DNA from: Salinarchaeum sp. Harcht-Bsk1
GTDB taxonomy: Archaea; Halobacteriota; Halobacteria; Halobacteriales; Salinarchaeaceae
Assembly: GCF_000403645.1 (NCBI RefSeq)
Contig: NC_021313.1
Span: forward strand, 248,001-312,000
Direction: 5' to 3'
DNA: 64,000 nucleotides
Below are positions 1 through 64,000 of this stretch, piece by piece. Position numbers and translations under genes: made by a program. Below the pieces are notes generated by a model. It was not told where the DNA came from. It saw nothing but the letters and a program-made list of their open reading frames with translations, and did not search any database. Positions within the stretch are counted from its first letter, which is position 1. The number at the start of each line of letters is the position of its first letter.

Positions 1-270
1 AGTATCGGTCCGGGTAGTCGGAATACAGCCAATTCTGGAGACGATCGGACGTGTACCGAGAGCAGAGAGGCGAGAGAGGGAGAAAGCGTGCTGGGGCAGG
101 GAGGGAAAGCGTGTGAAGCAGCGGAGAAACGCTGCTACCCTCGGGGTGCTTGGCTCGTTGCACGGGGAAGAAGTGGGAGGGGCCGTGGGGACGGTGGTCG
201 AAGTGACGGCAGCAGGGAAGTGGGGCGAGGCGGTTGGTCGACGGCTGTTGGTCGACGGCTGTTGGCCTCC
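1..270. other. Left-edge non-coding stretch
   Basis: I see no gene here. Open frames exist on both strands but are arginine/glycine/proline-rich, as expected of high-GC noise, and none resembles a known protein. The plus strand is purine-rich over about 60-230. A short tandem repeat lies near the right end. The stretch follows the 3' end of the minus-strand DUF5789-like gene, so it could hold that gene's terminator or the end of a gene outside the window. Confidence 0.5.
233..265. repeat. 14-bp tandem repeat, 2.4 copies
   Basis: The unit gttggtcgacggct occurs exactly twice (233-246 and 247-260), followed by a partial gttgg. It lies just beyond the stop codon of the minus-strand gene and is not in a recognised coding region. 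Confidence 0.8.
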
Positions 271-558
271 TCAGAAAGACACCTGATCGGGACCGTGTGG
301 CGAACCCGGCGGCGTCGGGTCGCGGTCGCTGTAGAACCGCCGACCGACGGCGCGGTGGGACACCGCGGCGTAGACCGCGAACCGGGCGTCGAGCGCCGAC
401 TCGTAGGTCTCATCGTCCATCCGGTCGAGGGCGTCCCCGATGCGCTCCGTGCCGTTTGCCAGCTCGAGCTCCACGTCGCCGAAGCGCTCGAGGAACTCCT
501 GCGTGGTCAGTGGGTATTGCTCGTCGTCGATGCCCGCGTCGGTCGCTGTCGGGATCAT
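271..558 (-). CDS. DUF5789-like small haloarchaeal protein
   Basis: A 95-residue acidic protein of unknown function. It resembles the haloarchaeal DUF5789 family: an N-terminal segment with YPLTTQEF followed by a helical region (ERIGDALDRM, ESALDARFAVYAAVSHRAVGRRFY). There are no cysteines, signal peptide or membrane segment, so it should be cytoplasmic. The ATG at 558 is preferred over an upstream in-frame TTG because a TATA-like box lies about 29 bases before it, which fits a leaderless mRNA. It is divergent from the PHP gene. The family assignment is by overall resemblance only. Confidence 0.65.
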   Translation of the reverse strand: MIPTATDAGIDDEQYPLTTQEFLERFGDVELELANGTERIGDALDRMDDETYESALDARFAVYAAVSHRAVGRRFYSDRDPTPPGSPHGPDQVSF

Positions 559-581
559 CAACCAATACAAAATGAACGATA

Positions 582-591
582 ATGATAAATC
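582..591 (-). promoter_or_regulatory. TATA-like box for the DUF5789-like gene
   Basis: On the minus strand this reads atttatcatt, centred about 29 bases before the ATG at 558. The spacing matches haloarchaeal core promoters that give leaderless transcripts. Confidence 0.5.
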
Positions 592-620
592 TTCGCTGGA
601 AGGTCCCTTGGAGTGTGCAT

Positions 621-640
621 ACTCCTTAATGGTCTTTAAT
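621..640 (+). promoter_or_regulatory. Tandem TATA-like boxes for the PHP gene
   Basis: Two AT-rich motifs, tccttaat and gtctttaat, lie in an otherwise GC-rich region. Transcription would begin near 650-665. That leaves about 40-55 untranslated bases before the preferred ATG at 706, or almost none before the in-frame ATG at 646. The start choice is therefore not fully settled. Confidence 0.4.
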
Positions 641-705
641 CATGAATGGCGGTCTGTGTCGATGGGAGCCGGAACGACCTTGCCACGCCGCGGCGGACCG
701 CCACC

Positions 706-1506
706 ATGGTCGTCGCGGACCTCCACGTGCACACGACGAACTCCGACGGCACGCTCGACGTCGCGGACATCCCCGCTGCTGCGACGCGTGCAGACCTCCG
801 AGCCGTCGCGATCACGGACCACGACCGGCCCCACCCGGACCTCGACGCGCCCCTGACGGTGATTGACGGCATCACGGTCGTCCACGGAATCGAACTCCGG
901 GTCGAGGCCACGGACCAGCGCGTGGACCTCCTCGGCTACGGACTCGACCCCACCGATGCCCTCCGGGAGGAGTGCGAGCGAATCCAGCAAAATCGCGCGA
1001 ATCGAGGCGCTCGCATCGTCCAGCGCGTCGAGGACCACCTGGGCATCGACCTGGAGGTCGAGGCCCGGCCCGGTCTCGGGCGGCCGCACATCGCCCGGGC
1101 GGTCGCCGAGCATCCTGCGGTCGAGTATGACCTCCAGGGCGTCTTCGACGAACTCATCGGCGACGATCGCCCCTGCTTCGTCGCCCGCGACGTCCCGTCT
1201 TTCGAGACTGGCCGTCGGTTGCTGGCGGACGCCTGTCGGATCGTCGGACTCGCGCACCCGCTTCGGTACGACGATCCGGAAGCAGCGCTCGCGTTGACCG
1301 CCGAACTCGACGCCGTCGAACGATGGTATCCGTACGATCGGCCGGCCGATCCGGGAGACACACCCGCCCTCGAACCCGTGGAGCGAGCGATCAAGCAGTA
1401 CGACCTGCTCCCGACTGGCGGCTCTGACGCCCACGGGACCAGCCTGGGTGCCGCTGGACTCAACGCCGATGCCTGGGAACGCGTCGAAGCCGCACTCGAC
1501 GGCTGA
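706..1506 (+). CDS. PHP-domain metal-dependent phosphoesterase
   Basis: A 266-residue PHP (polymerase and histidinol phosphatase) domain protein. These are metal-dependent phosphoester hydrolases related to RNase AM/YciV and histidinol phosphatase. Metal-binding motifs are visible: DLHVHTTNSDG at residues 5-15 (His7, His9, Asp14), ITDHD at 36-40, HPLR at 184-187 and GGSDAHG at 238-244. The start at 706 puts the first PHP motif close to the N-terminus, as is usual; the in-frame ATG at 646 would add 20 unconserved residues. It stands alone on the plus strand. The natural substrate cannot be read from the sequence. Confidence 0.85.
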   Translation: MVVADLHVHTTNSDGTLDVADIPAAATRADLRAVAITDHDRPHPDLDAPLTVIDGITVVHGIELRVEATDQRVDLLGYGLDPTDALREECERIQQNRANRGARIVQRVEDHLGIDLEVEARPGLGRPHIARAVAEHPAVEYDLQGVFDELIGDDRPCFVARDVPSFETGRRLLADACRIVGLAHPLRYDDPEAALALTAELDAVERWYPYDRPADPGDTPALEPVERAIKQYDLLPTGGSDAHGTSLGAAGLNADAWERVEAALDG

Positions 1507-1613
1507 GCACCCGAAGGGCCGAGGAGCAGGGGCGAACCAGCACAGTACTTTCCAGGGACGAGTAAATGACTGACAACGCAGCCTTCAAACCACCTGAGTG
1601 CCAACGAGTTCCC

Positions 1614-1778
1614 ATGCAGTGTCACTACTGTGAGAAACCCGCCGCGTACGCGGCGGAGTCGGAGGGGGTGAAAGTCGGGCTCTGCGAGGAGCACTTCCAG
1701 ACGCGAATCGAGGAACTCGCGGAGTCCGACACGCTGGAGTCCATCCGCGAGCGGGTGGACGTGGACCGACAGGAGTAG
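1614..1778 (+). CDS. Small Cys/His zinc-binding protein (DUF6757-like)
   Basis: A 54-residue protein starting at ATG 1614; an in-frame ATG at 1566 would add 16 residues. It begins MQCHYCEKPA and continues with GLCEEHF, giving a C-x2-C plus C-x2-H pattern that should bind one zinc. The C-terminal half is an acidic helix (RIEELAESDTLESIRERV). It resembles the haloarchaeal DUF6757 family, of unknown function. It lies 100 bases before the dehydroquinate synthase gene, in the same direction. Confidence 0.7.
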   Translation: MQCHYCEKPAAYAAESEGVKVGLCEEHFQTRIEELAESDTLESIRERVDVDRQE

Positions 1779-1878
1779 CGAGTCTTCGCTTCGTCGTCTC
1801 CGTTTTCGCCGCCGTCGCCCGGTGGCCACGCCTGACGGTTCCGCCACGTTGAAGCCACCCGCACGCGCAGTCGCCGAC

Positions 1879-3069
1879 ATGACGCGATCTGTCTGGTTGA
1901 AGGCCGACGACGAGGTCGGCGACTGGGAGGAGCGAAAGCGCCGCATCACGGCCGGTCTGGAATCGGGCGTCGACTGGGTGCTCGTCGACGAACACGACGT
2001 CGGCCGCGTGAAGGAACTCGGCGACGTCAAGGTCGCGGCCTTCTCGACCGGCGGCGACGCCGCGATGATCGACGACGCCGAGGGCGACGGCGACGCCGGG
2101 CCCGAGGCCGACGCCTACGTCGTCGGCAAGGACGGCGAGGGCGACGGCACCGTCGACCTCCCGAACGACCTCTCCGGTTCTGCAGACCTCTCGACGCTCC
2201 GCCGGGACGACGACCGCGCCACCGGCTCGTACGTCCGCATCTTCGACTCCGACTACGAGGGCTTCGCGGAGTCCGCCGCACAGGAGGCCGAGTACACCAT
2301 CGTCATCGGCGAGAACTGGCAGATCATCCCGCTCGAGAACCTCATCGCTCGTATCGGCGACGAGACGACGCTGATCGCTGGCGTCACGGAGGCCGAAGAG
2401 GCCCGGACGGCCTACGAGACACTGGAGATCGGCGCCGACGCCGTCTTGCTCGACAGCTCCGACCCCGACGAAATCCGCGAGACCGTCGCCGTCCACGACG
2501 AGGCGGATCGCGAGACGCTCGAACTGCGCTGGGCGGAGGTGACCGGCATCGAGCGTGCCGGCTCCGCGGATCGCGTCTGCGTCGACACGGGGCAGCTCAT
2601 GGACCACGACGAGGGCATGCTGGTCGGCTCGATGAGCCGGGGCCTCTTCTTCGTCCATGCGGAGACCGCCGAATCGCCGTACGTCGCCTCCCGACCGTTC
2701 CGCGTCAACGCCGGGGCCGTCCACGCCTACGTGCGGACCCCCGACGGTGGGACGAAGTACCTCTCGGAACTCGAGAGCGGCGACGAGGTCCAGGTCGTCG
2801 ATACGGACGGCAACACGCGCGAGGCGGTCGTCGGTCGTGCGAAGATCGAGCAACGGCCGATGTTCCGCCTCGAGGCGGAGGTCGAGACCGACGACGGCGT
2901 CGACCGGGTGGAGACGCTCCTCCAGAACGCCGAAACGATCAAGGTCCCGACGAGCGACGGCAGGACGGCGATCACAGACGTCGAGGAAGGCGACGAGGTC
3001 CTCATCTACTACGAGGACACCGCCCGACACTTCGGCGAGGCCGTCGAGGAGTCCATCATCGAGAAGTAG
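1879..3069 (+). CDS. 3-dehydroquinate synthase II
   Basis: A 396-residue archaeal 3-dehydroquinate synthase (AroB'), which makes 3-dehydroquinate from the aldolase product 2-amino-3,7-dideoxy-D-threo-hept-6-ulosonate in the archaeal shikimate route. The sequence begins MTRSVWLKADDEVGDW and has a variable haloarchaeal acidic insert near residues 70-95. It also carries the conserved IIPLENLIA, MLVGSMSRGLFFVHAE and SRPFRVNAGAVHAY blocks of this family. The start is set by homology (MTRSVWLKA); 19 extra in-frame codons upstream look non-coding. 3-Dehydroquinate dehydratase (4647-5336) is the next pathway step, with two genes between. Confidence 0.93.
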   Translation: MTRSVWLKADDEVGDWEERKRRITAGLESGVDWVLVDEHDVGRVKELGDVKVAAFSTGGDAAMIDDAEGDGDAGPEADAYVVGKDGEGDGTVDLPNDLSGSADLSTLRRDDDRATGSYVRIFDSDYEGFAESAAQEAEYTIVIGENWQIIPLENLIARIGDETTLIAGVTEAEEARTAYETLEIGADAVLLDSSDPDEIRETVAVHDEADRETLELRWAEVTGIERAGSADRVCVDTGQLMDHDEGMLVGSMSRGLFFVHAETAESPYVASRPFRVNAGAVHAYVRTPDGGTKYLSELESGDEVQVVDTDGNTREAVVGRAKIEQRPMFRLEAEVETDDGVDRVETLLQNAETIKVPTSDGRTAITDVEEGDEVLIYYEDTARHFGEAVEESIIEK

Positions 3070-3153
3070 CGTCTCCGCACCGCCCGCACGCGGCGCTTCG
3101 ATCGACCAGACTGCACGACAGACCGCCGTTCGAGCCAGGAAGATCGTCCACGC

Positions 3154-4170
3154 ATGAAGATCAGCCACTACTTCGAGTGGGAGGACGCGATCACCGGCGG
3201 GTTCGCGGAGTCGGTCAACAACCAGCGAACGATCATGGATCGGCGCGGGATCGAGTACACGACCTCGCCGGACCTCTCCGCGGACCTCCTCCACCTGAAC
3301 AATATGGGGCCGCGATCGATCTACTACGCCAAGCGCGCCCACCGGGCCGACGTCCCCGTCGTCGCGCACACCCACAACACTGCCGCGGACTTCCGGGAGA
3401 GCTTCGTCTTCTCGAACCTCCTCGCCAGACCCCTCCGCCCATACCTTGCGTACGGCTACTCCCAGGCGGACCACCTGATCTGCCCGTCCGCACACAATCA
3501 GTCGGTGATCGAGACCGACTACACGGATACGCCATCGACGGTCATCTCCAACGGCTTCGACGCCGGGCGCTACGAGGGGTGGGACGATCCGGACCTTCGC
3601 GAGGAGTATCTCGACCGGTACGACCTCGAACCGCCGGTCGTGTTCATGTTCGGCCACGTCATCAAGCGCAAGGGGCTCCGCACGTTCGTCGAGACCGCCG
3701 AGGCGATGCCGGACCTCGACTTCGTCTGGTTCGGCTACGTCAATCCTGCCGGCGGCACGCTCGACAAGTACCTCCAGCCTCGGGAAACCCGGAAGCTGGT
3801 CGCGAACTCGCCGTCGAACTGTACCTTCACCGGTTACATCGAGGATCCCCGTGGTGCGATGGCTGCCGGCGACGTGTTCTTCTGGCCCTCGAAGAACGAG
3901 AACGAGGGGATGGCGCTGCTGGAGGCGATGCACTGTGGCAAGCCGCCCGTCATCCGCTCGATTCCGACCTACGAGTGGCTCGAGGACGGCGAGGACTGCA
4001 TCAAGGCCGACGAGGCGTTCGTTGAGCCGCTCCGACGGCTGTGTTCGGACGAGCGGCTCCGCGAGGAGATCGGCTCCGCCGCGGCGCGAACGAGCGAGCA
4101 GTTCTCCCTCGAAACCGTCGGCGACGACCTGGTTGCTCTGTACGAACGACTGCTCACCGAGCGGTCCTGA
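3154..4170 (+). CDS. Glycosyltransferase family 4
   Basis: A 338-residue GT-B-fold retaining glycosyltransferase of the GT4/glycosyl transferases group 1 type. The N-terminal half has a nucleotide-independent Rossmann domain with HTHNTAADF. The C-terminal donor domain has MFGHVIKRKGL, the TGYIEDPR segment and the E-x7-E signature in ENEGMALLEAM (about residues 248-258). There is no signal peptide or obvious membrane helix, so it is likely cytoplasmic or peripheral to the membrane. The acceptor is not predictable; glycolipid or protein glycosylation are both plausible. It lies 85 bases after the dehydroquinate synthase gene, in the same direction, without evident functional linkage. Confidence 0.85.
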   Translation: MKISHYFEWEDAITGGFAESVNNQRTIMDRRGIEYTTSPDLSADLLHLNNMGPRSIYYAKRAHRADVPVVAHTHNTAADFRESFVFSNLLARPLRPYLAYGYSQADHLICPSAHNQSVIETDYTDTPSTVISNGFDAGRYEGWDDPDLREEYLDRYDLEPPVVFMFGHVIKRKGLRTFVETAEAMPDLDFVWFGYVNPAGGTLDKYLQPRETRKLVANSPSNCTFTGYIEDPRGAMAAGDVFFWPSKNENEGMALLEAMHCGKPPVIRSIPTYEWLEDGEDCIKADEAFVEPLRRLCSDERLREEIGSAAARTSEQFSLETVGDDLVALYERLLTERS

Positions 4171-4194
4171 TCTGCAAGTTCGTCGACGGGCCCC

Positions 4195-4620
4195 TCACTG
4201 GGGCTCCCACTCGTCGAGGCGGGTCGTGCACCAGTGACAGAAGTCGAGATCCTCGTCGAGTTCGTGGCCACAGACCGGACAATCCGGAGTGGTCTCGCCT
4301 GCAGCCTCGCGAACCCGACGTGCCCTTGCACCCCGAGCGATCGTATACGCGTCGGCGATAGAAAACGCGAACACCGTGACGACCACGAGCAGCCCGACGG
4401 TCGAGGCTTCGGCGGTCATCGTCTCCGAGGCAGTCACAATCGAGTTCGGGTCGGTGACGCTCGCTTCCGAGACGGCGTTCTCCGGCAACGCAAGGGCCAC
4501 GGTTCCGACGCCGAGGACGAACCAGAGCAGCGATCGCGCCCACTCCCGCAGGTAGAGGTGGCCCAGTCCAGGGTAGAGGAAGGCCAGCAACGCGGCGAGC
4601 CAGGGGCGCGGTCGTCCCAT
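4195..4620 (-). CDS. Membrane protein with C-terminal zinc ribbon
   Basis: A 141-residue protein of unknown function. Hydrophobic segments lie near residues 7-45 (AALLAFLYPGLGHLYL, then WFVLGVGTVALAL) and 74-96 (VGLLVVVTVFAFSIADAYTI). The C-terminus carries CPVCGHELDEDLDFCHWC, a four-cysteine zinc ribbon. The FLYPGLGHLY motif is common in small haloarchaeal and bacterial membrane proteins of unknown role. It is convergent with the glycosyltransferase (24-base gap) and sits just downstream of aroD on the same strand. Confidence 0.75.
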   Translation of the reverse strand: MGRPRPWLAALLAFLYPGLGHLYLREWARSLLWFVLGVGTVALALPENAVSEASVTDPNSIVTASETMTAEASTVGLLVVVTVFAFSIADAYTIARGARARRVREAAGETTPDCPVCGHELDEDLDFCHWCTTRLDEWEPQ

Positions 4621-4646
4621 ACCCCGCGCTTGCTCGTCCCGACTGT

Positions 4647-5336
4647 TTATGCTTCGGGTTTCGCTTCGAGACGTGCCACGAGTTCCGCGAGCGTCGCGAC
4701 GTCGTACTGCCCGGGGGCGGTTGCGTCGTTCGGATCCACGGGCGCGTAGCCGATACGGGAGCCGTATAGCGGGGCCACCGCCCGCGAGTGACGGCCGGGC
4801 TCACCCATGGCCATCGTCGCGATCGGTCGTCCTTGCGCGCAGAACTCGCGCGTTACTGTCAGGAGCGGTGGCACGTCGTCGACGGACTCCGCCGTCGGGA
4901 CCACCTTGCCGACGTCACCGTACTCGGTCGTCTGGCGGGCCAGCGATCGGAGATCGTCCATCGACGGCGTGCGATCGAAGTCGTGCACCGACGCGACGAT
5001 CGTCACGTCGTCGCCGACGCGGTCGGGGACGCTCGTCGCGCCCCCTCGCCGCATCGCTTCCAGTTCGACGTCGATCGCTTCGACGGCGTCGTACTCGGCC
5101 GCCCTGACGAGGTCGTCGAGCCGTGACTCGTCGTCTGGGGCCTGCCCGCCCTCCCACTCCACGCGGTTCGTCGCGAGAATCGGGAGCGCTCCGTCGTAGG
5201 CGTCGAGCAGGGAGAGCGGGTCGGCGGCGAGGTCCATCCGGAACTCGACGGCGTCCGCGTGCTCGCGTGCGGCCGGATGCGTGGCGTCCGAGAGGTCGGC
5301 CGTCGAGGCCGTCAAGACGAACTCGCTGAAGTCCAT
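4647..5336 (-). CDS. aroD: 3-dehydroquinate dehydratase, type I
   Basis: A 229-residue class I 3-dehydroquinase that dehydrates 3-dehydroquinate to 3-dehydroshikimate through a Schiff base. The expected catalytic histidine is in VASVHDFDRTP and the Schiff-base lysine in DVGKVVPTA. EFRMDLAADP near the N-terminus and the C-terminal GEPGRHSRAV and GSRIGYAP blocks are also typical. The length fits the family. It forms part of the shikimate group in this window together with the synthase at 1879-3069 and the kinase at 51643-52524. Confidence 0.95.
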   Translation of the reverse strand: MDFSEFVLTASTADLSDATHPAAREHADAVEFRMDLAADPLSLLDAYDGALPILATNRVEWEGGQAPDDESRLDDLVRAAEYDAVEAIDVELEAMRRGGATSVPDRVGDDVTIVASVHDFDRTPSMDDLRSLARQTTEYGDVGKVVPTAESVDDVPPLLTVTREFCAQGRPIATMAMGEPGRHSRAVAPLYGSRIGYAPVDPNDATAPGQYDVATLAELVARLEAKPEA

Positions 5337-5462
5337 TGTGCAGTCGCTGACGGGCGAGCGAATTGAACCTTTCCACCGGCAGGTACAGCGGCTACGCTGG
5401 CGCGTCGGTGGAGCGACCCCAGAACAGACGGGTCGTTGATCGCGGGTTGGAATCGAGTCCGC

Positions 5463-6425
5463 TCAGGCGACGCCGAGACTCTCCTCGGCTTCGAGCAGTT
5501 CGTGGTAGCGGTTGCGGATCGTGACCTCGGAGATGTCCGCGACCTCGCTGACCGCGGCCTGCGTCGTCTTCTCGTTGGTCAGGAGTGCAGCGGCGTACAC
5601 CGCCGCCGCAGCGAGGCCGACCGGGGACTTGCCGCTGTGGACGCCCTTCTCCTTCGCGTTCTGGAGCAGGGAGCGGGCGCGGTGCTCGGCCTCGTCGGAG
5701 AGTTCCAGGCCGGAGGCGAAGCGGGGCACGTAGCTCTCGGGGTCGGCCGGGCGAACCTCAAGGCCCAGTTCGCGAACCACGTAGCGGTAGGTGCGTGCGA
5801 CTTCGTTCTTCTCGACGCGGGAGACCTCGGAGATCTCGTCGAGGCTGCGAGGGACGCCGGCCTGTCGGGCAGCCGCGTAGACGCAGGACGTCGAGACGCC
5901 TTCGATGGATCGGCCGGGGAGCAGGTCCTCCTCGAGTGCGCGCCGATAGATCACGCTCGCGGTCTCGCGGACGTTGTCCGGGAGGCCAAGTGCGGAGGCC
6001 ATTCGGTCGATCTCGCCGAGCGCCTGCTTGAGGTTCCGCTCCTTGGAGTCGCGGGTGCGGAAGCGCTCGTTCCACTTGCGAAGGCGCTGCATCTTCTCGC
6101 GCTGGCGAGCGCCCAGGGAGTTCCCGTAGGCGTCCTTGTCACGCCAGTCGATGTTGGTCGAGAGCCCCTTGTCGTGCATCGTGTTCGTCGTCGGGGCACC
6201 GACGCGGGACTTCTGGTTCTTCTCCTTGGAGTCGAAGGCGCGCCACTCCGGACCGCGGTCGATCTCGTCGGTCTCGACGACGAGACCGCAGTCGTCACAG
6301 ACCGTCTCCCCGTGCTCCTCGTCGTTGACGAGCAAACCCCCGCACTCCGGACAGGAGAGATCCTCTGCTGACTTCTCCGTCGTCTCCTCCTCGGCTCGCT
6401 CGCTGGCTCGTGTGCGTTCTCTCAT
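5463..6425 (-). CDS. tfb: Transcription initiation factor IIB (TFB)
   Basis: A 320-residue archaeal TFB, which recruits RNA polymerase to TBP-bound promoters. An N-terminal zinc ribbon (CPECGGLLV ... CDDCGLV, about residues 24-48) is followed by the B-reader/linker (RGPEWRAFDS) and two cyclin repeats (about 115-205 and 210-310). The final helix-turn-helix (AVSEVADISEVTIRNRYHEL) contacts the BRE. Haloarchaea carry several TFB paralogues; which one this is cannot be told here. The acidic start MRERTRASERAEEE is accepted because no later Met precedes the zinc ribbon. Confidence 0.96.
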   Translation of the reverse strand: MRERTRASERAEEETTEKSAEDLSCPECGGLLVNDEEHGETVCDDCGLVVETDEIDRGPEWRAFDSKEKNQKSRVGAPTTNTMHDKGLSTNIDWRDKDAYGNSLGARQREKMQRLRKWNERFRTRDSKERNLKQALGEIDRMASALGLPDNVRETASVIYRRALEEDLLPGRSIEGVSTSCVYAAARQAGVPRSLDEISEVSRVEKNEVARTYRYVVRELGLEVRPADPESYVPRFASGLELSDEAEHRARSLLQNAKEKGVHSGKSPVGLAAAAVYAAALLTNEKTTQAAVSEVADISEVTIRNRYHELLEAEESLGVA

Positions 6426-6500
6426 TGCGATGGATGCGTGGTACCGGATCAGGAATCGCAGGTGTCCGGTTGTCGTCTCTTACAGGGTTTCCGCAAGCAC

Positions 6501-6510
6501 CGTATAAGCG
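6501..6510 (-). promoter_or_regulatory. TATA-like box upstream of tfb
   Basis: On the minus strand this reads cgcttatacg, about 80 bases before the tfb ATG at 6425. It predicts a 5' leader of roughly 50 bases rather than a leaderless mRNA. Confidence 0.45.
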
Positions 6511-6623
6511 TGCCGGTATCGAAGCGTCTGCAGGCCGTAAACGCCCGGAAACCGCCGCAGAATTCTCGACGGCAAACCATGAACGATCGCGTCACCGGGG
6601 GCGAAAGCGGCCGATACGCGCCC

Positions 6624-7457
6624 TCACCAGGTGGTGTCTAGCTGGTCGACGCGTCCCACCGGGTCGACGACGCCCTCCTCGGCCGCGTCGTGGTAGATCC
6701 GACCCCAGAGCGCCGCCTGCAGCAGCGTGAAGTACGCCGGGAAGACGAGCCAGATCGCGAACGCCACCGGGATCCCGATGAGAGTGATGACGAAGACGAT
6801 CGAGAGGACGAAGGCCGCGACGTACAGTACGAAGCTGATGCCGAGATAGTAGGCGACGCCGATCCAGAAGTTCGACGTCGTGAGGAAACGCAGGAAGCGA
6901 AGGTCCGAGTAGACCTCTCTGACGCTTCCCCGTCCGTAGAAGACGGGAGTGATCGCCGCGACGGCGACGAGCATCGGGAAGTAGACGAGGTTCGCCAGCA
7001 CGACCTGATCGGCCAGCAGCAAGGCCGCGTACACTGCTCCGGCCGGAACCATCAGGACGGCGACGGCGACGAAAAGTCTGAAGCCATCGGCGAGGAGGCC
7101 CCACCAGTCGCCCAGTTCGGGCGGTGCCGCACGGCCGATGGCGGCAGCCCGACCGACGCGGACCGAGTAGCCGATGAACACGAAGTAGGGAATGATCAGA
7201 ATCGACAACAGCAGTAGCACCGTCGCGAGTGCGATCGTCCCGAGCCCGTTCGCGAGCGGATATTTGAAGCTGAACTCGAAGACGTCCGCGTCGAAGGGAT
7301 CACCGTCGAAGGCCAGCCGGCCATCGTCCTCGTCGTTCGGTACGCTCGCTTCCTCCTCGACCGCCCCAACGTCGACGTCGTCGAGTGACGCGCCACACTG
7401 CGTACAGAACGCGTCAGTCCGCGCGACGTCCGACCCACACTCCGGACATCGTGGCAT
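6624..7457 (-). CDS. Zinc-ribbon DUF4013-like membrane protein
   Basis: A 277-residue protein of unknown function. The ATG at 7457 puts a zinc ribbon at the very N-terminus (MPRCPECGSDV ... FCTQCGASL). An acidic linker follows, then a DUF4013-like membrane domain with about five to six helices (YPLANGLGTIALATVLLLLS, FRLFVAVAVLMVPAGAVYAA, FWIGVAYYLGISFVLYVAAF, and others). A longer frame upstream of 7457 is rejected because it lacks homology and reads as arginine-rich noise. It is likely anchored in the cytoplasmic membrane with the zinc ribbon inside the cell. Confidence 0.8.
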   Translation of the reverse strand: MPRCPECGSDVARTDAFCTQCGASLDDVDVGAVEEEASVPNDEDDGRLAFDGDPFDADVFEFSFKYPLANGLGTIALATVLLLLSILIIPYFVFIGYSVRVGRAAAIGRAAPPELGDWWGLLADGFRLFVAVAVLMVPAGAVYAALLLADQVVLANLVYFPMLVAVAAITPVFYGRGSVREVYSDLRFLRFLTTSNFWIGVAYYLGISFVLYVAAFVLSIVFVITLIGIPVAFAIWLVFPAYFTLLQAALWGRIYHDAAEEGVVDPVGRVDQLDTTW

Positions 7458-7604
7458 GGTTTCGGCTATCTCCTGATTGTACTTAAACGGAAGTGATGGC
7501 TTGCAGCCCCTGCAACACGGGGGCTGGGTGCACACCCGACGGCCACCGGTGACGAGGTATCGTCCGGCAGCCCACTTATCAGGGAGGACCACGTTTCGCC
7601 GACC

Positions 7605-7985
7605 ATGGGAGCACTTCTGGCCGACGAAGTCGCCGAACGGATCCGAAGCGTCAGCCGAACGGCACTCGGGGAGAGCTGTCGTTCTGTCACCTACTTCACC
7701 AAGGACGACTTCGAGCAACTCTACCTCCGAGACGACCTCGAGAAGGACGCGGATCTGACGGGCTTCATCGGGCACGAGTGGCGCGGCTTTCGGCTCACGC
7801 AAGCGGCATACGAGGGGACAGAACTTGGCAAGTACAAGTACACGGTCCGGGCCTTCGAGAACGGCTACCTGATCCGCGTGACGGGCGACCGCGAGGGCGT
7901 GTTCGTCACCACGGATCCCCGTCCGCTACACGACTTCGAGACGGTCGCCGACGCGCTCCGCGAGGTCTTCCGCGAAGACCTCTAG
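7605..7985 (+). CDS. Haloarchaeal conserved protein (DUF7522-like)
   Basis: A 126-residue soluble protein of unknown function, predicted mixed alpha/beta. It has conserved-looking segments TYFTKDDFEQLYLRDDL, GYLIRVTGDREGVFVTTD and FETVADALREVF. It lacks cysteine clusters or membrane segments. A cacttatcag motif about 30 bases before the ATG could be its TATA box. It closely resembles small haloarchaeal proteins of the DUF7522 type, but that assignment is from memory of the family's appearance. Confidence 0.65.
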   Translation: MGALLADEVAERIRSVSRTALGESCRSVTYFTKDDFEQLYLRDDLEKDADLTGFIGHEWRGFRLTQAAYEGTELGKYKYTVRAFENGYLIRVTGDREGVFVTTDPRPLHDFETVADALREVFREDL

Positions 7986-8070
7986 ATCTCTGTAGTCCGC
8001 CGGGCAGTCGATCGGTGTGTACCCGACAAGATCGCAATCCCCAACACGATCCCGTGCCTCTGACACGACG

Positions 8071-8604
8071 ATGAACGACGAGTCGAACGACGCCGCCGGT
8101 CGCGCCTTCGACGCCAATCCCGCATTCGAACGATCGGCGGACGGTTACGCGGTCACGACGACCCCGTTCGAGGCAACAGTCCGTGCCGAATCGATCGACC
8201 ACGAGGGCCGAGACGCGCGATTCCACGTCGAAGTGACGATGCCCAGTCTCGACGCTGCCGTTGCCGACGAGCGCGTGGGCGACGTCGTGCAGGATGGCTG
8301 GTTCGAGACCCTGGCGTTACGGCTCGAAGACGCCTACGACGTGGCAGAGGTCGACGCCGCATCGGACCCAGAGATCGCCTTGCGGGATTCGACCGTCGAG
8401 GCGCGATTCTCCTTTCTCGCCTGGAACGCCGACACGGGCGTCGCCGACGCGAAAGCGATCGTCGATTTCGCCGAAGGAACCTACGTCCAGGGCGTCGTTC
8501 CGGGCTACCAGTACGACGACCCGGTAGCGGGGCTGATCGACCGGGCGACCCAGCAGGCCGGCAGCGAGGACAGCGGTGCGAAGCGAGGCGGGACGCCGCT
8601 CTAG
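8071..8604 (+). CDS. Haloarchaeal conserved protein (DUF5813-like)
   Basis: A 177-residue acidic cytoplasmic protein of unknown function, beginning MNDESNDAAG. It has the pattern of the haloarchaeal DUF5813 family: FEATVRAESIDHEGRDARF, VTMPSLDAAV, and a C-terminal EGTYVQGVVPGYQYDDPV block. The ATG at 8071 is chosen over an in-frame GTG at 8017, which would add 18 unconserved residues. It follows the preceding gene in the same direction by 85 bases. Confidence 0.65.
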   Translation: MNDESNDAAGRAFDANPAFERSADGYAVTTTPFEATVRAESIDHEGRDARFHVEVTMPSLDAAVADERVGDVVQDGWFETLALRLEDAYDVAEVDAASDPEIALRDSTVEARFSFLAWNADTGVADAKAIVDFAEGTYVQGVVPGYQYDDPVAGLIDRATQQAGSEDSGAKRGGTPL

Positions 8605-8802
8605 CGGTGGTCTGGGTTCTCGCTCTCGTTCACTGCAGTGAGAGCTAGATGAGCAGCGCGCTGGCGGTGAAGCTCGTGGCGGGCGTGGATTTCGCTACGG
8701 AGAGGGGAGCGTAGACCCGAGAGTAGCTGTTCGCACGAGCAGTGCCAGCGACGAGCCCGCGGCGAAGCTCCCATGCGAGGAAACGCACGCAAAACCGTCC
8801 GC

Positions 8803-9033
8803 TTAGTCCATCGCGATGTACGTCCGCGTGTCCTCCACGCCGTCGATTGCCTGGATCGACGTTGCGGAGACGTCCTTGACCTTGCCCGGCGATTCGACCT
8901 CGACCTTCGCGATGAGGTCGACGTCGCCGGCGACGATGTGGGTGTCGACGACGCCCTCGATGTCGTCGATTTCCGAGCGGAGCCGGTCCGCGTCGCCGGT
9001 GTTGGCCTTGATCATGACGTAGGCAGTCACCAT
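8803..9033 (-). CDS. Stand-alone Lrp/AsnC ligand-binding (RAM) protein
   Basis: A 76-residue protein consisting only of the Lrp/AsnC C-terminal alpha-beta domain (RAM): MVTAYVMIKANTG ... HIVAGDVDLIAKVEV ... DTRTYIAM. It has no helix-turn-helix, so it cannot bind DNA by itself. In full Lrp proteins this domain oligomerises and binds small ligands. Its start overlaps the trkA stop by one base (TGATG), showing translational coupling. It is 76 residues long, like its paralogue at 9929-10159, which is a near neighbour on the opposite strand. Confidence 0.88.
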   Translation of the reverse strand: MVTAYVMIKANTGDADRLRSEIDDIEGVVDTHIVAGDVDLIAKVEVESPGKVKDVSATSIQAIDGVEDTRTYIAMD

Positions 9034-9719
9034 CAGTTCACACCTCCGGCAGCCGCGCGTCCGGCTTCGCCGACGACGAGTTGACGAACGTCGTCGAGGA
9101 CGTCGAAGTCGGCGAGGACGACGATCCGGTCACCGTCTTCGAGGGACTCGTCGGACGAGGGGATGCCGAGTGGGCCGTCGGACTTCCCGAACGCGAGCAC
9201 GGTGGCGTCCGCGGGCAACTGGAGTTCGCTGATCGAGTAGCCGCGGATCGGCGCCTGCATCGTGATGGTGAGTTCCACGACCTGGAGGTGCTGGGCGATG
9301 TCTGCGATCGCCCGGATGTCGCCACCAAGCAGAGCGTTCTTGGCGCCGATCGCGCCGAGGCGCTCGGGGTAGACGATCTCGTCGACCTCGGCGGCGTACT
9401 TCCGGTAGATCTCTTCGCGGTAGTCCTCGTCAATGCGGAGGACAGTACGCGCGCCGCGATGTTTCCCGATCATACAGGCGGCGAAGTTGACGTTGAGGTC
9501 GCCAGTGAGCGCACCGAGTGCGTCGGCCTCCTCGATCCCGGCCTCCTCGAGCATCTCCTCGCGGGAGCCGTCGCCCTCGACGACGTCGTACCCCTGACCG
9601 CGAGCCCGTTCGACCTTCGCCGAGTCGCGCTCTACGAGCACGACGTCGTGGCCTTCCTCCTTCAGAACGCGTGCCGTGCGGAGCCCCACACGACCAGCGC
9701 CAATGATAACGAACCGCAT
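9033..9719 (-). CDS. trkA: TrkA-type potassium uptake regulator (RCK)
   Basis: A 228-residue cytoplasmic NAD-binding subunit of Trk/Ktr-type potassium transport. The Rossmann RCK-N domain starts at residue 1 (MRFVIIGAGRVGLRTARVL, with GxGxxG) and the acidic ribose ligand follows in VVLVERD. The RCK-C domain occupies about 140-225 (ELTITMQAPIRGYSISEL ... DRIVVLADFDVL). The ATG at 9719 begins exactly at the Rossmann motif, so the 13-codon upstream extension is rejected. The downstream gene encodes a RAM-only protein with an overlapping start. The partner TrkH channel is not in this window. Confidence 0.9.
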   Translation of the reverse strand: MRFVIIGAGRVGLRTARVLKEEGHDVVLVERDSAKVERARGQGYDVVEGDGSREEMLEEAGIEEADALGALTGDLNVNFAACMIGKHRGARTVLRIDEDYREEIYRKYAAEVDEIVYPERLGAIGAKNALLGGDIRAIADIAQHLQVVELTITMQAPIRGYSISELQLPADATVLAFGKSDGPLGIPSSDESLEDGDRIVVLADFDVLDDVRQLVVGEAGRAAAGGVN

Positions 9720-9892
9720 GTCGGAAACTACACCCCGCCACCAAAAGAAGGTTTGCACCAGCGGCGGGAACCGCCGGCAACGGAAGGGGTCGTCACTGGA
9801 GGCCAGCGGAATTCGGCCGCGCTCGATCTACGGTTCCACCAACAGCACGTCCCACCGGCGTGGCAGCACAGCGGTCCGCCACAGGGCGGGAC

Positions 9893-9901
9893 AAGTATTT
9901 T
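9893..9901 (+). promoter_or_regulatory. TATA-like box for the second RAM gene
   Basis: The motif aagtatttt is centred about 32 bases before the ATG at 9929, in an otherwise GC-rich region. It predicts a leaderless or almost leaderless transcript divergent from trkA. Confidence 0.5.
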
Positions 9902-9928
9902 GCTGCATGGGAACGTACCGCACAGTCG

Positions 9929-10159
9929 ATGGTCCACGCGTTCGTCATGGTGAAGACGGCAGCGGGTACGTCGGAAGGACTCGTCGACACCCTCCGTACA
10001 GTCAGTCCCGTCACCGAGGCGCACATCGTCGCCGGCGAGTACGATATCATCGCCGAGGTCGACGTCGAGAAGGTCTACGACGTGCTCGATACGGTCGCGA
10101 ACGAGATGCGGTCCCTCGAGGGCGTCGCGGACACCCGAACCTACATTTCGATGAAGTGA
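9929..10159 (+). CDS. Second stand-alone Lrp/AsnC RAM protein
   Basis: A 76-residue RAM-only protein, MVHAFVMVKTAAG ... EAHIVAGEYDIIAEVDVEKV ... DTRTYISMK. It parallels the protein at 8803-9033 along its whole length (both end DTRTYI-x-M) and so is a paralogue. It is divergent from trkA and carries its own TATA-like box. The last codons (ATT TCG ATG AAG TGA) form part of the first copy of a 26-bp tandem repeat that continues beyond the stop codon. Confidence 0.85.
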   Translation: MVHAFVMVKTAAGTSEGLVDTLRTVSPVTEAHIVAGEYDIIAEVDVEKVYDVLDTVANEMRSLEGVADTRTYISMK

Positions 10160-10254
10160 GGCGCGACGACGTTTCGATGGAGTGAGGCGCGACGACGTTT
10201 CGATGGAGTGAGGCGCGACGACGTTTCCATAGAGTGAGGCGCGACGATATTTCG
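10146..10254 (+). repeat. 26-bp tandem repeat, four copies, at the RAM gene end
   Basis: Units at 10146-10171, 10172-10197, 10198-10223 and 10224-10249, plus tttcg at 10250-10254. The core is tttcgatg(a/g)agtgaggcg followed by cgacgacg. Copy 1 contains the last codons and stop of the RAM gene, so the array looks like successive duplication of the gene's 3' end. Copies 2 and 3 each contain the mini-frame ATG GAG TGA. Copy 4 is diverged. Confidence 0.95.
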
Positions 10255-10375
10255 CTAGGTAGAGCCACAGTCCGGCAGCGTCGCTTCCACCGCTACCGCC
10301 CTGGAAGCGGATACCTTCTCGCGCCAGACGACCGTTCCGACACCCGCAAGTGGGATCAGTCCGTACCACGAGGCA

Positions 10376-10699
10376 ATGTCGTTGCTGACGGGAATCGGCG
10401 TCGCCGTCATCGTCGCGATCCACACCGTCGTCGCCGTCGTCTTGACCCGGTTCTTCCGCCTCCAGCTAGACACCAACTGGGGCGCCGCAGCCTACACGCT
10501 CGTCCTCGTACCGATCGCACTGATCGTCTCCGCGACGGTGCTGAGCGGCGTGCTCGGACTCGGTGGAAACGTCGGCGGGCGCGACGTGGTGTTACTCCTC
10601 GTCATCGCGCTGCCGCTCTCGCTGGGAATTACGATCGACTACTTCTGGATGCCCGCTCCCGAAGAGATCGAGCTGCCGGCCGAAACGACCGAGCAGTAG
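10376..10699 (+). CDS. Small three-helix membrane protein
   Basis: A 107-residue hydrophobic protein of unknown function with three predicted membrane helices, about residues 4-26 (TGIGVAVIVAIHTVVAVVL), 37-60 (AAYTLVLVPIALIVSATVL) and 69-89 (DVVLLLVIALPLSLGITI). A short acidic tail (PAPEEIELPAETTEQ) follows. I do not recognise the family with confidence. It is convergent with the glycerol-1-phosphate dehydrogenase gene (36-base gap). Confidence 0.75.
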   Translation: MSLLTGIGVAVIVAIHTVVAVVLTRFFRLQLDTNWGAAAYTLVLVPIALIVSATVLSGVLGLGGNVGGRDVVLLLVIALPLSLGITIDYFWMPAPEEIELPAETTEQ

Positions 10700-10735
10700 C
10701 GCACCGACGACTCGGCGGAACCGACCAACTGCGTT

Positions 10736-11794
10736 TCAGATCACGCCGGTGTAGGACGCCGCCTGACGCGCTGCCGATTCCTCCAGCCCGTCGCCGAGAA
10801 TCGTGTACCGATCGCGAATCTCGTATGCCGTCGTCAACGCCTCGACGACCTGTTCGTCCGACACGCCGAGGTCGGCCGCAGTCGTCGGTGCGTCGATCGA
10901 ATCCAGCGCGTTCCGGATGTCGCTCCACATGCCCCGCTCGCCGGCGTGGAGGTACGCGGTAACGATCGATCCGACGCCGGCCTGGTGCCCGTGGAGGGCT
11001 GCGCCGGGGGCGATCCGATCGAGCTGGTGGGAGAAGAGGTGCTCCGCACCGCTGGCCGGTCGCGAGGAGCCGGCGATCGACATCGCGACGCCGGAGGAGA
11101 CGAGCGCCTTGACGACGACCCAGGCGGATTCTTCGAGCCCCGGCCGAACGGAATCGGCGTTGTCGACGAGGATCTCCGCGGTCATCTCGGAGAGGGCAGC
11201 GCCGTACTCGGAGTAGGAGACGTTCTTGAGTCTCCGTGCGAGTCGCCAGTCGAGGACGGCGGTGTAGTTCGAGATGATGTCGGCACAGCCCGCCGTCGTC
11301 AGTTCCCAGGGCGCGTCCGCGAGGATCTCCGTGTCGGCGACGACCGCCAGCGGCGGCTCGGCGGCGATCGAGTGGCGGGTTCCCTGGTCCGGCACCGACG
11401 CACGGCCGGAGACGATCCCGTCGTGACTCGCCGCGGTCGGCACCGAGACGAACCCGCGATCGATCTCCTCGGCGGCCATCTTCGCGATATCGATCGGCTT
11501 GCCGCCGCCGACGCCGATCAGGAAGCCTGGCTCGACCTCGCGGGCGCGATCGATCACGTGCTCGATCGCATCGAAGTTCGCTTCCTGGACCTCGACGATC
11601 ACCGGGTCCTCACCGTCCGCGGCGAAGTCGGCGGCGATCCGCTCTGCGGCTAGCTCCCGCGGGGTCGGGCTCGTCACGATCAGCGGTTGCCCGTGAAGGT
11701 GGAGGTCCGCGACCGCCTCCACGGTGTCGTCGACGACGCCGTGGCCGACGACGACGTTCCGCGGGAGGCGGATCCACGTCGATTTGTCGAACAT
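10736..11794 (-). CDS. egsA: NAD(P)-dependent glycerol-1-phosphate dehydrogenase
   Basis: A 352-residue enzyme that reduces dihydroxyacetone phosphate to sn-glycerol-1-phosphate, the backbone of archaeal membrane lipids. It has FIGVGGGKPIDIAKM-type nucleotide binding (GVGGGKPID), SVPTAASHDGIVSGRAS, and the zinc ligands in DIISNYTAVLDW, GAEHLFSHQLD and LHGHQAGVG. The length fits the family. A cttactaaac box on the minus strand near 11816-11825 lies about 25 bases before the ATG, predicting a leaderless mRNA. Confidence 0.96.
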   Translation of the reverse strand: MFDKSTWIRLPRNVVVGHGVVDDTVEAVADLHLHGQPLIVTSPTPRELAAERIAADFAADGEDPVIVEVQEANFDAIEHVIDRAREVEPGFLIGVGGGKPIDIAKMAAEEIDRGFVSVPTAASHDGIVSGRASVPDQGTRHSIAAEPPLAVVADTEILADAPWELTTAGCADIISNYTAVLDWRLARRLKNVSYSEYGAALSEMTAEILVDNADSVRPGLEESAWVVVKALVSSGVAMSIAGSSRPASGAEHLFSHQLDRIAPGAALHGHQAGVGSIVTAYLHAGERGMWSDIRNALDSIDAPTTAADLGVSDEQVVEALTTAYEIRDRYTILGDGLEESAARQAASYTGVI

Positions 11795-11855
11795 AGGGGA
11801 CCTATTCGATGGCTCCGTTTAGTAAGTGCGGGTCGGTCAGCGGGTGCCCACTCGA

Positions 11856-12836
11856 TCAGTTGGCGTCCAGTCGATCGAGTACGGTGTCGGTCTCGGCAGG
11901 ATCGGGTCCGGGATCTCGCTCGATCTCGTACTCCGTCGTCACCGTCTCGGCGATCGCATCCGCGGGATCGACGGGGTCCCACCCGAGGTCGTAGAGTTTC
12001 GTCGTCGAGAGCACGTGCGGGTTCGGATTGTACAGCGGGAAATCGGTCGGTTCCAGGTCGTCGGCCACGAGTTCGCGCTCGCTGGCGGTGACGAGTTCGA
12101 CGTCGGCGTCGAGGCCGGCGGCGATCGTCTCGACGACCTCGCCGAGTGTGAGGACCCGGTGGTCGCCCACGTTGTAGGCTTCGCCAGCCTCTCCCTGCTC
12201 CGCGACGGTCCGGATCGCACGCGCGACGTTTTCGACGGCGACGAGGTGGTGAATATTGGTGCCGTCGCCTGGCACCAGAACGCGATCCTGCTCGCGGACG
12301 CGTTCTGTCCAGTAGTTCAGTCGGCCGGTGTAGTCGTGGGAGCCGTAGACGATCGTCGGCCGGACGCTCATCGCGCGAACGCCGTCCGCTGCGGCCTCGA
12401 AGACTGCTCGATCGCCTTCGGCCTTTCTCGCGCCGTAGGTCTCGTGGCTGTCGTCGACGGCTTGCTCCTCGGTACACGGTTCGAGGTCGGTCTGGCCCTC
12501 CCGCTTGGGTATCTCGTCCGGGCCGTAGGCCGATCCGCTCGAGACGAAGACGTACGCGTCGACGTCGGCGAAAATCTCCGTCGCGATCCGCACTTCGCCG
12601 GGATAGTACGCGACGCAGTCCACGACGAGGTCCGGATCGACCTCGTCCCTGGCGTGCTCGAGCGCAGCGTCGCTCTTGCGGTCGCCCTTAACGTGCCCGA
12701 CGTCGTCGTGGTTCGCGAACGGGTTATCGTGGTTCCCACGGTTGAAGATCGTGACCTCGTAGTCGTGCTCGAGCAGTTCATCGACGAGGTGGCGGCCGAT
12801 GAAGCGGGTGCCGCCGACGACGAGTGCACTGTCCAT
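11856..12836 (-). CDS. NAD-dependent epimerase/dehydratase
   Basis: A 326-residue extended short-chain dehydrogenase/reductase. The Rossmann motif GGTRFIGRHL is at residues 8-17. The catalytic Y-x3-K is in ETYGARKAEG, and SVRPTIVYG follows in the usual place. It resembles the haloarchaeal group of NAD-dependent epimerase/reductase proteins often annotated as nucleotide-sugar epimerases or mRNA-binding (CSP41-like) proteins, so the substrate is uncertain. The ATG at 12836 puts the glycine-rich loop at the N-terminus; nine upstream in-frame residues are rejected. It may form an operon with the FAD oxidoreductase upstream (50-base gap). Confidence 0.85.
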   Translation of the reverse strand: MDSALVVGGTRFIGRHLVDELLEHDYEVTIFNRGNHDNPFANHDDVGHVKGDRKSDAALEHARDEVDPDLVVDCVAYYPGEVRIATEIFADVDAYVFVSSGSAYGPDEIPKREGQTDLEPCTEEQAVDDSHETYGARKAEGDRAVFEAAADGVRAMSVRPTIVYGSHDYTGRLNYWTERVREQDRVLVPGDGTNIHHLVAVENVARAIRTVAEQGEAGEAYNVGDHRVLTLGEVVETIAAGLDADVELVTASERELVADDLEPTDFPLYNPNPHVLSTTKLYDLGWDPVDPADAIAETVTTEYEIERDPGPDPAETDTVLDRLDAN

Positions 12837-12886
12837 GAGGCGTGCTTCTCGGGCAAGCCTCAAAATCGAACGGATACGGATTCAGC

Positions 12887-15800
12887 TCAGCGTTCCGGCT
12901 GATCCGGTAGCGCGCTGTCGATTACCTCGACCGGGTGCGCCGCGTCGGTACCGCGAAGGTCCCAGAACTGGGATCGACAGGACGTGCCGGGCGCCACGAC
13001 TGTCGATGGCCCCTCGGTGCTGGCCTTCGCTCCATCGACCTGCTCGAAGAGGATCCCACCGATCGCTTCGCTCATCGAGAAGTGCTCGGCCTCGTAGCCG
13101 AAGGACCCGGCCATGCCACAGCAGCCCGAGTCCAGCACCTCGACCTCGTAGCCCGCCCGTTCGAGGACCCGGGGAGCGTGGCGTTCCCGGCCGATCGCCG
13201 TCTGGTGGCAGTGACCGTGGTAGACGAGCGAGCGGTCAGATGCGCCCGCATCGACGCTCGGGACGGGAAGATCGAAGCTATCGAGGTACTCCGCGACGCC
13301 GTAGGTGTTCTCGGCGACGGTCAGCACCCGCTCGCTCCCCAGTAGCGTCGCGTAGTCCGACTGGAACATCGCGGCCTCGGAGGGCTCGACTGTGACGACG
13401 TCCCAGCCCTCCTCGATGGCGGGTTCGAGCGCTGCGACGTTCTGCTCGGCCCGTTCCCGGGCACGGTCGAGGAGCCCCTTCGAGAACGCTGGCCTGCCGC
13501 TGTCGGTGACGCCCTCGGGAACGTCGACGTGGACGCCAGCAGCTTCGAGAACCCGGACGGTCGCCTTCCCGATTTCCGGTTCCATGTACTCGGTGTATGT
13601 GTCGGGGAAGACGAGGGCGCGTCGCTCGGCGTCGGCTGGATCGACGCCCGCGTCGCGATCTGCCATCCAGGCGGTGAAGGAGGTGCGAGCGAAGGTCGGT
13701 AGCTCCCGTTCGCTCGCGATACCGACCGTCTGCTCCGCGAGCCACCCAGCGCCAGGGAGCGACGCGAGCCAGTTGGAGACCGGCGCGGTCGCGCTGCCGA
13801 GTCTGGCCCACCGACGGATATCCCCGAAGAGGCGATCCCGAACGGTCGTGCCGTGCTCCTGGTGGTGCTGGTGGGTGAGTTCGGCCTTGAGCGTCGCCAT
13901 GTCGACTTCGCTCGGGCAGTCCCGTGCACACCCCTTGCAACCGATGCAGAGGTCGAGGATCTCCTCGACGAACTCCTCGTCCGTCGCCTCGGCGGGGAGG
14001 TCGCCGCTCATCGCCTGCCGGAGCGCGTTGGCGCGGCCGCGCGTCGACAGCGACTCCTCTTCGGCGGCGCGGAAGGTCGGGCACATCACGCCGCCGGTCT
14101 GGTCCTGCTTCCCGCGACACCCGCCGCAGCCGTGACAGAGTTCGACCATCCCCTGCATGCCGTTGGCGTTCTCCCACTCGAGCGTGGACTCGAAGCCGGA
14201 TTCGAACGCGTACTCGGGGTCGAAGCGGAGGTGCTCGCTCATGTCGATCGCGCCGGTTTCGTCGCCACAGATCTGGCCGGGATTGAGGAGCCAGTCGGGA
14301 TCGAACGCGGCCTTGAGGTCGCGTGAGAGGTCCCAGATCTCCACTCCGTAGAGCTTCTTGTTCCACTGGCTTCTGGCTCGGCCGTCGCCGTGCTCCCCCG
14401 AAACTGAGCCGCCGAGTTCGGTGACGACGTCGGTGACGGCGTCGGCGATGCCGACCATCTGCTCGACGCCGTCGAGCGTCTTCGTGTTCACGAGCGGCCG
14501 GACGTGCAGGACGCCGGGGCCGGCGTGGGCGTAGAACGACGCGAAGGTGTCGTGGTCTTCGAGGATCGCCTCGAAGCGTTCGACGTACTCCGCGAGGTGC
14601 TCGGGCGGGACGGCGCAGTCCTCGATGAAGGAGATGTGCTTCGCGTCGGTGGTCCGCGAGAGGAGGATCGGGAGGCCGGACTTCCGGAGCTTCCAGAAGC
14701 GGTCGCGCTCGGCCTGGTCGTGAGCCTCGAAGCCGGCGAAGGCGCGCAGTGCTGCGTCTGTGCTGACGTTGCCGGGTGGCGAAAATTCCGTCTCTCGGAC
14801 GTCTGCTGGCACGCGATCTGCGAGGAGGTCAGCCGTCTGTTCGCGCCCGCGGGCGTCGTCCTCGGCGTAGAACTCGACGAGGAGCATCGCACCCGCACCC
14901 TCGGGAACGACGGTGTTCACGAGCGCGCCGAACTCCTCCGTGTCCCGCGCGAGATTGAGGAGCACGTCGTCGAGCACCTCGACGGCCGCCGGATCGTGTT
15001 CGAGGATCGGCTCCACGTCCTCCATCGCCGTGACGAGGTCCTCGTACGCGAGCAGGGCGACGGCCTTCGTCTCGGGGATCGGTTCGAGCGAGACCGTTGC
15101 TTCGGTGACGATCCCGAGCGTGCCTTCGCTCCCGGCGAGGAGGCGGGCGAGATTGACGGTCCCGCTCTCGCCGAAGTCCTCGCCAGTCGGACCGATCCCG
15201 CCTCGGGCCTCTGCGACGAGTCGATCGAGGTTGTACCCCGAGACGTTACGCTTCATGTCGGGATACGCTTCGTCGATTTCGTCGGCGTATTCGTCGACGG
15301 CCCGGCGGACGGCCTCGTAGATCCGCGGGAGCAGATCGCCCGAGTCTGGCGCCGGGTCCGCCTCCTCGCGAATCGTCTCGAGGTCGACCTCCCCCAGCGT
15401 CGTCATGGTTCCGTCGGCGAGGACCGCCTCCACGGACTCGACGTACGCGTCGGTCTTGCCGTACTGCAACGAGTGCGCGCCGGTCGAGTTGTTCCCGATC
15501 GCGCCGCCGAGCGCGCTCTTGTCGCCCCACGCGGGATCGGGCGCGAACTTCAGATCGTGATTCTCACAGGCCGCGTTCAGTTCACCGAGGGTGACCCCAG
15601 GCTGAGCGCGGGCCGTGCCAGCGAGGCCGGCTTCGCTCGGATCGACCGCGAGCACGTCGTCCATGTGCTTCGTGAAGTCGAGGACGACCGCCTCGTTGAC
15701 AGTCTGTCCGGCGAGACTGGTACCGCCCCCGCGGGGGAGCACCGGAATCTCTTCCTCGGCGCAGTAGGCCATCACCGCGGCCACGTCATCGGTCGATTTC

Positions 15801-16036
15801 GGGAAAACGACGCCGACCGGCGTAACCTCGTACGCGCTGGCGTCGGTCGCGTAGAGTTGGCGGCTGTACTCGTCGAAACGTACCTCCCCGTCGATCCGCT
15901 CGCGGAGTGCGGCGACGAGCGCCGGGCGGTGTTCCTCGCCGCCCCGATAGTCGTAGTTTGCGCGGGGGTCAGTGGACGGATCGGCCGTCGTTGCATCCGC
16001 CCCATCGACTCCCGTCGGATCCTCCCGCTGAGCCAT
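12887..16036 (-). CDS. FAD-linked oxidase fused to Fe-S/CCG reductase (D-lactate dehydrogenase-like)
   Basis: A 1049-residue fusion. The N-terminal FAD_binding_4 domain (about residues 60-240; VLPRGGGTSLAGQT) and FAD-oxidase C domain (about 330-590) resemble GlcD/D-lactate dehydrogenases. They are followed by CHGCGGCRGK and CIGCKGCARDCP iron-sulfur clusters (about 633-705). A C-terminal GlpC/HdrD-like half has HGHCHQ and DSGCCGMAGSFG cysteine motifs. It likely oxidises a 2-hydroxy acid and passes electrons to the respiratory chain at the inner membrane face. The ATG at 16036 (MAQREDPTG) is preferred over one 26 codons upstream. Confidence 0.9.
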   Translation of the reverse strand: MAQREDPTGVDGADATTADPSTDPRANYDYRGGEEHRPALVAALRERIDGEVRFDEYSRQLYATDASAYEVTPVGVVFPKSTDDVAAVMAYCAEEEIPVLPRGGGTSLAGQTVNEAVVLDFTKHMDDVLAVDPSEAGLAGTARAQPGVTLGELNAACENHDLKFAPDPAWGDKSALGGAIGNNSTGAHSLQYGKTDAYVESVEAVLADGTMTTLGEVDLETIREEADPAPDSGDLLPRIYEAVRRAVDEYADEIDEAYPDMKRNVSGYNLDRLVAEARGGIGPTGEDFGESGTVNLARLLAGSEGTLGIVTEATVSLEPIPETKAVALLAYEDLVTAMEDVEPILEHDPAAVEVLDDVLLNLARDTEEFGALVNTVVPEGAGAMLLVEFYAEDDARGREQTADLLADRVPADVRETEFSPPGNVSTDAALRAFAGFEAHDQAERDRFWKLRKSGLPILLSRTTDAKHISFIEDCAVPPEHLAEYVERFEAILEDHDTFASFYAHAGPGVLHVRPLVNTKTLDGVEQMVGIADAVTDVVTELGGSVSGEHGDGRARSQWNKKLYGVEIWDLSRDLKAAFDPDWLLNPGQICGDETGAIDMSEHLRFDPEYAFESGFESTLEWENANGMQGMVELCHGCGGCRGKQDQTGGVMCPTFRAAEEESLSTRGRANALRQAMSGDLPAEATDEEFVEEILDLCIGCKGCARDCPSEVDMATLKAELTHQHHQEHGTTVRDRLFGDIRRWARLGSATAPVSNWLASLPGAGWLAEQTVGIASERELPTFARTSFTAWMADRDAGVDPADAERRALVFPDTYTEYMEPEIGKATVRVLEAAGVHVDVPEGVTDSGRPAFSKGLLDRARERAEQNVAALEPAIEEGWDVVTVEPSEAAMFQSDYATLLGSERVLTVAENTYGVAEYLDSFDLPVPSVDAGASDRSLVYHGHCHQTAIGRERHAPRVLERAGYEVEVLDSGCCGMAGSFGYEAEHFSMSEAIGGILFEQVDGAKASTEGPSTVVAPGTSCRSQFWDLRGTDAAHPVEVIDSALPDQPER

Positions 16037-16114
16037 ACTGACACTGACCTGCGTGGAAACAAAAACCCGGCTGTCCGGGAAGATACGCCGTGTTGCGACC
16101 AGCCATTCCGCCAA

Positions 16115-16123
16115 GAGTTAAGA
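16115..16123 (+). promoter_or_regulatory. TATA-like box for the PRC-barrel gene
   Basis: The motif gagttaaga is centred about 28 bases before the ATG at 16147, the spacing expected for a leaderless haloarchaeal transcript. Confidence 0.5.
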
Positions 16124-16146
16124 GCCAGCACCCCGACGCCCGGCGT

Positions 16147-16464
16147 ATGGACACGATGCACGGCGGGCTCCGGTCGGACGGCGGCCTCGAGGAGCTCACC
16201 ACGCTCGTCGGGCGCGAAGTCTACTCGAACAACGGCGTCTACGTCGGAGAGGTCGAGGACGTACGCCTCGACGTCGACGCCAAGGCCGTCACCGGCCTCG
16301 CACTCGGGGAGATCAACGCCGACCTGCTCGCGGGCCAGCTCGAGGGCGGCCAGCGCGGAGCGATCGTTCCCTACCGGTGGGTGCGCTCCGTGGGCGACGT
16401 GATCATCGTCAGCGACGTCGTCGAGCGGCTGGGGGTCGACAACGACGACGAAGTGATGGCCTGA
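16147..16464 (+). CDS. PRC-barrel domain protein
   Basis: A 105-residue soluble protein made of one PRC-barrel domain, about residues 17-100 (LVGREVYSNNGVYVGEVEDVRLD ... VPYRWVRSVGDVIIVSD, split by variable loops). Such domains occur in RimM and photosynthetic reaction-centre H subunits. The haloarchaeal stand-alone versions (CdpA/CdpB family) include proteins linked to cell division and ribosome biology. Its partner is not visible here. The ATG at 16147 is set by the TATA box spacing and domain position. Confidence 0.85.
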   Translation: MDTMHGGLRSDGGLEELTTLVGREVYSNNGVYVGEVEDVRLDVDAKAVTGLALGEINADLLAGQLEGGQRGAIVPYRWVRSVGDVIIVSDVVERLGVDNDDEVMA

Positions 16465-16540
16465 ATTTTCGGCTTGAAACCGTATTTCGTAGCTCTGCTC
16501 CGCTCGTAGCCACAGCTTCAGCCGCATTGGAAGCCCCCGC

Positions 16541-16634
16541 CCGCTCGACCGTCCGCGACTTGCTGTGCTCCTCGGTTCGCTCGCTGACGCTCGCTCACCT
16601 GCGGTGCTTGCTTCGTCGGGGACGGATCGAGCGG
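16541..16634. repeat. Long imperfect inverted repeat in the 16.5-16.7 kb gap
   Basis: The arm ccgctcgaccgtcc (16541-16554) pairs with ggacggatcgagcgg (16620-16634) with one extra base. Between the arms lie internal tcgctcgctgacgctcgctc-type palindromic words. The surrounding gap, 16465-16742, has no plausible gene. From memory, similar elements starting gaagcccccgcccgctcgac and ending gcggtcggcccctt recur between genes in haloarchaeal genomes, which suggests a dispersed palindromic repeat. Confidence 0.6.
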
Positions 16635-16742
16635 TCGGCCCCTTCCAGTCCCACCCGCTAGTGCCGGTCGAGGATCACGGAATCCCGGTGGAAGGCGATA
16701 TCTCACGGTACTCGGCGGTTGCGCCGGCGATAGAAACGGTGG

Positions 16743-18188
16743 TTAGCTCCCGTTCTCGCCGCTCTCGACGCCCATCGCCTCGAAGAGTTTGGTCTTGACC
16801 GCCTCTTCTGTGAGCTGGAGGAGCGTTTCGCGGTTGTCCTCGTTGACCTCGATGCCGGTGAAGATGCCGAGCGGGATGTCGGCGCTGGCCTGCGTGGAGT
16901 GACCGGCTGCCTCGCCCATCTCGCTGAAGGCGTCCTGGAGGACGCGGCCGATGTTCAGCCGGATGTCCTTCGAGCGGGCGGCGAGGTAGATGTTGTCGTC
17001 GGCGATGCCGAACACGGCGGTGGTGGTGATGCCCTCGAGATTGAGGAGGTGCTGGGCGGCCTGGGCGAGGGCCTCGCGGTCGGTGATGAAGCCAGCGTTC
17101 GAGACGAGGTGAGAGCCCTTGACCTCGCGGTTGGTGATCGCCTCCGCGAGCACGTCGAGCGTCTCGGGCGACATCGACGGCGACTCGACCTGTTCCAGCG
17201 TGTCGTGGTTCGCGAAGGGGTAGAGGTAGGCCGCTGCGGTGAGGTCCGCAGGGCTGGTGTCGCGTTTGAAGTCGAGCGTCTCGGCGCGGATGCCGTAGAG
17301 GAGCGCCGTCGCGACCTCCTCGTCGACGCTCATGTCGAACTCCTGAATGTACTTCGTCATGATCGTCGACGTCGAGGACATGTTCGGTCGCACGTCCACG
17401 AACGCCGCCTCGTGCTCGGAGTCGGCCTCGAAGTGATCGATCAGGATGTCGACATCGAAGTCGAAGGAATCGTCCGTCGCCTGTTCGTGATCGACGAACG
17501 CGAAGGTGTCGTACTCGTTACGCTCGACGTCGTCCCAGTCCAGGAGGTCGATCCCGAGGAGGTTGACGAACGCGCGATTCTCCTGGTGGCCCACCTCGCC
17601 GACGTAGATGATGTCGGCCTCGACGCCGACGTGCTCGGCGATGGCCTGGAGCGCGGCGGCGCTCGCGATGGAGTCGGGATCGGGATTGTCGTGGGTGACG
17701 ATCGCGACACGTGACTCGGAACCCGTGAGGACCTCTTCGAGTTTGGCAGCCTTGTGCTCGAGTTCGCCGGACTCCAGCGAGCGAAGCGCGAAGTCGGCGA
17801 TGACGTTGGAGGGGTTGATCACGACGTCGGCGCCGAGGTCCTCGAGTTCGTCGACGGCGACGGGGTCGCTCGCGCGGACGACGACGAAGGCGTCCCCGCT
17901 CTCGGCGCGGATGTTACGGACGGCCTCCTTGTTCGCCTCGACGTCGGAGGCCATGACGAGGACGACGTCCATCGACGCGACCTCCGCTGCCGTCTCCTCG
18001 TCCCGAATGTCCGCCGTGCGGGCGTTCAGGTCCTGGTCCCGGAGCGCCTCGACGCGGCCCTCGTCGCGGTCGATGATGAGCAGATCCTTGCCCTGCTCGG
18101 CGAGTTCCTCGGCGACGAGGTGGCCGACGCTGCCACACCCGAGGATGGCGTAGGTAGACATCGACGTGACGGTGACCCCGGTACTCAT
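16743..18188 (-). CDS. TrkA-N / DHH-DHHA1 phosphoesterase fusion
   Basis: A 481-residue protein with an N-terminal NAD-binding RCK/TrkA-N domain (about residues 11-140; ILGCGSVGHLVAEEL). A DHH phosphoesterase domain (about 155-330) and a DHHA1 domain (about 390-470) follow. DHH motifs seen are THDNPDPDSIAS (165-176), FVDHEQ (231-236) and ILIDHFEADS (248-257), so the usual DHH triplet reads D-H-F. Such proteins may hydrolyse small linear or cyclic nucleotides. A second start (MSTYAILG, 18161) nine codons in is equally possible. Confidence 0.88.
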   Translation of the reverse strand: MSTGVTVTSMSTYAILGCGSVGHLVAEELAEQGKDLLIIDRDEGRVEALRDQDLNARTADIRDEETAAEVASMDVVLVMASDVEANKEAVRNIRAESGDAFVVVRASDPVAVDELEDLGADVVINPSNVIADFALRSLESGELEHKAAKLEEVLTGSESRVAIVTHDNPDPDSIASAAALQAIAEHVGVEADIIYVGEVGHQENRAFVNLLGIDLLDWDDVERNEYDTFAFVDHEQATDDSFDFDVDILIDHFEADSEHEAAFVDVRPNMSSTSTIMTKYIQEFDMSVDEEVATALLYGIRAETLDFKRDTSPADLTAAAYLYPFANHDTLEQVESPSMSPETLDVLAEAITNREVKGSHLVSNAGFITDREALAQAAQHLLNLEGITTTAVFGIADDNIYLAARSKDIRLNIGRVLQDAFSEMGEAAGHSTQASADIPLGIFTGIEVNEDNRETLLQLTEEAVKTKLFEAMGVESGENGS

Positions 18189-18360
18189 GTGCGCCGTCGT
18201 ACCGTATCCGGCCCCTTAACGCTCCCGACCTTTCTCTCGGCGTGAAACACGCCGCAGGGAGCGAGTTCGTAAGGCTTCCGGCCGACGGAGCGAAGCCGAC
18301 TCCAGGAACGAACACTCCTCGAAGCGGGGCACCGGAACGTCCTGCCGCGACTTTCGAATC

Positions 18361-18371
18361 GAAATACATTT
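18361..18371 (+). promoter_or_regulatory. TATA-like box for the MFS gene
   Basis: The motif aaatacatttt is centred about 25 bases before the GTG at 18391. It supports that GTG as the start of a leaderless mRNA. Confidence 0.5.
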
Positions 18372-18390
18372 TCCCCGACGACAATCCCGG

Positions 18391-19671
18391 GTGGACGTGG
18401 ACGACGACAGACTGCAGTTCTGGGCACTCTACCTGACGCGCTTCGCGCAGGGATTCGGCTTTATCTCGCTGATCACGCTTCTGGGCCCCTACATCACGGA
18501 ACTCGACCCGCAGGCGACGACGATCCTCGGCGTCACGATCAGCGCCGGACTCATCATCGGGATGTTCACGACGGGGTTCACGCTCGCCCAGACCGTCGCA
18601 GTCGTGCCGCTCGCGTGGGCAGGCGACCGGTACGACAAGCGGACGGTCCTGCTGATCGTGCTCGCGCTCGGCACCGCGATCTACGCGCTCTTCCCGATGG
18701 TCGATTCGAGCGCCTCGTTCATCGCGATCCGAGGCTTGCAGGGCATCGCGGTGACCGGCGCAGGCCTGATGAGCCTCTCGCTGGTCGGCCAGATCGCCGA
18801 CGTTGGATCGCGGGCGAACGCGATCGGCAAGGCCAACGCAGCGAGCTTCGCCGCCTCGATCCTCGGCTCCGGCTCCGCGGGCGTGATCTACGACGCGTTC
18901 GGCTTCGCACCAGTATTCTACATCATCGTCGCGATGATGGCCGGCGCGTGGCTCGGCGTCTACACCTTCCTCGAACCCGACGAGACGCGGATCGAGGGGT
19001 TCCCATTCACCGATCTCGCCGTCAACCGCAAGATCGCGACGATCGCCGGCTTTCGGGCGCAGTACGCCGTCGCCGTGACGCTCGTCCGAACGTGGGTTCC
19101 GATCTACGCTGGGGTCTCCGTCGCCGAGGGCGGTCTCGCCGTCAGCGGGCTCGCGATCAGCCTCACCGTCATCGCCGAGAAGTTCACCAACATGCTCTGC
19201 CAGCCCGTCACCGGCCGCCTCTCCGACCGCGCCGGCCGTTCGGCGTTCGTCTTCGCGGGCGGTGGGGCCTACGGACTGATCGCGATCGCCATTCCCTCCG
19301 CGACCTGGATCGGCACGGCGATCGGCACCGAGGTTACACTGCCGCTCCTCGGTTCACTCCCCGCGGCGTACTTCCCCCTCGTGTTCTTCTCCGGGTTGCT
19401 CGGCATCGCCGACGCCTTCCGCGAACCTGCGAGCATGGCACTGTTCGCAGACGAGGGCGCCGGCGAGGGCGTCGCGTCGAGTTTCGGGATCCGCGAACTG
19501 ATCTGGCGACCCGGCAGCGTCGGCGCACCGCTGCTCGGCGGCTGGCTCATGACCGCCGTCGGTATGGACTGGGTGTTCTTCGTCGGCGGCGCGTTCGCGT
19601 TGACTGGCGCCGGAGCGTTCCTCGCTATTCTGGTCTGGGATCACGGAGCCGGTGCGCTGCAGGAGTGGTAA
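18391..19671 (+). CDS. MFS transporter
   Basis: A 426-residue major facilitator with about 12 hydrophobic segments. The signature loop between helices 2 and 3 is AWAGDRYDKRTVLL and an equivalent loop in the second half is GRLSDRAGRSAFVF, as in drug/metabolite antiporters. It is in the cytoplasmic membrane; the substrate is unknown. The start is GTG (18391), placed by the TATA box and by the short acidic N-terminus VDVDDDRLQFW before helix 1. The next feature downstream, in the same direction, is tRNA-Lys. Confidence 0.88.
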   Translation: MDVDDDRLQFWALYLTRFAQGFGFISLITLLGPYITELDPQATTILGVTISAGLIIGMFTTGFTLAQTVAVVPLAWAGDRYDKRTVLLIVLALGTAIYALFPMVDSSASFIAIRGLQGIAVTGAGLMSLSLVGQIADVGSRANAIGKANAASFAASILGSGSAGVIYDAFGFAPVFYIIVAMMAGAWLGVYTFLEPDETRIEGFPFTDLAVNRKIATIAGFRAQYAVAVTLVRTWVPIYAGVSVAEGGLAVSGLAISLTVIAEKFTNMLCQPVTGRLSDRAGRSAFVFAGGGAYGLIAIAIPSATWIGTAIGTEVTLPLLGSLPAAYFPLVFFSGLLGIADAFREPASMALFADEGAGEGVASSFGIRELIWRPGSVGAPLLGGWLMTAVGMDWVFFVGGAFALTGAGAFLAILVWDHGAGALQEW

Positions 19672-19678
19672 CGAAACG

Positions 19679-19687
19679 CCTTTACTT
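19679..19687 (+). promoter_or_regulatory. TATA-like box for tRNA-Lys
   Basis: The motif cctttactt lies about 28 bases before the first base of the tRNA, just after the MFS stop codon. Confidence 0.4.
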
Positions 19688-19710
19688 GCCAGCGGGAAAG
19701 CGGTGAGCGA

Positions 19711-19784
19711 GGGCCGGTAGCTCAGTTAGGGAGAGCGACGGACTCTTAATCCGTCGGTCGGGGGTTCAAATCCCTCCCGGCCCG
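19711..19784 (+). tRNA. tRNA-Lys (anticodon CTT)
   Basis: A complete 74-base cloverleaf. The acceptor GGGCCGG (19711-19717) pairs with CCGGCCC (19777-19783). The D stem is GCTC/GAGC and the anticodon stem ACGGA/TCCGT with loop CTCTTAA, so the anticodon is CTT at 19745-19747 (AAG codons). The T stem is GGGGG/CCCTC-type with loop TTCAAAT, and the discriminator is G at 19784. No intron and no encoded CCA are seen. The last 14 bases recur at 19980-19993. Confidence 0.97.
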
Positions 19785-19993
19785 TGGACTGAACCGCTGA
19801 GCGACGCGAACGGAGTGAGCGAGCGAAGCGGTGGGGGTACCGGGCGGGTGGGATTTGAAGCAGGGAGAGCGCAGTCTCGCGAGCGCAAGCGAGCGAGGAA
19901 GCGATCGACCGTGGTTCAAATCCCGAAAGACTCGCGGTGCTCGTCTTTCGACCTTCGCGATTCCCGCGGAATCGCTCAGTCCCTCCCGGCCCG
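19771..19993 (+). repeat. Duplicated tRNA-Lys 3' end (att-like pair) with about 200-bp insert
   Basis: The tRNA 3' terminus tccctcccggcccg (19771-19784) recurs exactly at 19980-19993, followed by ctcccac and a T-run that looks like the tRNA's original terminator. Within the insert, ggttcaaatccc of the T arm recurs at 19913-19924, and its inverse gggatttgaa is at 19850-19859. Direct repeats of a tRNA 3' end are the hallmark of site-specific integration, but no integrase gene is present. The insert may be a scar, a minimal remnant or a recombinational duplication. Confidence 0.7.
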
Positions 19994-20273
19994 CTCCCAC
20001 TTTTTACTCGTTTGGTTTCCTCACTCGCTCCCTGCGGTCGCTCGTTGCGGGAACCACTCCTCGCAAAACTTGGGAAAAACCACGTCGCTGCTCGCTCCGC
20101 TCGCAGCGAGTGAACCGCGCTCGCCTCGCTCGCGCGGACGATTCCCTGCACTGGGGCGCCTCCGCTGACGCTACAAATGTGTGCAACCTGAACTACTTGT
20201 GTAATCCTTCAAATTCACTTCCGCCGTGCTTTTATCGCGGAGATTCATCCCGGATCATCTGCTCGGATGCGGC
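19785..20273. other. Repeat-rich gap after tRNA-Lys
   Basis: No gene is supported. Beyond the att-like copy (19993) there are several palindromic words (gctcgctccgctcgcagcgag near 20090, cgctcgcctcgctcgcgcgg near 20118) and a cctcgcaaaacttgggaaaa segment near 20060. From memory, that segment recurs in haloarchaeal intergenic DNA. The right end becomes AT-richer (20170-20240), with cttttatcg about 45 bases before the next ATG. It looks like a mosaic of dispersed repeats. Confidence 0.5.
20001..20005 (+). terminator. T-run, probable original tRNA-Lys terminator
   Basis: Five consecutive T after ctcccac, directly following the second copy of the tRNA 3' end. Archaeal transcription commonly ends at such T-runs. 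Its place suggests the DNA between 19785 and 19993 was inserted between tRNA and terminator. Confidence 0.4.
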
Positions 20274-20822
20274 ATGGACCTCGAAACGGATCCGACCGAA
20301 ATCACGGAGGACGGCAGGTACTGGCTCAGGGCCCAGCGCGTGACGGGCTACCCGCGGATCGCACGGGACACGTACTTCCCGAAACACGGGGTGCAACGAC
20401 CCGCGGACGTCACCGAAGCCGACCTGCCGGAAACAGACGACGAAGCCGTCGCCGAACTCGATCGGGAGGCGCTCGCCGAGGGATACGTGAGCGGCAAGTG
20501 GCAGGTGATGGCCCCCGAGGAAGACGTGCCAGCGCTGTGGGCCGACGTCCTCGACGACATCGAGAAGGAAGTGATCTGGGACGCGAAAGTCGCCACGGCC
20601 CGGGGCTACGAGGAACTGCCTTACGACGAGTACGTGATCACCGTCTACACGCCGAACTACTTCGAGACGCACGACGTCGAGCGCGTCCGAGCACGGTTGC
20701 GCGAGGAACACGGAGTGGCGCGAGCACTCTCCTACAAACCCGACATCTACACCAGCAAGGGGATGGTCGACGAGAACGCCGACGAGTGGGGCCTCGAACG
20801 AGCCGCCAGATTCCGGGACTAG
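20274..20822 (+). CDS. Conserved protein, DUF1917/Bles03-like
   Basis: A 182-residue soluble acidic protein. Segments RYWLRAQRVTGYPR, SGKWQVMAPEEDVPALW and the C-terminal LSYKPDIYTSKGM resemble the DUF1917/BLES03 family, which in haloarchaea is sometimes annotated as a putative phosphothreonine lyase domain protein. I see no proof of that activity in the sequence. The conserved YKPDIYT and SGKW motifs suggest phosphate or RNA-cap-like ligand binding, as in eIF4E-fold relatives. The ATG at 20274 is chosen over an in-frame codon 16 residues upstream. Confidence 0.7.
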   Translation: MDLETDPTEITEDGRYWLRAQRVTGYPRIARDTYFPKHGVQRPADVTEADLPETDDEAVAELDREALAEGYVSGKWQVMAPEEDVPALWADVLDDIEKEVIWDAKVATARGYEELPYDEYVITVYTPNYFETHDVERVRARLREEHGVARALSYKPDIYTSKGMVDENADEWGLERAARFRD

Positions 20823-20916
20823 CGCTTCCAGCCGGGAGTGCACGTCGAAATACCGCTCCCGGCGACGTGCGCAGAAACCGCCACGTTTTCCGGGCCTCCC
20901 CGAACAGTCCCGGGTA

Positions 20917-22023
20917 ATGGTCGATCTCGCCACCGCTATCAGACTGGTCGCTGGCGTCGGCCTGCTGCTCGGCAATGGCTTCTTCGTCACGACGGAGTTC
21001 GCCTTGACCCGGGTGCGTCAGTTCGACGAGTCGGAGTTCGAGGGGCGGGGGCTCGAGCTGGCCTGGGAGATGACCGAAAAGCTCGAGATCTACCTATCGG
21101 GCTGTCAGGTCGGCATCACGATCTGTTCGGTCGGTCTGGGATTCGTCGCAGAGCCCGCGGTGGCGGCGGTGCTCGACCCGGTGCTCCACGAAATCGGGCT
21201 GACCAGTCCGAGCGGTGCGGGCCACAGTGCGCTCGCAGTCGGTACCTCGCTCGCGATCATCAACCTCCTGCACGTGATCGTCGGCGAGCAGGCGCCGACC
21301 TACCTCGGCATCGAGCGGACGAAGTTCGTCGCGCAGTATGGCGCACCAGTCCTCTTCGCGTGGACGAAGGTCATGTCGCCGGTCATCCTGCTCTCCGACC
21401 GCGTCGCGAAGGGCCTCCTCGGCCTGTTCGGCGTCGAGATCGGACGCTCCTGGACCGAAGAAGAGCTGGAGGAAGGGGAGGAGGGAGCGATGACCCGCGG
21501 GGAGCTCCGGCGCCGTATGGGCGACGCGCTGTCCCAGGTCGAGGACCTGCCACCGGAACGTCGGGAGGAGGTCCTCGGCGCGCTGGACATCGGCACGATC
21601 GAAGTCGAGGATATCATGATCGACGAGTCGGAGATCCTCGCGGTGAGCACGGCGGACCCCCTCGAGACGAACCTGGAACGCATAGCCGAATCGCCGCACG
21701 TCCGCTTCCCTGTCGTCGGCGAGTCGCTCGACGACTTCCGTGGGGTTCTGTACACGCCGCTGGTGCTCCGCCACCTGGAGGAGCTACAGGAAGGGACCCT
21801 GGACCTCGAGGAACTCGCGACGCCACCGATGACGGTCTCGCCCGAAGCGACCGTCGCGGCACTGATCGATCAGTTCCAGCGTGAGAACCAGGAGCTGGCG
21901 TTCGTCACCGAACCGACCGACGCGGACGGTGACGATCGCGTTCTCGGACTGGTCACTGCGACCGACGCGTTCGAGCAGATCACGGGCGATCTCGAAGATC
22001 CGATGGACGTCCAGCAGTCCTGA
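20917..22023 (+). CDS. CNNM/CBS-domain membrane protein (hemolysin-type, CorC-like)
   Basis: A 368-residue protein with an N-terminal CNNM (DUF21) domain of three to four membrane helices (about residues 1-150; LLLGNGFFVTTEFALTRVRQ, SGCQVGITICSVGLGFVAEPAV). Two cytoplasmic CBS domains follow (about 230-290 and 300-355; MIDESEILAVS ... VLGLVTATDAFEQI). Family members export or transport magnesium, or sense ATP-Mg. It lacks the CorC_HlyC C-terminal domain. It is alone on its strand, 74 bases before tmcA. Confidence 0.9.
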   Translation: MVDLATAIRLVAGVGLLLGNGFFVTTEFALTRVRQFDESEFEGRGLELAWEMTEKLEIYLSGCQVGITICSVGLGFVAEPAVAAVLDPVLHEIGLTSPSGAGHSALAVGTSLAIINLLHVIVGEQAPTYLGIERTKFVAQYGAPVLFAWTKVMSPVILLSDRVAKGLLGLFGVEIGRSWTEEELEEGEEGAMTRGELRRRMGDALSQVEDLPPERREEVLGALDIGTIEVEDIMIDESEILAVSTADPLETNLERIAESPHVRFPVVGESLDDFRGVLYTPLVLRHLEELQEGTLDLEELATPPMTVSPEATVAALIDQFQRENQELAFVTEPTDADGDDRVLGLVTATDAFEQITGDLEDPMDVQQS

Positions 22024-22097
22024 GTGACGGCGCCAGTCCCGGCGAGTCCGATCCCGCCGGGAGAAAACCCCTTGTGGCTCCCCCGAGAGGAACGGGT

Positions 22098-24572
22098 ATG
22101 GACCTCGCGGCACTCGCGCGATCGCTTCGATCCGAGGCAGAGCGGTCGGAAGAGCGCCGCGGCATCGTACTCGCCGGGGAGCGGGAGGCCGGGCTCGAAG
22201 CGGCCCGACTCGTCCTCGGCGCCGCGGAGATCGAGTTCGGCGACGTGACCGTCGTCGGGCCGCCGAATCAGCTCCCCGCGGACACCGTCTCGACCAACCG
22301 CGCCGACAAACTCCTCGGGACGACGAAAGACGCTGTCGTGCTCGACGCTCACGAGGAACTCCGCCCGAACGCCGTCGGACAGGTGGTCGGCGCCGTCGAC
22401 GGCGGCGGACTGTTCGTGGTGCTCGCGCCACCGCTCTCTCAGTGGGCCGAGCGCCGCGACGGCTTCGACGAACGGCTCGCCGTCCCACCGTTCGAGCGCC
22501 GGGACGTGGGGGGACGGTTCAAACGCCGATTCCTCGAACGGCTGCAAGTCCACCGCGGCATCGCGATCGTTGACGTCGACGGCGAGTGGGTCGAGGACGA
22601 CGGGCTGACAGATCCGGCGCCACGGCTGGAAGACGGTCGGAGCCGGCGGGGGCCGCCCAAGGAGTCCACGTTCCCACCGAGCGTCTACGACCGCTGCCTG
22701 ACGGGAGATCAGGCAGCAGCAGTCGGTGCCTTCGAGGTGCTGAATCCCACCGACACGCGAGCAACCGACCCCCGTGCCATCGTCCTCGAGGCCGACCGGG
22801 GTCGCGGAAAGTCCAGCACAGCAGGGCTCGCTGCGGGTGCCCTCGCTGTGGACGGAGCGGACGTACTGGTGACCGCGCCACAGTACGACGCCGCGGCGGC
22901 GATCTTCGAGCGTGCAGCGGAGGTGCTGGCAGACCTCGACGTCGCTGTCGACTCCGACGGCGAGCCACCGAAGGAACTGCGAGTCGGCCGAGATCCGGAC
23001 GACACCGACGACGAGCGTGAATCGGCCTCGGGACACGTCCGGTTTCGCACTCCCAGCGATGCGGTGGAAGTAGCAGGCGACGCAGACCTGGTGATCGTCG
23101 ACGAGGCGGCGGCACTGCCGGTCGCGCGCCTCGAAGCGTTCCTCGCCGCGGACCGCGTCGCGTTCGCGACGACGATCCACGGGTACGAGGGCGCCGGCAG
23201 AGGCTTCTCGGTCCGGTTCCGCGACCGTCTCGCGGAGAGCCGGCACGACGTGGACGAGGTCAGACTCGACGAGCCGATCCGCTACGCGGCCGGCGATCCG
23301 ATCGAGGCCTGGGCGTTCGACGCACTCCTGCTCGACGCCCGACCCGCCGTCGATCAGGTCGTCGAAGACGCGACGCCGGGGAGCGTGGAGTACCGCCGGC
23401 TCCCACCCGAGGACCTCCTCGCCGACGAGCACCTCCTGCGAGAGGCGTTCGGCCTCCTCGTGCTCGCTCACTACCGGACCGAGCCGGACGACCTCGCCAG
23501 GTTACTCGACGCGCCGAACGTCGCCGTCCGTGCGCTCGTCCAGGACGGCCACGTCGCAGCCGTCGCGCTCCTCGCACGCGAAGGCGGACTCGGACCGGAC
23601 CGCCGCGCCGCGATGTACGACGGCGAGCGCATCCGCGGCCACATGCTCCCCGACGTCTTCACGAGCCAACTCCGGGACGAGCGCGCTGCGATCCCAGTCG
23701 GGGCTCGCGTCCTCCGCATCGCGACCCACCCGGCCGCCAGACGGCGGGGCCTCGGCTCGCGGCTTCTCGCTCGCTTGCGGACCGAGGCGACCGACGGATT
23801 ACCGGAGTGGAACGGGGCGCCCCGGCCCGCAGAAGCGTCCGACCGCGACGGGCTCGACTGGCTCGGCGTCGGCTACGGCGCGACGCCCGATCTCCTGCGG
23901 TTCTGGGCGAGCTGTGGCTACCGGACGGTCCACCTCGCGACCACCCGGAACGATCGCAGCGGCGAGTACTCCGCGCTGATGGTCGATCCGATCTCCGAAG
24001 CTGGGCAGGAGCTGCACGATCGAACGGCTCGACGGTTCGGCGGGCGAATCGGCGACGTACTTGGAGACGCCCTAGACGACGCGGAGCCGGACGTGGTTCG
24101 GGCCGCGCTTAGCGCGACAGACGCGACGGCGGCCCCACCGCTCAACCTGACCGACTGGGAGTGGCGGGTCGTCGCGAGTGCGGCGTACGGCCCAGGGCTC
24201 GCCGACGTGGCACCCGGACCCTTCCGCTCACTCGCAGCGAGACACCTGATCGACCCGCTCGATCCGGAGGCGCTGGACGACACAGGCGAGCGGCTGCTCG
24301 TCCGGAAAGCGCTCCAGTCCTGGGACTGGGACGCCGTCGCGTCCGACGTGGGGTATCACTCCACCGGCATGGCGATGCGGGACTACGGCGACGCCTTCGA
24401 GCCGCTCGTCTCCCTGTACGGGACCGACGTCGCGCTGGAAGAGCGGGCTCGGTACGTCGAAGCCGACGAGACGCCGGCGCTGGAGGGCGAGACGCTTCCG
24501 GGGAGCGGCGCGAATGCTGACGAACCAGGTACAGCGGAGCAGCATCTCGACGAGCCTGACGACGGCGCCTGA
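22098..24572 (+). CDS. tmcA: tRNA(Met) cytidine acetyltransferase TmcA
   Basis: An 824-residue enzyme that uses ATP and acetyl-CoA to make N4-acetylcytidine; archaeal TmcA modifies tRNAs and rRNA. It has an N-terminal TmcA_N domain, a helicase-like module with Walker A (EADRGRGKSS, about residues 232-241) and Walker B DEAAALPV, and a GNAT acetyltransferase domain (IATHPAARRRGLGSRLLARL). A tRNA-binding C-terminal domain follows. The start at 22098 begins MDLAALARSL. The C-terminal tail beyond about residue 800 is acidic and variable. The order with kptA, convergent here, groups two tRNA-processing genes. Confidence 0.95.
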   Translation: MDLAALARSLRSEAERSEERRGIVLAGEREAGLEAARLVLGAAEIEFGDVTVVGPPNQLPADTVSTNRADKLLGTTKDAVVLDAHEELRPNAVGQVVGAVDGGGLFVVLAPPLSQWAERRDGFDERLAVPPFERRDVGGRFKRRFLERLQVHRGIAIVDVDGEWVEDDGLTDPAPRLEDGRSRRGPPKESTFPPSVYDRCLTGDQAAAVGAFEVLNPTDTRATDPRAIVLEADRGRGKSSTAGLAAGALAVDGADVLVTAPQYDAAAAIFERAAEVLADLDVAVDSDGEPPKELRVGRDPDDTDDERESASGHVRFRTPSDAVEVAGDADLVIVDEAAALPVARLEAFLAADRVAFATTIHGYEGAGRGFSVRFRDRLAESRHDVDEVRLDEPIRYAAGDPIEAWAFDALLLDARPAVDQVVEDATPGSVEYRRLPPEDLLADEHLLREAFGLLVLAHYRTEPDDLARLLDAPNVAVRALVQDGHVAAVALLAREGGLGPDRRAAMYDGERIRGHMLPDVFTSQLRDERAAIPVGARVLRIATHPAARRRGLGSRLLARLRTEATDGLPEWNGAPRPAEASDRDGLDWLGVGYGATPDLLRFWASCGYRTVHLATTRNDRSGEYSALMVDPISEAGQELHDRTARRFGGRIGDVLGDALDDAEPDVVRAALSATDATAAPPLNLTDWEWRVVASAAYGPGLADVAPGPFRSLAARHLIDPLDPEALDDTGERLLVRKALQSWDWDAVASDVGYHSTGMAMRDYGDAFEPLVSLYGTDVALEERARYVEADETPALEGETLPGSGANADEPGTAEQHLDEPDDGA

Positions 24573-24651
24573 TCGAGGGCTGCTGAGCGAACACTGTCAA
24601 GCGAATGCAGTCGAACGAGAAACGGCGAGCGACAACTGCCGAGCGATTCGA

Positions 24652-25281
24652 TCAGTCCCGCCGCTCGACGTACTCCGGTGGAACCCGATCGGCGGTGAAG
24701 ACGCCGTTCCCTCGCTTCGTGATTCGATGGCCCTTGGCGACCATGCCGGCCGCGTCCACCCGCAGCACTTCCGGATCCGCCGCGTGGCGAGCGCCGACCT
24801 CGACCGCTTCGGCGACCGAGCCCGAGAGGTGAACGAGTTGCCGAGACATCGGCCGGATTCCCTCCGACAGGATCGCCTCCACAGAGTCGGGTGCAGTCCC
24901 GTGGTAGAGCACGTCCGGAATTGGCGCGTCGCTGGGTTCCAGTTCGACCGGGACGGAGTGACCGTACGCGGCTCGGACCCGGTCGTCGTCCACTTCGAAG
25001 CGTCCCTTCGGATCGGTGGCGACCACTGCAGCAACCGCGGCGTCGTCGGCCCAGTCGTACTGGCGTCGGGCCGCGTCGACGAGGCCAGGCCGGGCGGTCC
25101 AGCCGCGCTCGTCGAGATCGATCCCCGCGTCGTCGGGAAAGTGTCGGAGCGCGCCGCTCAGGTACTTCGAGAGGCGACGTCGGCGCTCGGCGTCGATGAC
25201 TGGCTCACCGACGTTACCACAGACCGGACAGCGATCTCCCTCGTGAAACCCGTGCGACGAGCAGCGACGAACCTCGGGCAC
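24652..25281 (-). CDS. kptA: RNA 2'-phosphotransferase (Tpt1/KptA)
   Basis: A 209-residue NAD-dependent enzyme that removes the splice-junction 2'-phosphate from RNA. An N-terminal zinc ribbon (CSSHGFHEGDRCPVCG) precedes the KptA domain. The RNA-binding LSKYLSGALRH, VLYHGTAPDSVEAILSEGI and RQLVHLSG motifs include the conserved Arg/His residues of the family. The length, with the extra zinc ribbon, fits archaeal members. Upstream on the same strand lies a 24-bp tandem repeat, placing that array in its promoter region. Confidence 0.93.
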   Translation of the reverse strand: MPEVRRCSSHGFHEGDRCPVCGNVGEPVIDAERRRRLSKYLSGALRHFPDDAGIDLDERGWTARPGLVDAARRQYDWADDAAVAAVVATDPKGRFEVDDDRVRAAYGHSVPVELEPSDAPIPDVLYHGTAPDSVEAILSEGIRPMSRQLVHLSGSVAEAVEVGARHAADPEVLRVDAAGMVAKGHRITKRGNGVFTADRVPPEYVERRD

Positions 25282-25310
25282 GGACGAGGGTTCGTGAGAG
25301 CGAGCAAAAA

Positions 25311-25406
25311 GGAGCGGGAAAAGGAGCCCGGAAAGGAGCGGGAAAAGGAGCCCGGAAAGGAGCGGGAAAAGGAGCCCGGAAAGGAGCGGGAAAAGGAGCG
25401 GGAAGA
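25311..25406. repeat. 24-bp tandem repeat, four copies
   Basis: Three perfect units (25311-25334, 25335-25358, 25359-25382), each a ggagcgggaaaa half and a ggagcccggaaa half, plus a variant copy at 25383-25406. It lies entirely between the aldolase stop and the kptA start, both on the minus strand. On that strand it presents alternating C-rich and T-rich runs (cccgctcctttt). The 24-bp period is a multiple of three, so a plus-strand frame translates as (KEREKEPG)n, but no gene is supported there. Confidence 0.95.
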
Positions 25407-25411
25407 GGCAG

Positions 25412-26305
25412 TTAGATCGCGTCGCGTGCGTCGTCGACGGCCTCGTCGATCCGGTCGTACGCCGACTCGGGGACCGCGCTCAGGGGTGGCCGAACCGCGT
25501 CGCTGTCGATCACGCCGCGCTGGACGAGCGCGGCCTTCGATGCCGTCGCGAAACCCACGTCGAGACAGACGTCGAAGAGGTCGGCGATGGCGTCGCTGGC
25601 GGCTCTGGCGCGCTCGCTCTCTGGCTCGTCGACGAGCACGGCGAAGACCTCTGGGACGACGTTTGCGAGGGCGTTGACGCCGCCATCGATGCCCATCCGG
25701 AGACCGGGAACGAGCAGCGTGTCCCAGCCCTGGAGGACGAGGAAGTCGTCTGGCGTCTCCCGCAGGAGGTCGAGCGTGTAGTCGAGGTCGCCGCTGGAGT
25801 CCTTGACGCCGATCACGTCGGGGCGCTCGGCGAGGCTCGCGACGGTCTCAGTATCGAGCGAGGTCCCGACGTAGACCGGGATGTTGTAGAGGATAATCGG
25901 GAGCGGCGAGCGGTCGGCGACGGTCGCGAAGAACTCCTCGATGCCGGTCTGGTCGTCGGACGTGTGGAAGAATGGCGGCGTGAGGACGGCGGCGTCAGCG
26001 CCGGCCGTGGCGGCGGCCTCGGCCTTCGCGACGGCGTCGTCGATCGCCGTAGCCGAGACGCCGGCGACGACGGGAATGTCCGGACTGCTCACCTCGACGA
26101 CGGTTTCGGTCACGGCGAGTTGTTCCTCGTCGGTCAGGCTCGCGAACTCGCCGGTCGTCCCACAGGGGAAGAGCCCGGTCACGCCGTTGGATTCGACGTG
26201 GTCGACGACGGCAGCCAGTGCGTCGTGGTCAACGTTCCCGTCGGCGTCGAATGGCGTCACGAGCGGCGGCGTCTCGCCGGTCAGCGCAGTCTGGAGATCG
26301 GACAT
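25412..26305 (-). CDS. DapA-family aldolase (KDG/KDPG aldolase or dihydrodipicolinate synthase)
   Basis: A 297-residue class I aldolase of the DHDPS/NAL family. The GTTGEFASLTDEE motif at the N-terminal side, the YNIPVYVG tyrosine segment and the Schiff-base lysine in VIGVKDSSGD are all present. The family includes dihydrodipicolinate synthase and the 2-keto-3-deoxy-gluconate/6-phosphogluconate aldolase of haloarchaeal sugar breakdown, and sequence alone does not decide between them. No lysine-biosynthesis gene is nearby. The ATG at 26305 (MSDLQTALTG) is chosen; an upstream 34-residue extension is rejected. Confidence 0.88.
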   Translation of the reverse strand: MSDLQTALTGETPPLVTPFDADGNVDHDALAAVVDHVESNGVTGLFPCGTTGEFASLTDEEQLAVTETVVEVSSPDIPVVAGVSATAIDDAVAKAEAAATAGADAAVLTPPFFHTSDDQTGIEEFFATVADRSPLPIILYNIPVYVGTSLDTETVASLAERPDVIGVKDSSGDLDYTLDLLRETPDDFLVLQGWDTLLVPGLRMGIDGGVNALANVVPEVFAVLVDEPESERARAASDAIADLFDVCLDVGFATASKAALVQRGVIDSDAVRPPLSAVPESAYDRIDEAVDDARDAI

Positions 26306-26453
26306 ACGTCGGTCTGTGCCACGCGGGGCGAAAGCACTTGTCCTCGCGGAAGCGAGATAGCGGTCACGGCCGAGCGCAGCGACCGTGGAAACCGGCGGTT
26401 TCGCCACGCTCGCCCCATGTGGAGGGCTGCCACGCCGGCGGTCGTTTGAACAC

Positions 26454-26463
26454 GCTTTTAATG
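26454..26463 (+). promoter_or_regulatory. TATA-like box for the L7Ae-Ndk operon
   Basis: The motif gcttttaatg is the only strong AT-rich box between the aldolase and L7Ae. Transcription would start near 26485, giving a leader of about 125 bases before the L7Ae ATG. That is long for a haloarchaeon and contains the upstream ORF and a Shine-Dalgarno. Confidence 0.5.
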
Positions 26464-26503
26464 GGCCCCATCGATAGTTCGGAGTACAGCCTGCACCGGG
26501 TTG

Positions 26504-26608
26504 ATGAAGCTCCTAGCCACACAGGACTATGCCCGCTCACGGCGGGGCCGGTACGCCGAAGAGGCGGCCGGGATGGCAGGGGAGCCCGAGCCCGAGTGCA
26601 GGAGGTGA
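26504..26608 (+). CDS. Candidate 34-codon leader ORF upstream of L7Ae
   Basis: Starting at ATG 26504 this frame encodes [13 protein letters not shown] and a basic-then-acidic remainder. It stops at TGA 26606-26608, within the Shine-Dalgarno of rpl7ae. A ribosome finishing this frame would be on the L7Ae start site, so it could couple or regulate L7Ae translation. The frame has no recognised family and may be chance; the overlap of stop and SD is what makes it notable. The ATG lies in a tgatga box. Confidence 0.3.
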
Positions 26609-26610
26609 TC
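26601..26610 (+). promoter_or_regulatory. Strong Shine-Dalgarno for L7Ae
   Basis: ggaggtgatc is a ten-base perfect complement to the conserved archaeal 16S rRNA 3' end (gatcacctcc). It ends two bases before the ATG at 26613. Such an extended match is exceptional in this window, where most genes appear leaderless or lack an SD. Confidence 0.8.
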
Positions 26611-26612
26611 CA

Positions 26613-26975
26613 ATGCCAGTATACGTAGATTTCGACGTGCCGGCTGACCTTCAGGACGACGCCCTCGAGGCGCTGGAGGTTGCCCGGGACACAGGTCAGG
26701 TGAAGAAGGGAACGAACGAGGCGACGAAGTCCATCGAGCGAGGCAACGCTTCGCTCGTCGTCATCGCGGAGGACGTCACGCCCGAGGAGATCGTCATGCA
26801 CCTCCCCGAGCTCGCCGACGAGAAGGGCGTCCCGTTCGTCTTCGTGGACGAGCAGGATCAGGTCGGCCACGCCGCCGGTCTCGAGGTCGGCTCCGCCGCG
26901 GCAGCCGTCGTCGACGCCGGCGACGCCGAGGACGACGTCGAGGACATCGCCGCCAAGGTCGAGGAACTCCGGTAA
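26613..26975 (+). CDS. rpl7ae: 50S ribosomal protein L7Ae
   Basis: A 120-residue multifunctional kink-turn RNA-binding protein: a component of the large ribosomal subunit, box C/D and H/ACA RNPs and RNase P. It has the family core [22 protein letters not shown] (split here) and [22 protein letters not shown]. The haloarchaeal acidic C-terminal helix ([17 protein letters not shown]) is also present. It is first gene of the L7Ae-S28e-L24e-Ndk operon. Archaeal L7Ae can bind its own leader, and here the leader is long with a strong SD, so feedback control is plausible. Confidence 0.97.
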
Positions 26976-26981
26976 TCGCCC

Positions 26982-27206
26982 ATGAGCGCCGAAGAGTCCG
27001 AGGCCGGCTCCACGCCGGCTGAAGTCATCGAGGTCGTCGGCAAGACCGGCATGCACGGCGAAGCCATGCAGGTCAAGTGCCGGATCCGCGAGGGCGACAA
27101 CCAGGGACGAATCATCACGCGCAACGTCCTGGGGCCCGTCCGCGAGGGCGACGTGCTCCAGCTGCGCGAGACGGCCCGCGAGGCCGACTCCATCGGAGGC
27201 CAGTAA
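26982..27206 (+). CDS. rps28e: 30S ribosomal protein S28e
   Basis: A 74-residue OB-fold protein of the small subunit. It has [21 protein letters not shown] and the conserved C-terminal [15 protein letters not shown], the usual signature of S28e/S33. It begins six bases after the L7Ae stop, so is cotranscribed. Confidence 0.96.
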
Positions 27207-27208
27207 CG

Positions 27209-27571
27209 ATGCCCCAGACCCGAGAGTGCGACTACTGCAGTAGCGAAATCCCGCCGGGCACGGGCACCATGTTCGTGCGCACCGACGGCACCACGATCCA
27301 CTACTGCTCCTCGAAGTGCGAGAAGAACGCCGAACTCGGCCGCGAACCCCGCGACCTGGAGTGGATCCAGGACGAGGAGGCCGAGCGACTCGCTCGCGCC
27401 GAGGAGGGCGCCGAGGAGTCCGTGGAGGAATCCGTCGAGGAGCCCGACGTGACCGAGGAGGATTCCGAGGACGACTCCGCAGACGCCGACGAGGCGGAAA
27501 CGTCCGACGAGGCCGACGCTGACGAGACCGAGGCAGACGACGAAGACGTCGAAGAGGACGACGAAGAATGA
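27209..27571 (+). CDS. rpl24e: 50S ribosomal protein L24e with long acidic tail
   Basis: A 120-residue protein. Residues 1-58 are a normal L24e with a zinc finger (C7, C10, C33, C37) and the family block [17 protein letters not shown]. The remaining 60 residues are almost entirely Glu/Asp with Ser/Ala/Thr. Haloarchaeal L24e is usually about 60-70 residues, so the tail is a large lineage-specific extension. It starts two bases after the rps28e stop and overlaps ndk by four bases (ATGA), so it is in the same operon. The tail's function is unknown. Confidence 0.95.
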
Positions 27572-28026
27572 GCGAGCGCACCTTCGTGATGGTCAAGCCC
27601 GACGGCGTCCAGCGCGGGCTGATCGGCGAGATCGTATCGCGACTCGAGGAGCGCGGGCTCAAGCTCGTCGCCGGCAAGTTCATGCAGATCGACCAGGAGC
27701 TCGCCGGGGACCACTACGGCGAGCACGAGGACAAGCCGTTCTTCGACGACCTCGTGTCCTTCATCACCTCCGGACCAGTCTTCGCGATGGTCTGGGAGGG
27801 GCAGGACGCGACGCGGCAGGTCCGCCGGATGATGGGCGCGACCGATCCCGCCGACGCCGCCCCCGGCACGATCCGGGGCGACTTCGGTCTCGACCTCGGC
27901 CGGAACGTGATCCACGGCTCCGACCACGAGGACGAGGGCGCGAACGAGCGCGAGATCGACCTGTTCTTCGACGACGACGAACTGGTCGACTACGAGCGCA
28001 TCGACGAGACCTGGCTGTACGAGTAG
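27568..28026 (+). CDS. ndk: Nucleoside diphosphate kinase
   Basis: A 152-residue enzyme transferring the gamma-phosphate between NTPs and NDPs. The catalytic histidine is His116 in NVIHGSD, and the N-terminus has [17 protein letters not shown]. It is the last gene of the L7Ae operon (ATGA overlap with rpl24e). In many archaea this operon continues with infB, but here the next gene is a penicillin-acylase homologue with its own TATA box. A T-run follows the stop at 28051-28055. Confidence 0.97.
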
Positions 28027-28050
28027 TCAGCGTTTCGGCGTTCGCGGCGG

Positions 28051-28055
28051 TTTTT
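28051..28055 (+). terminator. Probable T-run terminator after ndk
   Basis: Five T after the GC-rich gcggcgg, 25 bases past the ndk stop. No stable hairpin is needed for archaeal termination; the assignment rests on position and sequence only. Confidence 0.4.
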
Positions 28056-28126
28056 CGCGGTGCTGTGCGCTTTCGAACAGGGACGACCCCGTCACCATAG
28101 CGGCGAACCAGTCACTCGGGCCGCAG

Positions 28127-28133
28127 CTATAAG
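28127..28133 (+). promoter_or_regulatory. TATA-like box for the penicillin acylase gene
   Basis: ctataag is centred 27 bases before the GTG at 28157, giving a leaderless transcript and supporting that start codon. Confidence 0.5.
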
Positions 28134-28156
28134 CCACCGGAGGCAAATCTTGCGCT

Positions 28157-30634
28157 GTGGTCTCGGAGCACACGCGCAGGGCGATCCTCGGGGCAGCGCT
28201 CGGGAGCGGGATCGCGATCAGCGGCGTCCCGCAGATCCGCCGGTACCTTCGACTGTTCGCGCCCCTCTCCGGCGGCGCGTGGGACGCCGCGCGACGCGAT
28301 CCAGGCGGCGACTTCGCGAGCCCGTACGGCGACGCGACGATCCGCAAGGACGAGTACGGCGTCCCCCACGTCGACGCCGAGAGCGAGGAAGCCCTGGCAT
28401 ACGCCACGGGCTACGTCCACGGCACCGACCGGCTCTTCCAGATGGACCTGTTCCGCCGGCAGATGCGCGGGACGCTCTCGGCAGTCGCCGGCGACGCGAC
28501 GGTCGAGTCCGACGAGTTCCACCGCCGCATGGACTTCACCGCCGCAGCGGAGGCGACGGTCGAGCAACTGCGTGGCACCGAGACGGAACCGATCGTCGAG
28601 GCCTACGTCGAGGGCGTCAACGAGGCCCGCCGAACGGAGGGGCTCCAGCTCGAGTTCGAGTTACTGGAGTACGAGCCCGATCCCTGGACGGCGACCGACG
28701 TCATGCTCGTCGAGAAGCAGATTTCCTGGGGCCTGACCGGGAACTTCCGGCCGCTCCAGCAGGCCGTCGTCGCCGACGAGTTCGGCGAGGACGTCGTCGA
28801 GCGGCTCTACCCCGACCGGATGGACCACGACTCGCCGATCCTCCGGGAGCAGACGCTCGAATCAGGTTCCCAGGAGCTTCCGGGTAGCGGTGCGGCTGCA
28901 GAGGCGTCTGCGCTGATCGGTGACGAACTCAAATCGGTGAGCGATCGGGCTGACCGAAAACCGACCGGACCCAGCGGTACCGGCGGCCATCGCGTCGGCC
29001 CCGAACTCGCCGACTACTGCTCACAGTTCACCTGGCCGACCGGCGTCGGCTCGAACTCCTGGGTCGTCTCCGGCGAGCACACCGCCGACGGCGAACCGAT
29101 CGTCTGCAACGATCCCCACCTCCTCCTGCTCGCGCCGCCGGTGTGGTACGAGCAGCACCTCGAGTGTGCGGCCTTCGAGACGCGCGGAGTCGCCTTCCCG
29201 GGCGCGCCCTTCGTCGTCATCGGCGAGAACGACTCCGGTGCCTGGGGATTCACCAACGTCGGCGCGGACGTCTGCGACCACTACAGCTACGAGACCGACG
29301 GCAACCGTTACCGCTACGGCGACGAGTGGCGCGAGTTCGAGACGGAGGAGGTCGAAATCGAGGTCGACGGTGCGAGCAACGAGACGATCACACGCCGGAA
29401 GACCGTCCACGGCCCGGTCGTCGAGGAGGCTGGCCAGGAGGTCGCCGTGCAATGGACTGGGCTCGCGGGCACAGAGACGTTCGCCGCGGTCAGAGACCTC
29501 GCACACAGTGAAGGGCTGGAGGACGCGGTTGCGGCACTCCGGCGTTTCGACGCGCCGACGCAGAACTTCGTGTACGCCGATACGGCCGGCAACACCTTCT
29601 ACTGGACGACGGGGCGGATGCCGATCCGCCGCAGCGACGGCGAGATCGTCCGCGGCGACCGAATCTTCGACGGCTCTGCGCGGGAAGGCGAGTGGACCGG
29701 GTTCGAGCCGTATGGGCAACCGTCCTGGGAGGGCTTCGTTCCGTTCGAGGACAAGCCTGGCGTCGTGAACCCCGACTACCTCGCGACGGCGAATCAGCGC
29801 GTGATCGACGAACCCGGGTTCTACGTCGCGGACGGGTACGCGCCGCCGTTCCGCGGCGCGCGGGCCTACGAACGGCTCGACGCAGCGGTGGCCGAGGGCC
29901 CAGTCGACCTCGATACGATGCGCGACGTCCAGCAGGACGTGCTCGACCGACGGGCACGATTGCTCGTCCCAGACCTCCTCGAGGTGCGGGACCGGCTCTC
30001 CGGCGGCGCAGCGTCGCTCGCCGACGACCTCGATGGATGGGACGAGCGGACGACGACGGACTCTCGCGGCGCGCTCGCCTTCGACCACCTGCTCGACGCG
30101 TTCCGCGAAATCGTCTTCGAGGAGCCCTTCGAGGCCAGGTCGGCCCTCGACGACCTCGATTCGCTGCCGACCCCGAACGACTGGATCCTCCTCACGCTCC
30201 CCGCCGACGATCCGTGGTTCGATCGCGACGCGGTGCCGGCACGCGAGGACGCACTGATCGAAGCCGCCGAGCGTGCAGCGGCCGAAATCGACGACGCGGG
30301 CCACGGCACGTACGGCGACGCGAACCGACTCGGCATCGAGCATCCCCTCGGCGTTGGCTTCCTCGCCTATCCGAGCAAGCCCGCCGAGGGCTCCGACGTG
30401 ACGCTCAAGAACGTCCGCGTCGACGACGACGTCGGCAGCAGCTGGCGGATGCTCGCGCCGCCGAACGGCGACTCGGAGGCGATCCTCCCCGGCGGCAACG
30501 ACGGCGACTACTTCTCCGAGCACTACCACGATCAGCTCTCGATGTGGCTCGACGGCGAGTACAAGACGATGGCACGCGAGCACCGCGGCTCGACGTTCGC
30601 GACCTTCTCCGGCGACGGAGGTGATGGAACGTGA
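28157..30634 (+). CDS. Penicillin acylase family N-terminal nucleophile hydrolase
   Basis: An 825-residue member of the penicillin acylase/acyl-homoserine-lactone acylase family (Ntn hydrolases), which cleave amides or acylated amino compounds. The N-terminus (HTRRAILGAALGSGIAI) has a twin-arginine motif and hydrophobic stretch, so Tat export is likely. The maturation site and nucleophile are in GSNSWVVSG (Ser299, the presumed first residue of the beta chain). The alpha-chain segment has YGVPHVDAESEEAL and the beta-chain NDPHL and NTVG/NVGAD-like motifs. The substrate is unknown. The start is GTG at 28157, supported by the TATA box. Confidence 0.9.
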   Translation: MVSEHTRRAILGAALGSGIAISGVPQIRRYLRLFAPLSGGAWDAARRDPGGDFASPYGDATIRKDEYGVPHVDAESEEALAYATGYVHGTDRLFQMDLFRRQMRGTLSAVAGDATVESDEFHRRMDFTAAAEATVEQLRGTETEPIVEAYVEGVNEARRTEGLQLEFELLEYEPDPWTATDVMLVEKQISWGLTGNFRPLQQAVVADEFGEDVVERLYPDRMDHDSPILREQTLESGSQELPGSGAAAEASALIGDELKSVSDRADRKPTGPSGTGGHRVGPELADYCSQFTWPTGVGSNSWVVSGEHTADGEPIVCNDPHLLLLAPPVWYEQHLECAAFETRGVAFPGAPFVVIGENDSGAWGFTNVGADVCDHYSYETDGNRYRYGDEWREFETEEVEIEVDGASNETITRRKTVHGPVVEEAGQEVAVQWTGLAGTETFAAVRDLAHSEGLEDAVAALRRFDAPTQNFVYADTAGNTFYWTTGRMPIRRSDGEIVRGDRIFDGSAREGEWTGFEPYGQPSWEGFVPFEDKPGVVNPDYLATANQRVIDEPGFYVADGYAPPFRGARAYERLDAAVAEGPVDLDTMRDVQQDVLDRRARLLVPDLLEVRDRLSGGAASLADDLDGWDERTTTDSRGALAFDHLLDAFREIVFEEPFEARSALDDLDSLPTPNDWILLTLPADDPWFDRDAVPAREDALIEAAERAAAEIDDAGHGTYGDANRLGIEHPLGVGFLAYPSKPAEGSDVTLKNVRVDDDVGSSWRMLAPPNGDSEAILPGGNDGDYFSEHYHDQLSMWLDGEYKTMAREHRGSTFATFSGDGGDGT

Positions 30635-30981
30635 GCGTCGTCGCCGAATTCACGACCGAACTCGATCGGATCCGCGCCGAGCGTCGCGCCCGCTGGACCG
30701 CGACGGCGATCGCGCTCGGCATCGGGATCCTGGCCGCCTTCCTCGATCCGCTCGGGATCGTCCTCGGCGCGATGCTCGTCGCACTCCCGGCGATCGATCC
30801 CTACCGCGGCCTGCTCCGTGGACTGGGCTTCGGCGTCCTCGTCGTCGGGCTGCTGGCGATCCAGTTGTTCGTCGCAGGAACGCTGGGCCCCGCAATCGGA
30901 CTCGGGCTTCCCTTCTACCTCGCGATCGGAATCGGGGTGGGGTTCGGCCTGCTCGGCGGGCTGGTCAGGGGAATCGTCTGA
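30631..30981 (+). CDS. Small membrane protein coupled to the acylase gene
   Basis: A 116-residue protein of unknown function with three hydrophobic segments, about residues 23-57 (ATAIALGIGILAAFLDPLG, VLGAMLVALP), 64-85 (FGVLVVGLLAIQLFVAG) and 90-113 (GLGLPFYLAIGIGVGFGLLGG). The GTG start overlaps the acylase stop by four bases (GTGA), showing translational coupling and suggesting it assists or accompanies the exported acylase. I do not recognise a family. Confidence 0.7.
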   Translation: MSVVAEFTTELDRIRAERRARWTATAIALGIGILAAFLDPLGIVLGAMLVALPAIDPYRGLLRGLGFGVLVVGLLAIQLFVAGTLGPAIGLGLPFYLAIGIGVGFGLLGGLVRGIV

Positions 30982-31014
30982 AACCGCAGCTGCTGGGAAA
31001 ACGGCGGTCGGCAG

Positions 31015-32097
31015 TTAGTCGTCGGCGCTGGCGGGAGCCTGCAGGACGTCGATTTCGCCGGCGTCGAGTTCAGCCTCGACCTCGCGAGCGGCCTGGACCA
31101 TGTTCTCCAGCTTCTGGTAGGCTGCGTTGCGGGGCAGGAGCTTCACGCCACAGTCCGGCGAGACGACGAGCTGTTCGGGCGGAACGATCTCGAGGCCCTT
31201 CTTGATGTTCTCCTTGATCTCTTCGACGGACTCGACCTCGGCAACGTGGGCGTCGAGGACACCCATCGCGAGGTCGGCGGTAAATTCGGGCTCTTTGAAC
31301 ACGTCGACCTGTTCGAAGTCGCCGTTTGCGAGTTCGAGGTCGAACTCGTCGACCGGGAACTCGAGGATCTCGGGGTAGATCCGGGAATAGTCGCCGTAGC
31401 AAACGTGGAGCCCGATGCGGACGTCCTCGGGGAGGTCCTCGACGACGCGCTCGAGGGCCTCGCCGACGATGGCGTGATCGTCCTCGTGCTGGGCGAGCGC
31501 GGGCTCGTCGATCTGGATGTAGCGTGCGCCGGCGTCGACGAGCTTCTCGACCTCCTCGTTGACGAGTTCCGCGAGGTCGTTGGCGAGGTCGGCGGTCGTC
31601 TCGTAGTGCTCGTTGAACACCCAGCGGGCCAGCGTGTAGGGGCCCGTGATCGGGACCTTGACGGGGCGGTCGGCGACCTCCGACGTGAACTCGTACTCGT
31701 CGACGAGCCACTGCTCGCCGTACTCGACCTCCGAGACGACGGAGGGCTTGTCGAAGTAGTTGTGGCCCCAGACCTTCACCGGCCCGTTGAACTCGTAGCC
31801 CTCGATTCGTTCGGCGAAGTACTCGACCATCTCCGTCCGGCGCATCTCACCGTCGACGACCACGTCGAGCCCGGCGCGTTCGTGTTCCTTCGTGATCAGG
31901 CGAGCCGCGTCGTCCTCGGCCTCGGCCAGCGTCTCCTCGTCGACGGGCTCGAGTTCGACCTGGTCGACGTCCTCCTGGTGGTGACACCGCTCGCGGACGC
32001 GGTTGAGCCACTTCGGCTTCGGGTAGGAGCCGACGACCGTTGTCATGAGGAAGTGGTCGTTCGGGTGGTCCTCGGGACGGAACTGCTCCTTCGTCAT
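31015..32097 (-). CDS. metE: Cobalamin-independent methionine synthase-like (catalytic MetE domain)
   Basis: A 360-residue protein matching the C-terminal catalytic half of MetE, which methylates homocysteine to methionine. Archaeal versions are single-domain 'core' enzymes whose methyl donor may not be methyl-tetrahydrofolate. Motifs seen are TTVVGSYPKP near the N-terminus, the zinc-ligand pair H-x-C in IGLHVCYGDY (about residue 230), DEPAL and the distal cysteine in SPDCGVKLL (about 314). It is the second gene of the pair, with a four-base overlap of start and upstream stop. Confidence 0.9.
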   Translation of the reverse strand: MTKEQFRPEDHPNDHFLMTTVVGSYPKPKWLNRVRERCHHQEDVDQVELEPVDEETLAEAEDDAARLITKEHERAGLDVVVDGEMRRTEMVEYFAERIEGYEFNGPVKVWGHNYFDKPSVVSEVEYGEQWLVDEYEFTSEVADRPVKVPITGPYTLARWVFNEHYETTADLANDLAELVNEEVEKLVDAGARYIQIDEPALAQHEDDHAIVGEALERVVEDLPEDVRIGLHVCYGDYSRIYPEILEFPVDEFDLELANGDFEQVDVFKEPEFTADLAMGVLDAHVAEVESVEEIKENIKKGLEIVPPEQLVVSPDCGVKLLPRNAAYQKLENMVQAAREVEAELDAGEIDVLQAPASADD

Positions 32098-33107
32098 GCT
32101 TCCACCTCCGTGGTCGCGGCAGCCGCACCGAGCGCCTCCAGCTTCTCGCCGAAGCGGTTCGTCGGCAGGAAGAACAGGTCGGTGTTCGCCGTCGCGTAGA
32201 TCCGACCGTAATCCGCGGCGGGCGTCTGCTCCTGGAACCACTCGACGCGCTCGCGGATCGTATCGGCGGACTCGACGAGCGTGTTCCGGCCGTCGACCAG
32301 CCCGAGCAGGACGTCGTCCGTGGCGCCGTACTCCTGCGCGTTGTAGACGTTCGCGTCGTGGTCGGAGACGAGGTCGAAGCCGACGGCGTCGATATCCGCG
32401 TCGAGGAGGTGCGCGTAGACGCGCTCATCCAGTGCGCCGTAGACCGGCTGGACGGCGACCTCGGCGTCGATCGCTGTCGCGACGGTGTCGATGGCCTGAC
32501 TCGCGCGCTCGTCGAGGCCCTCTCCAGGCGCTGCTTCGACGAGGGACGGCTCGAGGAGAGTCAGGTGTGCGACGTCGGGGAACTGCTCGGCCTCGTCGGC
32601 GAGGAACGCGGCGACGGCGTCCACGAACTCTGCCTCGTCGCCGTAGTGCTCGTCCGTCGCGAGGTCGGCGAGCGTGTAGGGACCGGGCAGTACGGCGGCG
32701 AGATCGGCGTCGGACTCGTGCTCTGCGGTGATCTCGGCGGCTGCCTCGAGTTCTGCGGCGACGTCGCCGCTCGCCTCGAGGTCGTCCGTGACCACCGGCT
32801 CCCGGTAGAAGTTGTTGTTATTGTAGTACCGGACGATCCCGCGCGTATCAACTGCGTCGGCAACCGCGAGCGGGTGGGCGAGCATGTCGTCCCAGCGGAG
32901 CTGTCCCTCGACGACCAGGTCGAGCCCGGCGTCGAGTTGCTGCGTTACGACCTCCTCGCGAGCCTCCTCATACACGCCCGTGATCTCGGCACCTTCGGTG
33001 CCGTCGATCAGATCGTGCTTCTGATGCCCTTTCAGTTCCTCCAGATCCCGCTTGGCCCAGTCGGGCAAGGGGTACAGTCCCGGCGTCGTCGAGACGAGTT
33101 CCGTCAT
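32094..33107 (-). CDS. MetE-like paralogue lacking zinc ligands
   Basis: A 337-residue MetE-fold paralogue, coupled to the catalytic MetE downstream (stop and start overlap as ATGA). It begins MTELVSTTPGLYPLPDWAKRDL and has VLPGPYTLADLA as in MetE. Where the partner has H-x-C it reads VAVQPVYGAL, and the distal C-G-V-K region is missing, so zinc should not bind. It probably acts as the non-catalytic partner, as the N-terminal half of full MetE does, perhaps binding the methyl donor. It has its own TATA-like box upstream, being the first gene of the operon. Confidence 0.85.
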   Translation of the reverse strand: MTELVSTTPGLYPLPDWAKRDLEELKGHQKHDLIDGTEGAEITGVYEEAREEVVTQQLDAGLDLVVEGQLRWDDMLAHPLAVADAVDTRGIVRYYNNNNFYREPVVTDDLEASGDVAAELEAAAEITAEHESDADLAAVLPGPYTLADLATDEHYGDEAEFVDAVAAFLADEAEQFPDVAHLTLLEPSLVEAAPGEGLDERASQAIDTVATAIDAEVAVQPVYGALDERVYAHLLDADIDAVGFDLVSDHDANVYNAQEYGATDDVLLGLVDGRNTLVESADTIRERVEWFQEQTPAADYGRIYATANTDLFFLPTNRFGEKLEALGAAAATTEVEA

Positions 33108-33133
33108 GCTACCGCCGACTACGTAATGACGGG

Positions 33134-33145
33134 CTTTAATATTTG
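33134..33145 (-). promoter_or_regulatory. TATA-like box for the MetE operon
   Basis: The minus strand reads caaatattaaag, roughly 27-38 bases before the ATG at 33107. A second AT-rich motif (gtataaaattg) lies near 33154-33164. The whole 33110-33185 stretch is unusually AT-rich for this genome, as expected of a strong regulated promoter. Confidence 0.5.
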
Positions 33146-33314
33146 CTCTTCAATTTTATACGTTGTAGTAATCTATCTCGGTCACCGCTTGCGAATGACT
33201 CCCACTATCAGACCAAACAGGAGGGCGAGTGCTGAATGGAAATGGACCTACCGGAGCGCTAATGGGAACTGACCTGACAAAGTGCTATATGGAGACGGTA
33301 TGGCCGCGTTCGAA

Positions 33315-33899
33315 TCACCGGACGAGTTTCAGGACGCTCAACGTCTCGAAGGGGAACGAATCCTCGGCGACGGCGGCGGCCGAGAAACCGGCAGCGGACG
33401 CGAGTTCGACGACGTCGTCGACGCCGGTCAGCGACGACACGAGTAGCAGTACGACGCCATCTGGTCGAAGGGCGCGGCCGACGTCGGCCAGGAGCGGTTC
33501 GATCACCGCCAGTCCTGACTCGCCGCCCGAGAGCGCGACCTCCATCCAGTCCGATCGCTCCTCGTCGGGTTCCGTCGGCAGATAGGGCGGATTGCAGACG
33601 ACCGCGTCGAAGCTATCGGCAGCGAACGGATCGAGGAGGTTCGCCCGGAGCGCCTCGACGCCACGCTCTCGGGTCTGTTCACACGCGTCCGGGTTGAGGT
33701 CCGTGCCGATCACGTCCGCACCGGTCTCCTGGGCGATTGTCGCTGCGACGTATCCAGATCCGGTACCGACCTCGACGACGCGGTCGTCGGGTCCGAGGTG
33801 CTCGATCGCAGCGGTCGCGAGCAACCGGGAATCCTCCGCCGGCTGGTACACCGTCTCGGTCTGGCCCCTGCGGGCCGCGAGGTCACGCTCCGGCGTCAT
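33315..33899 (-). CDS. HemK2/MTQ2-family protein methyltransferase
   Basis: A 194-residue SAM-dependent methyltransferase. Motif I is VVEVGTGSGYVAA and the catalytic motif IV NPPYLP, as in glutamine-N5 release-factor methyltransferases (HemK/PrmC, archaeal HemK2/MTQ2). The short length without the PrmC N-terminal domain suits the archaeal/eukaryotic MTQ2 type, which modifies release factor aRF1. The ATG at 33899 (MTPERDLAARRGQ) is taken; upstream residues are unconserved. Its start overlaps the MscS gene's 3' end by 17 bases, and it ends a conserved archaeal cluster with L21e, Rpo4, DUF655 and RsmA. Confidence 0.92.
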   Translation of the reverse strand: MTPERDLAARRGQTETVYQPAEDSRLLATAAIEHLGPDDRVVEVGTGSGYVAATIAQETGADVIGTDLNPDACEQTRERGVEALRANLLDPFAADSFDAVVCNPPYLPTEPDEERSDWMEVALSGGESGLAVIEPLLADVGRALRPDGVVLLLVSSLTGVDDVVELASAAGFSAAAVAEDSFPFETLSVLKLVR

Positions 33900-35097
33900 C
33901 GCCGTCCTCCTCGGAGGCAGGCCCGCCGTCGGCCGATTCGACGCCACCGTCGGCGGGTGCATTGTCGCGATCTGGTGCCGCGGCGGGCGCGTCTGCGTTT
34001 GCCGACTGTGCCTGGGCGTCACCGAGGACGCGGAATCCGCCCTGCTCTTCGCGACCGGTGAGTTCCCGCTGCGGGAACGGGATCTTGACGCCCTCCGCTG
34101 CGAAGCGATCCTTCACCGCGCGGATCATCCGGGTCCGCGCGCGCCAGCGGCGCCGCGAACTGGGGTGTTCGATCCAGCCGCGGACGCCGAGCGTGATCGA
34201 CGAGTCGTCGAACTCCTTGACCACTGTCTCCGCCCGCGGGACGGACATGATCATGTCGATGTCGGAGACGGCGTCGGTGGCGACGTCGCGAGCGTGCTCG
34301 ACGTCGGCCTCGTAGTCCACGCCGACCTCGACCTCCATGCGGAGGCGGCCCTTCCGCGAGCGGTTCTTGACCATCCGGTTCCCGATCACGTCGTTTGGCA
34401 CCATCACGAACTCGCCGTCGAACGCCTGGATGCGGGTGTTCATCAGCGTGATGTCGGTGACGATGCCCTCGGCTTCCTCGGCGCCCTCGCCGACGCCGAT
34501 CCAGTCCCCGACCTCGAATGGTCGAGAGAACATGAGCACGAAGCCTGCGAGCAGCGATCCGAGCGTTTCGCGGGCAGCGAAGCCGACCACGATCCCGAGG
34601 AACCCCGCCCCGATGAGCAGGCCACCGAGGTTGACCTCCCAGACGCCGAGGACGAAGACGATCCCGACCGACCAGAAGAGCAACTGGGTGAGCCGGTAGC
34701 TGATCTCCCGCTCGTGTTCGCTCATCGCGTCGCTCTCCTGGGTCACGTCGTTCAGGAGCCGGCGGGCGACGCTCGTGAAGACCTGGACGCCGACCAGCAC
34801 GGCGACGGTGACGGCGATCTGGGGTGCGCGCCGTTCGAGTTCGAGCAACCCGAACTGGCTCGTCAGCGTCTCCGTCTCGCCCCAGAGATCTGCGACGGCG
34901 ACGACCGCCCCGACGATGATCGCGATCGACAGGACCGAGCCGATGAGGTCCACAGCGATCGGCGCGATCCGGTCGGAGAGTCGCTGGCGAAGCCGCCGGA
35001 CGAGATACGCACCAGCCAACGCGACGAACGCGATCGACAGTGAGACGAGGATCCGCGCTTCGACGGAAGTCACCGCGTCCCCCAGACCGAGCGCCAC
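33883..35097 (-). CDS. MscS-family mechanosensitive channel
   Basis: A 404-residue small-conductance mechanosensitive channel that would release solutes on hypo-osmotic shock. Three to four hydrophobic N-terminal helices precede the pore helix and the beta domain (about residues 170-250; LIGAGFLGIVVGFAARETLGSLL, split by family variation, then FEVGDWIGVGEGAEEAEGIVTDITLMNTRI). A C-terminal cytoplasmic vestibule and an acidic disordered tail (residues about 360-404) follow. It sits inside the L21e-Rpo4-DUF655-RsmA-HemK cluster, where it is an addition in haloarchaea. Confidence 0.92.
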   Translation of the reverse strand: MALGLGDAVTSVEARILVSLSIAFVALAGAYLVRRLRQRLSDRIAPIAVDLIGSVLSIAIIVGAVVAVADLWGETETLTSQFGLLELERRAPQIAVTVAVLVGVQVFTSVARRLLNDVTQESDAMSEHEREISYRLTQLLFWSVGIVFVLGVWEVNLGGLLIGAGFLGIVVGFAARETLGSLLAGFVLMFSRPFEVGDWIGVGEGAEEAEGIVTDITLMNTRIQAFDGEFVMVPNDVIGNRMVKNRSRKGRLRMEVEVGVDYEADVEHARDVATDAVSDIDMIMSVPRAETVVKEFDDSSITLGVRGWIEHPSSRRRWRARTRMIRAVKDRFAAEGVKIPFPQRELTGREEQGGFRVLGDAQAQSANADAPAAAPDRDNAPADGGVESADGGPASEEDGDDAGA

Positions 35098-35099
35098 GG

Positions 35100-35939
35100 T
35101 CAGGCCACCCCCTCGGCGAGTGCGAGACTCGCCAGTTCGGCGAACCGCTCCGGCGGCAGTTCGCCAGCGCGTGCGCTCATGAGGTCCTCGTCCGCGGCGG
35201 CGACCACTGCATCGGGGTCGTCGAGGTCCGAGATGTGGGCGGTGTTCCGGATCGCGTTTCGCATCGTCTTCCGCCGCTGGGTGAACACCGCCTTGACGAA
35301 TCGGAGGAAGAACTCGTCGTCTGCGACGTCGTACGTCGGCGTCCGTGGGGTCGCGCGGACGATCGCACTCTCGACGGCCGGCGGTGGGGAGAACGCCTCC
35401 GGCGGAACCGGTTCGACCAGGTCGACGTCGGCGTAGTGGCCGGCGCTCACCGTCAGGCGGCCGTACTCCGGGGTGCCGGGTTCGGCGGCGAGCCGTTCGG
35501 CGAACTCGAGTTGGACGGTCAGTACGAGCGGCTTTCCGGTGGGAAGCAGCCGAAAGAGGAACTCGCTGGAGGCGCCGTAAGGAAGGTTCGAGATCGACGC
35601 GTCGAAGTCGGGGTACTCGACCGCGAGGGCGTCGCCCTCGATCAGGTCGAGTCGTCCCGCCTCGATCGCGTCGGCGAACTCCTCACGAAGGAACGTTGCG
35701 AGCGTGGGATCTCGTTCGATCGCAGTGACGCGGTCGAACCGCTCGAGCAATCGGTCGGTGAGCGCACCGGTTCCCGCACCGATCTCGAGGACGTGCTCGA
35801 TCTGGCCGCTGTCAGCGGCGGCAGGATCGAGGTGGTCGGGCAGCCTGTCCAGCACCCGGTCGTCGACCAGGAAGTGCTGATCGCGGTCGGGGTTTCCCGA
35901 TACCCCGGCGCGAGCGAGCAGCCCGTCTGGATCCCTCAT
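35100..35939 (-). CDS. rsmA: 16S rRNA dimethyladenosine transferase RsmA
   Basis: A 279-residue KsgA/Dim1 enzyme that makes two adjacent N6,N6-dimethyladenosines near the 3' end of 16S rRNA. Motif I (LEIGAGTGALTDRL), ERDPTLATFL (motif II), IEGDAL (III) and SNLPYGAS (IV) are visible, plus the C-terminal helical domain. The stop is two bases from the MscS ATG, so likely cotranscribed. A TATA-like box at 35965-35973 on the minus strand suggests it also has its own promoter and is leaderless. Confidence 0.96.
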   Translation of the reverse strand: MRDPDGLLARAGVSGNPDRDQHFLVDDRVLDRLPDHLDPAAADSGQIEHVLEIGAGTGALTDRLLERFDRVTAIERDPTLATFLREEFADAIEAGRLDLIEGDALAVEYPDFDASISNLPYGASSEFLFRLLPTGKPLVLTVQLEFAERLAAEPGTPEYGRLTVSAGHYADVDLVEPVPPEAFSPPPAVESAIVRATPRTPTYDVADDEFFLRFVKAVFTQRRKTMRNAIRNTAHISDLDDPDAVVAAADEDLMSARAGELPPERFAELASLALAEGVA

Positions 35940-35964
35940 CGTCGCCGGATTGGCCGTGGTCCCA

Positions 35965-35973
35965 CCTTAAAGC
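35965..35973 (-). promoter_or_regulatory. TATA-like box for rsmA
   Basis: The minus strand reads gctttaagg, 26-34 bases before the rsmA ATG at 35939, the standard spacing for a leaderless transcript. Confidence 0.5.
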
Positions 35974-36018
35974 TCCGGCACGGAGTCGGGAGTGGGTGCC
36001 CGGCCACCAACCGACGGC

Positions 36019-36603
36019 CTACTCGTCGTCACGGACCGCGAACAGCCGGTACTTCAGGTCGTCGCCGCGGATCTCCTCGAAGATGCGCTCGCGGATCACG
36101 CCCTTCGGATCGTGCAGCCCGTCGACGCGGTCTGCGACGTCGTCGAAGCTCTCGAAGGGGCCCCGGCGCTTGCGTTCCTCGAGAATCGAATCGCGGAGTT
36201 TGTCGCCGATGCCGGGCAGCAGATTGAGCTGGTGGAGCCGGAGGGTGATCGGTCCGGCCTCGTTGTAGACGTTCACGAACCGGTCCGACTCGTCTTCGAG
36301 CAGTTCGTCGATCACGTAGTCGAGTTCCGAGTTCGCGCCGCTCGGCAGGTCGTCGTACTCGATCTCGCGGACGTGATCGACGTCGTCCCAGGCGTCGGCG
36401 GGAGCGACGTCGATCTCGTCGCCGATCGACGTCTCCCCGTCGTCGGCGAGCGCGAACTCGTAGAGGTGGAAATCCTCGGTATCGACGCCGTACCCGACCG
36501 CAGAGCGGCGGTACTGGGGTCGGTCGTCATCGCTCCGACCGTGGGGGAGATAGTCCAGGACGACCGCGCGACGAACCGTCTCGTCGCTCTTGGAGTCGCT
36601 CAT
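36019..36603 (-). CDS. DUF655 protein with helix-hairpin-helix
   Basis: A 194-residue conserved archaeal protein of unknown function. The N-terminal OB-like portion (VVLDYLPHGR ... FHLYEFAL) precedes a helix-hairpin-helix (LNLLPGIGDKLRDSILEER, then FESFDDVADRV), as in DUF655. HhH motifs bind nucleic acid backbones. It is nearly always encoded between the RpoF/L21e and RsmA genes in archaea, as here, implying a role in RNA or ribosome biogenesis. It is leaderless from a TATA box at 36628-36637. Confidence 0.92.
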   Translation of the reverse strand: MSDSKSDETVRRAVVLDYLPHGRSDDDRPQYRRSAVGYGVDTEDFHLYEFALADDGETSIGDEIDVAPADAWDDVDHVREIEYDDLPSGANSELDYVIDELLEDESDRFVNVYNEAGPITLRLHQLNLLPGIGDKLRDSILEERKRRGPFESFDDVADRVDGLHDPKGVIRERIFEEIRGDDLKYRLFAVRDDE

Positions 36604-36627
36604 GATACGTTCCGTACGGCGAGTGGA

Positions 36628-36637
36628 TACTTAAAGA
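36628..36637 (-). promoter_or_regulatory. TATA-like box for the DUF655 gene
   Basis: The minus strand reads tctttaagta, 25-34 bases before the ATG at 36603. Confidence 0.5.
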
Positions 36638-36733
36638 ATCGGCCACGGCCTCGTGGAGGGTGCCGGGGATGGCAGGTGACTCCAGCGAAGAGAATCGAAC
36701 GGATCGAATCGAAGAACCAGGTCCGCGGAGCGG

Positions 36734-37090
36734 TCAGGCGTACTTCGCCACGACCTGCAGGATCTCGTCGAGTTCGTCGCCGTCGAGCGTGTAGCGCTCC
36801 TGGGCGAAGACCGAGCGGAGTTCGTCGCGGTTCTGGGGAAGGAGGTCCGCGATCTTGTAAGCCGTCTTCTCGTCGACCTTCTCCAGGTCTTTGAGTTCCT
36901 CGACGAGTTCGACGGACTCCTCGGCGTCGAGGACGGCGAAGCGGTTGACGTGCTCGACGGCCCGTGCGAGCTCGTAGCGCATCTCGCGGTCTTCCTCGAT
37001 GGCCCGCTCGTCCTCGATGTCCTCGAGGAGCTGCTTGGCCTCCGAGATCGTGAGGTACTCCTCGTCGATCGTCTCCTTGAAGATCGTCAT
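36734..37090 (-). CDS. rpoF: RNA polymerase subunit F (Rpo4/RpoF)
   Basis: A 118-residue Rpb4-family protein, which forms the stalk of archaeal RNA polymerase with Rpo7. It is all-helical with [21 protein letters not shown] at the N-terminus (split in the gene by haloarchaeal variation) and [23 protein letters not shown], the HRDC-like segment. The ATG overlaps the L21e stop (ATGA), so the two are cotranslated. The conserved neighbourhood L21e-RpoF-DUF655-RsmA supports the call. Confidence 0.95.
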
Positions 37091-37377
37091 TCCTGTGCCG
37101 TCAGGTGCGCAGCCGTCGCGATGATCGTCTTCGCTTTGCCACCGTCGTCGATGCGAACCTTGTACGCGGAGCCCTGCTCGCCGACGACGACGCCGGTGTG
37201 ACCGTTGAAGCGGGGGTGGAAGCGGCCGTCCGAGACGCTCGGGTCGAGTCGGAGGTGGACGGACTGACCCTCTTCGAACTCGGCGATAGCGCGCTGGGGC
37301 GGGGACGTCCCGCGGTCGCGTGGATCGTTCGAGAGCTTCTCGCGGGTTCCCCGGCGAGGTCCATGAGAGTCGGGCAT
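37087..37377 (-). CDS. rpl21e: 50S ribosomal protein L21e
   Basis: A 96-residue large-subunit protein of SH3-like fold, beginning [52 protein letters not shown] (split) and [12 protein letters not shown] are diagnostic. The ATG at 37377 is fixed by that N-terminus and by a strong TATA box 29-39 bases upstream; a longer in-frame extension is rejected. It is first gene of the conserved minus-strand cluster and overlaps rpoF. Confidence 0.96.
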
Positions 37378-37405
37378 AGTTCTGGCGAGTGATATCCCGG
37401 CCGCG

Positions 37406-37416
37406 GGTATAAAAGG
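37406..37416 (-). promoter_or_regulatory. Strong TATA box for the L21e operon
   Basis: The minus strand reads ccttttatacc, 29-39 bases before the rpl21e ATG, giving a leader of only a few bases. It is one of the best TATA matches in the window. A 15-bp tandem repeat array starts 31 bases further upstream. Confidence 0.65.
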
Positions 37417-37446
37417 TGCGTTCTCGGCTCGTCCGCGAGCGCCGAA

Positions 37447-37550
37447 CCGTCCGGGGTTGGACCGACTGAGGCAGGACCGTTCAGGGCCGGACCGTCCGGG
37501 GCAACACCGTCGGGGCTTGACCGTCCGGAGCAGGACCGACCGAGGCAGGA
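37447..37550. repeat. 15-bp degenerate tandem repeat, seven copies
   Basis: Consecutive units begin at 37447, 37462, 37477, 37492, 37507, 37521 and 37536; the fifth is 14 bp, the rest 15. The consensus is ccgtccggggcagga with substitutions such as ccgactgaggcagga. Spacing is regular while the sequence varies, unlike the two perfect arrays elsewhere in the window. It lies between the L21e promoter (minus) and the metB-type gene (plus), so it could affect either promoter. No translated product is supported. Confidence 0.9.
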
Positions 37551-37700
37551 TCGGTCCGCGGGCGGGACTGACCACCACATCGGCCACCGACCGGCGCGAC
37601 CGAAAGACGCCCCAGCCGACGCCAGACCTGGTGAGCGATGTACAGATCCCTGGCAAGGACGACCACCAAGGATTACCCTGAGGCAGTCGAGGTGTCGACC

Positions 37701-38852
37701 ATGGAACGGTTCGAGACGCGGTCGATCCACGCGGGGCAGGCCCCGGACGACGAGACGGGTGCCGTCATGCCCGCAATCCAGCTTAGCACCACGTTCGAGC
37801 AGGACGCACCCGGTGAGGACAAAGGGTACGAGTACGCGCGCACGGGAAACCCCACCCGCGCGGCACTGGAGGCCAACCTCGCGAGCCTCGAAGGCGGGGA
37901 GTTCGGCAGGGCGTTCGCCTCCGGGATGGCTGCGATCGACGCGATCCTCCACACGCTCGAAGCGGGCGATCGGGTGGTCGCAGGCAACGACGTGTACGGC
38001 GGGACGCACCGGCTGCTTACCCAGGTGTACGACCGCCACGACCTCGAGACGAAGTTCGTCGACGTGACAGATCTCGACGCCCTCGAGGCTGCAATGACGC
38101 CCGACACGGAGCTCCTGTGGCTCGAATCACCGACTAACCCACTACTCTCCGTCGTCGCCATCGAGGCTGCTGCGGAAATCGCCGACGAGTACGACGCGCT
38201 CTGTGCCGTCGACAACACGTTCGCGACGCCCTACCTCCAGCGTCCGCTCGACCACGGCGCCGACCTCGTCTGCCACTCGCTGACGAAGTACCTGGGCGGT
38301 CACTCGGACGTCGTCGGCGGTGCGATCGTCACCGACGACGAAGGCCTCGACGACCAGTTCGGATTCGTCCAGAACGCGGCCGGCGGGACCCCAGGGCCGT
38401 TCGAGAGCTTCCTCGTCCTTCGGGGGACGAAGACGCTCCCCGTCCGGATGGACCGCCACTGCGAGAACGCCGCACAGCTTGCTTCGTGGCTCGAAAACCA
38501 CGACGCAGCCGACCAGGTCTACTACCCTGGACTGGACTCCCACCCAGGACACGAGATCGCCGCCGAGCAGATGGACGACTTCGGCGGGATGGTCTCCGTC
38601 GAGTTCGACGCGAGTCTCGACGAGACGTCGGAGCTGGTCGCCGCGACGGAGGTGTTCACGCTCGCGGAGTCCCTCGGCGGCGTCGAGAGCCTGATCGAGC
38701 AGCCAGCCGCGATGACCCACGCTGCGATCCCACGCGAGGAGCGGATCGAGGCGGGCCTCCGGGATGGATTAGTCCGTCTGTCCGTCGGGCTAGAGCACGT
38801 GGAGGACCTCCAGGCGGATCTGCAACAAGCGATTGAAGCCGCTATCGAGTAG
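37701..38852 (+). CDS. metB: Cystathionine gamma-synthase/gamma-lyase (PLP)
   Basis: A 383-residue PLP enzyme of the Cys/Met metabolism family. Family landmarks are [23 protein letters not shown] (split), [22 protein letters not shown], the PLP-phosphate region and the Schiff-base lysine in [12 protein letters not shown]. Synthase and lyase forms are hard to separate by sequence; synthase makes cystathionine from an acyl-homoserine and cysteine, lyase splits it. The upstream MetE operon (32.1-33.1 kb) makes a methionine-linked role plausible. The ATG at 37701 is used; an in-frame ATG at 37638 would add 21 unconserved residues. Confidence 0.9.
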
Positions 38853-38891
38853 TCCCCTTCGGTGGATCGCGTTCCCGAGAAACGACTGGCG

Positions 38892-39092
38892 TTACGCGTT
38901 GTTCATCCGCTGGCTCGAGCGCTCGCCGCACTGCTGGCACTCCTTGACCCTGTAGGGCTCGCGCGAGTAGTGCGCGTTCTCGGAGGTGGTGCTCTCGGTC
39001 TTGATCTGGACGTTGACCTCGTGTAGCGTGTCCATATCACACGCTTCACAGTGCTCGGTCATGCCATCGATCGAGTTGTCAGTCGTTGCCAT
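38892..39092 (-). CDS. Small zinc beta-ribbon protein (DUF7835-like)
   Basis: A 66-residue protein with two C-x2-C pairs (HCEACDMDT and KECQQCGERSS), so a single zinc ribbon. It resembles the haloarchaeal DUF7835 family. The function is unknown; such ribbons often bind nucleic acid or protein. The ATG at 39092 is chosen because the 16 residues upstream are unlike protein. Confidence 0.7.
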   Translation of the reverse strand: MATTDNSIDGMTEHCEACDMDTLHEVNVQIKTESTTSENAHYSREPYRVKECQQCGERSSQRMNNA

Positions 39093-39553
39093 ACCACAAC
39101 AATCCGGAGGTCCCACATAAGGGTATCCGCGGAATTTCATCGATTGAGAACCAGTCGTATCAGCTGATTAACTGCAATAGGAAGCACATACTGGCCGTTT
39201 CCGGGGAGCCTCACCGAGGCCCAATCATCATCGATACAGTGGTTTTTCTACCTGATAATGATCGTGCTACTCGAGGACCCGGGGTGCTCTCAGATGAGCT
39301 ACGAGCTGCTCGACGGGCCTGGGCGATTCTCAGGTGTGCTACGACTACGAAGCAGTGACGCACGAGGCAGGATTGACGACCACTGCGATGTCGGTACCAC
39401 GTCGACCGGCCGTCACCGAGTAGCCTGGTTCCAACGACCGTCAGCACAGTCCCCGGAACTACCCCACTGTAGCACGATAGCACTGTGCAATGCCCGCTCC
39501 TCCCACGAGCGTTTCGACAACCGTTTTAGGCCAGGGTGATTCCTCTTCTGCAA
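39093..39553. other. 461-bp AT-richer gap, no gene recognised
   Basis: Composition is clearly less GC-rich than surrounding genes. Short frames on both strands (for example 39211-39483 minus) show no recognisable family or acidic bias. An imperfect repeat is present: gctacgagctgctcgac near 39300 and gctacgactacgaagc near 39338. A gttttagg motif near 39523-39530, 24-30 bases before the ATG at 39554, is the likely TATA box for the RecJ-like gene. The rest could be a decayed gene, an RNA gene or foreign DNA; I cannot say which. Confidence 0.45.
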
Positions 39554-41767
39554 ATGGGTTCTTGCATCATCTGCGGGACGACCGTCGATGGCGAGGTCTG
39601 TGACGTCCATCAGGAGGACGTCGGCTTCGTCTTCGAGGGAACCTCCCCCAACGAGCTGACCCCGAACCGATATTACAGAGGCACCGTCGACGGCTACGCC
39701 GACTTCGGCGTGTTCGTAGACATCGGCGACTCCGTCACCGGCCTCCTCCACCAGAGCGAACTCGACCAGCGCCTCGAGAGCCTCTCCTGGGAGCCCGGCG
39801 ACGAGGTTTTCGTCCAGGTCACGGGCGTCCGTGACAACGGCAACGTCGACCTCGCCTGGTCGATCCGACAGGACGAGCGCGAGTTCCGCGGCCTTCTCGT
39901 CGACAGCCCCGATGGCGAACGACGACACGAGTCAGCAGAGGACTCGAACGCTGGTCCAGACGCAGCGACGAGTGGGGGCGAGTCGTCGGGAAATGAAGAC
40001 GTCCGTCAGCGCCAGAGCGACGGCGGCAAGACGCCGTCGCCCGCTCGGGACGCCTCGAGCGGCGGTGCTGACGGGAGCGAAGACGACGAGCAGTCATCGA
40101 GCGTCGCCGAACCCGCCAGCGACACCGAGTCTGTAACCGACACCGAGCAATCTGACGCCGCTGTGACCGCCGAGACCACCAGCAGCGGTGGCGACGGCGC
40201 CACCGCGACGACTTCCGCAGCGACCAGTGCTACATCGGCGACCAGTTCTGACGCGTCCGCCGAGCCCGAATCGATGGACGTCGGTGACCTCGAAGACGCC
40301 GTCGGCGAGTTCGTTCGTCTCGAGGGCGAGGTGACGAGCATCCACCAGACGGGTGGCCCGACGATCATCGAACTCCGGGACGGCGCCGGTACCGTCGACT
40401 GCGCTGCATTCGATGGCGCGGGCGTTCGCGCCTACCCGGAAGTCGACGTCGGGGACGTCGTTCGGATCGACGGCACCGTCGAGCGCCGCAGGGGCGATAT
40501 TCAGGTCGAGACGGAAACGCTGGAAACACTCGTCGACGACGAGGCGTCCGCGATCACCGAGCGCGTCGCCGCCGCGATGGCAGACGCCGTTCGCCCCGAC
40601 GACGCGCAGTTCGTCGCGGACGACGATCCCGCCGCTCCGCTCGCGGACGGCATCGTCGAGGCCGCGACCGCGGTCCGCCAGGCCCTCGCCGAAGAACGGC
40701 CCGTCGTACTCCGACACCCCGCAACTGCGGACGGGTACGCCGCGGGCGCTGCGATCGAGCGAGGCGCCTTCGCCCGGGCCCGGACCGATGCCGGCGGCGC
40801 CGAGCCAGATTACCACGTCGTCCACCGACGTCCGCTCGACGACCCCCTCTACGGGATGGACGCAGCGACCTCGGACCTGACTCGGATGCTCCAGGACCGC
40901 GAGCGCCACGGCGAGCAGCTACCCCTCATCGTGCTCGTAGGCGTCGGGAGTTCCGTCGAAGCCCAGGAAGCCGTCGAACTCCTCGACGTGTACGGCGTCG
41001 ACCGGATCGTGCTCGACAGCGCCCAGCCCGACGAGGGCGTCGAGCGCGTCGGCGACGTCGTGGTCAATCCTCACCTCGCTGGCGTCGACGTCGACCTCTC
41101 GAACGCTGCCCTCGGCGCAGCACTCGGTGCGACTGTCGGCCCTGCGGCCACCCAGGACCTCGCTCACGTTCCTGCCGTCGGCTACTGGGAGGACGTGCCA
41201 GAAGCCTACAGCGCGGCAGCGACGGACGCAGGCTACACGCACGAGGAGCTTCGCGCGATCCGCGAGGCGCTCGCGCTCGAAGCCCACTACCAGCGATACA
41301 ACGACAAGCGCGAACTCGTCGCCGACCTGCTGTTCGACGGGGCGATCGACCTCGCCGAGCACGTCGCCGGCCAGTTCCGGGAGAAGCTCGACACCGAGGT
41401 CGCGACCGCCCGGGACAACCTGGTCGTGCGCGAGACCGGCGGCGTCCGCTTCGCCGTGCTCGACACAGACGCGTTCACGCACCGTTTCGACTTCCCGCCG
41501 ACGGCGCTCCTCGTCGACGAACTCCATCGTCGTGAACGGGACGCGGCGGCCGGCGCCGTCGTCACGATCGGGGCTGGCGAGGACGAACTGCTCGTCCGGT
41601 CGACCGAGTCCGTCGACGTCCGCGAAATCGCATCCGCTGCCGACGACTCCGCGCCCGCCATCGAAGCGGTCGGCGGGGCCGACGGCCACATCGAGTACCT
41701 CCCGGGCGACCGCGACGCAGCCATCGAGGCAGTCGTGGGCGTGCTGGCGAGTTCGATCGAGGCCTGA
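39554..41767 (+). CDS. RecJ-like protein with zinc finger, S1 and OB folds
   Basis: A 737-residue haloarchaeal RecJ/DHH-superfamily relative. Order: zinc finger (C4, C7, C16, H19), S1 domain (about 37-105), a disordered Ser/Thr/Asp-rich linker (115-240), an OB-fold (245-325), then a DHH-type domain (about 385-550) and C-terminal DHHA1-like region. The catalytic motifs look degraded: HPATADGYAAG (388-398) in place of an H-x-D-x-D-G-type motif, and LDSAQPDEG (487-495) where D-H-H is expected. So it may be an inactive RecJ paralogue, comparable to Cdc45. The ATG at 39554 is preferred over one six codons upstream. Confidence 0.85.
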   Translation: MGSCIICGTTVDGEVCDVHQEDVGFVFEGTSPNELTPNRYYRGTVDGYADFGVFVDIGDSVTGLLHQSELDQRLESLSWEPGDEVFVQVTGVRDNGNVDLAWSIRQDEREFRGLLVDSPDGERRHESAEDSNAGPDAATSGGESSGNEDVRQRQSDGGKTPSPARDASSGGADGSEDDEQSSSVAEPASDTESVTDTEQSDAAVTAETTSSGGDGATATTSAATSATSATSSDASAEPESMDVGDLEDAVGEFVRLEGEVTSIHQTGGPTIIELRDGAGTVDCAAFDGAGVRAYPEVDVGDVVRIDGTVERRRGDIQVETETLETLVDDEASAITERVAAAMADAVRPDDAQFVADDDPAAPLADGIVEAATAVRQALAEERPVVLRHPATADGYAAGAAIERGAFARARTDAGGAEPDYHVVHRRPLDDPLYGMDAATSDLTRMLQDRERHGEQLPLIVLVGVGSSVEAQEAVELLDVYGVDRIVLDSAQPDEGVERVGDVVVNPHLAGVDVDLSNAALGAALGATVGPAATQDLAHVPAVGYWEDVPEAYSAAATDAGYTHEELRAIREALALEAHYQRYNDKRELVADLLFDGAIDLAEHVAGQFREKLDTEVATARDNLVVRETGGVRFAVLDTDAFTHRFDFPPTALLVDELHRRERDAAAGAVVTIGAGEDELLVRSTESVDVREIASAADDSAPAIEAVGGADGHIEYLPGDRDAAIEAVVGVLASSIEA

Positions 41768-41777
41768 ACGCGGCGCG

Positions 41778-41782
41778 TTTTT
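41778..41782 (+). terminator. Probable T-run terminator after the RecJ-like gene
   Basis: A five-T run after ggcgcg, 11 bases past the stop codon, in the gap facing the convergent 7-TM gene. Confidence 0.4.
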
Positions 41783-41830
41783 CGTTTCGTTCCTGATCAC
41801 GACCGCTTCCCGATCTCGAATCCAACAGCC

Positions 41831-42607
41831 TCAGCGCCGCGAGGAGAGGTGCTGGCTCAGTTTGATCGTGACCGTCATGAGCGACGCCGCGGTGACCACG
41901 ACGAAGACGGCGGCGACGGCGCTCGCGACGGTCGGAGAGGCGACGCCCAGCGCGAGAGCCGGTGCCACGAGTGCGCCGCCAGCGAAGACGAGGACGGGGA
42001 CGGTCTGGCGGAGGAGCGTGTCGATGAGAGTCCCGCGCGTGGCAGGCGTCCGACTTCGTCTGAACTGGAAGTAGAGCCCGTATCCGACGACGGTGAAGCC
42101 CGCTGCCGCGGTGAGGACCGTGAAGATGCGACTCCGACGAACGAGCGGCCCGACCGAGATCACGAGCACGATCGCCACGAACCCAATCTCGAGCGCACGG
42201 CGAAGTCTGTACTCACCGAGGCGATCGAGTTCGGCGTTCGCGAGCGTCGTGTTGAAGTATGCCTCCCGCATCGCCAACGCGAAGAGTACAGTGAAAGCGA
42301 GCAGGAGTCCATTCAGGAAATCGAGGCGGACGTCGAGCCAGTGCTGCAGCAGTGTGAAGCTACCGTAGAGCACCCCGACGACGCCCGCGAAGCCGAAGTA
42401 CTCCCACAGCGCCGCCTGGGGACGCGCGACGCTGGTACGCGTTCGGACGGCGAGAAACGTGAGGCGGAGGGAGAGCAGCGTTAGCATCGCGGCACCGACG
42501 ATCGAGACGACGGCAGTGCCTACGTCAGGTGCTGGGCTGGTTTGCAGTGGAGCGAGCAGCGGCTGGCCGGCGTGCTGGATCGGCTGGAAACTGGCCGGGG
42601 CGATCAT
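41831..42607 (-). CDS. Seven-helix membrane protein beside the pseudokinase
   Basis: A 258-residue protein with about seven predicted helices near residues 28-53, 67-91, 96-117, 138-156, 161-182, 202-223 and 226-250. The N-terminal 25 residues are a Pro/Gln-rich hydrophilic segment. There is no signal peptide or known enzymatic motif; I do not recognise a family. It lies 19 bases downstream of the HEAT-pseudokinase gene, in the same direction, so the two are likely cotranscribed. The start is the ATG at 42607, the first in frame after the upstream gene's stop. Confidence 0.75.
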   Translation of the reverse strand: MIAPASFQPIQHAGQPLLAPLQTSPAPDVGTAVVSIVGAAMLTLLSLRLTFLAVRTRTSVARPQAALWEYFGFAGVVGVLYGSFTLLQHWLDVRLDFLNGLLLAFTVLFALAMREAYFNTTLANAELDRLGEYRLRRALEIGFVAIVLVISVGPLVRRSRIFTVLTAAAGFTVVGYGLYFQFRRSRTPATRGTLIDTLLRQTVPVLVFAGGALVAPALALGVASPTVASAVAAVFVVVTAASLMTVTIKLSQHLSSRR

Positions 42608-42626
42608 CGTACGCCCTCCAGGACCG

Positions 42627-43967
42627 TCATGTCCCGTCCTCGACCTCCGAGAGTGCGCTCTGCAGGTCGCGGGCGAACTCGTCGGCGCTCTCGTAGCGAG
42701 CGATCTTGTGGGTCGCCATCGCCTTGGCGACGATCCGATCGGCTGCGACGGGGACGTCCTCGACGACGCTTGAGGGCGGCTCGTAGGAGAGGCCGGCCGG
42801 ACCACCATGGGAGACGAGGGATTCTCGATACGGTGGTCGGCCGGCGAAGGCCGTGTAGAGCACGGCTCCGAGCTGATAGACGTCGGTGAGCCAGTCGACT
42901 GCACCGTGAGACGAGTCGAACAGCTCCGGTGCGGCGAACCTGGAATCGAGCGGGAGCGGGCCGTCCACGGCCTGGAACGCGTCGACGATCCCGAAGTTCG
43001 CGAGTTTGCCGACCGGGCGGCCCTGCTCGCTATCGAGCGCGATGCTGCGAGGATCGAGCGTCCGGTGGGTGATGCCCTTCTCGTGGGCGTGAGCGAGACC
43101 CTTCGCCGCGTCGAGGCCAACCCGGAGCGCCGCCTGGACCGGGAGGCGACCGACCGATCTGAGCGTACGCGGCGCATATCCGGTAACGATCCAGGGGTGT
43201 GGTCGGCGGCCAAAGTCGTGGACTGTCAGGACGTTCTCGTGATCGTCGACGCCGTCCCAGTCAGCGAGCACGTCCTCGAAGGCGCCGGAAAACGTCGAGT
43301 GGCGTGCGCCCAGAGGCGACCGGTAGGTCCGCACGAGTACGGCGTGGCGTTCCGCGTCGATGCCAGCCATGCCGGCATACGTCCAGGAGTGACGATCGGA
43401 CTCGACTGGCTCGACGATCTCGAGGGCGTCGAGGTCGGTCCGTGCGAGTTCGATGGTGAACTGGCCGTTCTGGACCACCTCGTCCGGTCGTTCGCGGATC
43501 GGATCGCCCGAATCGGTCGGGTCGTCGCTCGACTCTTCGTCGCGCTGTCGGTCTACGTCGTCGTCAGCGTCCGCCCCGGACTCCGAGCGTCCTGAAAGCT
43601 GGGTGGACGGCGATTCGTCGGCGGAGTCGGCCGGGTCGTCGGCGGAGTCGTCTGCGCTGGACGAGGGGGGAGCAGGGCTCGAGGCGGTCGAAGCCCCGGC
43701 GTCGACGTCTAGCTCTCGGCGGATCCAGTTCGCGGCCATCGCCGCGGTGTGGCCGTGGCGACCGTCGAGTCGGCGGACGATCACCGGCGCGTCCGCTGGA
43801 TGGGCTGTTGCCACGGCGCAGATCGCCCAGGCGACGCCGGCGCGGACCACCGGATCGTCGTGGTCGAGCGCGTCCACGAGCGCCGGAACGGCCTCGCGAG
43901 CGTCCGCTGGGGCGTCGAGCGTCCGGCGAATGAGGGCACGGACGCCCGGTTGATTCTCTATCGCCAT
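42627..43967 (-). CDS. HEAT-repeat protein with pseudokinase domain
   Basis: A 446-residue cytoplasmic protein. Residues about 1-85 form HEAT repeats (VPALVDALDHDDPVVRAGVAWAI). A Ser/Asp-rich linker (95-165) follows. Residues about 185-440 have a eukaryotic-type Ser/Thr kinase fold with conserved structural motifs (APEL at 346-349; DVYQLGAVLYTAFAGRPPY). Catalytic residues are gone: HRD reads HRT (301-303), DFG reads NFG (324-326), and the K-x2-N after HRD reads D-x2-S. It is probably a non-catalytic binding or scaffold protein. The ATG at 43967 starts just before the first HEAT helix. Confidence 0.88.
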   Translation of the reverse strand: MAIENQPGVRALIRRTLDAPADAREAVPALVDALDHDDPVVRAGVAWAICAVATAHPADAPVIVRRLDGRHGHTAAMAANWIRRELDVDAGASTASSPAPPSSSADDSADDPADSADESPSTQLSGRSESGADADDDVDRQRDEESSDDPTDSGDPIRERPDEVVQNGQFTIELARTDLDALEIVEPVESDRHSWTYAGMAGIDAERHAVLVRTYRSPLGARHSTFSGAFEDVLADWDGVDDHENVLTVHDFGRRPHPWIVTGYAPRTLRSVGRLPVQAALRVGLDAAKGLAHAHEKGITHRTLDPRSIALDSEQGRPVGKLANFGIVDAFQAVDGPLPLDSRFAAPELFDSSHGAVDWLTDVYQLGAVLYTAFAGRPPYRESLVSHGGPAGLSYEPPSSVVEDVPVAADRIVAKAMATHKIARYESADEFARDLQSALSEVEDGT

Positions 43968-44135
43968 GGCTGGCCGATGGACGGCGGTACGAACCCGATC
44001 GTTAAACCGTTGGTTGCCCCGAGCCCGATATCGGCCGGAATTCGGCGGTGTCCCGCCCCAGCGAGGCGTGGGCCCCGATCGATTGCGGACGAGATGGAAT
44101 CGGGTGCTCCGGGTGGCGGTGCTCCGTAGCGTCAC

Positions 44136-44143
44136 CCTTAATC
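44136..44143 (+). promoter_or_regulatory. TATA-like box for elp3
   Basis: ccttaatc lies 26-33 bases before the ATG at 44169, giving a leaderless transcript. Confidence 0.5.
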
Positions 44144-44168
44144 CGCGCCCTCCCCGATCCTTCAGCCG

Positions 44169-45872
44169 ATGAGCACCGGCGACGGCTTCGAGCAGGCCTG
44201 TGAGGAACTGGTCGAGAGAGTCCTCGCCGGGGAACTCGAGCGGGACGACGTCGAGTCTGCTAAACTCGAGGTCTGCTCGAAGTACTCCGCCTCGAAGGTG
44301 CCCAAGCACACGGAGCTGCTCGACCGGGCGCCCGACGGCCGTCGGGACGAACTGGCCGAAGTGCTGCACCGCAAGCCCGTCCGGACGGCGTCCGGCGTTT
44401 CGCCGGTCGCGATCATGACCAGTCCGGCGCCCTGCCCACACGGGAAGTGCCTCTACTGCCCAGGCGGCCCTGACTCGGAGTTCGAGTCGTCTCAGAGCTA
44501 CACCGGGTTGGAGCCCGCCGCGGCGCGCGGCGAGCAGAACGACTACGATCCCTACGGCCAGGTCACGCTCCGGCTCAACCAGCTTCGGGAGATCGGTCAC
44601 CCCGTGGACAAGGTCGAGTTGATCCTCATGGGCGGAACGATGACCGCGCGGAGCCACGACTATCAGGAGTGGTTCGTGAAGGAGGCGCTGCGGGCGATGA
44701 ACGACTTCGATCCCGACGCCGAGCCGAATCCCGCCGAGGACGAGAGCTTCGCGCCCGAACGGCCGGCTGCACGCGACCGCTCGGTCGCCCGGACTCCCGG
44801 CGAGTACCACTACACGGAGGACGTGATCGCCCGGAACGAGACTGGCGACGTTCGCGCGATCGGAATCACGTTCGAGACGAAGCCCGACTGGTGTGACCCC
44901 GAGCAGGTGAACCGGATGCTCCGTCTCGGCGGCACGAAGGTCGAGGTCGGGGTGCAGACCACCTTCGAGCGGATCAACCGCGAGATGCACCGCGGGCACG
45001 GCATGGAGGCCGCGGTGTCGGCGAACCGGCGGCTACGCGACGCCGGGTTCAAGGTCGGCTTCCACATGATGCCGGGGCAGCCCGGTGCATCCAAGGAGAT
45101 GGTACTGGAGGACTTCCGCCGACTCGTCGAGCGGCCGGAGTGGCGCCCGGACTACCTCAAGATCTACCCGACGCTGATCGTCGAGGACACCGTCACGTAC
45201 GACATGTTCCGTCGCGGCGAGTTCGAGCCCCTCGGGAACGACGAGGCCGCCGAACTCGTCGCGGAGATCAAGTCGATGCTGCCCCGGTACACCCGCCTCC
45301 AGCGGGTCCAGCGCGACATCCCGGCGACGATCATCGAGGGCGGCGTCTGGAAGTCGAACCTGCGCCAGCTCGCACGACAGCGGATGGACGAGCACGGCTG
45401 GACCTGCGACTGCATCCGCTGTCGCGAGGTCGGGATGAACGACGAGGTGCCGGAATCCCCAGAGCTTCGCGTCGACACCTACGAGGTCGCAGGCGGGACC
45501 GAGCACTTCTGCTCCATCGAGGACTTCGATCGCGACCTCCTGATCGGCTTCTGCCGGCTCCGCGAACCGGGCGATCCGATCCGTCGCGAGCTACAGGACG
45601 CGGCCATCATTCGGGAGCTCCACGTGTACGGGAGCGAACTCGGCATCGGCGAGCCCGGAGGCACCGAGGACGATGCCGCGCAGGCGGACGAGGCCGACGC
45701 TGGCTTCCAGCACCAGGGGCACGGTCGGCGCCTCGTCGAGCGCGCCGAGTCCATCGCGCGGGAGCGCGGCTACGAGAAGCTGGCCGTCATTGCCGGCATC
45801 GGCGCACGCGAGTACTACCGCGAGCAACTCGGCTATCGCCAGGACGGCCCCTACGTCTCGAAGCGTCTCTGA
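44169..45872 (+). CDS. elp3: Elp3 radical-SAM/GNAT tRNA modification enzyme
   Basis: A 567-residue archaeal Elongator Elp3 homologue, which adds carboxymethyl (or related) groups to U34 of tRNAs. An N-terminal tRNA-binding domain, the radical-SAM cluster CPHGKCLYC (about residues 89-97; C-x5-C-x2-C), and a C-terminal GNAT domain (HQGHGRRLVERAESIARERGYEKL) are visible. Further cysteines in CDCIRC (about 417-422) and around residue 440 are also typical. A short acidic insert (EDDAAQADEADAG) separates the GNAT motif. Archaea lack Elp1/2/4-6, so Elp3 acts alone. Confidence 0.96.
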   Translation: MSTGDGFEQACEELVERVLAGELERDDVESAKLEVCSKYSASKVPKHTELLDRAPDGRRDELAEVLHRKPVRTASGVSPVAIMTSPAPCPHGKCLYCPGGPDSEFESSQSYTGLEPAAARGEQNDYDPYGQVTLRLNQLREIGHPVDKVELILMGGTMTARSHDYQEWFVKEALRAMNDFDPDAEPNPAEDESFAPERPAARDRSVARTPGEYHYTEDVIARNETGDVRAIGITFETKPDWCDPEQVNRMLRLGGTKVEVGVQTTFERINREMHRGHGMEAAVSANRRLRDAGFKVGFHMMPGQPGASKEMVLEDFRRLVERPEWRPDYLKIYPTLIVEDTVTYDMFRRGEFEPLGNDEAAELVAEIKSMLPRYTRLQRVQRDIPATIIEGGVWKSNLRQLARQRMDEHGWTCDCIRCREVGMNDEVPESPELRVDTYEVAGGTEHFCSIEDFDRDLLIGFCRLREPGDPIRRELQDAAIIRELHVYGSELGIGEPGGTEDDAAQADEADAGFQHQGHGRRLVERAESIARERGYEKLAVIAGIGAREYYREQLGYRQDGPYVSKRL

Positions 45873-46027
45873 TCGCCAGGTGGTACCGAAGCACGGTCGC
45901 CAGCCCGAGCGCTGACGATCCGACACGAACGACAGCCACCCTGTCGCTTGCTTGCTTTTTCTGTGAACGTGTCAATAGAAATTTGGCCACAATGCTTATT
46001 GGATCCTGCACAGAGATTTATGTAAGA

Positions 46028-46672
46028 ATGCGGTCCGAGCAGGCCGGCGGCACACAGGACGGCTCGGCGTTTTCGGAGGCGCTCGCGACGCTCAAACGCA
46101 ACGGATCGAACGTCGTGGTCGTCGGTGCGGAGGACCGGACCGCCCACGAGCGCGTTTGTCAGCGACTCCTCGGAACGGACGCACCACGCACCAGACTCGT
46201 CGTCAGAACGACGCCCGGCGGGACCTGTGGCTGGCTCCCGCCAACCGACGCCGATGGCGAGACGCACCTGATTACCTACGGCGATCCAGGCGAGGAGCGC
46301 GACGCGACGATCGTCGACAGCGACCTGCTGGGGCCGCTCGGGCAGGCCGTCGCCGACAAGATCGACGCCGTCACCGCCGGCGAGGGGCCCGAACCCGCCG
46401 AGTTCCGAGTCTGCCTCGACGCTCTCGGCCCACTGTTCGCCGAGCACGACCCCGAGACGGTGTTTCGGCTGGTGCACGTCGTGACGGCACGCGTCCGTGA
46501 CGTCAACGGCATGGGGCACTTCCACCTCCGGCTCGCACCCGACGACGACCACATCAAGCTACTCGAACCACTGTTCGACGCCGTCGTCGAGGTCCGAACG
46601 ACGGGGGCGGGCGCCCAGCACCGCTGGCGACTGCTCGACAAGAACGTCGACAGCCAGTGGATCGAACTGTAG
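46028..46672 (+). CDS. DUF7504-like protein (ATPase-lineage)
   Basis: A 214-residue soluble protein of the haloarchaeal DUF7504 type. It has VVVVGAEDRTAHERVCQRLLG at the N-terminus (split here), then a beta-alpha core (RLVVRTTPGGTCGWL) and a DPETVFRLVHVVTARVRDV segment. Homologues look like RecA/KaiC-fold remnants without a clear Walker A; none is seen here either. The function is unknown. The ATG at 46028 is favoured by a gcttattgg box about 30 bases upstream; an in-frame alternative 12 codons earlier is possible. Confidence 0.65.
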   Translation: MRSEQAGGTQDGSAFSEALATLKRNGSNVVVVGAEDRTAHERVCQRLLGTDAPRTRLVVRTTPGGTCGWLPPTDADGETHLITYGDPGEERDATIVDSDLLGPLGQAVADKIDAVTAGEGPEPAEFRVCLDALGPLFAEHDPETVFRLVHVVTARVRDVNGMGHFHLRLAPDDDHIKLLEPLFDAVVEVRTTGAGAQHRWRLLDKNVDSQWIEL

Positions 46673-46717
46673 TCGAGACGATCTCCCCGTAGCAGGCCCT
46701 GCGACGCGACGCCGCCC

Positions 46718-46722
46718 TTTTT
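46718..46722 (+). terminator. T-run after the DUF7504-like gene
   Basis: Five T after gccgccc, 46 bases after the stop codon and 28 before the next ATG. Confidence 0.35.
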
Positions 46723-46749
46723 CACCGTCCGGTGCCGACGAGTGGACGT

Positions 46750-47472
46750 ATGCGAGGAGCCTCCGGTGACGATCCGGATCCGGCGGACGACCCGCCGGAA
46801 ATCGACGGGGTAGAGGAGACGGACGGATCGACCAGTCCCGACGCCGACACCGCCGCGCCAGACGGCGCCGAGGACGAACCGGTGACTCCCACGGAGCGTG
46901 CTGCCGATGATGTGGCCGGCGACACGTCGGGCGCAACTGACGACACACCTGAAGCGCCCGACGACGCACCGGACGCAGGCGAGATCGATCCTGCCGAGTT
47001 GACCGTCCCCGAACGGTCGCTCCATCCGCGCATCCGGACGATCTGGATCGTCAGGGCGCTGGGCTGGTCACTGTTCCTCGGTGCGATTGCCGTCGGAGCG
47101 ACCTGGCAGTGGCTGGAGGTCACCCTGCTCGCGCCAGCCGGTCTCGCCGCGGTGATCCTCGTCCTCTCCGTCACCCACGCGATCTTCCGCTACCGCGCCT
47201 GGCAGTACGAGTTCCGTGAGGACGCGATCTACCTCGAACGGGGCGTCCTGACTCGCGTCCGAACCGTCGTCCCGTTCGTTCGGATCCAGCACGTCGACAC
47301 CGCCCGCGGTCCGGTCGATCGGGTGGCAGGGCTCTCGACGCTCGTGGTGTACACTGCCGGCTCCCGGGGCGCCGACGTGACGATTCCCGGCATCGAAGCC
47401 GATCGTGCCGACGAGCACCAGCGCCGGCTCAAACAGCTCGCGATCGCTGCGGAGGACGACACCGCCGTATGA
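46750..47472 (+). CDS. PH-domain (bPH2/DUF304) membrane protein, first of a pair
   Basis: A 240-residue protein. An acidic disordered N-terminus (about 1-80) precedes two membrane helices (ALGWSLFLGAIAVGATWQWL, LLAPAGLAAVILVLSVTHAI) and a bacterial PH/DUF304 domain (EFREDAIYLERGVLTRVRTVVPFVRIQHVDTARGPVD, split). It resembles YdbS. The start is the ATG at 46750; a GTG six codons upstream is possible. Its stop overlaps the next gene's ATG (ATGA), so the pair forms an operon. Confidence 0.85.
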   Translation: MRGASGDDPDPADDPPEIDGVEETDGSTSPDADTAAPDGAEDEPVTPTERAADDVAGDTSGATDDTPEAPDDAPDAGEIDPAELTVPERSLHPRIRTIWIVRALGWSLFLGAIAVGATWQWLEVTLLAPAGLAAVILVLSVTHAIFRYRAWQYEFREDAIYLERGVLTRVRTVVPFVRIQHVDTARGPVDRVAGLSTLVVYTAGSRGADVTIPGIEADRADEHQRRLKQLAIAAEDDTAV

Positions 47473-49055
47473 AGCTTCACCCGCTCTCGGTCCCCTACCG
47501 GGCGGCCAGGACCGTCGGGAACCTGATCGTCGTCCTCATCTTCGCGTTCTTCGGGATTCCGCAGTTCCTCGACGGCGCGCTCGCCGTCGCAGTCACGGGC
47601 GTCCTGATCATCCTGGGACTGGTCGCGATCGTCGGCTGGCAGTACGCCTACTACCGACGCTTCGAGTACACGCTGACCGATAACACCCTGGACATCGACG
47701 CCGGCGTACTCTCCCGCCGGTCCCGCGAGATCCCCTACGGCCGCATTCAGAACGTCTCGATCGAGCGGACGATCGTGCAGCGAGCACTTGGACTCGCTGA
47801 GGTGCGGGTCGAAACTGCTGGTGGGAGCCAATCGGAAGCCCACCTGCAGTTCGTCGGGAAGGCCGAGGCCGACCGCCTGCAGGACGAACTCAGCGAGCGG
47901 AAGCAGCACAGTCGCGAGCAACGAGCGGCGGAAACCGGAACCCAGGCGAGCGTTGCGGAGGCCGAGGCTAGGCCCGCCGATCGACGGGAACTCCTCTTCG
48001 AGATGACGTCGCGGGAACTGGTCGTCCTCGGCATCGTCTCGCTGGACTCCCGGATCTTGCCGCTCGTGTTCTTCGCGCTCACGCCCTTCCTCTCCGAGAT
48101 CGGCGAGTTGCTCGGCGGCTCGGCGGGTGTCGCGGTACTCGTCCTTCCCGCCATCGTGCTCGCGATCTACCTCGCGACGGCGGTCGTGAGCGCGGCCTAC
48201 GCCGTGACGAACTACTACGGGTTCAGACTCTACGAGATCGGCGACGAACTCCGCTACGAGCGCGGGCTCCTCCAGCGGTTCTCCGGGACGATCCCCCTCC
48301 CGAAGGTCCAGGCAGTCACGATCACCGAGAACGTCCTCGCCCGCCGATTCGGTTACGCCTCCCTGACTGCCGAGACCGCTGGCTTCTCGCCGGGCCAGGA
48401 AGGCGGAAGCGAGGCAGCGATCCCGATCGCTCGCCGCGATCGGGTCGTCGACCTCGCCGAATCGATCGAACCCGTCGAGTTGCCGACGTTCGAACGGCCG
48501 CCGAAGCGGGCGCGAACGCGCTACGTCGCCCGCTATTCGATCGTCCTGGGCATCCTGACTGCCGTGAGCTACGGTGCGGTGGCCGCGGGCTGGTGGGGCG
48601 GCCAGTGGTGGCTCGTCCTGCTCGCCGCGCCGTTCGTGCCCGTCGCCGCTCACCTCAAGTGGCGCAACCTCGGCTACGCGCTGACCGACGACCACGTCGT
48701 CACGCGCAACGGGTTCTGGAGTCGCACGACGAAGATCGTGCCGTATCACCGCGTGCAGACCGTCGCAGATACGCAGACGATCTTTCAGCGTCGTCGTGCA
48801 CTCGCGACGCTACACGTCGACGTCGCCGGGTCCCGGAGTCTCGTCAGCGACGACAGCAAAGCGCTGGACGTCGATCGCGAGGTCGCCGCCGAGCTCAGGG
48901 AGACGATCGCCAGCCGCCTGCTGGACGACCTCGCCGAGCGAGCGGATCGGCCGGAGGATCGGTTCCGGGACGCGCCGATCGAGCCAGTCGAGGAGACGGC
49001 GCCGTCGGGCGGCCCCAGCAACGAGTCAGCCACGGGCGGTAGCCAGCCAGAGTGA
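47469..49055 (+). CDS. PH-domain (bPH2/DUF304) membrane protein, second of a pair
   Basis: A 528-residue YdbT-like membrane protein with three PH/DUF304 domains. Each is preceded by two helices: domain 1 about residues 50-120, domain 2 about 240-310 (YYGFRLYEIGDELRYERGLLQRFSG), domain 3 about 400-475 (DDHVVTRNGFWSRTTKIVPYHRVQTV). The conserved P-x2-R-[IV]-Q-x-V signature appears in each (IPYGRIQNV, IPLPKVQAV, VPYHRVQTV). It is coupled to the preceding gene. The C-terminal tail is acidic. Bacterial homologues sit in pairs of unknown function. It probably binds lipids or proteins at the membrane. Confidence 0.88.
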   Translation: MKLHPLSVPYRAARTVGNLIVVLIFAFFGIPQFLDGALAVAVTGVLIILGLVAIVGWQYAYYRRFEYTLTDNTLDIDAGVLSRRSREIPYGRIQNVSIERTIVQRALGLAEVRVETAGGSQSEAHLQFVGKAEADRLQDELSERKQHSREQRAAETGTQASVAEAEARPADRRELLFEMTSRELVVLGIVSLDSRILPLVFFALTPFLSEIGELLGGSAGVAVLVLPAIVLAIYLATAVVSAAYAVTNYYGFRLYEIGDELRYERGLLQRFSGTIPLPKVQAVTITENVLARRFGYASLTAETAGFSPGQEGGSEAAIPIARRDRVVDLAESIEPVELPTFERPPKRARTRYVARYSIVLGILTAVSYGAVAAGWWGGQWWLVLLAAPFVPVAAHLKWRNLGYALTDDHVVTRNGFWSRTTKIVPYHRVQTVADTQTIFQRRRALATLHVDVAGSRSLVSDDSKALDVDREVAAELRETIASRLLDDLAERADRPEDRFRDAPIEPVEETAPSGGPSNESATGGSQPE

Positions 49056-49087
49056 CGCTCGTCGGGGGAGCGGCCTGGCTGGGGTGC

Positions 49088-50011
49088 CTACAGCAGCCCC
49101 AGAAGGAACCCGAGGCCCATAACGACGAGCACGATCGCCGAGAAGGCCGGGAGATAGGGTGTAATCGTCTCGACGCGGTCCTCAAAGTGCTGATAGCCCG
49201 CGAGGAGCGCCATCGTCAGCGCGACGATGCCGAAAATGACCGTGAGCGCGTAGGCGAGCATGAGTTCCAGACAGTGCGCGGACCCGGTACAGAGCGCGAT
49301 GATCTCGAACTCCTCCTCGTGAGCGAACCCGAGGACGAACGCGACCCACGCGATGCCCATGAGTCCCCTGTCATGGGCGGTGGATTCGTCTAGGTGCTCG
49401 TGCCCGCCGCCACCGATCGGCAGCGCGCCGCGGAGGCGCCCGAGCACGCCCGAGGGATCCCCGTCTTCGTGATGGTCATGGGAGTGATCGTCCGCGTGAG
49501 CGTGTCCATGCTCGTGGACATGATCGTCCTCGTGGGCTTGCCCATGCTGGTGGGAGTGGTCGTCACCGTGGGAGTGACCCGAATCGTGGGCGTGAGCGTT
49601 CCCTCGTGAGTGACCGCCGCCGTGGGAGTGCTCGTCGTGTGGCTCCGAAGATCCGTGTGCGTGACCGTGTCCGCCGCCGTAATACTCCCGGATTCCAAGT
49701 CCGATCAGGAGGATGCCGGCGACGATCCCGAGCGGGCCGCCGACCTGGACGCCAGCGACGACGATCGGCTCGTCGAGGCTGGTGAGATCGAAGTAGGCGA
49801 TCGCGAAGAAGTACGCGACGACCACCGCGATCGAGCTGATCAGGTGCCCGACGCCGAGCAGGAGACTCGCCGCGAGCCCCGCGCCCCAGGTGTTCGATCG
49901 GTCCATCGCGTACGCGGCGGCGACCGGCCAGCCGTGACCCGGTTCGACGCCGTGGACCAGACCCAGCACGATCGCGCCCGCGAGCACCCCAGGTGCATCG
50001 ACGTGAATCAT
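49088..50011 (-). CDS. Nickel/cobalt transporter, RcnA/NicO-like
   Basis: A 307-residue membrane protein with six to seven helices. The metal-binding HGVEPGH (residues 20-26) lies in helix 1. A large cytoplasmic loop (115-181) is almost wholly His/Asp/Gly/Ser, with about 25 His. FAHEEEFEI (229-237) and a terminal GFLLGLL complete it. This matches NicO/UreH/RcnA-type nickel or cobalt permeases. It is divergent from nikR with a candidate operator in the gap, which supports nickel as the substrate. Export versus import cannot be decided; the His-rich loop is common in exporters. Confidence 0.88.
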   Translation of the reverse strand: MIHVDAPGVLAGAIVLGLVHGVEPGHGWPVAAAYAMDRSNTWGAGLAASLLLGVGHLISSIAVVVAYFFAIAYFDLTSLDEPIVVAGVQVGGPLGIVAGILLIGLGIREYYGGGHGHAHGSSEPHDEHSHGGGHSRGNAHAHDSGHSHGDDHSHQHGQAHEDDHVHEHGHAHADDHSHDHHEDGDPSGVLGRLRGALPIGGGGHEHLDESTAHDRGLMGIAWVAFVLGFAHEEEFEIIALCTGSAHCLELMLAYALTVIFGIVALTMALLAGYQHFEDRVETITPYLPAFSAIVLVVMGLGFLLGLL

Positions 50012-50040
50012 CGACCGTGGTATCGGCGTCGTCGACTCGC

Positions 50041-50047
50041 CCTATAG
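50041..50047. promoter_or_regulatory. TATA-like box shared by the divergent nickel genes
   Basis: cctatag is nearly symmetric. On the minus strand it lies 30-36 bases before the transporter ATG (50011), suggesting leaderless transcription. On the plus strand it would place the nikR transcript start near 50070, about 50 bases before the preferred GTG. Confidence 0.4.
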
Positions 50048-50052
50048 CGATT

Positions 50053-50082
50053 GTTATGACCTCAGCAGGGACATCGTCATAC
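50053..50082. promoter_or_regulatory. Candidate NikR operator
   Basis: The half-sites TTATGA (50054-50059) and TCATAC (50077-50082) are inverted with 17 bases between them. Enterobacterial NikR uses GTATGA-N16-TCATAC; here five of six pairs match and the spacing is one longer. It lies between the divergent transporter and nikR genes, at the predicted nikR transcription start, so NikR could repress both. This is a sequence match only. Confidence 0.5.
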
Positions 50083-50118
50083 CGCAGGCTCTTGGTCGCG
50101 CGGTACGAGGGTGCGAGC

Positions 50119-50601
50119 GTGCGAACGAGTCTGAACGTTCCCGACGACCTGCTCGCCGAGTTCGACGAGGTCTGGCAGGCCCAGGGCATCGAGAACCGCT
50201 CACGGGCCGTCCGTGAGGCGATGCTCGAGTACGTGGAGGCTCACACCCGGCTGGAGGACGTGGAGGACGAACTCGTCGCGCTCGTCGGGTTCGACTACCG
50301 CCACCACGACGTCATCCAGGAGCTACACGGCGTCCAGCACCAGTTCCAGGACGTCATCATCAACACCAGCCACACCCACCAGGGCGACCTCTGTCTGGAG
50401 TCACTCTTCTGCCGGGGCGACGCCGACCGAATCCACGGACTCACCAACGAACTCAGGGACTTCGACGCCGTCAGGCGCGTGAAAGTGATGGTCATCCCCG
50501 ACGGCGCCGAGCACGAGCATCCCCATCCCCACGAGCACGTGCACGATGCTGGTGAGGCCCACGATCACGGCGAGAACGGCGACCACGACCACCAGCACTG
50601 A
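50119..50601 (+). CDS. nikR: NikR nickel-responsive ribbon-helix-helix regulator
   Basis: A 160-residue repressor. A CopG-type ribbon-helix-helix is at residues 1-45 (RTSLNVPDDLLAEFDEVW, NRSRAVREAMLEYV). The ACT-like nickel domain follows (52-130) with ligands matching the family: His74, His85, His87 and Cys92. Unusually, residues 131-160 add a tail with eleven histidines. The start is GTG at 50119, which begins the usual MRTSLN-type N-terminus; an upstream ATG at 50056 would add 21 residues and overlap the operator. It is divergent from the nickel transporter. Confidence 0.88.
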   Translation: MRTSLNVPDDLLAEFDEVWQAQGIENRSRAVREAMLEYVEAHTRLEDVEDELVALVGFDYRHHDVIQELHGVQHQFQDVIINTSHTHQGDLCLESLFCRGDADRIHGLTNELRDFDAVRRVKVMVIPDGAEHEHPHPHEHVHDAGEAHDHGENGDHDHQH

Positions 50602-50731
50602 CCGGCGCATCGGTGGTGTGTCGGTTGGCGATCCCAACCGAGGAGCAACCGACTCTTCCTGATACTCGACCTTCGACTACCGTTACCTTCGACCACTGTT
50701 ACGTGTCACACCCGCATAGTATGCTAACTCG

Positions 50732-51154
50732 ATGGAGCATACAGAAGCACGGTATCCCGTCCCGAACTCGGGCGCTTCGCTCGCGCGACGGACGACAGCG
50801 GCTGCTGGCGTTGCGATCCTCGCACTGGTGGTCCAGGCCATCGTCGACGCACTCGGCGTCGAACTCGGTGCGTCCGGCTCCACGTCACCGTTCCAAGCCG
50901 CTCCGCTGATCGGCGCCACGGTCGTGGCCGGCGTCGGTGCTGCGATCGCCTACGCAGCGATGGTCAGATTCACGAACCGGCCAGTGCGGAACTTCGTCGC
51001 CGTCGAGGTAGCTGTGTTCGCCGTCATGCTCCTCCCCGTTTTTCTGGCACCACCGTCGGGTATTACTGCCACGGGACAGGGACTGCTCGTCCTGTACCAC
51101 CTGCTGGTCGCCGGGCCGCTCGTCGGGTTCATCGTCGGCGCCGTCTCGGTGTAA
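50732..51154 (+). CDS. DUF6069-like four-helix membrane protein
   Basis: A 140-residue protein with about four helices, near residues 18-40 (RRTTAAAGVAILALVVQAIV), 55-78 (APLIGATVVAGVGAAIAYAAM), 88-107 (VAVEVAVFAVMLLPVFLA) and 117-139 (LLVLYHLLVAGPLVGFIVGAV). It is typical of the DUF6069 family of unknown function. A catagtatgc motif about 10-17 bases upstream is close for a TATA box. It stands alone between nikR and the convergent chorismate mutase gene. Confidence 0.7.
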   Translation: MEHTEARYPVPNSGASLARRTTAAAGVAILALVVQAIVDALGVELGASGSTSPFQAAPLIGATVVAGVGAAIAYAAMVRFTNRPVRNFVAVEVAVFAVMLLPVFLAPPSGITATGQGLLVLYHLLVAGPLVGFIVGAVSV

Positions 51155-51229
51155 TCGTGCGATCGCCCACGGGATGCTGGACGAATCGCTGGGTGCTGGT
51201 GGGTTCGACCGAGGAGATTGGGAAAATCG

Positions 51230-51646
51230 TCAGCGACTCTCCCGCTGCTCGACCTTGTTCAGTTCGATCAGCAGCCGGAAGATTGCCTTCACGAGGTTGG
51301 CGTCGACGTCGAACTGCTCGGCGTTCTTGCCAGCGCGATCCATGACGCGCTGTTCCTGTTCCTCGTCGGTCGTGGACAGGTCCTGCTCGTCCTTGACCGC
51401 CGCGACCGAGTCCGCGACGTACGTCCGCCGGGCGATCAGCTCGACGAGTTCGCGATCGATCGACTCGATCTCTTCGCGAAGTTCGTCGAGGGACATGTCC
51501 TGCATGCCCTCGTGTTCACCGCCGTCGGATCGAAGTTGCGGCGAGGATGGCCTCGCACCGCTCGACTCACCCTCATCTGCGAGCAGTCGCTCGATCGGTT
51601 CGGTCTGTTCACCATTCGCGTCGTCCGTCCTCGAGTGCTCTGTCAT
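51230..51646 (-). CDS. Chorismate mutase (AroQ class)
   Basis: A 138-residue protein that converts chorismate to prephenate for Phe/Tyr synthesis. The AroQ helical domain is at about residues 50-135 (MSLDELREEIESIDRELVELIARRTYVADSV, split; and AIFRLLIELNKVEQ). The N-terminal 45 residues are acidic and probably disordered, so MSLDELRE could be the true start. The longer start is kept because its ATG overlaps the shikimate kinase stop by four bases (ATGA), a typical coupling signal. Confidence 0.9.
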   Translation of the reverse strand: MTEHSRTDDANGEQTEPIERLLADEGESSGARPSSPQLRSDGGEHEGMQDMSLDELREEIESIDRELVELIARRTYVADSVAAVKDEQDLSTTDEEQEQRVMDRAGKNAEQFDVDANLVKAIFRLLIELNKVEQRESR

Positions 51647-52524
51647 TGGATGGTTGCACCCTCGATCTGCGTGGTCGTCAGTCGCGTCGTCCCCGGCCGT
51701 TCTTGCCAGATCGCCTCGACGGCCTCGAGTTCCGTTCGCTCGCCGACGGCAACGACGCTCGGGCCCGTGCCCGACAGCGAGACGCCCTCGGCGTGGGGCA
51801 GCGCCTCGATCATCGGCTCCGTGGGGAACTCGAGCGCCGCGGAGAAGGCGAACCCGTTGACCGTCATCGCCCGGGCGAAGTCGCCCTCGAGAGCGTGCTC
51901 GGCGACGAGGTCCGCCGTCGCGGCGATCCGCTCGCAGCGATCGACGTCCGCGTCGGCGGTGAAGGCCTGCTCGTCGGGCGTGTAGACGAGCACGTCCCAG
52001 TCGCGCTCCTCTCGGGCAAGCAGGTCGTCCTCGGTGTTGTCCGTCACCGTCACGCCACCCAGCATGCTCGCCGAGGCGTCGTCGAACGCGCCAGTGACGG
52101 TGACGCCCACGTCGCGTGCGGCCTGGACGCCGATGCGACAGGCGTCGGCGCGATCGATGGCGCCCGTTTCGACGAGCGTCGGATCCTCGTCGGCGACGCC
52201 GAGCGCGTCGAGCGTGGCGAGGACCGTCGCGTTCGCCGCCGCGCTGGAGGACTTCAGCCCGGCTGCCATCGGCACGTCACTCTCGGTCCGCACCGCGCCG
52301 CCTTCGCCATCGCCGAACCGCTCGACGACGAGTTCGACGCAGCGCTCGATTAACGCCGTGTCCGCGTCTGGTGCCCCGGCGATCTCGCCCGTCACGACCT
52401 CCAGTTCCGTATCGAGCGAGACGCTGGCGGTGGTATAGGCCTCGATGGCGAACGCCGATCCGCGCCCGGTCGCCAGTGCGTTGAGCACCGTCCCTGCACC
52501 CGGTGCCCGTGCCCGACCGTCCAT
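51643..52524 (-). CDS. aroK: Archaeal GHMP-type shikimate kinase
   Basis: A 293-residue GHMP-superfamily kinase that phosphorylates shikimate with ATP, unrelated to bacterial AroK. The ATP loop is PMAAGLKSSSAAANA (residues 85-99), and the C-terminal motif is SLSGTGPSVVA. The ATG at 52524 begins MDGRARAPGAGTVLNAL; a longer upstream reading is rejected. It is followed, overlapping, by chorismate mutase. Together with the dehydroquinate synthase and dehydratase near 2-5 kb these give four steps of aromatic synthesis. Confidence 0.95.
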   Translation of the reverse strand: MDGRARAPGAGTVLNALATGRGSAFAIEAYTTASVSLDTELEVVTGEIAGAPDADTALIERCVELVVERFGDGEGGAVRTESDVPMAAGLKSSSAAANATVLATLDALGVADEDPTLVETGAIDRADACRIGVQAARDVGVTVTGAFDDASASMLGGVTVTDNTEDDLLAREERDWDVLVYTPDEQAFTADADVDRCERIAATADLVAEHALEGDFARAMTVNGFAFSAALEFPTEPMIEALPHAEGVSLSGTGPSVVAVGERTELEAVEAIWQERPGTTRLTTTQIEGATIQ

Positions 52525-52646
52525 ATCCGTCCCTCCGGATGCCACTACATACCGTTGACGGTGTGGCGGCGCGAGCGGAGAACGCTCCTGAGCCAACGGC
52601 GGCCGCGAACGCGGCGCTTTTCCCACGCTACGCCCAATCGTCGCGC

Positions 52647-53117
52647 ATGTCCCATCGTTCGACAGTCTCCCCTGCGACCCTCCCCGTCGAGCTCCGGGAA
52701 GAGGGCGTCGTCGTCGAGTACCTCGACGAGCGGGAGGCCTTCTATCGCGGCGTTCCGCAGAAACGCGAGGGGTCGGTCCGCACTCGCCCCGGCGTGCTCG
52801 TGCAGGTGCTCGTCACCGATCCGACCGACAGCGAGGGCGTGCTGACGTACGTCAACGATCGCTCGACGCACGACGACATCCTCGAAGAGACCGGCGTCGG
52901 CCGCGTGTTCGTCGAACCCGGCGAAGAGACTGAACTGTTCCCCGGCGTGACTGCCCGCGCCGACGGACACGCCATCGTGATCGAGGGCGAACCCGAGGTC
53001 GCACGAGGGCGAATCTTCGTGTTCGCGGAGGACGAGATGGCCGAGCAATCCTACGAGATCGTTTCGCCGGAGGAGGACGAGTCCACCGAGGAGCCGGGCG
53101 ACGCGACCGAACCGTAA
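52647..53117 (+). CDS. DUF5796-like haloarchaeal protein
   Basis: A 156-residue acidic soluble protein beginning MSHRSTVSPATLPVELREEGVVVEYLDER. Two beta-rich blocks (REAFYRGVPQKREGSVRTRPG, VQVLVTDPTDSEGVLTYVNDR) and a disordered acidic C-terminus follow. It resembles the haloarchaeal DUF5796 family, of unknown function. The start at 52647 is fixed by that N-terminus; the 48 in-frame residues upstream read as noise. The next gene follows after three bases. Confidence 0.7.
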   Translation: MSHRSTVSPATLPVELREEGVVVEYLDEREAFYRGVPQKREGSVRTRPGVLVQVLVTDPTDSEGVLTYVNDRSTHDDILEETGVGRVFVEPGEETELFPGVTARADGHAIVIEGEPEVARGRIFVFAEDEMAEQSYEIVSPEEDESTEEPGDATEP

Positions 53118-53120
53118 CTC

Positions 53121-53363
53121 ATGCCCCTGCGCAAAGCCTGGAACGACCTCACCCGCACGACGGTCGGTAAGGCACCCGAGCGCTACGGCGTCTACGAAGT
53201 GGGCGACGCCGACGGGGAGGTCCTCGAGGTCGGCGCCGGGGTGCTCAAGGACGAACTCAAAGAGGCACTGGCCTACGGCGCCGGCGAGCAGGTCCGCTGG
53301 GAGCCGACCCCGTCACTCGAACGAGCGGAGGAACTGGCTGCCGAGCATCGCGAGCGGATCTAA
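53121..53363 (+). CDS. Small haloarchaeal protein (DUF7508-like)
   Basis: An 80-residue protein of unknown function, MPLRKAWNDLTRTTVGKAPERYGVYEV, with an Asp/Glu-rich middle (GEVLEVGAGVLKDELKEALAYG). The segment RYGVYEVGDADGEVLEVG has a passing likeness to the first strand of GIY-YIG domains, but no catalytic Arg/Glu is convincing. It follows the DUF5796-like gene by three bases, so is in the same operon. Confidence 0.65.
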   Translation: MPLRKAWNDLTRTTVGKAPERYGVYEVGDADGEVLEVGAGVLKDELKEALAYGAGEQVRWEPTPSLERAEELAAEHRERI

Positions 53364-53468
53364 CCCGGAAGCAACCGGGAGGACGGGTCAACAGGAGCGG
53401 ACGAGCGACGACCGGACGGGTCGCAGACGGGCCGGCGTCGGACGGTGCGAGCGGAAGGAACGACGACC

Positions 53469-53603
53469 TTACTGGATGTAGGAAGGGTCCTCGGAGTCGC
53501 AGTTGCCCTCGTGTTGTTTCGCGTCGCTCCGGTCGTCGAACAGCAGTCCACACTTCTCACACTCGTACCACGTCATGTCGTCGCGCTCCGTTTGGACTAC
53601 CAT
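53469..53603 (-). CDS. Small C2H2-like zinc-finger protein (DUF7128-like)
   Basis: A 44-residue protein, MVVQTERDDMTWYECEKCG followed by LLFDDRSDAKQHEGNC and a DPSYIQ end. Cys15, Cys18 and the His/Cys pair H34/C38 form one zinc finger of C-x2-C...H-x3-C type. It is the well-known small haloarchaeal DUF7128 family. A second in-frame ATG (MTWYEC) nine codons in also starts well. Its product fits nucleic-acid or protein binding. Confidence 0.8.
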   Translation of the reverse strand: MVVQTERDDMTWYECEKCGLLFDDRSDAKQHEGNCDSEDPSYIQ

Positions 53604-53705
53604 GCGTGAGTATGACACGTTGATGCGTATAGGCGTTTCTCCGATGAGACGATGGAATCACCGACGCGACGGACGGAACAGCGGGTCCCTGCTCGCGTCC
53701 GGCCG

Positions 53706-54890
53706 TTACACCGACGCGTAGCTGTTCCAGAAGATTTCGGTCACGCGGTGCCGGTCGTTGTAGGCCTCGACGCCCTCGCCCAGTAGCCAGCGGAGGTGGA
53801 GGTCGTCGTAGAGCGTCGAGTGCGTGTAGTCGACGAAGGTCGCGGGGATCACGAGTTGGTCGTCGTCACGGATCGCGCTCGCGAGGACGGTGTAGGAGTG
53901 TTTGTGCCGCTCGTCGTAGACGCACCCGGCAACGATCGGTGGCGATTGCTCCGTCGCCGGGACGGTGTGGAACGCCTCGATCGAACGGTTGACCAGTTCC
54001 GTACAGAAGAGCCCCGAGTTCTCGCCGTTGGCGAGCGCGTGGAAGTCAGTCGGCGACTCGAAGAATTTGCGGAGGTCGACGGCGCCGAGCAGGATATTGT
54101 CCTCGACGGAGCCCGCGGCGTACCGGGGAACGTCGTAGTAGCTGTACTCACGGAAGCCGTCCTTGAGGCCCTGGACGAGACCGCCGGCGTCGCGAGGATC
54201 CACGTCGGCGAACTCCCCGACGAACTCGGCGTCGGGGCTGTCGAAGACGGGGCCACGGAGAGCGTCGACGGTGAACGGCCGCGCTGCAGCACTCGTGACG
54301 CGCTCGAGGAACTCGTCCGTCTGGAAGAACTCGTAGGACACCTCGTTATCGGCGAGCGCTCGCATGTCGGCCTGTAGCTGCGCCACCGGCGATCCGTCGA
54401 GACCGTACGTAGCGTCGATCCGCTCGGCTGTGCCGGCATCGTCGTCGATCGTGACCCCATCGAGTCGCTCACCGTCGGTGTACACCCCGACGGAATCCCC
54501 GTCGGACCAGACCTCGTACCCACTCACGGCCGTCACCCCGGAGCGGACCTCGAAGTGCTGGTCGACGAGGGCGGCGGTGTCCTGGTCGCGGACGTTCGTT
54601 CCAGCGAGGACGCCGTATCCGAGCACGACGTTGTGCAGTGCTTTCCAGCCGCCCAGACCCACCCCGGCGCCGCCCGCGTAGGCCAGCGCCTCCCGACGGC
54701 CCAGGGCGATCTCGCCGTCGTCGTCCCGGAGGTCGTCGAGAACACCGCTCCCCGCGAGACGATCGCGTGCGGTGTCGGTGAACGACTCGTCGCCGCTGGA
54801 GGCGCCGCGGGTCGAATCGCCACCGAGCGAGTCGCCGTCGACCGACGCGTCGCCGGAGTGACCGGTCCCCGAGGACGGCGGCTGCGTCAT
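53706..54890 (-). CDS. Haloarchaeal protein with possible papain-like or transglutaminase-like core
   Basis: A 394-residue protein I do not recognise. The first 60 residues are Ser/Gly/Asp-rich and disordered. LGRREALAYAGGAGVGLGG at about 62-80 has a twin-arginine flavour and a hydrophobic stretch, which could anchor or export it. In the C-terminal part, GLFCTELVN (Cys near 295) and RHKHSYTVLAS (His near 326-328) fall in the right order and distance for a papain-fold Cys-His pair. An NlpC/P60- or transglutaminase-like enzyme is therefore possible, but unproven. It is alone on the minus strand. Confidence 0.55.
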   Translation of the reverse strand: MTQPPSSGTGHSGDASVDGDSLGGDSTRGASSGDESFTDTARDRLAGSGVLDDLRDDDGEIALGRREALAYAGGAGVGLGGWKALHNVVLGYGVLAGTNVRDQDTAALVDQHFEVRSGVTAVSGYEVWSDGDSVGVYTDGERLDGVTIDDDAGTAERIDATYGLDGSPVAQLQADMRALADNEVSYEFFQTDEFLERVTSAAARPFTVDALRGPVFDSPDAEFVGEFADVDPRDAGGLVQGLKDGFREYSYYDVPRYAAGSVEDNILLGAVDLRKFFESPTDFHALANGENSGLFCTELVNRSIEAFHTVPATEQSPPIVAGCVYDERHKHSYTVLASAIRDDDQLVIPATFVDYTHSTLYDDLHLRWLLGEGVEAYNDRHRVTEIFWNSYASV

Positions 54891-54963
54891 TGGCGAACAG
54901 TCCGTGCGCTCCGCCTAATCGCTTGCGCTCGATTCGGGACTCTTTCGGCGCCCGTGAACTGCG

Positions 54964-55485
54964 TCAGTCCGGATCGTCGGGCCGTTTCTGGGAGAGCACG
55001 GTCCGCTCGAAGGAACAGACCAGCACCTCGCCGTCGTCGTTCGGATCGCGAACCGGCCGCTTCGCGTCGGCAGTGGCCTCGTCCCGCACCGGATCGACCA
55101 CGAACGCCTCTACGTGCATCGTCACGATGCCCCGCTCGCCGTCGCTGGTCTCGCGAGCGTCGGTAACCGTCGACTGGGCGCGGATCGTGTCGCCGTGGAA
55201 GACCGGCGCCGGGTGCTCGACGTCGTCGTAGGAGAGGTTCGCGACGATCGTCCCGTCCGTCGTCTCGGGGATCGTGAGACCGACGGCCAGCGAGAGGGTG
55301 TAGAGGCCGTTCACGAGGCGGTCGCCGAACTGCGTGTCCGCGGCGAAGTCGGCGTCGAGGTGGAGGGGCTGCTGGTTCATCGTCATGTCGCAGAAGCGCT
55401 GGTTGTCGGACTCGCTGATCGTGCGGCGCTTGTCGTGCCGGATCGTCTCGCCGACGTCGAACTCCTCGAAGTAGCGCCCGGGCAT
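54964..55485 (-). CDS. MaoC-like dehydratase (candidate mesaconyl-CoA hydratase)
   Basis: A 173-residue hot-dog-fold hydratase. RYFEEFDVGETIRHDKRRTISESDN and MNQQPLHLDADFAADTQFGDRLVNG contain the MaoC active-site Asp/His region. Such single-domain MaoC proteins hydrate 2-enoyl-CoAs. In haloarchaea with the methylaspartate cycle, a MaoC protein is the mesaconyl-CoA hydratase. That reading is favoured by the CitE-like lyase and glutamate dehydrogenase nearby, but the other cycle genes are absent. The ATG at 55485 begins MPGRYFEEF. Confidence 0.82.
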   Translation of the reverse strand: MPGRYFEEFDVGETIRHDKRRTISESDNQRFCDMTMNQQPLHLDADFAADTQFGDRLVNGLYTLSLAVGLTIPETTDGTIVANLSYDDVEHPAPVFHGDTIRAQSTVTDARETSDGERGIVTMHVEAFVVDPVRDEATADAKRPVRDPNDDGEVLVCSFERTVLSQKRPDDPD

Positions 55486-55664
55486 GGTCGAGGCGTCGAC
55501 CGGATCCGGGAAAGTGATTCCGGTGGACGGGGAGCCACGTCTACGGTGCCGAGACGGGAGTCCGCCGCCGGTTCGGGTCCGCTCGCAGCGAGGGCCATGT
55601 CGAAGTACACCGTGTCACCCAGGCTCGCGACGGACCCAAGAGGCCCCAGTGCGTACCGATTTGT

Positions 55665-55994
55665 ATGACTACCACCACGAAACCACGACGCGTGACCGTC
55701 CCGGAGCTCGAGGAGCTCGTCGAAGCGGAGCCTGCAGTCCTCGCGGAGTTCTACTCCCGGAGCTGTCCGGCCTGTGACGCACAGGAGCCGATCCTCGGCG
55801 GCGTCGCCCGCGAGTACGAGGGCGTCGTCGCGATGGTCGACCCCGGCGAGGACTTCTCCGCGCTCTCCGAGTACGGCATCCGAAGCACGCCGAGTTTCGT
55901 CCGCTTCGAGGAGGGCGAACCGGCCGGGACGCTCGCCGACGGCGTCGTCGGAGCCGACCGGCTGCTCGAGTTCGCACGAACCGGCGCGAACTAA
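55665..55994 (+). CDS. Thioredoxin-family protein
   Basis: A 109-residue thioredoxin fold. The active site is CPAC (residues 34-37) in YSRSCPACDAQEP, preceded by the usual LAEFY strand, and the cis-proline motif is STPSFVRF. The CPAC rather than CGPC site suggests altered redox potential. It reduces disulfides in the cytoplasm. It lies divergent from the MaoC gene and 78 bases before the CitE-like gene. Confidence 0.88.
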   Translation: MTTTTKPRRVTVPELEELVEAEPAVLAEFYSRSCPACDAQEPILGGVAREYEGVVAMVDPGEDFSALSEYGIRSTPSFVRFEEGEPAGTLADGVVGADRLLEFARTGAN

Positions 55995-56072
55995 CGCTCC
56001 CCGACTGATCGCGCGACGAGGCCCGACCCAGCGGGGAGGGGACTTACGGTTCTCGCTGACGATTCCCCCGAC

Positions 56073-56972
56073 ATGCCACGGCGGAGCGTGCTCTTTACCC
56101 CAGGGGATCGCCGCGAGATGCTCGTCGGTGCGGCAGACAGCGACGCCGACGCCCTCGTCTTCGACCTCGAGGACGGCGTCGCACCCGCGCGCAAGTCCGA
56201 AGCGCGGGAAACCGTGCGATCGGTGCTCGCGGACGACGCGTTCGCTCCCGACGCCGAGTGCTTCGTGCGCGTGAATCCGATCGAATTCGAGCGTGGTAGT
56301 GGACCGAACGGACAGGGCGCGGTCCGCGAGGACCTTCGGGAGATTGCAGCGGCAGCCGACGCGATCGACGGGATCGTGCTCCCGAAGACGAGCGACGCCG
56401 GCGACGTCCGGCGGCTCGGCGGACTGCTCCGGACGCACGGCCTCCCACGATCGATACTGGCACTCGTCGAGACGGCCGCTGGCGTGCAGGAGGCCCCGGG
56501 GATCGCCAGTGCGGGCGGAACCACTGGACTCGTCCTCGGAACCGAGGACCTCGCCGCCGACGTCGGCGCCTCGCCGAGTGCAGACCGAACAGAGAGCAGG
56601 TACGCTCGACAACGGGTCGTGACCGCCGCGGCCGCAGCCGGCGTCGACGCGATCGACACGCTCTGGACCGACTTCGAGGACGAAGCCGGCCTTCGGGACG
56701 ATGCGGCCGATGCAGTCCGACTCGGCTTCGACGGCAAACTCGCCATCCATCCCGCACAGGTCGGACCGATCAACGAGGCGTTCACGCCGGACGAAACCCA
56801 GCGGGACTGGGCGGATCGCGTGCTCGCCGCGCGTGAAGAAGCGGGGGATCGAGGGGCGTTCGCCGTCGATGGAGAGATGATCGACGCACCGTTGCTGGCG
56901 CGCGCCGAGCGGATCGCCGAGCGCGCTCGCGCAGCAGGGTTCGATTCCGTCGGGGCCGCCACCGAGGAGTGA
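56073..56972 (+). CDS. HpcH/HpaI/CitE-like CoA-ester lyase
   Basis: A 299-residue TIM-barrel lyase of the CitE/beta-methylmalyl-CoA lyase family. It begins MPRRSVLFTPGDRREMLVGAADSDADALVFDLEDGVAP (split), with the metal-binding LDLEDG-type motif and ALVETAAGV, GLVLGTEDL, and the C-terminal GKLAIHPAQV. In haloarchaea a homologue splits beta-methylmalyl-CoA to propionyl-CoA and glyoxylate in the methylaspartate cycle. Malyl-CoA lyase or citryl-CoA lyase activity is an alternative. The neighbouring MaoC hydratase favours the first. A ttacgg motif near 56044 may be its TATA box. Confidence 0.85.
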   Translation: MPRRSVLFTPGDRREMLVGAADSDADALVFDLEDGVAPARKSEARETVRSVLADDAFAPDAECFVRVNPIEFERGSGPNGQGAVREDLREIAAAADAIDGIVLPKTSDAGDVRRLGGLLRTHGLPRSILALVETAAGVQEAPGIASAGGTTGLVLGTEDLAADVGASPSADRTESRYARQRVVTAAAAAGVDAIDTLWTDFEDEAGLRDDAADAVRLGFDGKLAIHPAQVGPINEAFTPDETQRDWADRVLAAREEAGDRGAFAVDGEMIDAPLLARAERIAERARAAGFDSVGAATEE

Positions 56973-57226
56973 CCGTTCGTACAGATTTTGGTCGGGCCGC
57001 GTCGTGCGTCGCTGCGATTTGAACGTACGTGCAGATCCTGATTCTCCGAGGGCAGTAGCCGTAGCACAGCATCAGGCGCTCTATTCCGGATTCTCGGCGA
57101 ACGGCCGTCCAGAGCAGGCCTGAACCCACCGCAATTAAACTCCTTATACGATATTAGGTAATGAATGTCCAGCAATTAGGGCCGACTGCCCGCTATTTTG
57201 GGACAATTGACTACAAGTTCGGCACA

Positions 57227-57234
57227 CTTATCAA
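57227..57234 (+). promoter_or_regulatory. TATA-like box for gdh
   Basis: cttatcaa is centred 27 bases before the ATG at 57257, so the mRNA should be leaderless. Another AT-rich stretch upstream (57140-57175, with cttatacgat) could hold a second promoter or an activator site. Confidence 0.55.
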
Positions 57235-57256
57235 TCTGTTATGCGACCCAACGGGT

Positions 57257-58513
57257 ATGTCGGACGACGTCAATCCGTTCGAGAGCCTGCAAGAACAGAT
57301 CGACGACGCGGCAGCCCACCTCGACGTGTCCGACGGGCTGATCACGCGCCTCAAGAACCCCGAGCGGATCCTCGAGACGAACCTCACGGTCGAACTCGAC
57401 GACGGGAGCCTCGACACCCTCCGCGCCTACCGTTCGGAGTTCAACGGGGATCGCGGGCCGTACAAGGGCGGCATCCGCTACCACCCGGGCGTCGACCGCG
57501 ACGAGGTCAAGGCGCTCTCCGGCTGGATGGTCTACAAGTGCGCGACTGTCGGCATTCCCTACGGCGGCGGCAAGGGCGGCATCTCGATCGATCCCAGCGA
57601 CTACAGCGAGGAGGAACTCGAACGCATCACCCGGGCCTTCGCCGTCGAACTGCGGCCGCTCATCGGCGAGGACAAGGACATCCCCGCCCCGGACGTCAAC
57701 ACCGGCCAGCGGGAGATGAACTGGATCAAGGACACGTACGAGACCCTCGAGAACACCACCGAGCCGGGCGTCATCACCGGCAAGGACATCGACAGCGGTG
57801 GAAGCGAAGGTCGCGTCGAGGCGACGGGTCGCTCGACCGTCCTGGCGGCCCGCGAGGCCTTCGAGTACCTCGGCCGCGACATCGCCGACGCCACCGTCGC
57901 CGTCCAGGGCTACGGGAACGCCGGCTGGATCACTGCCAAACTCGCCGACGAGATGGGCGCCACCGTCGTCTCCGTCTCTGACTCCTCGGGTGGTATCTAC
58001 GACGAGGACGGGATCGACCCCGTCGCCGCGAAGGACCACAAGCGCGAGACCGGGAGCGTCGTCGGCTTCCACGGCGCCACGGAGGAGATCAGCAACGACG
58101 ACCTCCTGACGCTCGACGTCGACCTACTCGTCCCGGCGGCCCTCGAGAACGCCATCGACGCCGACCTCGCGGAGGACGTCTCCGCGGACGTCATCTCCGA
58201 GGCCGCGAACGGCCCGCTCACGCCCGACGCCGACGACGTCCTCGTGGACGAGGACGTGCTGGTCGTCCCCGACATCCTCGCGAACGCTGGCGGCGTGACC
58301 GTCTCCTACTTCGAGTGGGTCCAGAACCGCCAGCGCTTCTACTGGTCCGAGGAGAAGGTCAACGACGAACTCGAGACGATCATCGTCGACGCGTTCGACG
58401 ACCTCGTCGAGGCCTACGAGACCCACGACCTGCCGAACTTCCGCACCGCCGCCTACGTCGTCGCGATCCAGCGCGTCGTCGACGCCTACGACCAGGCCGG
58501 TACCTGGCCCTGA
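57257..58513 (+). CDS. gdhA: Glutamate dehydrogenase
   Basis: A 418-residue Glu/Leu/Phe/Val dehydrogenase interconverting glutamate and 2-oxoglutarate. Substrate-binding lysine motif: [11 protein letters not shown] and the catalytic GGGKGGI. The Rossmann domain has [11 protein letters not shown]. The cofactor specificity is undecided. Upstream in-frame residues before ATG 57257 are rejected by the leaderless promoter and lack of homology. It follows the CitE-like gene on the same strand. In methylaspartate-cycle haloarchaea, GDH regenerates the glutamate used by glutamate mutase, so it may belong to that pathway. Confidence 0.96.
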
Positions 58514-58573
58514 GCGCGGTCAGAACACACCTCGATTCGCTGCGCTTTCTCGCGTCGCAGAAAGTGGCGTCCG

Positions 58574-58786
58574 TTACAGGATTCCCAGTTGTGCGCCCGC
58601 GACGAACGCGGCACCGATCGCTACGAACGCGACGCCACCGTAGCGGACGTACCCGATGCGGGTGGGATTCGTCTCGAGCACCTCCTCCGGGTAGCGCCAC
58701 CGCTGGAACGCGAGCATCTGCTCTGGGAACGCGACCATCAGGACGCCGAAGATGGCGATCACGACGCCGGCACGCAAGAAGACCAT
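58574..58786 (-). CDS. Small two-helix membrane protein
   Basis: A 70-residue protein of unknown function. Two helices, about residues 2-18 (VFLRAGVVIAIFGVLMV) and 50-68 (GGVAFVAIGAAFVAGAQL), flank a charged segment with RWRYPEEVLETNPTRIG. The ATG at 58786 begins in the first helix; a longer in-frame start at 58858 would add 24 residues. It is convergent with gdhA (60-base gap) and 75 bases from the sensor kinase gene. Confidence 0.65.
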   Translation of the reverse strand: MVFLRAGVVIAIFGVLMVAFPEQMLAFQRWRYPEEVLETNPTRIGYVRYGGVAFVAIGAAFVAGAQLGIL

Positions 58787-58861
58787 GCTGGGGTAGGCAC
58801 GCGCCGGTCCAATAGTTCTTGGCACGTTCACCCCGGGAGACGCTGCCGGGTGAGACACCGA

Positions 58862-60856
58862 TCACTCGAGGCGACGGATCGAAAGGTCCTCGAAGCGGGC
58901 CTCGATCGCCTCGCCTTCGGCGGCGCTGCAGGCGAAGAGACCGACCGCCACCTCGCTCGAGAGGTCGAGCGAGCGATCGTCGATGGGGATCCACACGTCA
59001 CCGTCGACCGAAATCGACGTGTAGCACTCGTCACCGACCCGGTCGATCGCAATCCAGTCGAACGACTGCTCGACGCCCTCTGCCTGGACGCTGTAGCCCC
59101 GTTCGCCAGGTGCGTCCCGCCAGAGGACTTCCGGGCACTGATCCGCGATCCGACAGATGGCACCGTAGGCCGCGTCCTCGTCGAGTCCGGAGCGGATCAT
59201 CACGCCGGCCTTGCTGTGCTCGCTGGCGACGTCCATCTCGGTCACCCTCGCTTCGATGCGAACGTCGTCCGTCACGGTCGCGTGGGCGAAGTGGAACTCG
59301 TTGACTTTACCCCAGACGTTGGCGCCGGCTCCACGCAGCGTCGCGACGTCGCCATCGGTCCGGGTCGATCCAGCGACCGAAACGTCGCCGACGTCCCGCG
59401 AGTCCTCGAGTTCGAAGCGCTCGTCGCCGACGTCGGCACCGGATAATCTGCCGAGGAGACACCCCGAGAACGTGAAGCTGGCACCGCCGAGGTCGCTTCG
59501 GCCTGTTTCGACCTGCCAGCCGTGGAGGTGGGCGACTTCGCGGACGATCGCGAGTCCGAGTCCGGCGGCGTTGGACGCCGACGTCGTCCCGGTCGCGAAC
59601 ACGTCTTCGTCCGACCAGTCGCCGAGTCCTGGGCCGTCGTCGCCGACGACGAAGCCATCCCTCGTCAACGTCACCCGGACGGTGACGCGGGGCCCTGCGT
59701 GATCGATCGCGTTCCGGAAGAGGTTCTGGAGGAGCGGGCGAAGCTGGTCCTCGTCCGCGAGCAATCGCGCGTCGGGATCGGCCTCGAGTATCAGTTCCGT
59801 CCCCGGGAGGGAGACGTGATCCCAGACCTCCTCGACGGTGCGGGCGAACGGCACGGGGGATCGGGCCTGCTCGCTGGACGCACTGCCGTCGACGAGCCCG
59901 TGGAACTCGGTGAGTTTGTCGCTCATCCGATCCAGCGCTTCCTCCACCGTGTCCAGCGCCCCGGGTTCGCCCTCTCTGGCCAGCTGGACGTACCCCCGTG
60001 CGATCGCCAGCGGATTGCGCAGGTCGTGGGTCAGGTACTTCGGGATGCGCTGGAGGTAGCCGACCTGCTGGAGGAGCGCCCGCTCGCGATTCTTCCACTC
60101 GCTGATCTCCATCGTGAGCCCGACGAGGCCGCGCGTCTCCCCGTCCTCGATCCAGGGAACTTTCGAGGTCCACTGCCAGCCCTGCTGGAAGTCGGGGTAC
60201 CGCTCGACCTTCCCGAGGACGTTGCGACCCTCACGAATCACGGCCAGGTCGTCCTGATAGGCGTCACTGAGCGTCTCGTCATTCGTGCCGAACGCCTCGA
60301 GATCGGTCAGCCCGAACAGCTCGCGGCCTTCGCCCGTCGTCGTGTCCGAGGGGTAGACGAGGTGACGAGCCTTGTCGTCCTTCGCGAACACGCTGACGTC
60401 GAGTCCGTCGACGATCGAGTCGAGAATGCTTCGCTCGACGGCGTCGTGTCGCCTGTCGACTGCCTGGTCGACGGCGTCCACCAGGCGCGTTGCTCGCTCG
60501 TCGATCGTCGTGGCTGGTGCGACCACGTCGGCAGCACCGAGCGCCGTCGCACGATCCGCGAGGTCGATGTCGCCCGCTTCGGGAGCGTACACGATCCTCG
60601 TCAGCGGCGCCTCGTTCGCGACCGACTCGAGGAACTCGAGCCAGAGTTCCGTCGGGGAGTCCGCAGCGATCCAGCAACAGTCGACCACCGGCCGCTCTGC
60701 GAGCCTGTCGAGTGCCGCGCTCCTGTCGGCGACGCGTTCGATCTGGAGCTCCACCGAACCCTCCACGGCGGTAGCGAGGTCGCTCGTCCGCGCGTCGGTC
60801 CCGACGAGGAGCGCGACCGGCGGATGATCGATGTCCCAGATCTTCCGGTGGGGCAC
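58862..60856 (-). CDS. Sensor histidine kinase with C-terminal lectin-like domain
   Basis: A 664-residue cytoplasmic sensor. Domains: a receiver-like N-terminus (about 14-135; no clear phosphoacceptor Asp), a PAS domain (142-255), a HisKA helix with the phospho-site His277 (LTHDLRNPL), and HATPase (about 365-465; N382 region, DDGPG 406-410, GLGL 432-435). Then about 190 residues (475-664) resemble a DUF1349/concanavalin-A-like jelly roll (AGVMIRSGLDEDAAYG; the IRRL end). No partner response regulator is nearby. There are no transmembrane helices. Confidence 0.88.
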   Translation of the reverse strand: MPHRKIWDIDHPPVALLVGTDARTSDLATAVEGSVELQIERVADRSAALDRLAERPVVDCCWIAADSPTELWLEFLESVANEAPLTRIVYAPEAGDIDLADRATALGAADVVAPATTIDERATRLVDAVDQAVDRRHDAVERSILDSIVDGLDVSVFAKDDKARHLVYPSDTTTGEGRELFGLTDLEAFGTNDETLSDAYQDDLAVIREGRNVLGKVERYPDFQQGWQWTSKVPWIEDGETRGLVGLTMEISEWKNRERALLQQVGYLQRIPKYLTHDLRNPLAIARGYVQLAREGEPGALDTVEEALDRMSDKLTEFHGLVDGSASSEQARSPVPFARTVEEVWDHVSLPGTELILEADPDARLLADEDQLRPLLQNLFRNAIDHAGPRVTVRVTLTRDGFVVGDDGPGLGDWSDEDVFATGTTSASNAAGLGLAIVREVAHLHGWQVETGRSDLGGASFTFSGCLLGRLSGADVGDERFELEDSRDVGDVSVAGSTRTDGDVATLRGAGANVWGKVNEFHFAHATVTDDVRIEARVTEMDVASEHSKAGVMIRSGLDEDAAYGAICRIADQCPEVLWRDAPGERGYSVQAEGVEQSFDWIAIDRVGDECYTSISVDGDVWIPIDDRSLDLSSEVAVGLFACSAAEGEAIEARFEDLSIRRLE

Positions 60857-61033
60857 TCGTTCGGTTTCGCAACTAGGTTATATAATGTCGACGGCCACAT
60901 ACGGCAATACACCTGAACGAAACTGCGAGTTCGCGGAGTAGGAGGCCGTGAGGGACGCTGTCTCTCCCTGGTTCTATGCGTCTTCGTGGCTCGCGTGTTG
61001 TCCTGGGCTCGCTCGGTGGAATGGAATCTCGGG

Positions 61034-62173
61034 CTAGAGCCCGAGTTCGCGGCCGAGCACGAGGTGCTGAATCTCGCTGGTACCTTCGCCGATCTCCATC
61101 AGTTTGGCGTCCCGGTAGAAGCGCTGCGGTGCGAAGTCCTCGGTGTAACCGTAGCCGCCGAGCACCTGCACGGCGTCCTCGGCGACCTCCCGGGCAGCTT
61201 CCGAGGCGTCGAGTTTCGCCATCGCGGACTCCTCGACGACGCGTTCGCCCTGATCGTACCGCCAGGCGGCCTCGTGGGTCAGGAGGCGGGCGCGGTGGGT
61301 CTTGCGGTGCATCGCGACGATCATGTCCCGGACGGCGTCGAACTTCGAGATCGGCTGGTCGAACTGCTCCCGCTCGGTCGCGTAGGACTTCGCGGCCTCG
61401 AAGGCGCCCTGGGCGAGGCCGACCGAGAGCGCGGCGATCGAGATCCGCCCGCCCTGGAGCGTCTTCATCGTCTGCTTCCAGCCCTCCCCTTCCTCGCCGA
61501 GCAGCCGATCCTCGGGAATCCGAACCGAGTCCAGTTGAATCTCACAGGTCGGCGATGCATTCAGCCCCATCTTGTCCCAGACGTTGGAGATCGAGAAGCC
61601 GTCGTCGTCCGGCGAGACGATGAACGTCGAGATGCCGTCGTAGCCAGCGTCGGGATCGGTAACGGCCTTGACGAGCACGGAGTTGGCCTCGCTCGCATTG
61701 GTGATGAACTGCTTCGTGCCGTCGATGACGTACTCGTCGCCGTCCTTCTCGGCGGTCGTGTTCATGTCGGAGGCGTCCGAACCGCTGCCCGGTTCGGTGA
61801 GCGCCCACGCTCCCATCCCCTCGCCGGTCGCGAGCGGTTCGAGCCACTCCTCCTTCTGGGCCTCGGTGCCGAACAGTTCGATGGGCTTTGATCCCAGCGA
61901 AACGTTGGCGGCGTAGGAGAGCCCGACGGATCCGGAGACCCGGCCCAACTCCTCACAGACGAGCGCGTACATCAGCTGGTCACCGCCGAGCCCACCGTAC
62001 TCCTCGGCGATCGGCATGCCCATCACGTCGAGCTGGCCGAGCTGCTCGAAGATTTCCGCCGGGAAGCGGTGCTCGTTCTCGATCTCCTGGGCGATCGGCT
62101 CGATCTCGGCCTCGCAGAAATCGCGGACGCTGTCGCGCATCATGCGGTGCTCGTCCGGCAGCGAGAAGTTCAT
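61034..62173 (-). CDS. Acyl-CoA dehydrogenase
   Basis: A 379-residue FAD acyl-CoA dehydrogenase (short-chain/butyryl-CoA-like) oxidising acyl-CoAs to 2-enoyl-CoAs. The FAD-binding block WALTEPGSGSDA, GTKQFITNA and the catalytic-base region QVLGGYGYTEDFAPQRFYRDAKLMEI (split; catalytic Glu in EIGEGTSEIQ) are visible. The ATG at 62173 begins MNFSLPDEHRMMRDSVRDF; upstream 34 residues are noise. The physiological substrate is unclear. Confidence 0.95.
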   Translation of the reverse strand: MNFSLPDEHRMMRDSVRDFCEAEIEPIAQEIENEHRFPAEIFEQLGQLDVMGMPIAEEYGGLGGDQLMYALVCEELGRVSGSVGLSYAANVSLGSKPIELFGTEAQKEEWLEPLATGEGMGAWALTEPGSGSDASDMNTTAEKDGDEYVIDGTKQFITNASEANSVLVKAVTDPDAGYDGISTFIVSPDDDGFSISNVWDKMGLNASPTCEIQLDSVRIPEDRLLGEEGEGWKQTMKTLQGGRISIAALSVGLAQGAFEAAKSYATEREQFDQPISKFDAVRDMIVAMHRKTHRARLLTHEAAWRYDQGERVVEESAMAKLDASEAAREVAEDAVQVLGGYGYTEDFAPQRFYRDAKLMEIGEGTSEIQHLVLGRELGL

Positions 62174-62334
62174 GATCGATCGTTGGAGGGCGAGAGCAAA
62201 AAGGCAGCGACGGCGAGTCGACCGATGGCTCGCGATCCCAGGCACAGCGCCGGGGAAACCCGCGCCGATGCACACATCGAGTCAGTAGTGTCGCTTCTTC
62301 GTCGCAGAGAGCGCAGGAGCGAACTACCCCGCAG

Positions 62335-63369
62335 TCACTCGATATCCACGTCGCCGAACTCGAAACGGGCACCGCCCTCGTCGCTCTCCGTCACCGAAAC
62401 GGTCCAGCCGTGGGCATCGGCGAGACGTCGCACGATCGTGAGACCCATTCCGGTCCCGTCCGGTCGCGAGGAGTGGCCGAAGGCGAACACGTCGTCGCGT
62501 TCGCCGTCGGGAACGCCGACGCCGTCGTCCTCGACGTACATCGTCCGCTCGTCGGCACGCCCAACACTGACGGTAACGCCATCACCGCCGTGCTGGACGG
62601 CGTTGCGAAGCAAGTTCTCGAAGACGTGTCGCAGTCTGTCAGGATCGGCCGCGATGGTGAACTCGTCGTCGATCTCGAGGGAGGCGTCGTCGGTCTCGAT
62701 GGACCGCCAGCACTCACCGATGGCGTCGACGGCGTTTACGGGTTCGAGATCCCCGACGCGTTTCCCGTTCCGTGCGAGGGTAAGGGTGTCATCGACGATC
62801 GTCTCTATCCGATCCAGGGCCGATTGTAGCGGTTCGAGATGTTCGCCATCGCCTTCCTCTGCGAGGAGCACCGCACGGCCACGTGCCACGTTCAACGGAT
62901 TTCGCAGGTCGTGTGCGATCACCGTCGCGAACTCTTCGAGTCGCTCGTTCTGTCGCTGCAGCGCGCGGCGCCGCCGAAGTCGCCCCGAGACGTCTCGGAA
63001 GATGCCCTGGAACAACGATGAATCGCGCCCGTCGTGGTCGATCGTCCACGCGTTGATCTCGACGGGAACGCGTCGATCGTCGGCGGTCTGGACGAACACC
63101 TGATCGCCGTCATCGAACTGCGACACGACGGCGGGTTGATTCTCGAGGTGGTCCTCGAAGAGCTGGCGATAGCGGTCCCGTTCGTCCGGGGGATGGAGAT
63201 CGAGTACGGACATCGTTCGCAGTTCCGCCTGGGAGTAGCCGAAGAACGTCTCTGCCGCTTCACTCGCCTCGACGATCGAGGCCGCCTCGGGGTCGGCGAT
63301 CACGATCGCGTCCGGAGAACTCTCGATATAGCCGCGAAGGTCCGGGTGCGACGTATCGTCAGCGGACAT
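62335..63369 (-). CDS. PAS-domain sensor histidine kinase
   Basis: A 344-residue cytoplasmic kinase. One PAS domain (about residues 14-125; YIESSPDAIVIADPEA), a HisKA region with phospho-site His153 (IAHDLRNPL), and a HATPase domain (about 235-340; NLLRNAVQHGG, DDGVGVPDGE). This is the simple soluble haloarchaeal type. It has no membrane segment and no response regulator next to it, so its output is unknown. It is the second orphan kinase in the last 6 kb. The ATG at 63369 is chosen over one 13 codons upstream. Confidence 0.92.
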   Translation of the reverse strand: MSADDTSHPDLRGYIESSPDAIVIADPEAASIVEASEAAETFFGYSQAELRTMSVLDLHPPDERDRYRQLFEDHLENQPAVVSQFDDGDQVFVQTADDRRVPVEINAWTIDHDGRDSSLFQGIFRDVSGRLRRRRALQRQNERLEEFATVIAHDLRNPLNVARGRAVLLAEEGDGEHLEPLQSALDRIETIVDDTLTLARNGKRVGDLEPVNAVDAIGECWRSIETDDASLEIDDEFTIAADPDRLRHVFENLLRNAVQHGGDGVTVSVGRADERTMYVEDDGVGVPDGERDDVFAFGHSSRPDGTGMGLTIVRRLADAHGWTVSVTESDEGGARFEFGDVDIE

Positions 63370-63642
63370 GCACGTTGTAGCGAGAGAACGGCAGACACTT
63401 AAGAACATTAATTTGATTCGGCGGTTTTGGCTGCAACCCTAAGATCACACAGCTAGATAGTTGCGACCATGGAAATCGGCAAGTGCCCGACCCGACAAAG
63501 ACTGCCGATCAGGAGGCGAATCATGGCGAGGTGTTCGCCTTCTCGAACGGTTCAGGCCCGCCAGACCGACGATAACCGTCCCCACGCAGCGGCCGATCGG
63601 ACGCCCTAGCAAGCATTTTACAGCCACCCCACATTTTCCGGG

Positions 63643-64000
63643 TGTGGACCTGCGCGAACTCGTCCGCGGAACGGTCGACTGGGAGACGCTCGAAGCGATC
63701 GCACGGGAACTCGCCGAGCGCTCCGACCGGGACGTCGTCCGGATCGAGTTCATGGAGGCGGACAACTGGCTCTCGACGCCGCTGGTCGTCGACGAAGAGT
63801 GGTTCGTGAAGGTGATCACGCCACAGAACGCCCGCGTGCACGGCGTGCTCACCGGTGCGCGGAACCTGGGGATGTTTTCGAGGGGAACGGAGGGCTTCTT
63901 CTCGCGGTTCGACGGCCCCGTCGAGATGGGCGAACACGAGATCGAAGCGACCCGGAGGATGCGGGAGATCGGCCTCGACGCCCCGGAGCCACTGGAGGTA
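63643..64000 (+). CDS. RIO/lipopolysaccharide-kinase-like protein, partial (5' part)
   Basis: The window cuts this gene; 119 residues are visible from a GTG start at 63643. The sequence DLRELVRGTVDWETLEAIAREL, then ADNWLSTPLVVDEEWFVKVITPQNARV (split) and EHEIEATRRMREIGLDAPEPLEV, resembles the N-lobe of haloarchaeal RIO-like protein kinases, with the Lys in WFVKVIT as the ATP-binding lysine. The catalytic loop lies beyond 64000, so activity cannot be judged. No ATG before residue 37 was found, and a cagccac-preceded GTG is the best start. Confidence 0.65.

Follow-up and report, generated by a model that had tools for sequence, protein, structure and literature searches.

Mycobacterial PknB and staphylococcal Stk1 are active protein kinases that carry extracellular PASTA domains. 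Bacteria also possess proteins, such as EssB/YukC and MviN, in which a kinase fold without catalytic residues acts as a membrane scaffold or adaptor (PMC12599244). In the review of bacterial pseudokinases that covers them, HEAT repeats are absent and archaea come up a single time (PMC12599244). Archaeal signalling outside the two-component and chemotaxis systems is little known. Haloarchaea do encode Hanks-type kinases with an N-terminal HEAT region and a C-terminal kinase domain, and microbial rhodopsins and GPCR-like proteins cross the membrane with seven helices, the N-terminus outside and the C-terminus inside. Here we describe a haloarchaeal gene pair in which a HEAT protein with a degenerate kinase domain is encoded next to a seven-helix (7-TM) membrane protein.

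The gene pair of Salinarchaeum sp. Harcht-Bsk1

The window, the whole stretch of 64,000 nucleotides that was analysed, comes from a genome consisting of a single contig of 3,255,260 bp; the sister genome used for comparison was that of Salinarchaeum laminariae. The first-pass annotation had reported two open reading frames, 19 bases apart, and both were recovered; the two share a strand, and the 7-TM gene follows the kinase-like gene after a 19-bp gap. Both flanking genes lie on the opposite strand, with a divergent Elp3-like gene on the upstream side and a convergent gene for an S1/OB-fold protein on the downstream side, so that the kinase-like and 7-TM genes form an isolated unit. The features of the locus are:

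42627..43967, minus strand: gene of the putative HEAT-pseudokinase, 446 aa
43710..43949, minus strand: N-terminal HEAT-type helices (residues 7-86); HEAT_2 E 2.3e-5; five helices, pLDDT ~80-92
43437..43697, minus strand: acidic, disordered linker (residues 91-177); pLDDT 30-48; fast evolving
42636..43436, minus strand: kinase-fold domain (residues 178-444); Foldseek E 3e-13 to Stk1; Pkinase E 1.9e-10
43059..43067, minus strand: HRT replacing HRD (H301-R302-T303), from sequence; column never D in 46 paired members
43044..43046, minus strand: Ser308 replacing the catalytic-loop Asn, from sequence
42990..42998, minus strand: NFG replacing DFG (N324-F325-G326), from sequence
41831..42607, minus strand: 7-TM protein gene, 258 aa; helices at residues 29-57, 62-91, 98-124, 130-151, 159-185, 194-221 and 225-257
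43994..44018, minus strand: upstream block including TTTAACG, ~33 bp before the kinase ATG, from comparison with the sister species

The TTTAACG block hardly differs between the two Salinarchaeum species, whereas much of the sequence around it does. Such conservation amid divergent surroundings is consistent with a promoter, and the block, just upstream of the kinase gene, is the probable promoter of the two-gene unit.

As modelled, the window protein retains a protein kinase fold. The Pkinase family matched residues 243-382 above the Pfam cut-off, and a Foldseek search of solved structures with the kinase-domain model placed Stk1 on top (TM 0.77 by target length), followed by PknB. The HEAT part is a short region of five modelled helices whose HEAT_2 match (25.1 bits) falls below the Pfam gathering score (27.7), the HEAT regions of homologues being longer.

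The catalytic-loop stretch of the window protein reads T-H-R-T-L-D-P-R-S, and A-N-F-G is also present. The replacements noticed originally, HRT for HRD, NFG for DFG and Ser308 for Asn, are unambiguous in the sequence. Compared with active relatives, the protein also lacks the Gly-rich loop and carries Arg for the beta3 Lys and Val for the alphaC Glu, the latter two assignments depending on the alignment. Every feature of an active Hanks-type kinase that we looked for (HRD Asp, beta3 Lys, alphaC Glu, Asn, DFG Asp and Gly-rich loop) was absent, and the sequence gives good support to the classification of the protein as a pseudokinase whose catalytic residues are gone. It is the sole Hanks-type domain over the Pfam cut-off in its own genome. 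We also considered an anti-phage defence kinase (PD-T4-6, MAD6 or PglW) and rejected it; the PADLOC matches were limited to the generic kinase region, the active site is absent, and the protein scored 72.5 bits against MAD6 (cut-off 460) and 39.6 bits against PglW (cut-off 990).

About seven membrane helices had been proposed for the neighbouring protein, and its AlphaFold2 model has seven (mean pLDDT 85, pTM 0.80). Loops 1 and 5 and the C-terminal end carry positive charge, which points to an N-out/C-in orientation. No Pfam or NCBIfam family matched this 7-TM protein, none of 18 members of its family rose above noise in Pfam, and a profile search found no solved structure. Foldseek with the model returned GPCRs and rhodopsins on top, weakly (best E 7e-3, TM 0.4-0.69); the modelled topology agrees with the rhodopsin/GPCR type, at a score that any seven-helix bundle could reach. 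Homology to rhodopsins was rejected, as the protein has no match to PF01036 (Bac_rhodopsin) and no Schiff-base Lys. The only conserved K/R of helix 7 lies at its cytoplasmic end, not at the mid-helix position of the retinal Lys.

Conservation within the 7-TM protein is one-sided. Among the top 20% of conserved positions, all 15 polar or aromatic residues fall in the cytoplasmic half, leaving the outer half with none (Fisher p 2e-5). With all 7-TM positions taken as a class the bias is less sharp, since the observed value is reached by 15 of 224 circular shifts. A conserved cytoplasmic half with a free outer half is what a constant output side and a variable outer side would produce. The cytoplasmic face lies around W68, Y70, R114, Y176-G177, G192-T193, D196, R200 and Q252. 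Stand-alone 7-TM relatives without a kinase also have a cytoplasmic bias, which is weaker (19 vs 9), and the bias therefore identifies the cytoplasmic face as the side that does the work and is no proof of kinase docking. These stand-alone proteins (L092-L106, 255-272 aa) form a branch found mainly in family f8 and keep R114, T193, R200 and Q252. The conserved MREvYY motif of helix 3 was proposed as a docking site from its loss in the orphan 7-TM protein of genome G181, and was rejected because many paired members of family f4 (Haloferacaceae-type) have lost it too.

Conservation of the pair and loss of the active site

A profile of each protein was used to search 293 haloarchaeal genomes, all from the order to which the window belongs. 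The kinase-like gene lay directly upstream on the same strand in 68 of the 72 strong 7-TM matches, with order, strand and spacing kept, and the adjacency on which the original proposal depended is strongly conserved. The four exceptions comprise two genomes that carry both genes apart on the same contig (G018 and G146), one with the 7-TM gene at a contig end (G164), and G181. At the G181 locus (L087:5361-6107) the kinase neighbour of the orphan 7-TM gene is missing from an otherwise similar site. Among 46 pairs read in detail, a possible 7-TM start codon overlaps the kinase stop in 33 (-1 to -11 bases), which suggests coupled translation. We saw no fused kinase-7-TM protein among the loci read. 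In the Halorussus loci L041, L044, L052-L054 and L133 the intergenic gap measures 350-650 bp and sometimes holds a small annotated ORF on the opposite strand; the Halorussus pair often resides on megaplasmids.

The surroundings of the pair vary by family. In Salinarchaeum it is flanked by the Elp3 and S1/OB genes. Genomes of the Halobacterium type, the only family with a transporter context, have an ABC transporter set beside it together with a glycosyltransferase-like gene; Halorussus and Haladaptatus have a HalX response regulator, and many f4 loci a sensory rhodopsin with its transducer. That the pair stays intact while its flanks change is good evidence for a functional link; the 68 paired cases share descent and are not independent, and the several unrelated flanks are. 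Three Haladaptatus loci (L121, L124 and L125) have a broken or shortened kinase gene beside a 7-TM gene that has itself become shorter, which looks like joint decay of the two partners.

Substitution rates between the two Salinarchaeum species were low at nonsynonymous sites. The kinase domain gave dN 0.118 and dS 0.837 (dN/dS ~0.14), and the HEAT part and the 7-TM gene had ratios of ~0.19 and ~0.21; in the linker of the kinase-like protein dN was 0.67 with dS saturated. The low ratios indicate that both genes are maintained under purifying selection, and together with the recurrence of the same order and strand they show that the pair is not due to chance. When 197 genomes from across the phylum were sampled, matches were confined to this order, and they were confined to haloarchaea in a scan of 84,980 species with a restrictive pattern. 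A viral origin of the pair was considered and rejected, no relative being found in viral contigs.

The HRD Asp is absent from all 46 paired kinases, where the column holds G (33), A (9), S (2), T (1) or C (1). The beta3 Lys is mostly Arg in these proteins and the alphaC Glu mostly Ala, and the HRD site tends to HGG or HGA, a pattern that speaks for constrained substitution and not random decay. The DFG Asp is kept as DWG in several families. We examined whether an alignment shift could give back the catalytic Asp through D305, two residues past the site of the HRD Asp, and rejected it because this position is Asp in only 21 of the 46 paired members (H, R, T or S in the others) and the site is without other catalytic residues. 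Paired members that do have this Asp are mostly without the DFG Asp.

Homologues with an intact active site, which would have spoken against a pseudokinase family, do exist and form a separate, unpaired branch. All 16 active-type relatives have the HRD Asp, which is true by definition of the group, and they keep the Asn as well. The active type (HLD...N, DWG), including HEAT-kinases such as that of L107, never adjoins a 7-TM gene in the loci read, and three label changes suffice to account for it in the tree. The free tree splits the paired group; the tree constrained to hold the paired group and the closest unpaired pseudokinases as one clade was 9.7 log units higher, and this topology was not rejected (p-AU 0.66). 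The 941-aa L107 kinase (L107:4676-7501) retains its active site and contains many near-identical HEAT repeats in an extended series; beside it lies a kinase with PQQ-like repeats in inverse orientation. Two f4 genomes that carry the pair encode a second pseudokinase as well, one (L109:4510-5910; HGG, NVG) with no adjoining 7-TM gene of the family and the other at G291:C1:664082-665407.

Possible function of the pair

The prospects are about even, in our judgement, that the pair is a membrane signalling module made of a 7-TM sensor or anchor and a non-catalytic HEAT-pseudokinase adaptor. The two genes would be expressed as one transcription unit. The 7-TM protein, N-terminus out and C-terminus in, would serve as sensor or membrane anchor, and the cytosolic HEAT-pseudokinase would use its kinase fold to dock at the conserved cytoplasmic 7-TM face, from which it may relay the state of the 7-TM protein by a change of shape or by exposure of its HEAT part, with no phosphorylation. 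The presence of a sole Hanks-type domain in the genome argues for a scaffold, not for a regulator of another Hanks kinase. Against the sensor and adaptor stand the weak match to the GPCR/rhodopsin fold, the bias seen in stand-alone 7-TM proteins, the less sharp bias over all 7-TM positions, and genomes G181, G018 and G146. A more specific form, offered tentatively, is a split, non-enzymatic haloarchaeal receptor in which a 7-TM sensor of an undescribed family has a dedicated HEAT-pseudokinase bound at its cytoplasmic face and acts without phosphorylation through a separate partner, as GPCRs do.

The 7-TM protein could instead be a transporter, channel or membrane enzyme, with the HEAT-pseudokinase as a cytosolic regulatory or assembly subunit and no further signalling output. 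Pseudokinases of bacterial membrane machinery are known, among them EssB/YukC and the pseudokinase domain of MviN (PMC12599244), and the pair adjoins an ABC-transporter gene set in Halobacterium-type genomes; that neighbourhood, however, occurs in one family only, the 7-TM protein matches no transporter or enzyme family, and its outer half has no strongly conserved polar residue, some of which would be expected for transport or catalysis across the membrane. We regard this as unlikely, and place the sensor and adaptor ahead of it because of the conserved cytoplasmic half and the lack of a second Hanks domain. It is improbable that the pair assists in phototaxis or light sensing by working with a sensory rhodopsin and its transducer. 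An MCP transducer gene does lie divergently and directly beside the kinase gene in 13 of the 21 f4 loci read (L067-L069, L073, L074, L078-L082, L084, L085 and L089; at a distance of ~150-240 bp in those with both ends called), a sensory rhodopsin gene follows in most of them, and two more loci have a transducer one gene off; one rhodopsin and one transducer from f4 were confirmed in Pfam. Yet this neighbourhood is found in one family only and looks inherited, the block is without rhodopsin and transducer in L072, L075 and L083, genomes G001 and G246 carry the pair without any rhodopsin gene, and the only rhodopsin of the window genome is at G000:C1:422130, against ~290000 for the pair.

Two further readings concern the kinase domain itself. 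It might still be an enzyme with a rearranged site, by phosphotransfer through another residue or by AMP transfer, in which case the name pseudokinase would be wrong. Catalytic residues can migrate in pseudoenzymes (PMC10211241), and the Asp two residues past the HRD site in 21 of 46 members, the window protein included, and the DWG of several families would fit. The replacement Asp is not conserved, however, its bearers mostly lack the DFG Asp, and the losses extend to the Gly-rich loop, the beta3 Lys and the alphaC Glu, which leaves an enzyme quite improbable. Many eukaryotic pseudokinases act as allosteric partners of an active kinase, and the haloarchaeal protein might do so for an active Hanks-type kinase that shares its cell, the 7-TM protein providing the anchor. 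Some pair-bearing genomes also have active-type relatives, such as G108 with L110; against this, neither the window genome nor G001 has another Pkinase match over the cut-off, so no Hanks-type partner is obvious in either; the role is unlikely in the window genome, and overall we consider it very improbable.

The receptor-plus-scaffold interpretation of the first-pass annotation is thus partly supported. The dead kinase and the pairing are well supported, the lack of catalysis is predicted from the sequence, and the receptor role and the docking are what we infer from them. A dead kinase fold has been kept under selection beside a family-less 7-TM protein in dozens of haloarchaeal genera. If the two proteins bind each other, they would provide a compact, genetically accessible example of pseudokinase-only signalling, and a defined family in which an active kinase lineage is seen becoming a scaffold.

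Comparison with known systems

The pair is a real, conserved and undescribed two-gene module. It had been thought new from the start, and we found no description of such a pair in the searchable literature, where subscription journals are thinly covered and absence is weak evidence; the public records carry the generic names 'HEAT repeat domain-containing protein' for the kinase-like protein and 'hypothetical protein' for the 7-TM protein. The nearest intact relatives of the kinase domain are the haloarchaeal HEAT Hanks-type kinases of the L107 type, which have the same domain order and differ in keeping their catalytic residues (GQGGNADV, IAIK, HLDLKPEN, DWG), in falling on a separate branch and in having no 7-TM neighbour. 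PknB and Stk1 offer the best solved structures by both sequence and fold, whereas the window protein keeps none of their catalytic residues. The 7-TM protein resembles microbial rhodopsins and GPCR-like proteins in overall topology, and differs from them in lacking a Pfam match and a conserved mid-helix retinal Lys in helix 7, with a weak fold score. The likeness to EssB/YukC and MviN would lie in the use of a dead kinase fold at the membrane; in those proteins the fold is fused to or carries a membrane segment, whereas here the membrane part is a separate 7-TM gene and the soluble part bears HEAT helices.
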